In this document: positions 1 through 42,247 of the stretch, one piece after another
How positions within the stretch are numbered: position 1 is the stretch's first letter
How the letters are laid out: each line of letters begins with the position of its first letter
Source: Nitrospirales bacterium
GTDB taxonomy: Bacteria > Nitrospirota > Nitrospiria > Nitrospirales > UBA8639
Assembly: GCA_021604105.1 (NCBI GenBank)
Contig: BQIW01000036.1
Coordinates: 1 to 42,247 of the forward strand
Length of the DNA: 42,247 nucleotides
Direction: 5' to 3'
The notes under the pieces: generated by a model
The model's input: the letters and a program-made list of their open reading frames with translations, nothing else
Databases searched by the model: none
What the model was told of the DNA's origin: nothing
Program-made: the position numbers and the translations under genes

Positions 1-2
1 CG

Positions 3-110
3 ATACAAGCTTTAGATCTACTTTCGCAGGAGATGACTGCGGTTCAGATCAGCGAGGCAACAGAACTTGCACGGAAATGGAAACCCAAAGGGGAAGAGGT
101 CGCTCTTTAG
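3..110 (+). CDS. C-terminal end of a Sel1-like repeat protein (partial)
   Basis: Only the last 35 codons and the TAG stop are in the window; the gene starts upstream. The tail contains an MTAVQISEATELARKW segment. A short helix of the form M-x-x-x-Q-I-x-E-A-x-x-L-A-x-x-W is the usual ending of small Sel1/TPR-like repeat proteins, where it caps the last repeat. Such proteins generally serve as protein-protein interaction scaffolds, often in the periplasm; nothing more specific can be said from this fragment. It is followed by about 140 non-coding bases and then a dispersed repeat. The family call rests on this one motif. Confidence 0.5.
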   Translation: MQALDLLSQEMTAVQISEATELARKWKPKGEEVAL

Positions 111-250
111 ATGAATGTTTGGCGTCCTGCATTGAGATGAGCATTGTCACCCTTGTTCGGATGCCGTGAGTGATTCTGGCCGTTGGGAGGGAATGATTCT
201 ACAAAACGTGACGAGGATGGAAAATCCGTCCTTAATTCCGCCATGATAAT

Positions 251-455
251 GGGAGTGTTGAATAATAAGGATGTTCAAGGGCAAATTTGCGCAGGATGAG
301 AAAGGCTACGGGTCGGTTCAACAAAGCATGCCCTGAGTCTTCCCGAAGGGTCCGTCCAGCAAGGCCGCAGCCGTTTGTACGCGCGGAGCGTACGCTTCGT
401 ACGTGAGCACGGGAAAATGGCGAGAACGCCGCTGGCGGCTTTTTTCAACAGACCC
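251..455 (-). mobile_element. MITE-like dispersed repeat, copy A
   Basis: A 205-bp copy of the element present six times in this window. Its left edge reads GGGAGTGTTGAATAATAAGG and its right edge, on the complementary strand, GGGTCTGTTGAAAAAAG. These form an imperfect terminal inverted repeat (12 of 17 positions). Flanking 5-mers ATAAT and ATTCT agree at only 3 of 5 positions, so a target duplication is absent or decayed. The inside is GC-rich with short palindromes (GCCG-CCAG-CGGC, CGTACG). It lies between the Sel1-like gene and the end of the leftward operon. An open frame of 60 codons runs through it but is very probably not a gene. Confidence 0.85.
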
Positions 456-525
456 ATTCTGCGTCAACAGAATGAATATGGATTAAGTGGGAATAGACAA
501 AAGATTTTCAAAACAGGTCTATTCT

Positions 526-1563
526 CTAGCGGGAGATCCACGTTGGATCGGTTCCCACCATCTGTTCCAGTGCCTCTAGTTGATGAAGCAGCACGGTCGC
601 CTGTTGGAAGACATGGGAAGGAAACGTGCGTCCAGGATAGGGAATGGGTTTTGGAGCGTCGTGGCTTTTCATTTGCGCATGAAGATAGGCGAGATCCGAG
701 ACGAGAAGGGTGGCCATATCATAAACGTCGCTTGGTACCAATTGCCGGGATGCTCCGATCTTTTGTGCGGCCGGAAGATCAAGATGGAGTACAGGAATCC
801 CGGACTGGTGGGCGATCTTCTCCAGAGTGGCATAGCACTCAACCAACCGGAGGAACACCTCCGCTGGCCTCTTCCCCCTCTCTAGGGGGGGAGGTTCGTC
901 AGCGATGGTGGATTGGGGAAATCCGGCCAGCAATTTTTTAGCGTACTGACTGGCCAAAAGCACCTGTTGCGACACATCACTGGGTGAGAAGTGCCGCTCC
1001 TGCAGCAGGTTAATTTGTCGGTTGGCCTGCACGATGGCCCGTCCGATTTCTGTGAGACTTGTCGAGGAATCTTCGGTGCGCTCCGAAACATTTTCTTTCA
1101 GGCCTAATTCCTCCTTAATGGACAGAATACGAAGGTAGCTTGCATTTACCAATTTCCAGATATGCACAGGTTCAAGAGTGGAAAGGGACATGGGGTCGGG
1201 GGGAAGTCCTGTGCTCCCGGTGAGTTCCAGCGCCAGCCGGTCGGCTTTATGAAAGAGCGTCAGAGCCTGGAAATAGGCTTCATGGGAGTGAACATTGGTG
1301 ACGATGGCTTCGGATTGGGTGGCCAAGGGTTTTCCCATTTCAAACCGAATCAATTCCAGAGTATCACGAAGCAGTTGAACCCGGGCCAGGACATCCGCAG
1401 GCGTGATTTCGTCAAGAGAAATGGAATGTCCGCTTACGGGGTTGGGTTCATTCATGTTGCCTTCGTCTGAGGCCCGCACCGTCCCCATCCCTATGATGAG
1501 AAAGAGCGCCACACCGAATAAGCTGATTCCCAAGGCCTGAATTTGTTTGCCCACTATTCTCAT
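526..1563 (-). CDS. Exported protein with helical repeats, unknown function
   Basis: I do not recognise a named family. From the ATG at 1563 the 345-residue product has a good signal peptide (MRIVGKQ, a long hydrophobic core, then cleavage near VRA-SD). An upstream in-frame TTG at 1590 would add nine residues and spoil the signal, so I prefer 1563 although the GAAGGG Shine-Dalgarno-like run abuts it. The mature part is helical with several related units that begin P-(A/S)-(D/E/H)-V and run into hydrophobic heptads, for example PADVLARVQLL, PAEVFLRLVEC, PSDVYDMATLL and PSHVFQQATVL, which suggests internal duplication. It is the last gene of a leftward operon behind the hydrolase-MlaA fusion and another exported protein, so an envelope role is likely but unproven. 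Confidence 0.75.
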   Translation of the reverse strand: MRIVGKQIQALGISLFGVALFLIIGMGTVRASDEGNMNEPNPVSGHSISLDEITPADVLARVQLLRDTLELIRFEMGKPLATQSEAIVTNVHSHEAYFQALTLFHKADRLALELTGSTGLPPDPMSLSTLEPVHIWKLVNASYLRILSIKEELGLKENVSERTEDSSTSLTEIGRAIVQANRQINLLQERHFSPSDVSQQVLLASQYAKKLLAGFPQSTIADEPPPLERGKRPAEVFLRLVECYATLEKIAHQSGIPVLHLDLPAAQKIGASRQLVPSDVYDMATLLVSDLAYLHAQMKSHDAPKPIPYPGRTFPSHVFQQATVLLHQLEALEQMVGTDPTWISR

Positions 1564-1615
1564 CCCTTCGTGAGTCCCGCGGATTTTCAACGGGCACTGA
1601 CTTAACTCGTTGCGT

Positions 1616-2245
1616 CTATTGCGATTGGTTTATCGACTGTTTGGCTTCTTCGGGGGTCACGACACCTTCCTGAATCAGGTTCTGCAGCGCACCTTGATAC
1701 GCATGAGAGGCGGTCTTTCGGATTCCCCGGACCCGTAAAACCGGTGGATATAAGCGAAGAAGGTCAGGATTCTTGATTTCGATTGGGAACGCTTCACTTT
1801 CACCGTATGGGGGGAGTTCTGCCTGGCCATCAACCGGAACCCGAAAATATGGTTTTCCATCTGCCGTATTCCCATCCGTTCCTTGAATATCGAGGCTGGT
1901 GGTCACATCACGGAGCCGGGCCATTTCTTGGATTTTGTCCACGACGAGAATCAGAGAATCGGCCTCGATGGGATCGCCGGTCTGATTTTTTAATCTGACC
2001 AGATACCGGACATCGCTACGAGAGGAAAGCCTTCCTCCCGAAAACAATTCGCCTCCGCCTGAAAAACTTCCTCCTGAATCATAGGTCAGCAATGGAATGA
2101 CTCCTCCGGTGAGATCGACGAGGCCGTCGTTTGCAGAATTTCCATAGGCTCGGTCACTGACCCCTCCATACCCCAATAGAAACAGCAGCAGGCATGCTCG
2201 ACCAAGATTCCTAAGGGTGTTCCTCCGCAGCAATTGTCTCATCAT
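1616..2245 (-). CDS. Exported hypothetical protein
   Basis: A 209-residue protein starting at tandem ATG codons (2245/2242); no strong ribosome site is visible. It has a positively charged N-terminus (RQLLRRNTLRNLGR), a hydrophobic core (ACLLLFLLGYGG) and probable cleavage near AYG-NS, so it is secreted. The mature domain opens with a Gly/Ser-rich stretch (GGSFSGGGELFSGGRLSSR) and continues as a beta-rich domain with SDVRYLVRLKN and LLRLYPPVLRVRGIRK. A fibronectin-III or other Ig-like fold is a guess. A short helical tail contains VTPEEAKQSI. It sits 51 bp after the hydrolase-MlaA fusion and 52 bp before the next gene, all leftward, probably one transcript. Confidence 0.75.
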   Translation of the reverse strand: MMRQLLRRNTLRNLGRACLLLFLLGYGGVSDRAYGNSANDGLVDLTGGVIPLLTYDSGGSFSGGGELFSGGRLSSRSDVRYLVRLKNQTGDPIEADSLILVVDKIQEMARLRDVTTSLDIQGTDGNTADGKPYFRVPVDGQAELPPYGESEAFPIEIKNPDLLRLYPPVLRVRGIRKTASHAYQGALQNLIQEGVVTPEEAKQSINQSQ

Positions 2246-2296
2246 GGTGTCATCTTACAGAGAACGTGATGAACCTGCAAAGGACCGTATACCCGG

Positions 2297-4573
2297 CTAC
2301 TTGGCAATATCCAGTTCCCGTTTTTTGGTGTAGAGAAATCGAATCAGGTCATATTCGAACGGAGAGCCGGTTTGGTAATAGCGAAAATTTAACTGTTGCC
2401 TCGTATTCACCGACCAGGTCAGGGTAAAGGGGGAGCTTCGTTCCAAGCGATTGTTGAAATGCAACGGAGTGTACAAATAGAAAAAACTGGCAGTGTAATC
2501 GGTCAATAGCCCCGCAGTGTCTCTCAGTGATGAAGGTCCCAAAATGGGAAGCACGAGATAGGCGCCGGGGTTCAGTCCGTAATGTCCGAGCGTTTGCCCG
2601 AAATCCTCTGTCTGTTGGGGGATACCTAACGGGGTGGCATGATCAAAAAACCCTCCTAACCCGAATGTGCAATTGATGAGGAAGCGTCCCAATGTATTCA
2701 GCGTTGCTTCTCCATTCAGTTGAAGCATGGCGTTGAACAGATTACGGATGTCGGCGAGGTTCGAGAAGAAATCAGAGACACGTTCTTCGAAAAAATCCGG
2801 CATGACGGCTTCATACCCTTCTACTACAGGCAGAAACACGTATTCATCAAATTGTGCATTAAATTTATACACCCCACGGTTAAACCCTTCGATGGGATCA
2901 TAAACATCCACAAGATATCTGACGTCCGACTGCACGACGTCTTTTACCGACCGTTTTGCCGGTTCAATTATTTCATCTTCAGCGTCCGGAGCGGTGGGGG
3001 TATCTTCCGGATGCACAGGATCAGGAATGATTTCTGAGGCTGTCTCCCGGACTTGTGTGGCCTGGAGATACGCATGAGATTCTTGAAGCTTGCGCTCTAA
3101 GTCCTGGATTTGGCGATCAAGTTGATATTGGAAATCGAGAGAGGGACGGTACGATATTCTCTGGAGAAAAGGAGACGTGGGAAATTCTTCCGGGCCGGTT
3201 GTCTGATGGGTCGGATAGCTAGGAGTCATCGGTGTGGGTGTCGGGAGCATCTGTCCCGGGTGTTGAGCCAGGTTGGCGGGAAGCGGGTTGCGAAAGAAAT
3301 CTACGATATAACCGAGGGTGGCCCGATGGTCCAGGTTGCCGCAATGGCCACCGCGGGGATAAATTTTGGCCCGCGGTCCAAACACCTTCTTGAGATAATC
3401 CAGCTCGCCGTCCCCGAGGATGATATCATCCGCATTATGCAAAAGTCCGACTTTCGGGGCGTGACTGAGGTAATCTTCCAGAGTGGCCAGACTGAGGTTT
3501 GCGATAAGCCCCTGTTCCGTTAACCCCGGGTATCTGGCTTGAAAAAACGGGTAAAACATTTCACGAAAATAATCCAAAAATGTCACACGATTAGACACTT
3601 TAAAATAGTCGGTCACCGAGTCGGTCGCGGACAAGACCAGATTTTTCGGTTTGATATATCCCGAATTGGTCAGGACGTCAGCAGTGAAAACCATATTAGA
3701 GGATGCGATGCGAAACGAGGTGCCAATGAGGGCAGCCAGGGTTCCCTCGGAAGGTTGCCGGTTTTTATAGGCTGAATATAAAAAGTCACCGCTAAAATTC
3801 ACGAATTCCCCATGCTGGTATTCTTCCGAAAAGGCATGAAACACCCTGTCGAAAAAGTCCGGAAATTGATCCGTGCCTCCGGGAATATTGTTAGCCAACA
3901 TGTCATCAAGGATGGAGGTCGAGGTGTATAAGCTCACCGGCGGATTGATCAGCAGAACTTTTGTGAAATGGAAGTCTTCTTGCTCTTCGTCAAGTTGAGA
4001 CACAAATGCGGCCTGGGCTGCGCCCAAACTGTATCCCGTGAGATAAAACTCTGTCACCTCAATTTCGTGTTGAATGTCCAGCCAGACCAATCGCATGACT
4101 CGATACAAATCTTGTGAATCCTCCAGAAGATGACCGGGGATTCCGGTACGGGAGGCTGAGACAATAAAGTCGGGATGGGTAGGCGAAGATAAGGAGAGTA
4201 CATGGAAACCGGCTTGGAAAAAGGCTCGCTGCAGAACCTGCATCTTTTCAGAATTATATCCTGCGCCGGTTCCGGCGATGACAAATATCAATGGCGCGGC
4301 TTGTTCTTGGGGCACCAAAGAATACCGCATATTTTCCCCATACCAGAGAATGTCGGGGAGTGTACGATCTGGAAAGACGGACAATTCACGATCGTCAACC
4401 GGTATTTTGTCGGGAAGGACGGCTCTCAGCTCCGGCGGAGTTCCAATGACTGTCGCCGCATACGGACTGATATTCGGATAATCATAGGGGGTCGATTGCT
4501 CCTGGGCCTGACTCGTAGATAAAAAGAGGGAGGGCAACGATAGCATGACAAAAAGCAAGACACGTGTATACAT
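2297..4573 (-). CDS. Alpha/beta serine hydrolase fused to an MlaA (VacJ) domain
   Basis: A 758-residue two-domain envelope protein. The start ATG at 4573 follows AAAGGAGGTG. A signal peptide (MYTRVLLFVMLSLPSLF, cleavage near SQA-QE) has no lipobox cysteine, unlike classical MlaA, which is a lipoprotein. Residues about 90-430 form an alpha/beta hydrolase: nucleophile elbow GYSLG (Ser182), probable acid at Asp382/383 (HNADDIIL), and His410 in GGHCGNLDH. A Pro-rich, partly coiled linker (440-545) leads to an MlaA domain (555-750) with YDPIEGFNRGVYKFN, NLFNAMLQLNGEA, TFGLGGFFDHATPLG and GPSSLRD. MlaA extracts mislocalised phospholipid from the outer leaflet of the outer membrane. Fusion to a putative esterase/lipase suggests coupled lipid removal and hydrolysis (inference). 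It heads a three-gene leftward operon. Domain calls are strong; the function of the fusion is open. Confidence 0.9.
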   Translation of the reverse strand: MYTRVLLFVMLSLPSLFLSTSQAQEQSTPYDYPNISPYAATVIGTPPELRAVLPDKIPVDDRELSVFPDRTLPDILWYGENMRYSLVPQEQAAPLIFVIAGTGAGYNSEKMQVLQRAFFQAGFHVLSLSSPTHPDFIVSASRTGIPGHLLEDSQDLYRVMRLVWLDIQHEIEVTEFYLTGYSLGAAQAAFVSQLDEEQEDFHFTKVLLINPPVSLYTSTSILDDMLANNIPGGTDQFPDFFDRVFHAFSEEYQHGEFVNFSGDFLYSAYKNRQPSEGTLAALIGTSFRIASSNMVFTADVLTNSGYIKPKNLVLSATDSVTDYFKVSNRVTFLDYFREMFYPFFQARYPGLTEQGLIANLSLATLEDYLSHAPKVGLLHNADDIILGDGELDYLKKVFGPRAKIYPRGGHCGNLDHRATLGYIVDFFRNPLPANLAQHPGQMLPTPTPMTPSYPTHQTTGPEEFPTSPFLQRISYRPSLDFQYQLDRQIQDLERKLQESHAYLQATQVRETASEIIPDPVHPEDTPTAPDAEDEIIEPAKRSVKDVVQSDVRYLVDVYDPIEGFNRGVYKFNAQFDEYVFLPVVEGYEAVMPDFFEERVSDFFSNLADIRNLFNAMLQLNGEATLNTLGRFLINCTFGLGGFFDHATPLGIPQQTEDFGQTLGHYGLNPGAYLVLPILGPSSLRDTAGLLTDYTASFFYLYTPLHFNNRLERSSPFTLTWSVNTRQQLNFRYYQTGSPFEYDLIRFLYTKKRELDIAK

Positions 4574-4938
4574 ACACCTCCTTTATAATTTTGCGTGTGA
4601 GCAGAAATTGACCCGAGCACCGGAAAAATAATGAAGATCGGTCCCGCATTGTGCTGAATAGATTGGAAAATTTCAACGTTAACGTGCCACTCTGCTGTTG
4701 AGCCCCATCCTCCAGACATACCTCACACTTCCGCCTGATCCAGGCGCATGTCATCGTGGAAGAAGCCGTGATTTTGGAAAAGGGACTCGTATAATAGAAT
4801 TTGCGAAGAACCACTGTAAAGAAAAATGAAACCTAGGCCGGAGGGTGCCCTGAACATGAAAACGTCACTGGGTGTCTCACAATACACCGTCCTGTATGAA
4901 ACCAAACGTGCATGGCCATTGATGAAATTCTTCTATGA
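4574..4938. other. Intergenic region between divergent genes
   Basis: 365 bp between the divergently transcribed hydrolase-MlaA operon and ilvA. It must hold both promoters, but I could not identify convincing -35/-10 pairs. No RNA gene or strong hairpin is evident. Short open frames here have no recognisable content. Confidence 0.5.
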
Positions 4939-6492
4939 GTGCGAACGGTGTCATTGACTGAAATCAGTTTCAAAACCTTTGCCCAGTCCTATCTGAAACG
5001 AATTCTTGATGCCCGCATCTATGCCCTTGCCATAGAAACACTCTTGAATAACACTTCCCTTGTTTCCGAACGCATGGGTAATCATGTGTTATTGAAAAGA
5101 GAAGATATGCCACCTGTGTTTTCGTTCAAAATTCGTGGTGCGTACAATAAATTATTACACCTCTCCGATGAGCAGCGGGCGGGTGGCGTCATTACGGCCT
5201 CGGCGGGCAATCACGCATAGGGTCTGGCGCTTGCGGCGAGGCACATGGGTGTGAATGCCACCATCGTCATGCCGCGAACAACGCCCGCAATTAAGGTGGA
5301 TGCTGTAAAACGGCATGGCGGGAAAGTCGCGTTGTTTGGCGACACATACGATGACGCGTCAACCTATGCGCAAACCCTGTTGAAAGAAAAAGGTCTGACG
5401 TACATTCCGCCCTACGATGATCCAGATGTTATCGCTGGTCAGGGGACGGTTGCCATGGAGTTATTGCGGCAGCATCCCGCCCACATTGATGCCATATTTA
5501 TTCCCGTAGGTGGGGGTGGATTGTGCGCAGGCATGACTGCCTATATTAAATGTGTGCGACCGGAAATCAAAGTGTTTGCCGTTGAGCCAGAAGACGCGGC
5601 CTGCCTGAAAATGGCAATAGAAGCAAAACGACGAGTGATGTTGCCTCAGGTGGGCATATTCGCCGATGGGGTTGCTGTGGCGCGAATCGGCAAAGAGCCG
5701 TTCCGTGTGCTAAGGAAAACTATCGATGGCGTCATTACTGCCAACGCCGATGAAATATGTGCCGCCATTAAAGATATCTTTGAGGACACCCGCTCAATTG
5801 CCGAGCCCGCCGGAGCCCTTTCGCTTGCAGGATTGAAAAAATATGCGGCGCAGACAGGCTGCAAGGGCAAAACATTAATCGCGATTGATAGCGGAGCCAA
5901 CATTAATTTTGACCGTTTACGCTATATCAGCGAACGCACAGGAAACGGCGAGGGTCGGGAAGCAGTTCTCGCAGTGACTATCCCTGAAAAGCCTGGAAGC
6001 TATATGAAATTCTGCAGCTTGATGGGAAAACATTCAATTACAGGATTTAATGACCGATTTGCGGATAATCTCGATGCACATATTTTTGTTGGTGTGCAGA
6101 TTTCTCCCGATAAAAATGATCGGCAAGATATTATTTCGCTCTTAAGGGGGAAAGGTTATCAGGTAGTTGACATGACCGACAATGAAGTGGCTAAACTGCA
6201 CATTCGCCATATGGTGGGAGGGCATGCGCCACAGGCCAAAAATGAAATTGTATTTCGTTTTGAATTTCCCGAAAGACCGGGAGCTCTCCTGAGATTTCTC
6301 ATCAAGTTCGCCTCCCGCTGGAATATCTCCATGTTCCATTATCGCAATCACGGTTCCGCCTATGGCCGTGTGCTTGTAGGTATGCAGGTGCCTGAACCGG
6401 AACGCAAACAGCTTGATGCTCTTCTGAAAGCCCTGGGTTACCCCTACTGGGATGAAACGAAAAACGAAGCCTATCAATATTTCTTAGGCTAA
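4939..6492 (+). pseudogene. ilvA: Threonine dehydratase (IlvA), interrupted by an amber codon
   Basis: Conceptually 517 residues, matching the long E. coli-type PLP-dependent threonine deaminase (about 514 residues), which makes 2-oxobutanoate for isoleucine synthesis. The GTG at 4939 is the likely start. The PLP lysine lies in SFKIRGA (Lys64), the Gly-rich phosphate loop in VGGGGL, and two ACT-like regulatory domains end the protein (VTIPEKPGSYMKF and FEFPERPGALLRF). At 5218-5220 the conserved motif SAGNHAQG reads SAGNHA-TAG-G: a CAG-to-TAG change puts a stop at codon 94 while the frame continues intact to 6492. The first fragment has the lysine but little else; the second (from about 5245) lacks it, so neither should be active. 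A base-calling error or amber readthrough remains possible because everything downstream is well preserved. Confidence 0.9.
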
Positions 6493-6496
6493 ATCG

Positions 6497-7939
6497 GTGG
6501 CGAGAAGGTTTTCCAACTCAAGAAACACTGGGGGAATTTTGACAAGTCGATGGGCTGCATTGTTTATTTGTGCCACTATTCCTATCCTACCCCTATGGGC
6601 TTACTCCTCGGATCAACTCCTACAAGAATTAATTTCTGTTAGGAGTCACAGCACGTCTCTATGGTTGGGTTACTGTGTATCCTGGCTGGTCTCAGTGGGA
6701 ATGTCTGCCTATTTTGTTTGCAAAAGTGAACGTTCTCCAAAAGGGGATAGTGCCAATTCCATTTTTTTGGGATTCCTTTCCTTACTCTGTATTCCTTTTA
6801 TTTTGGTTGGAATATGGGTTTTTTTCAGTCCACACATTCCCATCAGAATATTTCTGCTCTTTTCTCTGACCAGCTTTTTCCCCCTCGGCTTTTTTCTGGG
6901 ATGGGAGTTAATTGTCAAAAACCTGGTCTCTGGAGAATCATGGGTAAACCTCATTGTTCTCCCGGTAAGCTCTGGGCTCCTGACGCTTGTTTTTTTTGAA
7001 ATCATCTTTGGGAGTGATTTGCGGAAACCAGATCTGGTTCAAAATATTTCAGCTATGAATAGTCCGGATCGGTCCTATTGGTATTATGCACGATATAGGG
7101 AAAATGGAATAGAAAGAGCAAATTCCTATGGGTTCGTTGGACCTGAACCAAATCCTCAGATACCGGACGAGAGGGTTCTCCTTATTGGCGATTCCATTCC
7201 AGCTGCCGAGCGCCACCCTAGAAACTTTCCTACAATCTCCCAAGAAGAATTTAACAAAGAATTTCACCAGGATGAAAAACTTGAAGTTATCAATGCCAGT
7301 ATTGCTGCTTATAGCGTGGAACAGATTTACCTGTATTATTTAGAAAAACTTCGAGACCTTCCCCACAATTATTTAATCTTTAGCTTTTATCTGGATGATG
7401 TTAATCGGAACCTTCGTTACCGAAAAAATAATCGGTTATATTCTCCTGATTGGGCTGAGTGGCAACAGGATGTCTATTGGCAATGTTATCTTTGTCAGCG
7501 TCTCCTGAGTCTTTGCAATGTGTCGGATCACTTATTTCTTAATTATCGGAAAAGGACTTACGAGGAAGCCTTCCCGGAGGCATTGAGAATTCTTGAGAAA
7601 ACCCGCCTTCTGGCAAATTCACGCGGAGCCAAATTTGCCGTTTTAAATATCCCTCGTTTTACGTGGGAGGGGGTACTTCCGAATGTTGACACGTATCAAT
7701 ATTTCGAGATGAACAAGGCTTTGGAGCGGTGGTGTATAGGGAATGGCGTACCTTGCTACGATACCCTGCCGTTGTTGATTGGGAAAGAAATTTCTACCAT
7801 GAGGAGGAGCAAGACAGACATTCATTTTACTTATTTGGGGCACCAGGTCGTTGGTCTTGCCCTAAAAAAATTCCTTGCTTCACTAATACGGCCTGGCAAT
7901 ACCACAAGGGGGCCTGGTGAGTTTGTATCGGGCATGTAG
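6497..7939 (+). CDS. SGNH/GDSL-hydrolase-like protein with N-terminal membrane segments
   Basis: A 480-residue protein. The first ~180 residues contain five or so hydrophobic helices (for example LFICATIPILPLW, LGYCVSWLVSVGMSAYFV, FLGFLSLLCIPFILVGIWV). The rest is a soluble SGNH-type domain: block I LLIGDS, a second block VINASIAAYS, and the terminal TDIHFTYLGHQ, whose D-x-H gives the probable Asp/His pair. Such proteins often carry O-acyl esterase or acyltransferase activity on envelope polysaccharide; the substrate is unknown. The GTG at 6497 lies four bases after the ilvA stop with no clear ribosome site, so coupling is possible; an in-frame TTG at 6539 behind GGGGGA is an alternative start. 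The gene is more AT-rich (many T runs) than its neighbours, which hints at later acquisition. Confidence 0.75.
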   Translation: MARRFSNSRNTGGILTSRWAALFICATIPILPLWAYSSDQLLQELISVRSHSTSLWLGYCVSWLVSVGMSAYFVCKSERSPKGDSANSIFLGFLSLLCIPFILVGIWVFFSPHIPIRIFLLFSLTSFFPLGFFLGWELIVKNLVSGESWVNLIVLPVSSGLLTLVFFEIIFGSDLRKPDLVQNISAMNSPDRSYWYYARYRENGIERANSYGFVGPEPNPQIPDERVLLIGDSIPAAERHPRNFPTISQEEFNKEFHQDEKLEVINASIAAYSVEQIYLYYLEKLRDLPHNYLIFSFYLDDVNRNLRYRKNNRLYSPDWAEWQQDVYWQCYLCQRLLSLCNVSDHLFLNYRKRTYEEAFPEALRILEKTRLLANSRGAKFAVLNIPRFTWEGVLPNVDTYQYFEMNKALERWCIGNGVPCYDTLPLLIGKEISTMRRSKTDIHFTYLGHQVVGLALKKFLASLIRPGNTTRGPGEFVSGM

Positions 7940-8405
7940 ATGAGAAGCCGTCTTGCGTAGGAGTCGATGCTTCGCCATTTCTACCTCAAACCATACGAAG
8001 AGTCCCATCGTTGGATTTACTTCCACCTTCCCACCCGTGGTGGGGGATGGAAAACACGCGGACTGCAAGGAAACGAGCCGTTTATTTCCCCAAGGGGATA
8101 ATTGTCCAGCAGTCCTGCCTCAATTGGAAGGGGTTTCCGTCGTTTGGATGGAGACTTAATTTAAGTGTGTGAACTCCCTTTTTGGTAGGTACCTGGCCGT
8201 AACCTTTCCGAGTAAGAGAGCCGTTGCTGGCGGTTATAAAACTGTTGACCCTGGGCTGGAGAAGTTGGATGGAAATCTTGGTCAATACGAGCAGGGTGAA
8301 TACCCGCCCCGACAGCAATGATTCAACCATCCGAATGCAACAATCTCCCTTTGGCTCTCCTGCTGTGATACCTTGCCGTTCTCCCAGGGTCCTAGCACCA
8401 AGTCA
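7940..8405. other. Intergenic, convergent genes
   Basis: 466 bp between the ends of the SGNH-like gene and the leftward alginate-export-like gene. Short open frames on both strands show no recognisable family, signal peptide or ribosome site. I see no clear terminator or repeat. Confidence 0.5.
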
Positions 8406-9947
8406 TCAAAATCTGACTTCGGTTTGAATATAGAAATAATTGGTATTTTGGGCCGGAGGATTTCCTGGCACGTTCGTTTGGTTTTTAATATAGGAACCTT
8501 TGAGAAAGTAGTCATAGCCGGCATCTATGCTGAGATTGGGCGAGGGATTCCACCGAACGCCTACCTCCAGATCCTGTCCCAACACGTTGCCTGCGGCGCC
8601 GGATGGATCCTGCAGGCCGGAATTGACCCACGCATCCCGGGATTGGGCCAAATACCAGGCCCGGAATTTCAGGTCAAGTCGAAGGACGGGAAGTGGCTTG
8701 AGAATCAAGCGAATGCCGGGGGAGCTGATATTGGAACGGTAGAATGGTCCAAACAGACTGGTGGGCGTTAATTCACTGCGCCGTGCGCCAAAAAGATTAT
8801 CAAACGTTTGGTTATAGTTTCCATTGGCACTATCGGTTCCGCTGGCGTAATCGTACATTGCCAGGATGCGGGGAGCCCAGGGAAGGCTAAAGGTATAGCC
8901 CAAGGAGAAGTGTTGGAAGTATGCAAAATGATCCTTGCCATCATACGTGCCTACCTGCCAGGCGGTTTCACCATCATAATCAATCGATCCGATTCGGGGT
9001 GGCTGATAGAGCCTCAGGCCAAAGGTGGAATGGTTGCGCGGCACCCGCTTCCCTTCAGAATCTTCATCCCTGCCGAAATAATACACGTGAATTTTGGACC
9101 AGGAGAGCTGGTGGGTTTCATAGGAAAGGCCCCAGAACAAATCCCCGCTATTGGTAAACATGCCAAGACGATCCGTGTTGTTGGTGTTTAATACCACTTC
9201 AGAAAAAAAAGTCCGGAATTGCCACTGGCCTTCATTGGCAAGATTCCAGTGAATCCCGTCGAAGGCCTGGGAGGTATTGCTAAAGCGACTGCGGGCAACA
9301 AGACGACGTGACCCGATATCCAGATTGATGCGCCCGACATGAAGATCCGTGCGAAGTCCGGTCTGCCACACATTAAGCAAGGTGAGCGCCACAAAGAGTT
9401 GCTGCACGTTGCCTGCCGTCAACGTCGAGGTCCCCACCACGTCAGTGGCGGAATCGACACTGGACGTGGAGCCTTGAAATTCCAGCTCAGCACGGAAAGC
9501 CTTCCATCGTGCACTGGCGCGGAAACGAGATCTTGTCGCCCATTGCCAGGTGCTGCCCTTCTGGCCTGTTTTAAACGGATAATCAAAGCCCTCGCGCCGA
9601 ATACGAGCGGTCATGCCGAGGTCCAACCATTCGGGCGCATTGAGGGCTGCAGACAGGTACCGGGTCCATTTTATTTCTGCGTCCTCCTGCAAGAGCACCT
9701 GATCGGGATATTCGTCCCAATTCCACTCCTGTCCCCTGCGAATCCGCCCCCTCATATTTTGAGGGACTTCTCTCACTCTTTCTCTGGCGGCATCCAAGCG
9801 CCATAATAGGTAGGGATCTTCTGTTGGAGGAGAGGGCTTGTTGTGGGGTTCCCTTCCCAGGGACAGGGATGCAGTCAGCAGGAACCAACACAAGGAAAGT
9901 GGAATGACCTTGCGGGCATTCCTGATTTGGGTAAACCATTTCCGCAT
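8406..9947 (-). CDS. Outer-membrane beta-barrel, alginate-export (AlgE-like) family
   Basis: A 513-residue protein with a signal peptide (MRKWFTQIRNARK, then a hydrophobic stretch ending LSLG). The mature part is made of alternating aromatic/polar strands typical of an outer-membrane barrel and ends in phenylalanine (IQTEVRF), the usual BAM recognition residue. EYPDQVLLQEDAEIKW near residue 80, WLDLGMTARIR, the central AFDGIHWNL segment and the C-terminal SIDAGYDYFLKGSYI strand match the alginate_exp group. Members are porin-like channels, and the name does not imply that alginate is exported here. The start ATG at 9947 has only a weak upstream purine run. The gene stands alone, with about 380 bp before the next barrel gene upstream on the same strand. 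Confidence 0.8.
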   Translation of the reverse strand: MRKWFTQIRNARKVIPLSLCWFLLTASLSLGREPHNKPSPPTEDPYLLWRLDAARERVREVPQNMRGRIRRGQEWNWDEYPDQVLLQEDAEIKWTRYLSAALNAPEWLDLGMTARIRREGFDYPFKTGQKGSTWQWATRSRFRASARWKAFRAELEFQGSTSSVDSATDVVGTSTLTAGNVQQLFVALTLLNVWQTGLRTDLHVGRINLDIGSRRLVARSRFSNTSQAFDGIHWNLANEGQWQFRTFFSEVVLNTNNTDRLGMFTNSGDLFWGLSYETHQLSWSKIHVYYFGRDEDSEGKRVPRNHSTFGLRLYQPPRIGSIDYDGETAWQVGTYDGKDHFAYFQHFSLGYTFSLPWAPRILAMYDYASGTDSANGNYNQTFDNLFGARRSELTPTSLFGPFYRSNISSPGIRLILKPLPVLRLDLKFRAWYLAQSRDAWVNSGLQDPSGAAGNVLGQDLEVGVRWNPSPNLSIDAGYDYFLKGSYIKNQTNVPGNPPAQNTNYFYIQTEVRF

Positions 9948-10324
9948 GGAACCTATACGGATTTATGAAGCCCTGATTTAGGCTGCCCTACAGTTTTGGT
10001 TCTTTCGACAATTGCTTAGATACAATCGTCGCCGAACGTTTTGAAGTCCTGCATCCTTTGTCCGGAGAGGCGATGGCTCTCTCTGCTGAAATCGGCAATT
10101 TGAAATATTGATGCTCAGGGAACCTCCCTCATCTTTTATGCCCCTTCGGCATGAAATCCTTTTTGGAATGACACCTCGACAAGGGGAAGGAATCCCAAGA
10201 TGGTACGCTCTTGCACAAAACTCATTCAAAAAGGGTGCATGCACGAGTTACTCTGGAGAACCAAAGTTTTTCATGTGCCAATCCTCTGGATGGCTCCGGG
10301 GCTCATTCTTCCTGTTGAGAAGAA
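9948..10324. other. Intergenic
   Basis: 377 bp between two leftward barrel genes. A small inverted repeat (ATTCTTC/GAAGAAT, 10305-10325) overlaps the stop codon of the upstream gene but lacks a T-run. An 88-codon leftward frame (9978-10244) has no family features and is probably not a gene. Confidence 0.4.
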
Positions 10325-11476
10325 TTAAAATGTCAATCTGGCCCCTAACCACGTGTTCAGGTTTTTTAGGCCCTTCTCAAAACTCTCTTTTCGATGTGAC
10401 CCCTGAAACCCGGCCGATACCTGAAGAATCCTGTTTACTTGGTACCTTGAGATAATGTCGCCTTGGATCACATTTTCATGTTGACCCTTGCGTTCATCGC
10501 CTTGGATCCCGGTGGTCCATCCGTTGAACTCATAATGCAGTCCCATCTCTAAGCGAAGGCGTTCCGTGATCTCATACTCTAATTCTCCGGTCACGAAATG
10601 ATTGAAATATGAGGTATCATCTTGGAGCTCCGGCTGCTTTCGCCCATCAGCCAATCCCCGTTCATAATGGTAGCCTAGGGCCAACTCAACCTTTTGCGAG
10701 GGCGCCCATTCCATGTGCGTCCCGATAGTCCAAAACCTGGTATCCCTTTGCCTAAAGGGTTTATCGTAGTCACGCAATCCATAGCGGCCATAGAGGATAA
10801 TCCTGGCATCGTCCACACCGGGGATCTGTTGACCAATCCCTCCGGCCCAATAATTGGTGGTGACTTCTTCATTTTTTACTTGTGGTGGATTTCCGTCGGA
10901 CTCATCAAATGGCCGCACTTCATTCTTTCCTAAAAACAGATCCGGTCCGAAAAAATAGCGCATGATGAGCGTCGTGGAAGAGGTCAGATTATGGGAGGCC
11001 TCCACACTCAATGATCCGTGATTGAATTGGGTATTGTTGGTAAACACAAATCCTTGTCCACGGACACCCAATTGGGTAGATCGACCCAATATCGGGAAGG
11101 ACCTCGTAATATGAGCCATGGGTTCATACACCACATCGTCCCCTTGGTTAGCAAGAAGGCTATCAATAACCGGTTGAGTGGGATCCTGATTTCGACTCAG
11201 CCGCCGGGTCGAGGAGAACAGGGCCGCATCGTCGGTATAGTAGATATTACTCCCGCCAATGACCGTCCACTCGGCAAATGACGGAGATGCGACCACGAGA
11301 CCTCCAATGAGAACAGATAAAAAAAACGGCAGGTGAGCAGTCTTTCCTGCGTGGGTACGTCTCACGAACAGAAGTCGTCGGATACGTTGTCCGCGACGAT
11401 CTTTCCTACGTGTGTCATTCCTGTGTGTGTGTAGGTATTCACCTGAAGGCACGGAGGTAGATTCCCGATTGAACAT
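10325..11476 (-). CDS. Outer-membrane beta-barrel protein (putative beta-barrel porin 2 type)
   Basis: The barrel part begins EWTVIGGSNIYYTDDAALFSS and continues with alternating strands to a C-terminal phenylalanine (NTWLGARLTF), as in outer-membrane proteins of the BBP2 type; the function is unknown. The start is uncertain. The frame is open back to a GTG at 11917, but the first ~147 codons look non-coding. I use the ATG at 11476, which has AAAGG about 11 bases upstream. A GTG at 11365 would give an ideal 31-residue signal peptide (MRRTHAGK, core FFLSVLIGGLVVA, cleavage SFA-EW). With either start the exported domain is the same. The protein is divergently oriented from the DUF4136 lipoprotein gene. 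Confidence 0.75.
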   Translation of the reverse strand: MFNRESTSVPSGEYLHTHRNDTRRKDRRGQRIRRLLFVRRTHAGKTAHLPFFLSVLIGGLVVASPSFAEWTVIGGSNIYYTDDAALFSSTRRLSRNQDPTQPVIDSLLANQGDDVVYEPMAHITRSFPILGRSTQLGVRGQGFVFTNNTQFNHGSLSVEASHNLTSSTTLIMRYFFGPDLFLGKNEVRPFDESDGNPPQVKNEEVTTNYWAGGIGQQIPGVDDARIILYGRYGLRDYDKPFRQRDTRFWTIGTHMEWAPSQKVELALGYHYERGLADGRKQPELQDDTSYFNHFVTGELEYEITERLRLEMGLHYEFNGWTTGIQGDERKGQHENVIQGDIISRYQVNRILQVSAGFQGSHRKESFEKGLKNLNTWLGARLTF

Positions 11477-12136
11477 ATCGGGAACAACCTTTGGGTTCCG
11501 CCATCGGTGTCGGGCGGTAGCGTAAACCCATTCCAAGAGCGTTAAAGATGGATTCCCGATCGATAAGGCCGGGAATGAAGAGCGTGGAGGTCTTCCTGTT
11601 TGCATGGGAAAAGTAGAACGTCGCGTTTCATTTTCAAAAATCAACATGCTCCCATTTCCTGAGGTATTGTCTGAGTGGCCATGCATGTTTTTGATTGTCC
11701 AGGACTCGCATCCTCTCGGCCGCAGTCTTTCGGGAAGGATGTCATGTTTTTTAACGAATCTCTTCACATTGATGCAATCACCATCCCTCTGCTCATGGGC
11801 GGAACTTTCTGGGGGAGGAATAGTGAACCCGAGGGATGCGAGTCGAAAAGAGCCGGAATTGTTTGCTATAGTTTTGTGCTCAGAAACTGGAGTAGGGAGA
11901 GTGCATGTTGGACGCACACAGATTTACCCTCATGGTGTGACTGGAGAACCGGCGGTGCGCTTGATCTCGTTGCACTCGACAATCTTCAGAGGGTTGCTGT
12001 TGAGAACGATCATAACTCTCCCGTGCAAGCAGATTGAAATCTGCAGGGATGTGATTGGGAAGTGCCCTCTCTGATGATAGGACTGAATACGAAATTCTGA
12101 AATGCAATTTATATGGTAAAAGAAAGGGTATGACTC
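11477..12136. other. Region between divergent genes
   Basis: 660 bp upstream of the barrel gene and the DUF4136 gene. Leftward, the barrel frame stays open to 11917, but the translated stretch is rich in Arg, Pro and Ser without domain features. Rightward frames of 120-156 codons cover the same interval and are equally featureless. It should contain both promoters; I could not place them. Confidence 0.4.
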
Positions 12137-12682
12137 ATGCGATGTTTCCTGAGGTTTATTGTTTTGTTGGCGGTATCCGGTTTTTGGGGGTGCTCCACTA
12201 TTTCTGTCAGTTCTGATTATAGAGAGTCGACGGATTTTAGTGAGCTGAAGACATTTTCCTGGATGCTGAAAACGCCAGAAGGAGACATTGATCTGGGTGG
12301 GGCCAATCACATGGCTCGGCAAAGGATTCAGGACGCGGTCGCAGCCGAACTTGCGAACAAGGGATACATCGAAATCATCGCTGGAAATTCAGATTTCTAT
12401 GTGACCTATTATGTTGGTAGGGAAGAGCGAATTCGGGTCGAAAATATGCGAGGCCCGCTCATGAGGCCATACTGGGGGATGGGTATGGGCTACACAGAAG
12501 TTTACCAATACGAGGAAGGGACGCTTATCATCGATCTGCTTGATGGGAAGAAGCAGCATATCATCTGGCGTGGAGTTGCTAAAGGCGTGGTGGATTGGAA
12601 GGGAACTACAGGAGGGCAAACCGGGCTGATCAATGAGGCAGTCCAGAAAGTTTTGGCGCAGTTCCCTCCAAAACGTTCCTAA
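12137..12682 (+). CDS. DUF4136-type lipoprotein
   Basis: A 181-residue lipoprotein: signal peptide MRCFLRFIVLLAVSGFWGC with the lipobox GFWGC (Cys19). The mature protein follows the DUF4136 plan: VSSDYRESTDFSELKTFSW near the start, a helix RIQDAVAAELANKGY in the middle, SDFYVTYYVG, then GTLIIDLLDGKKQHIIWRGVAKG and a terminal helix INEAVQKVLAQFPP. These proteins are lipid-anchored, mostly in the outer membrane; the molecular role is unknown. AAAGAAAGGG lies about 8 bases ahead of the ATG. It appears to be a single-gene unit, divergent from the barrel gene on the left. Confidence 0.88.
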   Translation: MRCFLRFIVLLAVSGFWGCSTISVSSDYRESTDFSELKTFSWMLKTPEGDIDLGGANHMARQRIQDAVAAELANKGYIEIIAGNSDFYVTYYVGREERIRVENMRGPLMRPYWGMGMGYTEVYQYEEGTLIIDLLDGKKQHIIWRGVAKGVVDWKGTTGGQTGLINEAVQKVLAQFPPKRS

Positions 12683-12940
12683 TGAGTCGCGTTCAGCTTG
12701 TGTGGAGTTTGATGGCCCGAGGGAACTTTCGGGACTCTCCGTCATGTTAAGGAGTATTGCCTCAAACAACCGGAAGGTTCTTTGCAAATAGAATGAAAGA
12801 CAGCGCTCCCTGAAGCGGATGCGGGCGGTTTTGATTGACAAGCATTTTCCCTTTTGAGATGGGAGCTTCACTAAATCCTTCCGATTATGATAGGGTTTAA
12901 ACCGTCTCTGAGAAGTATTTTCTTTACAAAGGAGGAGCAC

Positions 12941-13195
12941 ATGGAAGCGGTAATTGGTGGCGTTGTGGTCGGAGCGGTTGCTGCAGTGGCTGTTCCCTCG
13001 ATTGCTTCGGGAATTGGTTCGGTACTTCGTCCCCTTGCGAAAGAAATTATTAAAGGAGGCATTGTGGCCTACACCGCCGTTTCCGAAATGGTTTCTGAGA
13101 CCGGGGAACAATTCAATGACATTGTTGCGGAGGCCAAGTCTGAAATCGAGCAACCCGGTAAAAAAATGGCGCGGGGGAAATCGCAGCGCGCTTGA
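12941..13195 (+). CDS. DUF5132-type small membrane protein (isolated paralogue)
   Basis: An 84-residue protein with an excellent start: AAAGGAGGAGCAC directly ahead of the ATG at 12941; an in-frame upstream start at 12887 has none. It has a Gly/Ala/Val helix (VIGGVVVGAVAAVAVPSIAS), a central RPLAKEIIKGGIVAYTAV, an amphipathic acidic helix GEQFNDIVAEAKSEIE, and a basic tail (KKMARGKSQRA). This is the DUF5132 plan. It is nearly identical in its core to the protein at 25625-25864, 12 kb away, so it is a recent duplicate of a member of the ATPase-linked set. No ATPase or HMA gene is next to it here. The function is unknown; a membrane scaffold or partner for a P-type ATPase is inferred from the other copies. 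Confidence 0.88.
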   Translation: MEAVIGGVVVGAVAAVAVPSIASGIGSVLRPLAKEIIKGGIVAYTAVSEMVSETGEQFNDIVAEAKSEIEQPGKKMARGKSQRA

Positions 13196-13469
13196 CCCAA
13201 AACTGAATCCAAGCTTTTCCGGCAAGAGTACCCTAATGTTCCCGGAGGTCGAATTCCTGGTGGCAAATGGGGCTGCTGGTAGAATGACAACGTCGTCATG
13301 AGTTGAAGTAAAAAAGCTGCCCGGTCGTTCTTCTTCCACAACACAAAAACTCCCCTCCATCCTCATGACTGATTGAATCCGCTTTAACCCTCTCTGTCAG
13401 AGGAATGAAGGAAGAGGCAGGCCGGCTAAGGAAGATTGTCCCCCTGTTTTTGTGCAGCCCGAAGCGAAA

Positions 13470-13682
13470 GGGAGTGTTGAATAATAAGGATCCAAGGGTA
13501 AATTTGCGCAGGATGAGATTCCTCATCAAAGGCTCCGGGTCGGTTCAAAAAAGTATGCCATGAGTCTTCCCGAAGGATCCGTCCAGCAAGGCCGCAGCCG
13601 TTTGTACGCGCGGAGCGTAGACTTCGTACGTGAGCACGGGAAAATGGCGAGAACGCCGCTGGCGGCTTTTTTCAACAGACCC
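13470..13682 (-). mobile_element. MITE-like dispersed repeat, copy B
   Basis: A 213-bp copy in the same orientation as copy A, bounded by GGGAGTGTTGAATAATAAGG on the left and the complement of GGGTCTGTTGAAAAAAG on the right. Flanking 5-mers CGAAA and TGAAT match at 3 of 5 positions, so the target duplication is not preserved. It lies in the gap between the isolated DUF5132 gene and the leftward lipoprotein pair. Confidence 0.85.
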
Positions 13683-13763
13683 TGAATGGCCAGAGACATC
13701 GGTCAGTGTATAAGGAAGGGGAGTGCGATGCGAAAGGTAGCCATGAAAGATTCCATTGAATTG

Positions 13764-14345
13764 TTATGACTGGAGAGGGAGGGTTGTGGGGGTCTGTCTG
13801 GATTCCGGTCCACCAGTTTCGCAACGTCGACCATTCTTGTAGCGAATGGCAATTGCTGTGAGCGATCTCAGGGTTGTGTCATACATCATGGGCGTTCCCA
13901 TGCCGTAGGGAGCATACCCGAATCCGCCTATCGTGTATCCGGTCGTCCCATATCCCCCGTATCCAACCATACCGTAAGAGGCATATCCCCATCCGGGGTA
14001 GCCGTAGTTGTAGGCATAGCCTCCATAGGCGGGAGTTGCGACTGTCCGTTTTGTCCCTTTATGGAGCACAACCGCGTCAGCCCCCAGATCAGCGGCTTTT
14101 TTGAGAATGGCGCCTTCCTCGTCCTCATAACTCACCGCTGAATCCTCGACACTTAATTGGGCAATGGCGATATGGGGACATTTTGGTTCCAATGCCATCA
14201 CTTCCACATCGAGAGCTGATTTTTTGGGAGGAAAGGTTTGGTTGGTAAATCGAATGGTATCGACTGAAGGACACCCGGTCATGATGAAACATATCCCCGT
14301 CAAGCATAAGGCAGAAAATACGGTCGGTCGTTTTACGCAATCCAT
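13764..14345 (-). CDS. Lipoprotein with Tyr/Gly-rich segment
   Basis: A 193-residue protein that I do not assign to a named family. The signal peptide ends in the lipobox IMTGC, so it is lipid-anchored. AAGGAGATTTTC precedes the ATG at 14345. The mature domain has a conserved-looking alpha/beta part (IAIAQLSVEDSAVSYEDE, ILKKAADLGADAVVLHKG), the pattern of small lipoproteins that end in 'GADAVV' strands. A low-complexity Tyr/Gly segment (GGYAYNYGYPGWGYASYGMV and on) follows, then a final strand LTAIAIRYKNG. It lies 15 bp after an exported coiled-coil protein and is likely cotranscribed with it. The role is presumably in the envelope; the Tyr/Gly-rich part may be surface-exposed or adhesive. 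Confidence 0.8.
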   Translation of the reverse strand: MDCVKRPTVFSALCLTGICFIMTGCPSVDTIRFTNQTFPPKKSALDVEVMALEPKCPHIAIAQLSVEDSAVSYEDEEGAILKKAADLGADAVVLHKGTKRTVATPAYGGYAYNYGYPGWGYASYGMVGYGGYGTTGYTIGGFGYAPYGMGTPMMYDTTLRSLTAIAIRYKNGRRCETGGPESRQTPTTLPLQS

Positions 14346-14360
14346 GAAAATCTCCTTGCC

Positions 14361-14843
14361 TTATCGCAAATATTGTTCAATCAACTTGCCTTCTGTTTCT
14401 ATGCGCAATACTTCGATCTCAGCCCGCTGTTGTCGATAATCGTTCATGGCCTCTTTAAATTCTTTAAGTCGATTGAGCCAGGTTTGTAAGGCTTCCGGTT
14501 TTTCCTCGGGATGGTCCTGGATCTTTCGCAGGAGTTCCTCTGTGAATCGCAATCCGTCGAGTTGCAGCTTCCATTGTTCCTGATGGAGTTCCCACCCCCT
14601 CAGATCCAGATCACGGACTTCTCGAATGAGAGGATCCTTGATATCTGGAACCTCGCGTAAAAACTTCATCCGATCAGAAATCTTCTCAATGTTGATGGTC
14701 AGTTCGGCAATGTGGCGTTCGAGGTCCATGATGATGAATGGCAAGGGGTGCTTTTCCTCATTTGCGGCCAAGGAGGGTCCTATGACTCCCATGGTCAAGG
14801 TCAGCACCATTGCGAAAATGTTCGTCATACGTGACAGGCTCAT
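14361..14843 (-). CDS. Exported coiled-coil protein, unknown function
   Basis: A 160-residue protein with a signal peptide (MSLSRMTNIFAMVLTLTMGV, cleavage near SLA-AN). AAAGGCG lies 6 bases before the ATG at 14843. The mature chain is almost entirely helical and charged: MDLERHIAELTINIEKI, ELHQEQWKLQLDGLRF, LNRLKEFKEAMNDYRQQRA, which indicates a periplasmic coiled coil. No enzymatic motif is visible. It is the first gene of a two-gene leftward unit with the Tyr/Gly-rich lipoprotein; the 15-bp spacing suggests they work together, perhaps as an envelope-associated pair. Confidence 0.78.
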   Translation of the reverse strand: MSLSRMTNIFAMVLTLTMGVIGPSLAANEEKHPLPFIIMDLERHIAELTINIEKISDRMKFLREVPDIKDPLIREVRDLDLRGWELHQEQWKLQLDGLRFTEELLRKIQDHPEEKPEALQTWLNRLKEFKEAMNDYRQQRAEIEVLRIETEGKLIEQYLR

Positions 14844-15398
14844 AGCATACGCCTTTCTGTGTGATTCAAGTGGGTTTGGGGAGATGATGAAACTCTGGAA
14901 GCTGGTTTATTAATGTGACAAGAGAGTGAGCAGAAAGGATTCTGCAAACCGAAGGCTCAAAGGTGTACCTCTTTTTCATTTTACAAATGCAATGTTTCGA
15001 GCTAGTGGCCATTTCAACATAAACTCTTCTGCCCTCGCAATGAATGATTCTTACAACTGGTAATTCTATGGCAGGTTCATACCAAAAGCGACCAGGTCCG
15101 CCAGGGCATAGAGGGATGAAGGGAATCGTTTTCCCGTCAGTCAACAGAGAGCGTCGCGTTCATTAGACCAACGACCAAGAAACAGCATTGCCCGTATGCC
15201 TAGAGGGAAAACAGGGGTTATGTGGGGCATACGATTTACCTGATTGATGGATCTACGGATGGATATCGGGCGCCCACCGCCGGACCGTTCCTGAATTCGG
15301 ATTTCACATCCTTGTAATGAAAAACCCATCAAATGGGGCTGACCTGCTTCCATTTCCCCATTCAACAAGCCGTTTTTGATACTTTCGGTTTTCACATT
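14844..15398. other. Intergenic
   Basis: 555 bp upstream of the exported coiled-coil gene and up to dispersed repeat C. Two leftward frames (92 and 112 codons) overlap it without signal peptides, ribosome sites or recognisable motifs; I treat both as spurious. No RNA gene seen. Confidence 0.4.
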
Positions 15399-15588
15399 GG
15401 GAGTGTTGAATAATAATAATTTCCAAGGGCATATTAACCCACAGGCACGTTGCATATGAGAGGCCTCAGGGCTGTTCAAAAAAGTTGTCCAGCAGGGCCG
15501 CAGTCATTTTTGCGCGCAGAGCGTACTTCTAGTACGTGAGCACGGAAAAATGGCGAGAACGCCGCTGGCGGCTTTTTTCAACAGCCCC
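15399..15588 (-). mobile_element. MITE-like dispersed repeat, copy C (internally deleted), with 5-bp duplication
   Basis: A 190-bp copy, same orientation as A and B. It lacks about 25 bases present in the others (the part reading CATGCCCTGAGTCTTCCCG). The ends are GGGAGTGTTGAATAATAATA and, on the complement, GGGGCTGTTGAAAAAAG. The 5-mer ACATT occurs immediately outside both ends (15394-15398 and 15589-15593), a perfect target-site duplication, so this copy arrived by transposition. Confidence 0.9.
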
Positions 15589-15696
15589 ACATTGAAAGTT
15601 TTCCTAAAACCTGTACTTTTGCTGAACATGTAGGATAAAAAGGTCAGGAATGTGCTCATTGAGGCATAGTAATTTTTCGGACCGTCACCTCCTCTC

Positions 15697-17880
15697 ATGG
15701 AAAAGCCTGTGAGAACCACTCCGCGTTTGAGCCTGTCCGCCAAAATTCTTCTGGGAATGGGATTGGGAATTATTGCCGGAATTTTTTTTGGGGAACTAAT
15801 CGAACCAATCGGTATTGTCGGCCAGGCCTTCGTTCAATTATTGCAAATGGCTGTTCTACCGTTTTTGATGGTCTCTCTAATGACCGGGCTCGGGGGACTG
15901 ACGTATGAAAATGCTATTTCCATGGGCCGGAAGGCAGGTGGAATTTTGGGGATCTTATGGGTCATCACGCTGATCGTGGTGGCTACCCTCCCTCTGACCT
16001 TCCCTCACTGGCCATCGGCGATGTTTTTCAGTCCCTCCTTAGTCGAAGAGACTCAACCGATCGATTTTCTTCAGCTGTACATCCCCGCCAATCCATTTTT
16101 TTCTCTAGCCAATAGTATCGTGCCCGCCGTGGTGGTGTTCAGCATCGTGGTGGGAGTCGCGTTGATTGGCATCGAAAAAAAACAGGCCATGCTTGATGTC
16201 CTGGAGGTCATCATGAAAGCCATGACCAGAGTGACGGGTTTTGTGATGAATTTGGCCCCTGTTGGTGTGTTCGCTATCGCGTCCAGCGCAGCGGGAACCT
16301 TGAATTTTGAAGAATTGGGACGTTTACAGATTTTCCTCGTTTCCCAGATGGTGGCCGCGGTCTTCCTCACGTTCTGGGTTCTGCCGGCCCTGGTAGCCAA
16401 CCTCACTCCGTTGCCCTACGGGAAGATTTTACATTCGGTTCGGGGAGCGCTCGTTACGGCCTTTGCGACTGGTAATTCCTTGATCATTCTTCCCCTGCTG
16501 ACGGAAGGAGGCCGGAAACTGCTCGAAGAAGCGGAATTAGCAGATGACGAAACCACTTCCGCCATCGAGGTCATTGTGCCGACTTCATATACCTTTCCGT
16601 CTTCAGGTTTGTTGCTCAGTCTGGCGTTCGTCCCCTTTGCGGGATGGTTTGCCGGGTCTGCTCTATCTCCGGCGCATTATCCGGGGTTTTTGGTGTCTGG
16701 TCTGGCCAGTTTCTTCGGCGGCACCATGATCGGGATTCCGTTTTTGTTGAACCTATTCCGGATTCCTGCGGACATGTTTCAACTGTTCGTGACCGTGGAT
16801 GTTTTTACCGGTCGGTTGGGGACGATGACGGCCGCTATGCACATGTGGGTGCTTGGCCTTCTGGGAAGTTGTGCCATGGCCGGAAAATTGCGTGTCCAAT
16901 GGGGAAAACTGGCGGGCTATCTGACTGTAAGTATCCTATTGGGCGTCCTGCTTGTCGGAGGGACCCGCCTGTTTTTTACGTATGCGATCGATCCCGAATA
17001 CACCAAATATCAAGCCTTTGTCGAAATGGACTTGAGGTATGAACCGGCAAAGAATACGATTCGGGAGTTAACGCCTGAAGAGGAAACCGTTGCCTTGCCC
17101 GAAGACACGGACCTGGAATCCATACGGCGAAGCGGGGTGCTTCGAGTCGGATTTTTCAAGGATAGTTTGCCGTTTGCCTTCCGGAATGAGACTGGCAAAT
17201 TGGTGGGATTCGACATCGAAATGGCCCACCTGCTTGCCAATGATCTTCAGGTGAATGTTGAATTTGTCCGGCTCCCGGACCGTGGCAAACTGGTGGAATA
17301 TCTCAATGGCAACGCGTGTGACATCGTGATGTCCGGTTCGGCCCTCAGACCGGGAATGACCAATCAGGTGATTTTATCCGAAGTATCCTTAGATTCTACG
17401 ATAGCCTTTGTGGTCAAAGATCACGACAAAGATGTCTTCAGTTCCTGGGAAAAAATTCGCAAACTTGGTGATTTGAAGATCGGAATATCTTCCTATTCAC
17501 AATACTATCAAGCCCTCGCGCGAAATTTATTACCCCAGGCCAGCCTGATACCTCTCAATTCGCCGCGTGAATTTTTCAAGGATGGCGGCAAAGATCTGGA
17601 CGCTCTTCTGTATGTCGCCGAAGCTGGGTCGGCATGGACTTTGATCTACCCTGCCTATACGGTGGCCGTCCCTCTTCCCAACCTCATCAAAATCCCTCTT
17701 GTCTATCCCATGCCAAAAAGTCATCGGAACTTAGCGGAATTTGTGAATGCCTGGCTGAGACTAAAAAAACGGGACGGAACGTTCGAGATGGTTTTTGAAC
17801 ATTGGATATTAGGCAGAGGAGCGAAAAAGAAAGCACCCCGGTGGTCGGTTATCCGTGACGTCCTGCATTGGGTGGATTGA
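15697..17880 (+). CDS. Dicarboxylate/amino-acid:cation symporter fused to a solute-binding domain
   Basis: A 727-residue fusion. Residues about 10-430 are a DAACS (SDF, GltP/DctA-type) symporter with some eight hydrophobic segments plus the re-entrant loops: IGIVGQAFVQLLQMAVLPF near the start, the serine-rich hairpin region SYTFPSSGLLLSL, and FVTVDVFTGRLGTMTAAMHM toward the end. Residues about 470-710 are a family-3 periplasmic binding domain: SGVLRVGFFKDSLPFAF, GFDIEMAHLLANDL, DIVMSGSALRPGM and KIGISSYSQYYQAL. Such binding domains normally serve ABC importers or act as sensors. Tethered to a symporter, this one may deliver substrate to, or gate, the transporter (inference). The ATG at 15697 has no Shine-Dalgarno. 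The gene is convergent with the DUF481 gene, 16 bp away. Confidence 0.9.
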   Translation: MEKPVRTTPRLSLSAKILLGMGLGIIAGIFFGELIEPIGIVGQAFVQLLQMAVLPFLMVSLMTGLGGLTYENAISMGRKAGGILGILWVITLIVVATLPLTFPHWPSAMFFSPSLVEETQPIDFLQLYIPANPFFSLANSIVPAVVVFSIVVGVALIGIEKKQAMLDVLEVIMKAMTRVTGFVMNLAPVGVFAIASSAAGTLNFEELGRLQIFLVSQMVAAVFLTFWVLPALVANLTPLPYGKILHSVRGALVTAFATGNSLIILPLLTEGGRKLLEEAELADDETTSAIEVIVPTSYTFPSSGLLLSLAFVPFAGWFAGSALSPAHYPGFLVSGLASFFGGTMIGIPFLLNLFRIPADMFQLFVTVDVFTGRLGTMTAAMHMWVLGLLGSCAMAGKLRVQWGKLAGYLTVSILLGVLLVGGTRLFFTYAIDPEYTKYQAFVEMDLRYEPAKNTIRELTPEEETVALPEDTDLESIRRSGVLRVGFFKDSLPFAFRNETGKLVGFDIEMAHLLANDLQVNVEFVRLPDRGKLVEYLNGNACDIVMSGSALRPGMTNQVILSEVSLDSTIAFVVKDHDKDVFSSWEKIRKLGDLKIGISSYSQYYQALARNLLPQASLIPLNSPREFFKDGGKDLDALLYVAEAGSAWTLIYPAYTVAVPLPNLIKIPLVYPMPKSHRNLAEFVNAWLRLKKRDGTFEMVFEHWILGRGAKKKAPRWSVIRDVLHWVD

Positions 17881-17896
17881 TCACGCGTTTTTCTGC

Positions 17897-18940
17897 TTAC
17901 CCCTGAATATCCAGGCTGAGGCCGAAGACGATGGTGCTGTCGGTGGATTTGCGGTCATCGACGGGTTCGGAATTGTATCGAACATTGTATTCCAGACTGA
18001 CGGAGAGGTCTTTGTAGACGTCAACGCTGATTCCCTGCACTGCGTTGATCCGGACCGCATTGTCCCGACCAAGGTCCCGGGTTCCGATATGGTGATGCCA
18101 GACTTTCAGGTCTCCTTTGAGAAATTCCAGTTCCCATCGTGCCAGCCACGAAAAGCCCGTAATGACCGTAGCCGCCTTGGTACTATAGTTTTCATAGATG
18201 GCCGTAGGCCCCATGCCCGCCGTTAAAAAATTAGCCCGTCTATCCAGAATATCGTACCCTCCTCCAACGATAGTCGTATTCCGATAGGTGAGTTTTTGAA
18301 ATTTGTCGTATTCCGAAAAATTAATGACCGGAACATACGCGCGCTTGGATAGGAAATAATCCCACCGGGCATTGAAGGCGCCATTTTTTGCTGTGAGTTT
18401 ATCGTCGGCCTCTCCCCGATTGGCCCGGCCGTCCAGAATGATCCGATGCCAGCCTTTATTCACGGTAAGCGATCCCGATACATTTATGGACTGCGTGTCG
18501 GTATTCCCGGAAGTGACGCTGCCGCCGAGGCTGAGCGTTCCTCTGTAAGCCAGCGCAAAGAGGTTGATGGTTTTAATTTTGTCCAGTTGAATCGGACCAT
18601 CCAGATCAAGCCGAAACACGATCAAGCGGTCCCCTTCCCTGTGGCCGACTCCATCCGGGATGACCGCCCCGTCATGAAAAGAGACCCAAATGGGTTGATC
18701 GGAAATCAGGTTTTTGACGTCGTCCCAGTCGATTTTGATAATGTCGGCATACTCCGTGTCTACTGACAGGACCGTGTCTTCCATCGAAATAATGTCGCCG
18801 GAAACCTGATCTCCATTCTTCAATTGGATAACATCCACAGCCCAAACAAACGAGGAGGTTCCCAATATCAGGACCCATGTCAGCGTCATGATGGCGGACC
18901 ATGTTACGAAAACTTGTGTCTGAAAGTGTCGAAAAGTCAT
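17897..18940 (-). CDS. DUF481-family outer-membrane protein
   Basis: A 347-residue protein. An N-terminal hydrophobic signal ends near VWA-VD; an internal ATG at residue 18 (MTLTWVLILG) could be the real start, since neither has a strong ribosome site. A small N-terminal beta domain (VIQLKNGDQVSGDIISMEDT) precedes a barrel of the DUF481 type: LSLGGSVTSGNTDTQSIN (the hallmark GNT turn), GWHRIILDGRANRGEADDK, ARWDYFLSKRAYVP, VGGGYDILDRR and a final strand VFGLSLDIQG. DUF481 includes the 'salt-induced outer membrane protein' YdiY of enterobacteria; its role is unknown. It is transcribed alone toward the symporter fusion. Confidence 0.88.
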   Translation of the reverse strand: MTFRHFQTQVFVTWSAIMTLTWVLILGTSSFVWAVDVIQLKNGDQVSGDIISMEDTVLSVDTEYADIIKIDWDDVKNLISDQPIWVSFHDGAVIPDGVGHREGDRLIVFRLDLDGPIQLDKIKTINLFALAYRGTLSLGGSVTSGNTDTQSINVSGSLTVNKGWHRIILDGRANRGEADDKLTAKNGAFNARWDYFLSKRAYVPVINFSEYDKFQKLTYRNTTIVGGGYDILDRRANFLTAGMGPTAIYENYSTKAATVITGFSWLARWELEFLKGDLKVWHHHIGTRDLGRDNAVRINAVQGISVDVYKDLSVSLEYNVRYNSEPVDDRKSTDSTIVFGLSLDIQG

Positions 18941-18978
18941 GATTGGAGACTGCCCGGAGAGAAAGGGAGGTCATGAGC

Positions 18979-19020
18979 AAAGGGACCTCTCATTGAACGG
19001 CCACGCTCATTTGTCCCTTT
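18979..19020. repeat. Inverted repeat upstream of the DUF481 gene
   Basis: AAAGGGAC (18979-18986) and GTCCCTTT (19013-19020) are perfect 8-bp inverted copies 26 bases apart. They lie 40-80 bp upstream of the DUF481 start, where an operator or 5'-leader structure could sit. No regulator can be named. Confidence 0.35.
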
Positions 19021-19164
19021 CCGGCACCGTGTGGAGATCATGGTACATCAGGAGTGTCCGGCAATGGCGCCAGGACGTTTCTATCACCACGTGATCCGGA
19101 AAAGGTCATAGGATGTTGACGGGTGCCTCCGAATTGAACGGGACGTTTTGGGGAAACCGGGATT

Positions 19165-19857
19165 TTTTCGTATTTCGATCAATTGTTTTGTATGGGCTTT
19201 GCGCGGTTGACGTATCGAGAAAATCTGTACGATATCGAAACCTTTCTGCGCGCTCACCAAGTTACGCACTATCACTTGGCCCTATATAGCCCCGTGACCA
19301 AAAATGCGCCAGCCGATACCCATGAACAGCCCGACGGTCATATCTGTAAGGATTTTCCAGCTGGTATGTTCTGCCTTAAAGCATAGGTGTTGTTTGTCAA
19401 AGGCGCACATCCCGGTTTATCTTTCGTGGCATCGGTTCTCGCTCCGTAAACACATCCGCAGGGCTGTATGGCGATCAGACCATTGCTGACCGCTGCGTAT
19501 GCCTGCATGGATTATCCGCAGGACCAGCGATGCATCAAGTTTTCCGATACCCCACACGATAGGCATGCGGTCTTTCTCACCGACACGTTCGACCGGCTTG
19601 CGCTAACCCATCGCACTCCTGGATCGTTTCCGCCGGCCGGTCGAATGGTCCTTTAAGTTGATCAAACGGCATTTTTGGACCAAGCGGTTCTCCGACACCA
19701 GGGAGAATGCCGTTAAGATGCATGACTGGATCGCCATCACGGCTGACGTTCCGGTCGGCATCGGGAAAAAGCGGAAAGTCTCGAGGCGTCGCTTTACACC
19801 ATCCTACCGATTGTGAGTCTGCTCTTTTTCGTGAACACACGACTTGATCAATTATTT
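19165..19857 (+). pseudogene. Degraded IS4-family transposase (DUF4372/DDE type)
   Basis: Fragments in three frames read like one transposase. Near 19170-19380: CMGFARLTYRENLYDIETFL followed by RAHQVTHYHLALYS, the N-terminal DUF4372-like part. Near 19500-19620: RCIKFSDTPHDRHAVFLTDT, just before the conserved helix. Near 19640-19770: VEWSFKLIKRHFWTKRF and ENAVKMHDWIAIT, the C-terminal Y-R/E region of IS4 transposases. After another frame change come SLEASLYTILPIVSLLFF and LDQLFK. The central part that should carry the first catalytic aspartates is missing, and at least two frameshifts and a stop interrupt the rest, so it is inactive. I could not find convincing terminal repeats. Confidence 0.8.
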
Positions 19858-20262
19858 AAAAACATGGAGAGGCAAATGACCGCACCGCAAAACGATAACC
19901 AACAGGATCGGTTCAACAACCACGTCGGACCCTCCTGATTGTAAATAAAATTCTGTTGAAATGAAATATGGATCGGGAGTACATAAAAACCGGCGGAGAA
20001 TTCACGATGAAATACGTTGTTTAACTCGTCTACCGAACCCCACTCCGACTACAGAAATCTGTGTTGGCCCAGGCAGGGTGTGAACAGGCAGCACCGTGAC
20101 CGCGAATAGCTGAAAAGGGAGGTGTGCCGGGTTCAACGACGACTTAAAGTGCAGGGAGATCCCGAATAAGAAGTTATCAAATCCTCGGGGGGTAACTTTT
20201 GACTAACTAAAGTAATTATCCTGGTCTTGATCGGGTTGCCCTCACAAGAAATTCTTGAGCTT
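19858..20262. other. Intergenic after the transposase remnant
   Basis: About 400 bp with no recognisable gene. Part of it may still belong to the decayed insertion sequence; the right end of that element could not be defined. Confidence 0.35.
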
Positions 20263-20296
20263 AAAAAAAACGCCCCATGCCAAAGGCATGAGGCGT
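20263..20296 (-). terminator. Rho-independent terminator, leftward
   Basis: Read on the minus strand: a stem AACGCC-x-CATGCC / GGCATG-x-GGCGTT with a 3-base loop, followed by eight T. It faces the leftward genes of the DUF5132/ATPase region, 194 bp beyond the 41-codon membrane-peptide gene, and probably ends that transcript. Confidence 0.8.
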
Positions 20297-20405
20297 TGGA
20301 ATATTTGGGATTCCTGAGTATTTACCCAAAGGGCTAAACGGCTGAAGCATCTAAGACCATAAAAGCCGCCGGCACTTACAAGAATGACGCGAGAATTTCA
20401 GACAG

Positions 20406-20429
20406 AAAGGCCATGGCATCATGGCCTTT
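20406..20429. repeat. Perfect 10-bp inverted repeat
   Basis: AAAGGCCATG and CATGGCCTTT separated by 4 bases, between the 41-codon membrane-peptide gene and the terminator. The stem is strong but no T-run follows on either strand. It may be an RNA stability or processing hairpin in the 3' leader of the leftward transcript. Confidence 0.6.
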
Positions 20430-20489
20430 GACACGGTAGGGTTGAACCGTCCATTGCCTTTCAAGGGCAACAGCCTGACTTCTTCCACT

Positions 20490-20615
20490 TTAGATGGAAA
20501 AGAAATATTTTGAAAGAAGAAGCACCGGGGCTCCCGGCAATCCCGGAATGATAAATAAGACCGCACCCACGACTAACGAAAGCCAACCCATAAAATTATA
20601 AAATGTTTTTTTCAT
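20490..20615 (-). CDS. Small membrane peptide (41 residues)
   Basis: A very short gene with a strong start: AAGGAGGAGTCAAC ahead of the ATG at 20615. The product begins MKKTFYNFMGWLSLVVGAVL and continues FIIPGLPGAPVLLLSKYF, i.e. one hydrophobic helix, a Pro/Gly turn and a short second hydrophobic stretch. The G-W...PG.PG.P pattern resembles the core of PGPGW-type or DUF454-type membrane proteins, which are longer, so this may be a minimal member or a truncated one. It is the last gene before a good leftward terminator. It lies 454 bp after the Gly-rich membrane protein and so may have its own promoter. Confidence 0.65.
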   Translation of the reverse strand: MKKTFYNFMGWLSLVVGAVLFIIPGLPGAPVLLLSKYFFSI

Positions 20616-21069
20616 GTTGACTCCTCCTTTTTGGGGGTGATTGTCGTTCCGGCACCTAATCCACTTCATGTAAAAAGCGCTTGACACAATTCACATTTCT
20701 CTCTTCTCGAGAGAGAACACTCTTTCCCATTCATTCGTGAATTCCCATCTGATGCTCTCCATGGTATCCGAATACCCCATTGGGAATTGCCGTGATGTTC
20801 TCTCACTGTCATTTTTGAATGGCCATTCGCGAATTTCTATCCAATGACCTCATGGAAAAGATGAGCAATGCCAAAGTTTATGGATCAGCAACGTATAGCT
20901 TCGCCAGCAAATGTTCTATTGTGAAGAAGGATAAAGTTTCCTTGAAATTTGGTCTGACGATCGAGGGTAGGGCACACTTGGGTTTAAATAACCCGGAAAA
21001 GATTGCGGTGAAGAGATGCAGTCCGACAGCCATAGCCAACAGTCCTTGGTATTCAAACCGGATAGATTG
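20616..21069. other. Intergenic
   Basis: 454 bp upstream of the small membrane peptide. It contains an imperfect hairpin around CTCGAG (20697-20717). A rightward 86-codon frame (20819-21079) has no ribosome site or family features and overlaps the end of the Gly-rich gene; I do not call it. Confidence 0.4.
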
Positions 21070-21405
21070 TTATAGCTGATCTTTTGAAAGCTTACCTTCT
21101 CTGAACTCGATGGTTTTTTCAATGGCCTCGGTAAAGGTCTCCCCATAGGCAAAAATTCTGTACCCCAGATAGCCGGCGGCGACCCCTGCTACAATTTCAG
21201 CGACACCAACGGTCATGGCTGCAGCCATGCCCAAACCTCCAGTCAAAACGCCACCGACATTGGGGTGTTCGTGAAAGAGCTCCCAAACTCCACCGGTCAG
21301 TGAGGTAATTCCTCCCTCGAGGCCTCCTAACGCTTCTTTGCCACCTGCGGCGATTGAGTCAGTGAATGAATCTGTCTCCATTGTCCTGGGTGCGCGCTTT
21401 GCCAT
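21070..21405 (-). CDS. Gly/Ala-rich membrane protein linked to the DUF5132 cluster
   Basis: A 111-residue protein; AAGGATG precedes the ATG at 21405. A polar N-terminus (MAKRAPRTMETDSFTD) leads to a Gly-rich segment (GGKEALGGLEGGITSLTGG), one long hydrophobic region (VLTGGLGMAAAMTVGVAEIV followed by AGVAAGYLGYRIFAYG) and a charged helix (FTEAIEKTIEFREGKLSKDQ). The overall plan of a Gly-zipper-like helix followed by an amphipathic tail resembles the neighbouring DUF5132 proteins, but the sequence is distinct and I cannot name a family. It lies 138 bp downstream of a DUF5132 gene on the same strand and probably works at the same membrane site. Confidence 0.75.
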   Translation of the reverse strand: MAKRAPRTMETDSFTDSIAAGGKEALGGLEGGITSLTGGVWELFHEHPNVGGVLTGGLGMAAAMTVGVAEIVAGVAAGYLGYRIFAYGETFTEAIEKTIEFREGKLSKDQL

Positions 21406-21543
21406 ATGACATCCTTATAATTGAAAAAATCCATAATCCCAATCCACCGTGAAATTCTAACGGAATCATGGTGGGTTGTAAAATTCTGCGAAGCATTCAA
21501 GCCTTGGGTATCGCTGATCCCGACCTCTCGTGAGGCAATCGGA

Positions 21544-21762
21544 TTATGATGACGATGATGAATGTGTCAGATCCGCCTGAGCCTCACTCACCAAATCCGA
21601 TAAGGTCGCTTCGACTATCAGGCCACCCTTGACGACTCCTTTTACGACAGGGCGTATACTTTGCTGAAGACCGGAAATGATGTAGGGAGATAAATACCCT
21701 ACTGCGGCCGTCGCCGCGAATCCGATCGCGCCCCAGACTAAACCCGCTACCCCTGTCTCCAT
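21544..21762 (-). CDS. DUF5132-type small membrane protein
   Basis: A 72-residue protein with GAGGAGGATGTT ahead of the ATG at 21762. It has an N-terminal membrane helix (GLVWGAIGFAATAAVGYLSP), the family core SIRPVVKGVVKGGLIVEATL, an acidic amphipathic stretch SDLVSEAQADL and a short Ser-rich end (SSSSS) instead of a Lys-rich tail. It lies 41 bp after the next DUF5132 gene (21804-22064), same strand, and both follow the P-type ATPase gene. This is the most divergent of the clear copies. It is probably a partner or scaffold of the ATPase (inference from context). Confidence 0.85.
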   Translation of the reverse strand: METGVAGLVWGAIGFAATAAVGYLSPYIISGLQQSIRPVVKGVVKGGLIVEATLSDLVSEAQADLTHSSSSS

Positions 21763-21803
21763 AACATCCTCCTCTTTTTTAGATCCCTCATGAATCTCAT
21801 GTC

Positions 21804-22064
21804 TTATTCCCGGTCGGGGAAAGATTTCGCTTTCGACGTTTGTTTTTTTGCCTGTTTGACTTCAGATTTCGCCTCGGCGACAAGATCTTGAATGTGTTCC
21901 CCTGACTCAGAAACATATTCTGATGTCGCGGAATAGGCCGCCATTCCGCCCTTAATCATTCCCTTGGTGAGCGCCCGCGCTCCTGAAACCACTCCTGAGA
22001 CGACCGATGGAGCAGCTAACGCTGCAATTGCTCCAACGACCACACCACCAATAATTGGTAACAT
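21804..22064 (-). CDS. DUF5132-type small membrane protein
   Basis: An 86-residue protein; GAAGGG lies about 11 bases before the ATG at 22064. It consists of the Gly/Ala/Val helix LPIIGGVVVGAIAALAAPSV, the core ARALTKGMIKGGMAAYSATS, the acidic amphipathic helix GEHIQDLVAEAKSEVKQ and a basic tail (KKQTSKAKS). It starts 81 bp after the stop of the ATPase gene and is followed at 41 bp by another family member, so the three are likely cotranscribed. No Cys, and His only once, so unlike mycobacterial PacL1 it has no obvious metal-binding tail. Confidence 0.88.
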   Translation of the reverse strand: MLPIIGGVVVGAIAALAAPSVVSGVVSGARALTKGMIKGGMAAYSATSEYVSESGEHIQDLVAEAKSEVKQAKKQTSKAKSFPDRE

Positions 22065-22145
22065 AAAGCATGTTTCCCTTCTTGAACAGATTTGCGTGAA
22101 TACTCTCGAAAAATGCGTTCGGTCACCCTTTTCAATCCCATGGAT

Positions 22146-24749
22146 TTACGCAGGGATGTCGATAAGCTCCCCTTCTAAAACCGGAACGCCTTGTTCCTGT
22201 CCCTGGTTTTCCGAAATCTCATGCTTCACCATGTGCGGGTCCACTACCAGCATAGGCCGTGGTGGCGTGGCCGGCTTTCCCATAATGGGTCGAAGGCCAT
22301 TCAAGGTGGCAATGATAGCTGAACCATTACTCAGGAGGGTCGCGCCGATAGGACCGAGGATTCCAATGCAGGCCAACCCCAACGCAAGAGTATTAGGGAT
22401 AGAAATTATTTTCCAATTCTGATGGATCAGGCTGATGGCTTCACGACTGATATCAATGGCCGCGGGGATCTTCCATAGGCCTCCATGTAATAAGGTCACA
22501 TGGGCCGTATCCTGGGCGACCTGAGTACCGCCCTCCACGGCAATTCCGACATCGGCAAAGGCAAGGGCCGGGGAGTCATTGATCCCATCTCCCACCACCG
22601 CCACCTTATACCCTTGCCGTTGCAGGTCCTTCACCACATCCGCTTTATGACCGGGGAAGACCTCGGCGATATAGCGGTCAATCCCTAAATCCATGGCAAC
22701 GCGTTTCGCGACTTTATCATGATCTCCTGTGAGCATGACGATCTCTTGAATCCCTCGTTCCTTGAGGGCTTGAATGACTTCAGTGGCCTCCGGCCTGATT
22801 GGGTCGGTATAGGACAACAGGCCTGCGAGTTTCCCATCCACGGCCACACAGAGGGGAGAGACGGCGCGATCTTCCATTTCGCTGATGTGCTTTTTGATCT
22901 TTTTTGAAAGAGTGATCCGTCGTTCGGTCATATACCGGTGATTTCCTACCAGCACAATCCTATCGTCCACTATGGATTCCACGCCAAGTCCCAGGGTGTA
23001 GTCTGACGTGGTGCGCTCCGGGATCATGACTCCACGTTCCTGCGCAGCACGGACAATTGCTTGGGCCACAGGATGTGTCAGGCGATTTTCCGCCGCCGCG
23101 GCCAGGGCCAGGACTTCATCGGCTGTGAATGAGCCAAGTGGGCAAATGTCCACCACATCGGGATGTCCCATGGTTAAGGTGCCCGTTTTATCAAAGACCA
23201 CGGCATCCACCTCAGCCAGGGTTTCCATGTGGCGCCCGCCTTTAATCAAAATGCCATGGCGGATTGCTTTGGTCATGGAGCAGAGGACGGTTGTGGGGGC
23301 GGCGATTCTGATTCCGGTCCCGTAGTCCACAATTAACACCGCGGCCGCGCCGGGAATACCGCCGCCAATCACGGCTCCCACCGCGCCAAGGCCAAAACTA
23401 TAGGGAACCAGGTCATTGGCCCATTTGACGGCATAGTTTTGAATTTTGGTCTCTCTGGCCGGAGCTCCTTCAACCAAACGCACAATGCGGGCGGCTTCGG
23501 TTTCATCTCCGATTTGTTCGGCCTGAATGTACAGTTCTCCTTCACGCAGGACTGTGGCGGCATAGACGGGATCACCGAGGTTTTTTTCGACCGGCATGGA
23601 TTCGCCGGTGAGGGTGGCCTGATCCACCAGGGCTTTTCCCGTTTGGACAGTCCCATCGATGGAAATGCGTTCTCCGGGATAGACGACCACGGTTTCTCCT
23701 CGTTGAATCTCACTGACGGGAACCTGCATTGTTTGCCCGTCTCGAATGACCCAAGCCTGAGTCTTTTGGTAGGCCAGGACTTCTTCAATCGCTTTCTTCG
23801 ACTGCAACACGGTCAGATCACGAATATAGTCCGCAATGTTGATTAAAAAGACCATGCCGGTCGCCATGGGAAAGGCGCCTTGTATCGACATCAGAGCGGT
23901 CGCAGAAGCATCAAGCACATCGACATTGAGTTTTCCATCAACTGAGACAGAATGGTAAGCCCGTTTGAGCATGGGCAATGCAGCGGCAAGGAGAAAGGCC
24001 GGGACCGCGACAGGGGCCAGAGGTTCGACGAACAGCGCGATGGCAATCCCGGTGCTGGAATACCACAGTTCCGGGCCCGATTCCTCATCGACGGCATTCT
24101 CTCCCTGTTCCGGTGAGGCCTGTTTTGGCTGGTAGGCCTCAATGTCTTCATGCCGAAGGTCTCGCAGGAACTGACACAGGCCTTCTCCATCCCAAATGGT
24201 TGAGTCAAATAGAACCGTGACGCTATAGCAGCTCGAGTTGACACTGACTTCCTGAATGCCATCCTGGTCTTGTAAAAAAATAGGGAGGGCTTCGGCAAGC
24301 TGGGCACGGAGCCGCATGGCAGGGACACGAAGACGCACTCGTTCCGGAAGTGAGTGGACGACATACGAAGAGGCCATGATATTGGGAACGGTGTCGGGGA
24401 GGGTGGGGGATTGTTCTCTCGAAAGTGGCTCCACTCCATTCCCATTGTTCTGGCCATGCACTGGGTGCCCGAACGAGGCTTCGAGGTGGTCGTTGACAAA
24501 TTCGTTCGGGGAGACCCCAAGGGTCTCAGCTACCGAACGGAAAAACTTCGGATTGGTTCCCTGACATTGGTCATAGTGAAGAATGAGGTGACCGGTGGTT
24601 ACATTCCTTGTGACCTCATCTACTCCTTCCAATTCAGAAAGCTTGAGATCGATTGCTTCCGCAGGGTCAAAATTTTGCTCGCATTCAGACAGTTTTACAC
24701 GAAGACGGCCTGGAATAGCATGAACAATGGAGGCAGAACGAACGGCCAT
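22146..24749 (-). CDS. P1-type cation ATPase with two HMA_2-like domains, lacking CPC
   Basis: An 867-residue pump (ATG at 24749 behind AAAGGA; an upstream TTG at 24821 is less likely). Two HMA_2-like domains lead: IVHAIPGRLRVKL (residues ~6-70) and VVHSLPERVRLRV (~127-200); neither has CxxC. Membrane helices follow (FVEPLAPVAVPAFLLAAALP and others). The catalytic core is complete: actuator TGES (381-384), phosphorylated Asp520 in DKTGT, the heavy-metal-type HP (LTHPVAQAI), GDGINDSP (720-727). Where P1B pumps carry CPC in TM6, this one reads DYGTGIRIAAPT, i.e. Tyr-Gly-Thr. The substrate therefore cannot be predicted; an HMA_2/CtpC-like relationship hints at Mn/Zn or another cation. It is flanked on both sides by DUF5132 genes and a stand-alone HMA_2 gene, all leftward. 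Confidence 0.93.
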   Translation of the reverse strand: MAVRSASIVHAIPGRLRVKLSECEQNFDPAEAIDLKLSELEGVDEVTRNVTTGHLILHYDQCQGTNPKFFRSVAETLGVSPNEFVNDHLEASFGHPVHGQNNGNGVEPLSREQSPTLPDTVPNIMASSYVVHSLPERVRLRVPAMRLRAQLAEALPIFLQDQDGIQEVSVNSSCYSVTVLFDSTIWDGEGLCQFLRDLRHEDIEAYQPKQASPEQGENAVDEESGPELWYSSTGIAIALFVEPLAPVAVPAFLLAAALPMLKRAYHSVSVDGKLNVDVLDASATALMSIQGAFPMATGMVFLINIADYIRDLTVLQSKKAIEEVLAYQKTQAWVIRDGQTMQVPVSEIQRGETVVVYPGERISIDGTVQTGKALVDQATLTGESMPVEKNLGDPVYAATVLREGELYIQAEQIGDETEAARIVRLVEGAPARETKIQNYAVKWANDLVPYSFGLGAVGAVIGGGIPGAAAVLIVDYGTGIRIAAPTTVLCSMTKAIRHGILIKGGRHMETLAEVDAVVFDKTGTLTMGHPDVVDICPLGSFTADEVLALAAAAENRLTHPVAQAIVRAAQERGVMIPERTTSDYTLGLGVESIVDDRIVLVGNHRYMTERRITLSKKIKKHISEMEDRAVSPLCVAVDGKLAGLLSYTDPIRPEATEVIQALKERGIQEIVMLTGDHDKVAKRVAMDLGIDRYIAEVFPGHKADVVKDLQRQGYKVAVVGDGINDSPALAFADVGIAVEGGTQVAQDTAHVTLLHGGLWKIPAAIDISREAISLIHQNWKIISIPNTLALGLACIGILGPIGATLLSNGSAIIATLNGLRPIMGKPATPPRPMLVVDPHMVKHEISENQGQEQGVPVLEGELIDIPA

Positions 24750-24878
24750 GGAATTAAGTCCTTTGAAATGAAATGAGGGTTGGGGGAATACATCTGCGCA
24801 TATGAAAACCCGTCTGTACAATCGAGTCTGATTCTGTTGTGTTACTCACCGGTCTTACCATGCCCACTATCGGCAAAT

Positions 24879-25271
24879 TTACGATTTGCCTCTGGCTTTC
24901 TTGGAAGATTTCTCCGGTTTGGCTTTTCCCTTGATTGAAGGACTGACTTTGCGACCAGTTTTTAAAGTTTTGAGGCGACCTTTGGCAGAACGGGCATCTT
25001 TTTTTTTCAATGGTCTGACGTCAGAGGAGGGTAAACCCAGGCAGGAAGAAACTGTCGGATGAAGTGCCAGAACTTCTAAAACTGTGGGATCGTAGTAAAT
25101 GAGAAGGCTTGTTGTCTTGGGATTGGTTTCAAGATGGGTAATCCCCGAAATTTTATGAAGCCGGCGTTGTATTTCATCAGCATGGGCCATATTGTTTTTC
25201 AGGTGGCGCAGCTTCAGCCGCACTCGACCGGGCAACGCATGCACCACCTCAATGTCTTTCTCGTTGGTCAT
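24879..25271 (-). CDS. Stand-alone HMA_2-like domain protein with Lys-rich tail
   Basis: A 130-residue protein; GAAGGA precedes the ATG at 25271. Residues ~5-70 repeat the fold found at the ATPase N-terminus: IEVVHALPGRVRLKLRHLK, a helix ADEIQRRLHKISGI and the strand KTTSLLIYYDPTV. No CxxC is present. The last 45 residues are very basic (KKKDARSAKGRLKTLKTGRK and on), which could bind lipid head groups, nucleic acid, or the acidic helices of the DUF5132 proteins (inference). It lies 129 bp upstream of the ATPase start and 29 bp after the second DUF5132-like gene, so it is probably in the same transcript. It may act as an adaptor between scaffold and pump. Confidence 0.87.
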   Translation of the reverse strand: MTNEKDIEVVHALPGRVRLKLRHLKNNMAHADEIQRRLHKISGITHLETNPKTTSLLIYYDPTVLEVLALHPTVSSCLGLPSSDVRPLKKKDARSAKGRLKTLKTGRKVSPSIKGKAKPEKSSKKARGKS

Positions 25272-25300
25272 TGGTCTTCCTTCGCGTCTCCGGATTTTCC

Positions 25301-25606
25301 TCAGGCTTTTTTATGTTGATCTTTGGTTTTTCCAGATTTACCTTCTCTGCTTTTTGCTTTGGTTTCTTCAGGGGCACTGTCAGGGGAGGATGTTTTCACC
25401 GCTTCCGAGCGTGCCTCTTCCACGAGATCATTCAATTGCTTTCCAAGCCCCGATGCCTTTTCTGAAACCGTTTCATATACGACGAGCCCGGCTTTCACGA
25501 GCTCTTTGACCAAAGGACGGAACGCTCTGGAGATTCCCCCGGGACCGCTCTCGGTTTGTGAGTTGCCCGTTGAATCAGGATCTATTTTTTTATCATTCTG
25601 AGACAT
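25301..25606 (-). CDS. DUF5132-like protein without membrane helix
   Basis: A 101-residue protein starting at 25606 behind GGGCGGA. It carries the family core (AFRPLVKELVKAGLVVYETV) and acidic helix (LGKQLNDLVEEARSEAV). In place of the N-terminal Gly-zipper helix it has a polar, disordered leader (MSQNDKKIDPDSTGNSQTES), and it ends in a long Lys/Glu-rich tail (KSREGKSGKTKDQHKKA). It therefore looks like a soluble or peripherally bound version of its neighbours. It lies 18 bp after the DUF5132 gene 25625-25864 and 29 bp before the HMA_2 gene. A regulatory or competing partner of the membrane forms is one possibility. Confidence 0.83.
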   Translation of the reverse strand: MSQNDKKIDPDSTGNSQTESGPGGISRAFRPLVKELVKAGLVVYETVSEKASGLGKQLNDLVEEARSEAVKTSSPDSAPEETKAKSREGKSGKTKDQHKKA

Positions 25607-25624
25607 ATTCCGCCCTAATTTGTG

Positions 25625-25864
25625 TTATTTTGCAGGTTTGGCTTTCGCTGGATGGGCAATTTCTGCTTTTGCCTCGGCGACAATGTCATTGAATTGTTCT
25701 CCGGTCTCAGCAACCATCTCTGAAACGGCGGTATAGGCGACAATTCCTCCCTTGAGAACTTCTTTCGCCAAGGGACGAACCATCTCTCCTATTCCCGAAA
25801 TGACCGAAGGGGCTGCCACTGCCGCCACAGCTCCCACAACAGCACCACCAATTACAGCTTCCAT
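25625..25864 (-). CDS. DUF5132-type small membrane protein
   Basis: A 79-residue protein; AAGGAGG lies 8 bases ahead of the ATG at 25864 (an in-frame TTG two codons upstream is less well placed). Gly/Ala/Val helix MEAVIGGAVVGAVAAVAAPS, core VRPLAKEVLKGGIVAYTAVS, acidic helix TGEQFNDIVAEAKAEI and a Lys/Ala/Pro tail (HPAKAKPAK). It is nearly identical in its first 70 residues to the isolated copy at 12941-13195. It heads the leftward DUF5132/HMA_2/ATPase run. Upstream is an AT-rich segment with a perfect inverted repeat (25953-25979) that may control the run. Confidence 0.9.
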   Translation of the reverse strand: MEAVIGGAVVGAVAAVAAPSVISGIGEMVRPLAKEVLKGGIVAYTAVSEMVAETGEQFNDIVAEAKAEIAHPAKAKPAK

Positions 25865-25952
25865 TTTCAAGTCCTCCTTCCAAAACTATAGTAGTTGTTC
25901 ACAATTCTTCCACAGAGTCTCACTTATAAATGTTCATAAATTTTTTTTCAAG

Positions 25953-25979
25953 AAAATGTTCATTTTTTTCGAACATTTT
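25953..25979. promoter_or_regulatory. AT-rich inverted repeat upstream of the DUF5132/ATPase run
   Basis: AAAATGTTC (25953-25961) and GAACATTTT (25971-25979) are perfect inverted copies around a T-rich spacer. A direct partial copy (AATGTTCATAAATTTTTTTT) lies just before, near 25929. The block sits ~90-115 bp upstream of the first DUF5132 gene and beyond the end of the carbonic-anhydrase gene, without a proper T-run for termination. An operator for a dimeric regulator is plausible; the regulator is unknown. Confidence 0.45.
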
Positions 25980-26092
25980 TACAGAAACATCATACTCCAC
26001 CAACGATGCCCCTAAATGCGACAAAAATGGGGGTAGGCTGATTGAGCTGTCAGAGGAATCCCACCTACTGAAATTTTCTGTCCAACAACGGT

Positions 26093-26815
26093 CTAATGCA
26101 GGTCAAAGTCATGGCGATTTCCCTCCCGAACCCAGTGGGTATCCCCAGGCCAGATGTATTCCATGCCCTGGGGACCATGGATCTGGATGCCCGTCAGGAC
26201 GGCATAGTCATTATGAAGGGGGTCAACGGTTAAGTGGATCATTCTTTCCAGCTCCTCACGAATCACCTCATACGCAATTTTTGTGAGGCTCAGCAGATCC
26301 GGAACATCACCATAGGAGAGTTTGCGAAACAGGTGTTGTTTCAGGAGGCTTTGCTCAATGTCATCAAGGTCGATTCCCAAAGAGACGCATCGATTGGCCA
26401 GCTCTGCCTGAAACCCGTACAACGCCCCACAGGCATGGGACGGTTGCAAACGCCCCGGACGATCATGGCGACCAATTTCGCCGTGGAAATCTATGCCAAT
26501 GTGTGGGAGGGCAAAATACACATATCGTTCGCGCCCATCTTCATTCGGCGCATGGTGTTGCGCCGCTGAAAATCCGGTCTTTCCCAGAAAGAGCATGCCG
26601 CCCAGACTGGAAAAAATAAAGGCTTCTCCCCAGGTTTTCTTTACTTCCTCAACAAGGGGCAACGTCAGTTCATCCCGGCACACGCTGATGAAGGCAATGG
26701 TGTTCTCGGCGCGGAAGCCCTCAGCCTGCAAAAGGTTGTATGAGCGTTTGACAAACTCACCTTGTGGCATTGCCTCCGGAAAGTGTGTAGAGAGGACTGT
26801 TTCGAAGCTTGCCAT
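26093..26815 (-). CDS. LCIB-type (theta) carbonic-anhydrase-like protein
   Basis: A 240-residue protein that follows the fold signature of the algal LCIB/LCIC family, now described as theta-type zinc carbonic anhydrases (CO2/HCO3- interconversion). Visible signature elements: SVCRDELT (Cys46, Asp48), the Gly-rich block SSLGGMLFLGKTGFSAAQHH, PHIGIDFHGEIGRHDRPG (His105) and HACGALYGFQ (Cys129). The Cys...His...Cys order matches the zinc ligands of the family; assigning individual residues is my inference. No signal peptide, so it is cytoplasmic. The start is the ATG at 26815, 12 bp after the Ca2+/H+ antiporter, so the two are probably cotranscribed. In an autotroph it could supply bicarbonate or CO2 to carbon fixation. 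Confidence in family is good; activity is untested. Confidence 0.8.
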   Translation of the reverse strand: MASFETVLSTHFPEAMPQGEFVKRSYNLLQAEGFRAENTIAFISVCRDELTLPLVEEVKKTWGEAFIFSSLGGMLFLGKTGFSAAQHHAPNEDGRERYVYFALPHIGIDFHGEIGRHDRPGRLQPSHACGALYGFQAELANRCVSLGIDLDDIEQSLLKQHLFRKLSYGDVPDLLSLTKIAYEVIREELERMIHLTVDPLHNDYAVLTGIQIHGPQGMEYIWPGDTHWVREGNRHDFDLH

Positions 26816-26827
26816 GGATGTGCCTGG

Positions 26828-27895
26828 CTACATCGGGAGAAAGAAAAATCCAATACCTAAAATTACATAAACTCCCAACAACATTACGCCCTCCATCCAG
26901 TGCGATTGTCCATCCTTCGTGATGTTCCCGTTGACGAGAATCGCGATGACAATGGCCGTGATTTCAAATGGCACGAAGAGCAAATCCAGAGGTTTGGGGC
27001 CGAGCAGATAACTGACGAATACCAGTACCGGTGCGACAAACATGACCACCTGGGTGCTCGCCCCAACGGCAATTCCCATGACCAGATCCATTTGATTATT
27101 CCTGGCGAATCGCACGGAATTCATCAGTTCTGCCGCATTTCCGAACACGGCCAAAAAAATCACACCGGCAAAAATGGGAGTGAGGCCGATGCTTTCGGCG
27201 GCGGGCTCAATCGCTCCCGTCAATATTTCACTCATGAAGGCAATAGCGATGGTGACGGCCGCCAACACGCCAATGGCTTTGTTTTTACTCCATGCCTCTT
27301 CTTTGTCTTCCTTTTTTTTGAGCGGGCTCTCTTCAATCGGTTCCGCGGCTTCCGTGGAAAATAGATGCTGATGAGTTTTCAACGTGAATACCAGGCTTAG
27401 GAGGTAGGCGATGAAGAGCACAATGGCGATTTCGGTGCTGAGTTCCTCTTCCTGTTTTGAAGTGAAATGAAACAGAGCGGGGACCATAAGCCCGACACCC
27501 GCGAGTGTTAACAGTCCCGAACTCATCCCGGCTGCGGTCGCATTGAATTGTTGTTGTGTATGGCGAAGACCTCCCAACAACATCGCGAGTCCCATGCCGA
27601 GCAAAAGGTTTCCCAAGATGGATCCGGTGATGGAGGCCTTGACCACATCGTAAAGCCCCGCTTTCAAGGCAAAAATCGAAATAATCAATTCCGGGGCGTT
27701 TCCCATCGTGGCGGCGAGTAATCCGCCAAGGGTCGCCCCGATATAGACCGACAGGCTTTCCGTGGATCGCCCCATCAAACCCGCTAACGGCACAATGGCG
27801 AGGCCCGAGGCGATGAAGACCAGAATGGGATTGGCTTCGTACCAGTCCAATCCTATTGCAATGGGGATAAAGACCAGGAGTAGATTTAGACCCAT
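26828..27895 (-). CDS. Ca2+/H+ antiporter (CaCA/Cax family)
   Basis: A 355-residue integral membrane protein of the usual Cax length with about 11 hydrophobic segments. The two alpha-repeats are clear: ATMGNAPELIISIFAL with GSILGNLLLGMGLAM (repeat 1) and VFGNAAELMNSVRFARNNQM with GIAVGASTQVVMFVAP (repeat 2), the GNA-(P/A)-E motifs that bind the ion. An acidic, Lys-rich cytoplasmic loop (EEELSTEIA, then EPIEESPLKKKEDKEEAW) lies between them. The family exports Ca2+ (sometimes other cations) in exchange for protons across the inner membrane. GAGGG precedes the ATG at 27895. It is the first gene of a two-gene unit with the LCIB-type carbonic anhydrase, 12 bp downstream. A link between proton/bicarbonate balance and Ca2+ extrusion, such as avoiding carbonate precipitation, is an inference. 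Confidence 0.93.
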   Translation of the reverse strand: MGLNLLLVFIPIAIGLDWYEANPILVFIASGLAIVPLAGLMGRSTESLSVYIGATLGGLLAATMGNAPELIISIFALKAGLYDVVKASITGSILGNLLLGMGLAMLLGGLRHTQQQFNATAAGMSSGLLTLAGVGLMVPALFHFTSKQEEELSTEIAIVLFIAYLLSLVFTLKTHQHLFSTEAAEPIEESPLKKKEDKEEAWSKNKAIGVLAAVTIAIAFMSEILTGAIEPAAESIGLTPIFAGVIFLAVFGNAAELMNSVRFARNNQMDLVMGIAVGASTQVVMFVAPVLVFVSYLLGPKPLDLLFVPFEITAIVIAILVNGNITKDGQSHWMEGVMLLGVYVILGIGFFFLPM

Positions 27896-28710
27896 TGGTG
27901 CCCTCTTGCTGAAGTGGTTAAGAGAACCAAGAATTCGGCAGTGTACTAAATACCGACCACACTATTCATTACCTGTCTGTATAAGAGTATTTTTACGCGC
28001 CACGAACCACACCTCTCGGAAGGAGGGATGCCATGAGCCTCTCATTCACAAGGAGAACAGGAATCCGAAATAGCGTATGGCGCTTCCGCTCAACAGCCAT
28101 GGCCGACCATGTCCAAACCTTTTCAAATGGTACTTACATACGGCCATGGCCAGGAGGGCCGGTATTATTTTTATGAATTATTTATGGTTAAGAGGTTTAG
28201 ACGCATACTTATCGACAGCGTCTGATGGAGGGTGAACATGTTGAGCGATGGAGAATGGAAGGCCTTTCACCTGTTCTGAATTGGTTGGCGGGAATCGGGC
28301 GCGTGTCCGGTCATGCCGGACAGTTGATCGTGGAAAGTTTTCCCATCGCCGTCATCCTGACCCCTGGCATCAGGGCTGTCTATACCTGTAGAACGGGCCA
28401 TCAGTCTCCAATTGACAAAAATGTTAGTTGGAGAGTCCCTGATACAAATGGCCGTTGTTGACAGAAATTTTGAACGGAAAAAGTGAACCTTGAGGCAATG
28501 GGATATGGCGACGGACTGAATCTTTGAGCTATGCTGGCGCCATGTATCCATGGGTATATTGGGTTAGACCGGAAAGGCAGCCCGATGTAGCCTGCCGTGA
28601 TGCGTGCCCTCGCCTGTCCACGCTGTCGCGCTTCATGGCGCAAGGGGATGCGGGGTGCAGATACCCGGAAGGTATCGTTGCTTGGTGAGTTGTCAGGAGG
28701 GAGGAAACGC
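27896..28710. other. Long intergenic/leader region between divergent genes
   Basis: 815 bp between the Ca2+/H+ antiporter and the first TolC-like gene. No convincing gene; a rightward frame at 28225-28461 (78 codons) lacks recognisable content. It contains strong inverted repeats at 28305-28321 (GTCCGG/CCGGAC) and 28400-28443, so it may include a structured 5' leader for the TolC genes. Confidence 0.5.
28400..28443 (+). promoter_or_regulatory. Long hairpin in the TolC leader region
   Basis: ATCAG-TCTCCAA (28400-28411) pairs with TTGGAGA (28428-28434) and, after a 4-base bulge, CTGAT (28439-28443); inside, TGAC can pair with GTTA. About 16 pairs in total. No T-run follows, so a simple terminator is unlikely; a structured leader or operator is possible. 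It lies ~270 bp before the first TolC-like gene. Confidence 0.45.
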
Positions 28711-30060
28711 ATGACCAGATGGGCGACCCACTACTCCTATCCAATGAGAGATTATTACGGACGGACATGGTGCCTGGGGGCATGGTTCCTGACGATCGTG
28801 ATGATGATTCCGGGTTTCTTGAATCTGAGTTCTGCGATGGCGGAAACAGGGGGAGGGAATTTAAAGAATCAGACCTCCACGGTGCTGCGTCTGAGTTTGG
28901 ATGATGCGCTTGCCCTGTTTCTTCGCCAAAATCTGGATCTCCTTAAAACCAAATATGGCATTGATGCTGCGAAGGCTCAAAAAATCACCGCCGGTCTGTT
29001 TCCAAACCCCGAACTCTCCATCAATACCCTTACCGCCTACACCCAGGATTGTAATCTGAGTAAGTGCGGCGGGATTATGCCCGTTATCAGCCAATTGTTT
29101 CTGGTGGCCGGTAAACGCGGGTTCCGTATTGAAAGTGCGGAGTTCGGCACGCAATCGGCGGAAGCCGCTTTTGAAGACACCCTTCGACAACTCAGTTTTA
29201 CCGTGAAGGATGCCTACTATCGGGTGCAAGTGGGGCGTCGCCTTCTGGCGGATGATGAGCAGAGGTCTAGGCGGATCCAGGGTGCCATCGAGAAACTCCT
29301 TGGTGCACCGACAACCAAACAAGATTCGGAAGATTTAATCCGCCTCCAAATTCAAGCGATTGAAACGCAGGGGGATATCATCCGGGATATTCAACAGATT
29401 GATTCGGACAGATCCGATCTCCTCCTGCTCTTGACCCTCTCACCGGAAACTGAACTAGAATTGACGACGGAGCTGACCTTCCAGCCGGTCGCCCCCGATA
29501 TTGCGGCCTTGAAGAAGGGCGTGGAAGAGGCCAGGCCGGATCTTCGCGCTAAGCGTCTGCTGTTGGCCAAACGCCGCTCAGAATCGAAGCTCGCGATAGC
29601 CAACCAATATCCGGACGTGACGGTCGACCTCGGGTACAATGTCCAGGGACCTCAAGGGCCTGACAACCAGCAACAATGGACCATCAATTTGGGCATGCCT
29701 ATTCCCGTGTTCGACAGAAATCAGGGAGGCATCAAGGAAGCCGCTACCAACGTTCATATTGCAGAAGCCGACCTGCGCAAGACCCTCAATGAAGTTCATC
29801 ACCAAATAAACACGGTCTATCGCCATTTAGGCCAAAGTCGTCTGCTGGTCGAAACCTATCGGGGGGTTGCCTTCGAGGCCACCCAGGCACTGTTCGATAG
29901 GGTGGAGAATGACTTTCATTCGGGAATGACCACCATCCTGCATTTGCTCGATGCCTTTCAAACCAAAATAAATATTGACAAGGCTTACATCAACGCACTC
30001 TACGAATATCAACGCGATATCCTGCTTCTCGAGAGTGCCGCCGGTCAGCCAATCAGCTAA
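28711..30060 (+). CDS. TolC/CusC-like outer-membrane efflux protein (first of tandem pair)
   Basis: 449 residues from the ATG at 28711, which has GGAGGGAGGAAACGC directly upstream; a longer frame to 28597 has no ribosome site. A signal segment (LGAWFLTIVMMIPGFLNLSS, cleavage near AMA-ET) is followed by two outer-membrane-efflux repeats with the typical pattern LSLDDALALFLRQN, AAKAQKITAGLFPNPEL and the second-half NLGMPIPVFDRNQGGIKEA. A Cys pair in YTQDCNLSKCGG is conserved in the paralogue. The fold is a trimeric outer-membrane barrel with a periplasmic tunnel that docks to RND or ABC efflux pumps. No inner-membrane pump or adaptor lies next to it, so its partner is elsewhere. The paralogue follows after 72 bp. 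Confidence 0.92.
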   Translation: MTRWATHYSYPMRDYYGRTWCLGAWFLTIVMMIPGFLNLSSAMAETGGGNLKNQTSTVLRLSLDDALALFLRQNLDLLKTKYGIDAAKAQKITAGLFPNPELSINTLTAYTQDCNLSKCGGIMPVISQLFLVAGKRGFRIESAEFGTQSAEAAFEDTLRQLSFTVKDAYYRVQVGRRLLADDEQRSRRIQGAIEKLLGAPTTKQDSEDLIRLQIQAIETQGDIIRDIQQIDSDRSDLLLLLTLSPETELELTTELTFQPVAPDIAALKKGVEEARPDLRAKRLLLAKRRSESKLAIANQYPDVTVDLGYNVQGPQGPDNQQQWTINLGMPIPVFDRNQGGIKEAATNVHIAEADLRKTLNEVHHQINTVYRHLGQSRLLVETYRGVAFEATQALFDRVENDFHSGMTTILHLLDAFQTKINIDKAYINALYEYQRDILLLESAAGQPIS

Positions 30061-30132
30061 CCTTCACGGCCTATGATTGATTCCCAAGATTTTATTGGCT
30101 TTTCCCCACGCTTTTCCGTCCAGGCAAGGCCA

Positions 30133-31437
30133 ATGACGATTCGATTATTCGTGAAAGGATGCATCATCATGGGCTTTCTTGGCTTGCTGGAAATGGGGAG
30201 CGTTGGAAGCACCATGGCGGGAGATCAGGACAACAGGCCGACAAGAGAACAGTACGCGGTCCAACGTCTCAGTCTGGATGAGGCCCTTGCCTTGTTTCTC
30301 CGTCAAAGTCTGGATCTCTTGACAACCAAATATGGCATCGAGACCGCCGAAGCCAAAAGAATTACAGCCGGGCTCTTCCCGAATCCTGAATTCTTTATCA
30401 AAACTCTGAGTTCCTACACACAAAATTGCCAACTCTCTGACTGTGGAGCGATTAACTCCGTTCTGAGCCAACTCTTTGTTGTGGCCGGCAAACGCGGATT
30501 CCGTATTGAAAGTGCGGAGTTCGCCACGCAATCCGCCGAAGCCGGCTTTGAAGACTCGCTTCGACAACTCGGTTTTGCCGTGAAAGATGCGTATTACCGT
30601 GTTCAGGTGGCGCGTCGCCATCTGGCTTTCGATACAGAGACACGCGATCGTCTTTCTGGTGTGGTGAAAAAAATGATGGAGAAGTCGCAAAGGATCGGCA
30701 GTGACAAAGACCTTCTCCGTCTCAAAATTCAACTGGTGGATGCACAGAAGGCGATGATCCGTGATATTCAACAAATCGATTCCGACACCGCCGACCTCCT
30801 CCTGCTCTTGGCCCTCCCCCCGGAAACGGAATTAGAACTGACGACGGACCTGACCTTCATGCCGATCGCCCCCGATATCACTACATTAAAAGCCCGGGTA
30901 GAAGTTACGCGACCGGACGTTCGGGCCAAGCGTCTCCTGTATGCGAAGCGTCGCGCCGAATTGAAACTCGCTTTAGCGATCCGGTATCCGGATGTAACGG
31001 TGGATCTCGGGTTCATGGTTCAGGGATCCAAAGGGCCTGACAACCAACAGCAATGGACCTTCAACGTGGGCATGCCCCTTCCCGTGTTCGACCGAAATCA
31101 GGGGGGCATACAGGAAGCCGCTACGGTCGTTCACATAGCTGAGACCGACCTACGTCAGACTCTCAATGAGGCGCAAGCTCAAGTCGATTTGGCCTATCGT
31201 CATCTGGTGCAAAGTCGCCGATTAGTGGAAGCGTATCGAGCCAAGGCATTGAATGCCGCTGAATCCCTGTTTGATAGAGTGAAGGAATCCTACGAATCCG
31301 GGGACATCGGGATTTTGTTCTTCCTTGATGCCCACAAGACCAGAAACGATATTCAAGAGGCTTACCTGGATGCCCTCTACAATTATCAGCGTCATCTCCT
31401 TCTTCTCGAGAGTGCGGCAGGACAAGTCATGAGCTGA
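30133..31437 (+). CDS. TolC/CusC-like outer-membrane efflux protein (second of tandem pair)
   Basis: 434 residues from the ATG at 30133, preceded by AAGG; the frame opens at 30073, but that start has no ribosome site and would spoil the signal peptide. It closely follows the first copy throughout: LSLDEALALFLRQSLDLLTT, the Cys pair in YTQNCQLSDCGA, VVAGKRGFRIESAEFATQSA, NVGMPLPVFDRNQGGIQEA and the terminal YNYQRHLLLLESAAGQVMS. This indicates tandem duplication. It differs in the segment after DAYYRVQVARRHL (a Lys-rich helix VVKKMMEKSQRI). It probably forms an alternative exit duct with different pump specificity or a heteromeric trimer (inference). Confidence 0.92.
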   Translation: MTIRLFVKGCIIMGFLGLLEMGSVGSTMAGDQDNRPTREQYAVQRLSLDEALALFLRQSLDLLTTKYGIETAEAKRITAGLFPNPEFFIKTLSSYTQNCQLSDCGAINSVLSQLFVVAGKRGFRIESAEFATQSAEAGFEDSLRQLGFAVKDAYYRVQVARRHLAFDTETRDRLSGVVKKMMEKSQRIGSDKDLLRLKIQLVDAQKAMIRDIQQIDSDTADLLLLLALPPETELELTTDLTFMPIAPDITTLKARVEVTRPDVRAKRLLYAKRRAELKLALAIRYPDVTVDLGFMVQGSKGPDNQQQWTFNVGMPLPVFDRNQGGIQEAATVVHIAETDLRQTLNEAQAQVDLAYRHLVQSRRLVEAYRAKALNAAESLFDRVKESYESGDIGILFFLDAHKTRNDIQEAYLDALYNYQRHLLLLESAAGQVMS

Positions 31438-31566
31438 GTATGGTGTGACCGACATTCACGTCTCCTTGACTTTTCCGCAGGCTTTGCTGAAACTCTGCCA
31501 TGTCTTTTTACCTGTCACGGGCTGTTTTGTGAGCTACTAGCCAGGAGCCCTTCCTTTCTCAGGCGT

Positions 31567-32343
31567 ATGACTCGCATTATTGCCATCACCAATCAAAAAG
31601 GCGGGAGCGGGAAAACGACAACCGCCGTGAATCTTGCCGCGACACTGGGCGAACTCAAGCGTCGAGTGTTGCTGGTAGACCTCGATCCTCAGGCCTCAGC
31701 TTCGAACTGGTATGGGATGACCGATGAGGGAAAAGGGCTCTTCGAGGCCTTTACGGAATCCAGAAATCTCAAGGATCTCATCCATCAGACCGGTGTGCCC
31801 ATGGTTGAGATGATCCCTTCCTCCTCCTGGCTGGTGGGGGTGGATAAGGCGTTGGCCGGGGAGGTCGGGGCAGAGATGATTCTGACCCGTCACCTCGCTC
31901 ACCTGTCTGATCAATGGGATTATATTCTTTTCGATTGTTCGCCCACGCTTGGCATTGTCACCATCAATGCGTTGGTCGCCGCCAAAGAAATGCTCATTCC
32001 CGTAGAGGCCCATGTGATGGCCTTGCGCGGATTGGCTCATCTGCTTCAAACGGTGGAGACGATCCGTGTCAGACTGAACCCGGATTTAGGGATTTCCGGA
32101 ATATTGGCCTGTCGGGTCGATGCTCGCACACGGCATGCCTTGGAAGTGGTTGCCCAACTCCGGAAGCGTTTTGGCAAGCAGGTGTTTCAGGTCGTCGTAA
32201 GGGAAAGTATTCGTTTGGCGGAATGTCCATCATTCAGGAAACCCGTGATACTGTATGATCCACAAGGGAATGGCGCCAAAGACTATCGGGCCTTGGCAAA
32301 AGAAGTGAAAAAACAGGAAAAGCGATCAGGAGCGAAGGGGTAA
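31567..32343 (+). CDS. ParA/Soj-family partition ATPase
   Basis: A 258-residue protein. The deviant Walker A motif KGGSGKTTTAV (Lys11 and Lys16) near the N-terminus and LVDLDPQASAS, plus FDCSPTLGIVTINAL (Walker B region), define a ParA-type ATPase. These form nucleotide-dependent dimers that bind DNA non-specifically and position cargo: chromosomes, plasmids or protein complexes. No parB or parS is seen next to it. Instead a small protein with a C-terminal membrane helix follows after 34 bp. That arrangement fits an orphan ParA that places a membrane or protein complex rather than DNA (inference). The start is the ATG at 31567, with only AGGC upstream. Confidence 0.92.
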   Translation: MTRIIAITNQKGGSGKTTTAVNLAATLGELKRRVLLVDLDPQASASNWYGMTDEGKGLFEAFTESRNLKDLIHQTGVPMVEMIPSSSWLVGVDKALAGEVGAEMILTRHLAHLSDQWDYILFDCSPTLGIVTINALVAAKEMLIPVEAHVMALRGLAHLLQTVETIRVRLNPDLGISGILACRVDARTRHALEVVAQLRKRFGKQVFQVVVRESIRLAECPSFRKPVILYDPQGNGAKDYRALAKEVKKQEKRSGAKG

Positions 32344-32377
32344 GCATCTTCTCTGTTTCACAAAGGAGGCGTGGTTT

Positions 32378-32791
32378 ATGATGAAGCGAAGCACCATCGG
32401 GACCAATCCACTGGATGAGATCATTTCGAATCCACTAGGGGCTGCGATACCTGACCAACATACAGGTTCAGGATCTTCAGCGCTTCAAGAAGGGGGGAAG
32501 CAGAAAAACGGAAACAGGCCCGCCGGACCGCACTCTGTGGCGGATCACCTATATGATGACCAAAAACAGAGGACACAGCTTCATGCGGTTTCACAGAAAA
32601 ATGGGTCTCAACGGAAATCCAGGAATTCCCAAGAGGGTCCTGTACCGGCAGCTCACGTAACCAGTGAGGGGCTTCCGGCGACCGGTCCATTATCGGAACG
32701 TCTTGTCGAACTTGAAGAAGAAAATCTTTGTCTGAAGTGGGCATTGGGGATCATCCTTACACCTCTTGTGCTGTTAGCCTTATTGGGGTAG
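32378..32791 (+). CDS. ParA-associated protein with C-terminal membrane helix
   Basis: A 137-residue protein with AAAGGAGG ahead of the tandem ATG at 32378. It opens with MMKRSTIGTNPLDEIISNPL, a short basic, Pro-containing N-terminus of the kind ParA partners use to stimulate the ATPase. A long polar, Gln/Ser/Gly-rich disordered middle follows. The end is a coiled segment and hydrophobic helix (LVELEEENLCLKWALGIIL, then TPLVLLALLG). It is likely the cognate partner of the ParA 34 bp upstream, tethering it to the membrane; it is not a ParB (no HTH or ParB box). The family name is unknown to me. Confidence 0.75.
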   Translation: MMKRSTIGTNPLDEIISNPLGAAIPDQHTGSGSSALQEGGKQKNGNRPAGPHSVADHLYDDQKQRTQLHAVSQKNGSQRKSRNSQEGPVPAAHVTSEGLPATGPLSERLVELEEENLCLKWALGIILTPLVLLALLG

Positions 32792-33042
32792 GCCCGATTC
32801 GATCGAATTGTACTTCTCTCCCGGAGACAAGGGGAGGGAGTCTTCATGGTCTCCCTCGAGAAAAAATTCACCGAACCTGTTTGAAATGGCATTGACATAC
32901 AGGGTTCAGGTCATGGGCAGGTTGATTAAACAGCAACGCCCCCATAATTTTATGCATGCTCCTTTGAACGGTATCCACGTCCCATTGATTTGGGGCTTCA
33001 AAGATTTTTGTCAAGAACAATCAGCATTGGAAGGGCCTCCCA

Positions 33043-34222
33043 GTGCAGATACATTGTTTTCGACTCCAAGAAAAGGGCTTGCTTCAACTCACCGAGGAAA
33101 GACCTAAGGCATCATGGCTTGGTGATGGAATCGTCCGTTTATTGGACATTGATACTCCCGATTGTACCAGGCTGTCTGAAGTGCTTAGCCCCTTGAATCT
33201 GGATGCCGCTTTGCTGGACAAGGTCGAGTCCCAAGCCGGGGGTGTCTGTGTTGAAACCTTCTCTCACGCCTTGTTTCTTAGGTCTGTTGAAAAAAGCCGC
33301 CAGCGGCGTTCTCGCCATTTTCCCGTGCTCACGTACTCAGCGTACGTTCCGCGCGTACAAACAGCTGCGGCCTTGCTGGACGGACCCTTCGGGAAGACTC
33401 AGGGCATGCTTTTTTGAACCGACCCGGAGCCTTTGATGAGTTATCTCATCCTGCGCAAATTTGCCTTTGAACATCCTTATTATTCAACACTCCCTTCTTC
33501 GATTCCCACGCCCGGCCTTACATGATTTTAAGGATCCCTATATTACCGCGATCTGTGTGAGAGAAACCCTTATTGTCCTTCATCATGAACTCTATTTGCC
33601 CCCGGACCAAATTCTCGCGAGGATTGATCGGTTCGGCGGGATCGGAACCAGCACCATCACGGACCTGCTTCTCCATCTTCTGTTATTGGGCATTAATCGT
33701 GATATCGAATTGTATCAGCAAACTCGACAAATGATTGCCGAATTGTCAAATGACTTTGACCAGTGTCTCAACACCGATGTCCTCAATGATATTCAGAATC
33801 TGACCAATCACGTGAGCCGTCTCCAATCAACGACCGAAGATCGTCTTATTCTTATGGGAAGCCTACTCACGTTGAAATCTTCTTTATTGGATTTGCATGA
33901 AGTACGATTGTATTTTAAAGAAGCCATGAACGAATTAAACCAGATGCAGCGTTGGCTGGAACGTTTGGAGGGTCGGCTCAACGGATTATCTCAACACTAC
34001 AATTTGTCCCTCCAGAATAGCACGAACAACCGGCTTTGAATCCTGACGGTGATTTCGGCCATCTTTATGCCACTGACACTTATTGCCGGCATTTACGGCA
34101 TGAATTTCCCCAATATGCCGGAACTTCAGATGCCCTACGGATATTTTATCCTTCTTGGTCTCATGGCCGTGCTTGGCAGAGGATTGGGAATATTTTTCTA
34201 TGTACGGGGCTGGTTTGATTAA
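33043..34222 (+). pseudogene. corA: CorA-type Mg2+ transporter, broken by a MITE and a stop codon
   Basis: Conceptual start GTG 33043 behind GGAAGGG. The N-terminal part (EKGLLQLTEERPKASWLGDG ... LLDKVESQAG) runs to SHALFL at 33279, then a 215-bp dispersed repeat interrupts. The gene resumes at LRFPRPALHDFKDPYITAIC, continues through the long stalk helices (RLILMGSLLTLKSSLLDLHE) and ends with [20 protein letters not shown] and a short final helix; GMN is the CorA selectivity motif. Removing the repeat and one 5-bp duplication gives exactly 320 codons (319 residues; E. coli CorA has 316). A second lesion, TGA at 34037-34039 (apparently CGA-to-TGA, NNRL-stop-ILTVI), would cut off both membrane helices. 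The gene is dead twice over. Confidence 0.9.
33280..33494 (+). mobile_element. MITE-like dispersed repeat, copy D, inside corA, with 5-bp duplication
   Basis: A 215-bp full-length copy in the opposite orientation to A-C. It starts AGGTCTGTTGAAAAAAG and ends in the complement of GGGAGTGTTGAATAATAAGG. TTCTT flanks it on both sides (33275-33279 and 33495-33499). Excision of the element plus one TTCTT fuses ...GCC TTG TTT CTT to CGA TTC CCA in frame, which fixes the element boundaries and the 5-bp duplication. Confidence 0.95.
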
Positions 34223-34428
34223 AGGCCTCTTTCGAGTTGTTTTGAACTCCTGAAAAAATCGTCGGGAGCCTTTTATGCCTCCCGCCAGGAAAAGGCCTCA
34301 CCTGACGAGTTCTTTGTGAAATTTCACCGATACAGCTATTTCAGGTCATCCGCCGTTTGGTCAAGCAAAGATTCCCACCTCATGGAATAGAGGTTCGTCC
34401 GAAGCGTACCCATTCCTCATCGGCAAAT

Positions 34429-34764
34429 CTATTTGTCAGGGGATGAGTCCTCGCCAGGTTTCTTCGCCGGTTCTTCTTTGGATTGCGGGCTGTCCTCAAG
34501 AATCGAGGCGAACTCATCCCAGGAAATGGCGCCATCCTGATCCTTGTCGAGTGCCTTTAAGACGCCTTCCACCCATAGTTTTCGGGTTAGAAAATTTCCT
34601 ACATGAGCATCGGCAAGGAGTTGCTCCAACGCGGATGATCCGATTTTTAAATCCTGGCCGTCAATGGAATCGTAATGGTCGAAGCCTTTACGAAAGTCAC
34701 CGTCAAATTGCTTTTTGACCAGCTGACGAATTTTTTTGGTCAACTCCTCCTCTTCGTCTCCCAC
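34429..34764 (-). CDS. EF-hand protein
   Basis: A 111-residue acidic protein starting at the GTG at 34764 behind AAAGGAGATGGA. Residues 73-84 (DKDQDGAISWDE) are a canonical 12-residue EF-hand loop with Asp at 1, 3 and 5, Gly6, Ile8 and Glu12. An earlier stretch (DHYDSIDGQDLKIGSSALEQ, 29-48) looks like a degenerate partner hand. The C-terminus is Lys/Glu/Pro-rich (SKEEPAKKPGEDSSPDK). No signal peptide, so it is probably a cytoplasmic Ca2+ sensor or buffer. It is 12 bp after a lipoprotein gene on the same strand, with a TMEM175-like channel gene further upstream. Confidence 0.88.
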   Translation of the reverse strand: MGDEEEELTKKIRQLVKKQFDGDFRKGFDHYDSIDGQDLKIGSSALEQLLADAHVGNFLTRKLWVEGVLKALDKDQDGAISWDEFASILEDSPQSKEEPAKKPGEDSSPDK

Positions 34765-34776
34765 TCCATCTCCTTT

Positions 34777-35217
34777 CTATTGATTGCAGGGTTTGGCTCC
34801 CGCATCAGCCAGGTGCGGGGTCTTTCGAAAATCGAACATAAACCCATCAGGACTTTTCAGTCGGAGGTGATCCCCACGGAAGGCATAGTCAAGGCGAATA
34901 CGTTCACCTCCTGTCGATTCGGTCAAGAGGAGGGCGTGGCCCTGAATGAGATAGGTTCCCGAATGGCAAACCCCTTCCGGTTCGCGCCATGTGAATTTCC
35001 CATCCTGGCCCAGGACCAACATGGCATGCCGGCCTGCGTCGGGGGCCGGCACCCCGGAAAAAAATGGAGAAGGATGGGTAATCCCCGTGCTTCCCCATGA
35101 CCCGGTCAATAGGCGGTCTTGAGAGGTGCAGGCCAACACCCCGACCGCACAGTATACGGTCAACGTCAACCAGTTTCGGCCCAAGGACAGCTGTCCTCGT
35201 CGATAGGGATTCATCAT
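34777..35217 (-). CDS. Small lipoprotein, unknown function
   Basis: A 146-residue protein beginning at tandem ATGs (35217/35214). A signal peptide with the lipobox VLAC (core LTVYCAVGVLAC) predicts a lipid anchor. The mature part is a small beta-rich domain: LLTGSWGS, AMLVLGQDGKFTWREPEGVC, HSGTYLIQGHALLLTE, RLDYAFRGDHLRLKSPDG. This alternation of short strands (GSW ... DGKF ... GTY ... L.L) is typical of lipocalin-like 'DUF' lipoproteins that report or bind small ligands; the ligand is unknown. It is 12 bp ahead of the EF-hand gene and 41 bp after the TMEM175-like gene, so all three may share a leftward transcript. Confidence 0.78.
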   Translation of the reverse strand: MMNPYRRGQLSLGRNWLTLTVYCAVGVLACTSQDRLLTGSWGSTGITHPSPFFSGVPAPDAGRHAMLVLGQDGKFTWREPEGVCHSGTYLIQGHALLLTESTGGERIRLDYAFRGDHLRLKSPDGFMFDFRKTPHLADAGAKPCNQ

Positions 35218-35258
35218 TCATTCTCTGAGCGGGTGTACATGCGTATCTCCGGATTCAA

Positions 35259-35879
35259 TTATTTCCTTGAGAAAAAACGGGTCCAGAGCGGGGTGAGAAA
35301 CCAGAAGGCAATCGCACCATTGACGCTGTTGAATGAGATGAGGATAGAACCCATTGCGAAAAGTGGTGCGGGGTACATGGCCAGGAAGTTGGGATGCGTC
35401 CATAACTTGGGAGCACCATCCAAATGCCAATCACGTTTGGTGGCCACATACCGGTGGAGCAACAGTAAGGAAAAGCTGGCCAGACCCAGCGTTGCGGAGA
35501 AAAGGACGACCGCAACGGAATCTTCTTCGTAATGTCCGAGCAACGAGGCCGCATACGGGATAAGGGATATAAACATCAGATGAACAAAGTTCAACCAGAA
35601 GGTCTTTTCATCGCATTTTTGGAGATGCTTGAGAATCCAAAAATTCCTCATCCAAAGAAACGCCGCCATGTAAAAACTGAGTATCCAGGCCGCAAAATTC
35701 GGGATCTGTTTCTGTAGGTCGGTGAGCAGTTGCCCTGTGGTCAGCCCCGGGGTTTCGGGAACCTTCAGATCCAACATCAGAAGGGTGATCACAATTGCAT
35801 ATACACCGTCTGTGAGGGCATTGAGCCGTTCCAGTGAGGTGAGGTGACCTAAAAATATCCCTCTACTCCAATTCCTCAT
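35259..35879 (-). CDS. TMEM175-like (DUF1211) potassium-channel-family protein
   Basis: A 206-residue membrane protein with about six hydrophobic segments, the length of bacterial TMEM175 homologues. The first helix carries the family signature RLNALTDGVYAIVITLLMLD (R-x-x-A/F-x-D-G-V/I-x-A-I-x-x-T-L). Further helices include AAWILSFYMAAFLWMRNFWI and FVHLMFISLIPYAASLLGHY. In this family, helix-1 hydrophobic residues form the K+ filter, and bacterial members conduct K+ leakily. It is likely first in a leftward group with the lipoprotein and EF-hand genes. The start is the ATG at 35879; no strong ribosome site is visible. Confidence 0.88.
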   Translation of the reverse strand: MRNWSRGIFLGHLTSLERLNALTDGVYAIVITLLMLDLKVPETPGLTTGQLLTDLQKQIPNFAAWILSFYMAAFLWMRNFWILKHLQKCDEKTFWLNFVHLMFISLIPYAASLLGHYEEDSVAVVLFSATLGLASFSLLLLHRYVATKRDWHLDGAPKLWTHPNFLAMYPAPLFAMGSILISFNSVNGAIAFWFLTPLWTRFFSRK

Positions 35880-36426
35880 ACGCCTGTATTGTCCATGAAT
35901 ATGAATCGACGCTCACACCTCTTGAGCCTCGAGCCATCAAGAGTATGAGGGATGTATTGTGGGACGGTGAAGTAGCTGCCCGGCATGACAAAACCAAAAG
36001 ATTCGGACGGTGGTTGGAAAAGTTTAACCCATAGGAGACTGCGAGGGCTACTCAGATCGTTCCCTGATTGTCCGGCACTCCCGAAAATGATCGGAAGAGA
36101 CAGGTAGGAACTGCATGGAAATCACATAAGACGGAGTAGCATTAAGGGATCAAGCCCGAAGTCATATCGCCTTGGCCGCCGGTCAGTGGGTCGACAGCAC
36201 GCATGCGGCCCAATCCGTGGAGGAGGGGTATCGGGACGGTCGGAGAACCCCTGATTGTCATTGCGTAAGCTTTGTGGTGAGACCGGATGCGTCGAACCTG
36301 ACAGTTGAAATCCTCAAAAACACGAACATGCCCTTTTACAGAATGATCTACCACACTTTTTCATAACAGGGTAGTGAGGCAATGGTTTCTAATGAGGAGG
36401 AGGGCTGGTCGGTGATTTTCGACAGA
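35880..36426. other. Intergenic up to repeat copy E
   Basis: 547 bp with no recognisable gene. A 64-codon frame at 36172-36366 lacks a ribosome site and family features. It may contain the promoter of the TMEM175-like gene. Confidence 0.4.
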
Positions 36427-36641
36427 GGGTCTGTTGAAAAAAGCCGCCAGCGGCGTTCTCGCCATTTTTCCGTGCTCACGTACTACGCATACGCTCCGCG
36501 CGTCAAAACGGCTGCGGCCTTGCTGGACGGACCCTTCGGGAAGACTCAGGGCGTGCTTTTTTGAACGGACCCGGAGCCATTGATGAGTAAACTCATCCTG
36601 GGCAAATTTGCCCTTGAAGATCTTTACTATTTAACACTCCC
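36427..36641 (+). mobile_element. MITE-like dispersed repeat, copy E, with 5-bp duplication
   Basis: A 215-bp full-length copy in the same orientation as D. It begins GGGTCTGTTGAAAAAAG and ends in the complement of a slightly diverged GGGAGTGTTAAATAGTAAAG. ACAGA flanks it on both sides (36422-36426 and 36642-36646), a perfect 5-bp target duplication. It lies between genes. Confidence 0.93.
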
Positions 36642-36879
36642 ACAGAAGGTCTTTCACGTGTAAAACCGTGGTGCATACCTTCCCCTTCCATCGGATTTGG
36701 ATCCCTCCGGTTTTTATCCGATCCCAATCCCGACCTGATTCAAGATGGAATGGCGTTCTCCGTTTGAACACATCCACCGATAGCCGGCAGGTGGCCAACA
36801 TGCAATTCTAGAGGAAAGCGATTTCCATCACTTCCATGGTCGCTTAGATCATTCCTCCCATGAATCGGCAATATGACCA

Positions 36880-37917
36880 TCATTTACCCGAGGATTCGGA
36901 CATGGACGCATCGCCGCCATTTCTGTGAAACGGATAGACGCTCTTCCAATCCTTTTTCATGTCCACTACCGTCCACCCTTTATCTTTGGCCTCGTCAAGT
37001 GCTTTATCCAGATGGCCGATGGATGATTTGCGGTCGTATGCCCATTCACGTTCAGCGTCCGTGTGGTGGATGAGCGCCATGAGGCGTGCACCGTTCCCGC
37101 TTGCCGTCCACTGAAGCATTTGAAGGTCGCCGTCTGAGTTGCCGAAGGCAAGAATGGGCTTCCGCCCGATGTGAGTATGAATGCCGATCGGTTTGCCGTC
37201 CTTGTCGTCAATGAAATTGATTTCAGGAAGTTTCACGAGCACCGGATCTCCATCTTGCAACGCGTATCTCAGTTTGCCGCTGCTGCCGACGACCTGCTCG
37301 GGTGGGATTCCATACACCTGCTCCGTCCACGGACGCATAAACTCGATGCCGCCGCCGGAAACGATGAACGTTTTAAACCCCTTCGTCCGAAGATACGCCA
37401 GCAGTTCCAACATGGGCTGATAGACCATTTCAGTCAGCAGACGTTCGGTTCCGGGATGCTTTGCGGTCGCAATCCAGTCTTTCACGGTTGTCTCAAACTC
37501 ATCCGTCGTCATACCGGCGTGGGTGGCCATGATGATCTTCAGAATAGCATGTTTACCGCCTGCAAGGGCGCCGCGAACATCTCCTTTAAGCAGGGAGGCA
37601 AACGGCTCCGTGGTTTTCCATTCGGGATGCTGTGGTGCAAGTGACTTGACGCGGTCGAGCGCAAAGAACAATTGGAAGTACATGGGCTGTTCCGCCCAAA
37701 GCGTGCCATCGTTGTCAAATACTGCAATGCGTGCCGCCTCAGGGACAAAGTCGGGGCCTGGTGTGATGACACGTTCGACAAAGTCCACGACGGCCTTTTT
37801 GTTCTTGCCGTCATTCCAGGATGGAAGCACGTCTGCGGCATAGACTAGGGGTGCGGTGAATATCGAGATGCAAAAAAACCAGGAGGCAACGACAGTCTGC
37901 CTTTTAATCGTTTTCAT
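36880..37917 (-). CDS. Secreted HAD-family phosphatase
   Basis: A 345-residue protein with a signal peptide (MKTIKRQTVVASWFFCISIF, cleavage near VYA-AD). HAD motifs are complete: motif I FDNDGTLW (Asp68 nucleophile, Asp70 acid), motif II FIVSGGG (Ser187), a lysine in GRKPILAF (Lys253) and motif III/IV GNSDGD (Asp262, Asp264). The arrangement is that of phosphoserine-phosphatase-like HAD enzymes with a helical cap (MYFQLFFALDRVK ...). Being exported, it probably dephosphorylates small molecules in the periplasm; the substrate is unknown. AAAGGA precedes the ATG at 37917. It lies 468 bp downstream of the formylglycine-generating-enzyme gene on the same strand. Confidence 0.88.
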   Translation of the reverse strand: MKTIKRQTVVASWFFCISIFTAPLVYAADVLPSWNDGKNKKAVVDFVERVITPGPDFVPEAARIAVFDNDGTLWAEQPMYFQLFFALDRVKSLAPQHPEWKTTEPFASLLKGDVRGALAGGKHAILKIIMATHAGMTTDEFETTVKDWIATAKHPGTERLLTEMVYQPMLELLAYLRTKGFKTFIVSGGGIEFMRPWTEQVYGIPPEQVVGSSGKLRYALQDGDPVLVKLPEINFIDDKDGKPIGIHTHIGRKPILAFGNSDGDLQMLQWTASGNGARLMALIHHTDAEREWAYDRKSSIGHLDKALDEAKDKGWTVVDMKKDWKSVYPFHRNGGDASMSESSGK

Positions 37918-38385
37918 TGGGGGTTTCCTTTCCCTGATTGATGTTTTGTCGAGAAGACCGTTTCCTGATCAGGTTCACATACGAAACTGAAGGCCTGCAA
38001 GGCACTTATCCCAACGGCCGTCAAACCGGTCTTTGTATTATTCATGGTAGGCTTTGGGCGTATGATGGGGGTATGGATGGCTCCGGTGGAGAAGGGCATG
38101 AGTCAGGGTTTTTCCGGATTTGTTGTGTTCACCTGATTCCTCTCCCCGATCGCTTTGTGCCATGTACCGAAGGCCGCTGGCGTGTACCCTTTTTGCCCAA
38201 GAAACTTCAGGAACTCCGCCGTGGTGTTAGGCACAATCCTGCGTAATCACATGGCTCGCACGTAATCCTATTGCCATTGTCAGAGGCATAAGTGGCATAG
38301 ACCCCGTCCGCTACTTCACTCGGGCCATCCATATGGACTTGTTCGTGGCGTGTTTGTTCAACTGGCGATCAATGGTTTTTCTTGA
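37918..38385. other. Intergenic
   Basis: 468 bp between the formylglycine-enzyme gene and the HAD gene. A short rightward frame near 38040-38130 (FGRMMGVWMAPVEKGMSQGF) has a membrane-protein look and could be a scrap of a lost gene, but I cannot name it. Confidence 0.35.
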
Positions 38386-39642
38386 TTATTGTAAGGAGCG
38401 AACCGTGCGAAATCCAAGGTGATTGGTTCCGGTGCTGATTTCACCCTTGCCACGTGTGCCGACCATGTAACGGGAGCAGTATTGATCCGTACAGAGAAAT
38501 GATCCGCCTCGGAGTACGCGCTTTTTTTCGCCTGGCTCGCTGGGATCGAACGGGGAGTCCGGCCCTTGGGGATTGCGGGCGACTCCACCTGCTGCTGCGA
38601 GTCGGGCGTAATAATCGGGCCGATACCAGTCACTCGTCCATTCCCACACGTTTCCGGCCACGTCATACAGTCCGTACCCGTTCGGAGGAAAATTTGCCAC
38701 CGGCCCGATGCCCATATATTGATCGTCACCGGTATCTTGATCCGGAAAATGACCCTGAAAGCTATTGGCCATCCATTTGCCGTCCTTCAGAAATTCATCG
38801 CCCCAAGGATAGACCTTCCCGCTTAATCCTCCGCGTGCCGCGAATTCCCATTCCGCCTCAGTTGGAAGCCGATTGCCGGCCCACTTCGCATAGGCCTCCG
38901 CGTCCTCATACGCGATGTGCACAACAGGATATTCTTCGCGACCATTGAGGTCGCTGTTTGGACCAAGAGGGTGACGCCAGTTGGCACCCTTGATGTAGCT
39001 CCACCATCGAAAATGAGTATCAAGCGGCACGGCATGGTCCGGTGGAGAAAATACGACGGACCCGGCAACCAGGTTTTCCGGGGGGGCGCCTGGAAAATCC
39101 TCCGCGCGTGGTGTGCGCTCTGCGACCGTGACATAGGCGGTGGCGTCGACGAACCGTTTGAACTGCGAATTGGTGACCTCTGTTTTATCCATCCAGAATC
39201 CATCGACGTAAACACGATGAATCGGGCGGGAATCTCGCGTCGCTTGCATGCCGACATCGTTCATTTCCTCATCGGATAAATCGGCTGCCCCCATGGAAAA
39301 CTCACCACCGGGAATCCATACCATGCCATCAGGCGCAGGATCGGTTGGACGCGATGAGCCTACGGCATTAGCTGAAGCATTGGCGGATGAGACGGACTGG
39401 CCCACAGGCATGGTTGGTTGCGCATTCGTTACTGACAGAGCTCGGCCGGACTTCGCAGCAGAAATACCCATATCGCAGGTCATGCCGACCTGTGGGTCCG
39501 GCACAGAGGACTGGTTTGGTGCCGTGCTATACCACCAGGTTCCGATGACCAGGAGCACGACGACTGCCACAGCGCCAATTGGTTTAATCCCATTGTATAG
39601 CGAAGGTTTCTCTTGATCTTTCACGGGGCGACCGGCTTTCAT
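38386..39642 (-). CDS. Membrane-anchored formylglycine-generating enzyme (SUMF1 family)
   Basis: A 418-residue protein. A single N-terminal helix (IGAVAVVVLLVIGTWWY) without a clear cleavage site suggests an inner-membrane anchor, followed by a Ser/Ala/Pro-rich linker. The FGE domain (105-418) has MVWIPGGEFSMG at its start, VTNSQFKRFVDAT, RLPTEAEWEFAARGG and DVAGNVWEWTSDW. The C-terminal RGGSFLCTDQYCSRYM holds the Cys384/Cys389 pair equivalent to the catalytic cysteines of human FGE, and NHLGFRTVR ends it. Many FGE-fold proteins lack these cysteines, so genuine sulfatase activation (Cys/Ser to formylglycine) is plausible. No sulfatase gene is visible in the window. The start ATG at 39642 has GAAG upstream. 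Confidence 0.92.
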   Translation of the reverse strand: MKAGRPVKDQEKPSLYNGIKPIGAVAVVVLLVIGTWWYSTAPNQSSVPDPQVGMTCDMGISAAKSGRALSVTNAQPTMPVGQSVSSANASANAVGSSRPTDPAPDGMVWIPGGEFSMGAADLSDEEMNDVGMQATRDSRPIHRVYVDGFWMDKTEVTNSQFKRFVDATAYVTVAERTPRAEDFPGAPPENLVAGSVVFSPPDHAVPLDTHFRWWSYIKGANWRHPLGPNSDLNGREEYPVVHIAYEDAEAYAKWAGNRLPTEAEWEFAARGGLSGKVYPWGDEFLKDGKWMANSFQGHFPDQDTGDDQYMGIGPVANFPPNGYGLYDVAGNVWEWTSDWYRPDYYARLAAAGGVARNPQGPDSPFDPSEPGEKKRVLRGGSFLCTDQYCSRYMVGTRGKGEISTGTNHLGFRTVRSLQ

Positions 39643-39818
39643 GGTGTCTTCACACTATTTGAGAAAGGAATTTTATTTTTGTTGCGGTGAATAGTGGTTC
39701 ACATCACTCCATCAGTACTTGTGGGTGTGTTTTCCATGGTTCACGCCCACTACAAGATCCGTGTGTGCGATGGGGTTTATTCACTCTAATGTGGTTCGAG
39801 CAGGAGAAGGTCAAGGAC

Positions 39819-40532
39819 CTATTTGATCAAACCTTCTTCTTTGAATCTGACCCGTAGCTGTTCACTGATGGCTTCGGCCGTTCGTTTGGCCGTCCCTTCG
39901 ATTTTAGTCCTGCCTGTCATTTCACCTTCCACTTTTGCCGTTCCCATTACAATCAGGCCGATTGGGTTGGCAGTGGCGGCGAGAACCGCAATGGGGACAA
40001 TCAGTCCCGGCAGTTTGCCTCCACCGGAATCGAGCTTTCCCGAACCGAGCAAGCGTGGCCCGGTGGGAGTCATCTGGTACCCTTCCACCGCGGTCCGTAA
40101 CTCTGCAGCTCCTGATCCGAATCCAAGGCCGAGGCGTTTGATGGTACTGCCTTCTTCGACCCCTTCAAAATAGCCGATAATCATAAGGTCGTTGGGTTTC
40201 GGAAGGCTGTGTTCGCTACCCTCCAAGGCCAACACTCCCATATCGTTAATCTCCGTAACCAGTTCCTTGGCCACCAACACGCCGAGTTTTCGACCAATCT
40301 CATATTCCTCCGGAGTGGGCGGCTTGCTGGGTTCGGCATATTTTTCCGCGGCCGTGGACCAGGATGGAATATCTGCAAGGGTTGCCGCAAAAGGATACAC
40401 ATAGATCCGTTCGGGCTTCGCGAGTTTTTCGGTGGTCATATTTCGATGACGTTCGGTTACCTTGGTCGAAGCGCATCCGGAGGCCAACCAGAGGACTAAC
40501 ACCGAGACGACAATACGTGTTAACAATGGCAT
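39819..40532 (-). CDS. DUF4410-type lipoprotein (paralogue 1)
   Basis: A 237-residue lipoprotein with AAGGAGG upstream of the ATG at 40532. The signal peptide ends in the lipobox ASGC (core IVVSVLVLWLASGC). The mature protein follows the DUF4410 plan: KPERIYVYPFAAT, a helical segment EIGRKLGVLVAKELVTEIND, NDLMIIGYFEGVEEGS, the Gly-rich LGLGFGSGAAELRTAVEGYQ, a hydrophobic VPIAVLAATANPIGLIVMG and a terminal helix RTAEAISEQLRVRFKEEG. The function is unknown; the family is thought to act in the envelope. It is paralogous to the gene 413 bp upstream, with the same length and motif order. Confidence 0.88.
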   Translation of the reverse strand: MPLLTRIVVSVLVLWLASGCASTKVTERHRNMTTEKLAKPERIYVYPFAATLADIPSWSTAAEKYAEPSKPPTPEEYEIGRKLGVLVAKELVTEINDMGVLALEGSEHSLPKPNDLMIIGYFEGVEEGSTIKRLGLGFGSGAAELRTAVEGYQMTPTGPRLLGSGKLDSGGGKLPGLIVPIAVLAATANPIGLIVMGTAKVEGEMTGRTKIEGTAKRTAEAISEQLRVRFKEEGLIK

Positions 40533-40945
40533 AATAAACCTCCTTAATGACGAAGACGTAACATTCGTACATAACGAATGCCTGGATCGCCCCGATGGTT
40601 ACGATTGAAAAACCATGCGAATTGGTATTGCCCGCCGGGGCCTGAAATCGTTCCGGATGCGATTCGTCATGATGCCGGACCTTTTCATCGTCTGTCTCGG
40701 CCACGCGCGTTCTATTCCGAACACATCCATTCCATCTTCTTGCGCAAGGGAACGGAGAAGAAAAGAGAACCATGATTCTCTTCCCTGCAGTGAATCCGTT
40801 TCCGGAATGGGAGCAGGGAGGTCAGTCAAAGGACTTCCTGTATTCCGCTATTCCATCCGCAGGTCACCTGGTCGGTATCACGCATCGTACCCGATGGATG
40901 TGTGTTCGGCTTCTATTCGTGCCATTTGGACCGTTGGGATCACAA
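40533..40945. other. Intergenic between DUF4410 paralogues
   Basis: 413 bp. Several overlapping short frames, none with a ribosome site or recognisable product. No strong hairpin seen. Its presence suggests that the two paralogues have separate promoters. Confidence 0.4.
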
Positions 40946-41659
40946 TTACCGGATCCACTTCTGTTCTTTGAATTTTCCCTCAAGGTGTTCGGCGATCGCA
41001 TCTGCCGTCCGTTTCCCCGCGCCCTCGATCGTATCATTTCCCGACATCTCTCCATACACCTTCGCGCTCCCGCCGACAATCAATCCGATTGGATTAGCGG
41101 TGGCCGCCAGGACGACAATAGGTAAAGCGACTCCCGGCATTTTATTTCCGGCGGAATCCAATTTCCCGGCTCCGAGTTGCCTGGGGCCATTGCTCGTCCA
41201 TTGGTACCCTTCGACGGCCGTGGTGATTTCAGCTGACCCTGACCCAAAACCCAGGGCCATACGTTTGAGGGTACTGCCTTCTTCGAATGTGCCAAAATAC
41301 CCCACAATCAAGAGGTCATTGACTCGTGGAACGGTCTGTGCGTTGGCCACCAGGGACGAGAGTCCCATTTGTTGAATGTTCGAGACTAATTCTTCCGCGA
41401 CAGTCGCTCCCAGTTTTCGCCCAGCCTCGATTTGCTCGGGCGAGGGCGGTGCACCGGGCGCGGCATGCTGTTTGGCTGCCGCGGACCAGGCCGGGAGATC
41501 CGAATGGGTGACCGCAAAGGGATACACATAAATGCGCTCAGGCTTGGGAATTTTCTCTTTGCCATACATCGGGTGAGATTCGGTGATCTTGGTAGAGGAG
41601 CACCCTGCCACCGCAGTAATGGCAAAAACACCTAGGACGATACCTGTGAAGGATTTCAT
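40946..41659 (-). CDS. DUF4410-type lipoprotein (paralogue 2)
   Basis: 237 residues from the ATG at 41659 (GGAG eight bases upstream). A longer frame to 41701 would displace the signal peptide MKSFTGIVLGVFAITAVAGC, whose lipobox is VAGC. It runs parallel to paralogue 1: PKPERIYVYPFAVTHSDLPA, RKLGATVAEELVSNIQQMG, VNDLLIVGYFGTFEEGSTLK, LGFGSGSAEITTAVEGYQ, VLAATANPIGLIVGGSAKV. The two are an ancestral tandem duplication that has diverged. Both are presumably anchored to an envelope membrane. No other gene is clearly associated. Confidence 0.88.
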   Translation of the reverse strand: MKSFTGIVLGVFAITAVAGCSSTKITESHPMYGKEKIPKPERIYVYPFAVTHSDLPAWSAAAKQHAAPGAPPSPEQIEAGRKLGATVAEELVSNIQQMGLSSLVANAQTVPRVNDLLIVGYFGTFEEGSTLKRMALGFGSGSAEITTAVEGYQWTSNGPRQLGAGKLDSAGNKMPGVALPIVVLAATANPIGLIVGGSAKVYGEMSGNDTIEGAGKRTADAIAEHLEGKFKEQKWIR

Positions 41660-42001
41660 GACAGCACTCCATTCTATTGGGTGTATTGTGGATGGGTTCA
41701 ATTCCCTGTCCTGTGGTTTTCCATGCAGGCTATTCTGTCAGGAAGAACGATTTTCAATGGGTGGCTATGACTGCCAACACGTCGTGGAACATCCTATCTT
41801 GAACATCGCTCGCGCTATTGTAGGTCAAACAATATTGAAAATCGAGGACACACCCCCGGCTTTTGGTTGAGCATATTTTCTGAGATCATTTTGGTGATTG
41901 AGAATATGCATAATCAGTTGATCCATACCAATAGGGGGACTTCGCGGCGGTTATGATAGGGGTGGCCCGATCAATGACTGCCGTTCGGTTGTTACCGAGT
42001 T
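41660..42001. other. Intergenic before repeat copy F
   Basis: 342 bp upstream of DUF4410 paralogue 2, ending at a truncated dispersed repeat. No gene, RNA or strong structure recognised. Confidence 0.4.
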
Positions 42002-42121
42002 GGGTCTGTTGAAAAAAGCCACCAGCGGCGTTCTCGCCATTTTCCCGTGCTCACGTACTCAGCGTACGCTCCGCGCGTCAAAACGGCTTTGGCCTTGCTG
42101 GACGGACCCTTCGGGAAGACT
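42002..42121 (+). mobile_element. MITE-like dispersed repeat, copy F (truncated)
   Basis: Matches the first ~120 bases of copies D and E (GGGTCTGTTGAAAAAAGCC through the palindromes to CTTCGGGAAGACT) and then departs completely. The second terminal repeat is missing, so this is a one-ended remnant and no target duplication can be tested. The last ~125 bases of the window after it contain nothing I recognise. Confidence 0.85.
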
Positions 42122-42247
42122 TGTATGGTGTTTTACTACTCATTCTTGAGAAGCTACAAGGAGCCGGGGTGGAGGGACATCGGCTAGCATCTGCCGCCCT
42201 GCGGACAGACTCCCTGAGAACTCTCCCACCCACACCCCCAACGTCGA

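Follow-up and report, generated by a model that had tools for sequence, protein, structure and literature searches.

A candidate PacL-like cation-export assembly of DUF5132 and HMA_2 proteins with a CPC-less P-type ATPase in a Nitrospirales bacterium

The window, i.e., the whole stretch of 42,247 nucleotides that was analysed, contains eight minus-strand ORFs that are read leftward over 25864-20490, with ATG starts at 25864, 25606, 25271, 24749, 22064, 21762, 21405 and 20615. All eight are real genes. In comparison with the sister species Nitrospira sp. HKST-UBA08, dN/dS was 0.33 or lower in the six operon genes scored, and this purifying selection supports their coding status; D3 and D4 were left out because the compared stretch extended beyond stop codons, and both ORFs are intact in HKST-UBA08. 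The first-pass annotation had described eight consecutive leftward genes. All of them exist and their order is identical in HKST-UBA08; however, "consecutive" conceals a non-coding gap of 454 bp that precedes the 41-aa gene. A plus-strand ORF in this gap (20819-21079) was dropped, being broken in the sister species. The features are as follows:

26828..27895, minus strand: CAX-type Ca2+/H+ antiporter, upstream neighbour (TIGR00378, 362 bits)
26093..26815, minus strand: LCIB-type beta-carbonic anhydrase, upstream neighbour (PF18599, 188 bits)
25923..25951, minus strand: promoter-like site TTGAAA-N17-TATAAG upstream of D1, position and spacing kept in HKST-UBA08 and NPIRA06
25625..25864, minus strand: D1, DUF5132 protein, 79 aa (PF17195, 44.4 bits, cut-off 25; dN/dS 0.17)
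25301..25606, minus strand: D2, DUF5132-like protein without a membrane helix, 101 aa (PF17195, 23.3 bits, slightly under the cut-off; dN/dS 0.25)
24879..25271, minus strand: stand-alone HMA_2 protein, 130 aa, Lys-rich tail, no CxxC (PF19991, 65 bits; dN/dS 0.32)
22146..24749, minus strand: P-type ATPase, 867 aa, two N-terminal HMA_2 domains (TIGR01525, 514 bits; dN/dS 0.11)
21804..22064, minus strand: D3, DUF5132 protein, 86 aa (PF17195, 29.0 bits; 77% identity in HKST-UBA08)
21544..21762, minus strand: D4, short DUF5132-like protein, 72 aa (PF17195, 14.4 bits; 87% identity in HKST-UBA08)
21070..21405, minus strand: Gly-rich membrane protein, 111 aa (no Pfam family; dN/dS 0.18)
20490..20615, minus strand: 41-aa membrane peptide, resembling the DUF454 N-terminus (E 5.6e-6; dN/dS 0.03)
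20269..20297, minus strand: intrinsic terminator, stem kept in HKST-UBA08 with both sides changed
12941..13195, plus strand: D5, solitary fifth DUF5132 protein, 84 aa (PF17195, 38.3 bits; 76% identity to D1; dN/dS 0.16)

The promoter-like site was missed by the consensus promoter scan. The terminator had been placed at 20263-20296 and was recovered at 20297-20269, its stem preserved in the sister species. No Rfam family matched across 19.5-27.9 kb.

Four DUF5132-type proteins had been claimed for the operon. D1 and D3 lie above the Pfam cut-off, whereas D2 and D4 fall below it; D4 nevertheless resembles DUF5132 proteins in sequence despite its weak score. D5 had been overlooked. The plan of D1 is a Gly/Ala membrane helix, followed by a basic stretch and then by an acidic Glu/Ala helix, and its AlphaFold model is a single helix over residues 2-70 (pLDDT 69). 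Among 116 DUF5132 proteins, the positions of an acidic stripe on one helix face (E53, E56, D60, E64 and E68) are acidic in 96-100% of sequences, and the small-residue motif (G11 conserved at 97%, G7 at 79%) is GxxxG, the PacL motif being GXXG. The tails vary and are on average acidic, and only 1 of 112 has at least two His close to its end; the Lys-rich tail is a local trait that is not family-wide. None of the papers in the collection searched names DUF5132.

A CxxC-bearing, metal-binding N-terminal domain is common, but not universal, in P1B ATPases. The HMA_2 domains of the window proteins lack CxxC, which was found in 1 of the 322 HMA_2 domains examined. Our results suggest a docking function for HMA_2, a domain whose name refers to heavy metals. 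The pump has all of the catalytic motifs DKTGT, TGES, HP and GDGxND. Its TM4 signature VDYGTGIRIAAPT replaces CPC: TM4 reads VDYGTGIR, and contains no CPC, SPC or APC. Throughout the pump group, CPC is replaced by YGT, FAT or LCT after an invariant Asp. Among 40 relatives, D475, G479, R481 and P485 are invariant, T478 is conserved at 97%, and N786, N808, S810 and N817 are nearly invariant, while the ion site has no conserved Cys, His or Met; the group is thereby marked by the unusual ion-site signature D-x-x-T-G-[IV]-R. An invariant arginine in TM4 is unusual in a cation site. Confidence in the pump model is only moderate (pLDDT 69.5), and comparison of the pump to PDB folds, with Cd, Cu and Zn pumps as the best matches, confirms, at the level of a prediction, the P1B-type fold only and carries little information on the ion. 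The marks of P2A pumps, i.e., PEGLP and the Asn, Glu and Asp ligands in TM5 and TM6, are absent from the window pump but present in the other class of DUF5132-linked pumps. The latter (~1040 aa) are akin to the P2A Ca2+-ATPases SPCA1 and LMCA1, their closest solved relatives, but differ from these in also having an N-terminal HMA_2 domain.

We calculated the co-occurrence of these families across genomes and loci. DUF5132 is encoded in 20 of the 148 Nitrospirota genomes, and HMA_2 is present in all 20 (p = 4e-21), compared to 4 of the 128 genomes without DUF5132; in three of these four exceptions, a DUF5132-like gene scoring below the cut-off lies near the HMA_2 gene. Outside Nitrospirota, DUF5132 was found in Cyanobacteria, Desulfobacterota, Pseudomonadota and Acidobacteriota. 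Among the 80 DUF5132 loci, 43 are fully flanked, i.e., with ~9 kb on each side, and across the five phyla a P-type ATPase is encoded no more than 9 kb away at 39 of these 43, 25 of the 43 having a pump of the CPC-less P1B-like class. The association of DUF5132 with HMA_2 ATPases, for which lack of co-occurrence had been named as the decisive counter-evidence, thus stands. The CAX antiporter and the LCIB-type carbonic anhydrase just upstream of the operon had escaped the first-pass annotation. CAX-type antiporters, which are separate proteins, adjoin the window module and five further Nitrospirota modules, lying within 4 kb of six of the seven such pumps in this phylum (P = 1e-7, counted by lineage); no nearby CAX was found for the pumps of N. 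moscoviensis, of G108 or of the cyanobacterial loci. An LCIB-type carbonic anhydrase adjoins the module or lies near it in L043, L045, L046 and L048.

PacL scaffolds (DUF1490) have been described as actinobacterial, with DUF6110 proteins as possible relatives elsewhere, and their C-terminal His/Asp metal-binding motif is complete in PacL1 and half present in PacL2. The Glu/Ala region of PacL is needed for pump binding (PMC9374683, PMC13043812); the metal-binding tail is required only when zinc is high. PacL clusters pumps, and the substitution E71A in PacL2 destabilises CtpG (PMC13043812). The PacL1-CtpC and PacL2-CtpG systems of Mycobacterium tuberculosis have in common with the window module a P-ATPase gene and, beside it, the gene of a small protein that combines a membrane helix bearing a Gly motif with an acidic Glu/Ala helix in the cytoplasm; the window pump clade is sister to CtpC (support 98/95), with which it groups against CopA and ZntA. 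Conversely, DUF5132 proteins lack a PF07371 match (none among the window proteins at E<=1) and a His/Asp metal-binding end, and their modules differ from PacL systems in the several copies, the separate HMA_2 protein, the pump without CPC and the distribution over several phyla. The DUF6110 "PacL-like" proteins that accompany P1B6 ATPases, again pumps of the P1B type, are likewise candidate scaffolds, and they too lack a metal-binding motif (PMC9374683); the two are separate Pfam families, likened by description, and no window protein matches DUF6110.

When the DUF1490 profile was run over 9,916 ORFs, DUF5132-type proteins made up 24 of the best 25 non-PacL matches, and a bridge protein matched both DUF1490 (5e-4) and DUF5132 (0.03). 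This profile ranking and the bridge sequence suggest that DUF5132 and PacL are probably distant homologues; the direct hhalign comparison of the two families was not significant (probability 5-7%). In the profile alignment, D60 and E64 of DUF5132 coincide with D67 and E71 of PacL, and, judged by sequence, the conserved acidic helix is the likely counterpart of the pump-binding Glu/Ala region. CtpC N-termini match HMA_2 as well (1.7e-5 and 2.3e-6), in records retrieved with a CtpC N-terminal fragment that served as bait only. The PacL comparison drawn earlier is therefore apt, and with the pump on the CtpC branch, the HMA_2-like CtpC N-terminus, the common plan and the glutamate helix, it is stronger than had been claimed. 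The different mode of action that had been deduced from the Lys-rich tails is not supported, since tails are variable in DUF5132 whereas the acidic helix is conserved. Shared composition may partly account for the likeness of DUF5132 and DUF1490; shuffled PacLs seldom score.

Gene content, conservation, co-occurrence, pump phylogeny, the conserved charges and the absence of Cys sites argue for a PacL-like cation-export assembly, in which DUF5132 scaffolds cluster an export pump for a hard divalent cation, calcium being the likeliest; we judge the chances of this reading to be about even. From the same evidence we infer docking, clustering, the direction of transport and the ion. The DUF5132 proteins would be small membrane scaffolds whose Gly-rich helices pack against each other in the membrane. 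Their acidic Glu/Ala helix would lie in the cytoplasm and dock on HMA_2 domains, which are basic, both in the ATPase and in the stand-alone HMA_2 protein, so that the pump is held and clustered. Export of the cation would fall to this pump and, where present, to the neighbouring CAX. The "heavy metal" label of the window pump is doubtful, because D-x-x-T-G-I-R stands in place of CPC, CxxC is all but missing from HMA_2, CAX is linked to the pump, and SPCA/LMCA1-like pumps occur at other loci. The exported ion is more plausibly a hard cation, probably calcium, with manganese as the main alternative. The pumps without a nearby CAX and the invariant TM4 arginine tell against this reading.

With the same scaffold, the pump could also be a conventional exporter of soft metals (Zn, Cd or Cu): TIGR01525 assigns it to the heavy-metal P1B ATPases, CtpC, the sister of its clade, exports zinc, and its best fold matches are Cd, Cu and Zn pumps. 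We regard this as unlikely in view of the replaced CPC with the invariant Asp before it, the ion site devoid of conserved Cys, His and Met, the HMA_2 domains without CxxC and the linkage to CAX; moreover, no metal-responsive regulator was noticed beside the pump. If, instead, each pump had one DUF5132 protein as a subunit for its regulation or assembly, like KdpF or phospholamban, no clustering would be involved. Tiny single-helix proteins beside a pump, in one copy at 66 of the 80 loci, are consistent with such subunits; the presence in one operon of several different copies, among them D2 with no membrane helix, the distant copy D5 and the closeness of their plan to that of PacL, which clusters pumps (PMC13043812), make them improbable.

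At 12 of the 80 loci, DUF5132 and HMA_2 proteins occur with no ATPase in reach, and in one locus class they are joined by a SAM synthetase and by a 230-aa protein rich in repeats, as might be the case for a general membrane module (e.g., in membrane stress or lipid binding) that is unrelated to ion export and that ATPases merely share. However, contig ends cut most of these 12 loci, an ATPase is present at nearly all fully flanked ones (39 of 43), and the pumps themselves contain HMA_2; a general module thus appears very unlikely. Returning to the export assembly, a broader and more tentative reading, which we find possible but rather doubtful, is that DUF5132 and HMA_2 form a PacL-related scaffold-and-dock pair joined to CPC-less P1B-like pumps, to P2A calcium pumps (the two pump classes being unrelated to each other) and to CAX, which would make calcium effluxosomes in five or more phyla. 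The present results tie one more family, as yet unnamed and found in five phyla, to the PacL plan. Since proteins built like PacL accompany pumps that seem suited to calcium-like ions, not to heavy metals, in this and no fewer than four further phyla, scaffolds that cluster pumps may be far commoner than known. It becomes directly testable which ion is exported, by which surface docking would occur and whether the pumps cluster.

The remaining small operon proteins also have counterparts elsewhere. Homologues of the Gly-rich membrane protein lie beside the carbonic anhydrase gene in the relatives L043 and L045, and another is present in HKST-UBA08. The 41-aa peptide resembles a C-terminal DUF454-type stretch that is fused to an HMA_2 domain in relatives.

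The eight leftward open reading frames reported in the first-pass annotation between 20490 and 25864 are present at those coordinates and encode, from the most upstream gene of the operon to the last, the following proteins:

D1, first gene, a DUF5132 (PF17195) protein of 79 aa
D2, second gene, a DUF5132-like protein of 101 aa, without a membrane helix
Third gene, an HMA_2 (PF19991) protein of 130 aa
22146-24749 (-), fourth gene, a P-type ATPase of 867 aa with two N-terminal HMA_2 domains
D3, fifth gene, a DUF5132 protein of 86 aa
D4, sixth gene, a short DUF5132-like protein of 72 aa
Seventh gene, a Gly-rich membrane protein of 111 aa
Eighth gene, a peptide of 41 aa

Two of the four proteins that had been called DUF5132-type score above the Pfam cut-off; the other two fall below it. 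Neighbouring operon genes are separated by 18 to 138 bp, apart from the 41-aa gene, which is preceded by a 454-bp gap. Gene set and order are identical in the sister species Nitrospira sp. HKST-UBA08, and the six operon genes scorable against this species are under purifying selection, with the lowest dN/dS (0.03) found for the 41-aa peptide; the D3 and D4 frames, which fell outside the dN/dS scoring, are intact there. Three species share a promoter-like site upstream of D1, and the stem of the operon terminator is retained, between the window and the sister species, with paired changes. A fifth DUF5132 gene (12941-13195, +) had been missed, as had genes for an LCIB-type carbonic anhydrase and a CAX Ca2+/H+ antiporter (26828-27895, -) directly upstream of D1. 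In the sister species, the 41-aa gene is followed, ahead of the terminator, by a further tiny membrane frame (26 aa, L046:14438-14518), which in the window (20269-20490, -) is shortened by a stop codon.

Among 148 Nitrospirota genomes, DUF5132 is found in 20 and HMA_2 in 24, and all DUF5132 genomes fall within the HMA_2 set (Fisher p = 4e-21); three of the four genomes with HMA_2 alone have a weaker-scoring DUF5132-like gene close to an HMA_2 gene. At the Nitrospirota loci fetched, DUF5132 stands together with HMA_2 genes and an ATPase, the latter not being found at one contig only (L034). A DUF5132 profile scan of named genomes, run blind to neighbouring genes, yielded 80 loci from Nitrospirota, Cyanobacteria, delta-proteobacterial groups, Burkholderiales and relatives, and Acidobacteria. 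In the fully flanked subset (43/80 loci, ~9 kb on each side), a P-type ATPase is present at 39 loci, and an ATPase or HMA_2 protein at 41. Given these genome and locus counts (20/20 and 39/43), the co-occurrence of DUF5132 with HMA_2 ATPases, on which the earlier proposal of a membrane system depended, is conserved.

Comparison genes for PacL (DUF1490, PF07371) and CtpC-type pumps were taken from Rhodococcus, Pseudonocardia and Mycobacterium plasmids. In the tree, a single clade (support 100/100) unites the window pump with its relatives; the sister of this clade comprises CtpC and a CPC-bearing Nitrospirota pump (98/95), with CopA and ZntA placed apart. The CtpC N-terminal domain matches HMA_2 slightly below the cut-off (1.7e-5 and 2.3e-6). 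Like DUF1490, DUF5132 combines a Gly-bearing membrane helix, basic residues and a Glu/Ala helix closing with D-[IV]-V-A-E-A-[KR]. Direct comparison of the two profiles gave no significance; in the DUF1490 profile ranking of 9,916 ORFs, DUF5132 proteins took 24 of the 25 top non-self places (a formal probability for this ranking carries no meaning, the ORFs being mutually related), and a bridge protein adjoining a CPC pump matches both families. Homology of DUF5132 and DUF1490 is probable. The Nitrospirota locus L137:1254-4617, in which a CPC-bearing CtpC-like pump is paired with a double-match protein, is a natural bridge between the families. In the literature searched, DUF5132 is named nowhere, and mentions of DUF6110 are confined to the two papers on PacL.

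In PacL2, which contacts the N-terminal domain of the pump, replacement of E55, E59 and E71 by Ala destabilises the pump (PMC13043812). The DUF5132 counterparts (E53, E56, D60, E64, E68) share a helix face and are acidic in at least 96% of 116 proteins. The mean charge is -6 for the DUF5132 acidic region and +3 for HMA_2 domains, 291/322 of which carry a GRx[RKH] motif; together, these features suggest a docking pair. The Lys-rich tails, previously taken to indicate a different mode of action, are a local trait, DUF5132 tails being variable and acidic on average. DUF5132 proteins would most likely be PacL-like scaffolds that grip the pump via its HMA_2 domains; we infer both this docking and pump clustering.

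Additional docking and membrane parts are probably provided by the stand-alone HMA_2 protein and by the 41-aa peptide. The peptide matches the C-terminal membrane stretch of larger pump-adjoining HMA_2 proteins in relatives (L043, L045, L138, L142, L143); among those of the larger proteins that were scanned, one carries a DUF454-type stretch behind its HMA_2 domain. In the window, each of these parts has a gene of its own. The peptide belongs with the other operon genes. The Gly-rich protein may be a partner of the carbonic anhydrase instead of the scaffold system, because it adjoins the carbonic anhydrase gene in relatives.

The CxxC of true heavy-metal domains occurs in 1/322 HMA_2 domains, and TM4 of the window pump carries D-x-x-T-G-[IV]-R in place of the CPC of heavy-metal pumps; the other conserved polar residues of this pump type are Asn, Ser and Thr. 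By exact pattern, the TM4 signature is present in 7/148 Nitrospirota genomes, in 6 of which, spread over three families, a CAX gene lies within 4 kb of the pump. CAX is present in just 22/148 genomes, and the linkage, counted by lineage, is significant (P = 1e-7); no nearby CAX was found at cyanobacterial loci, in N. moscoviensis or in genome G108. DUF5132 loci of other lineages encode another type of pump, ~1040 aa long and bearing an HMA_2 domain; among solved structures, this pump is closest to those of the calcium pumps SPCA1 and LMCA1. From the missing CxxC and CPC, the CAX linkage and the SPCA1/LMCA1-like pumps we infer a hard cation, calcium first, to which this evidence points without being decisive. 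At other DUF5132 loci, an S-adenosylmethionine synthetase gene recurrently adjoins the ~1040-aa calcium-type ATPase (L139:3543-4748; 32 loci in all), and HMA_2 is separated from this ATPase by a ~230-aa protein of Gly/Ala-rich amphipathic repeats that belongs to no Pfam family (L027:7654-8343; 29 loci in total).

Elsewhere in the window, six copies of an intergenic repeat were found:

411-439, 13638-13666, 15544-15572, 33296-33324, 36443-36471 and 42018-42046, 29-bp repeat

Counted on both strands with up to 3 mismatches allowed, its first 26 bases have ~132 copies genome-wide, and the repeat is a REP-like element. The 758-aa protein at 2300-4573 (-) has a C-terminal MlaA lipoprotein domain preceded by a long Pfam-unmatched stretch that, from reading, looks like an alpha/beta hydrolase. 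The 727-aa protein at 15697-17877 (+) is an unusual fusion of a sodium:dicarboxylate symporter domain to a family-3 solute-binding domain.
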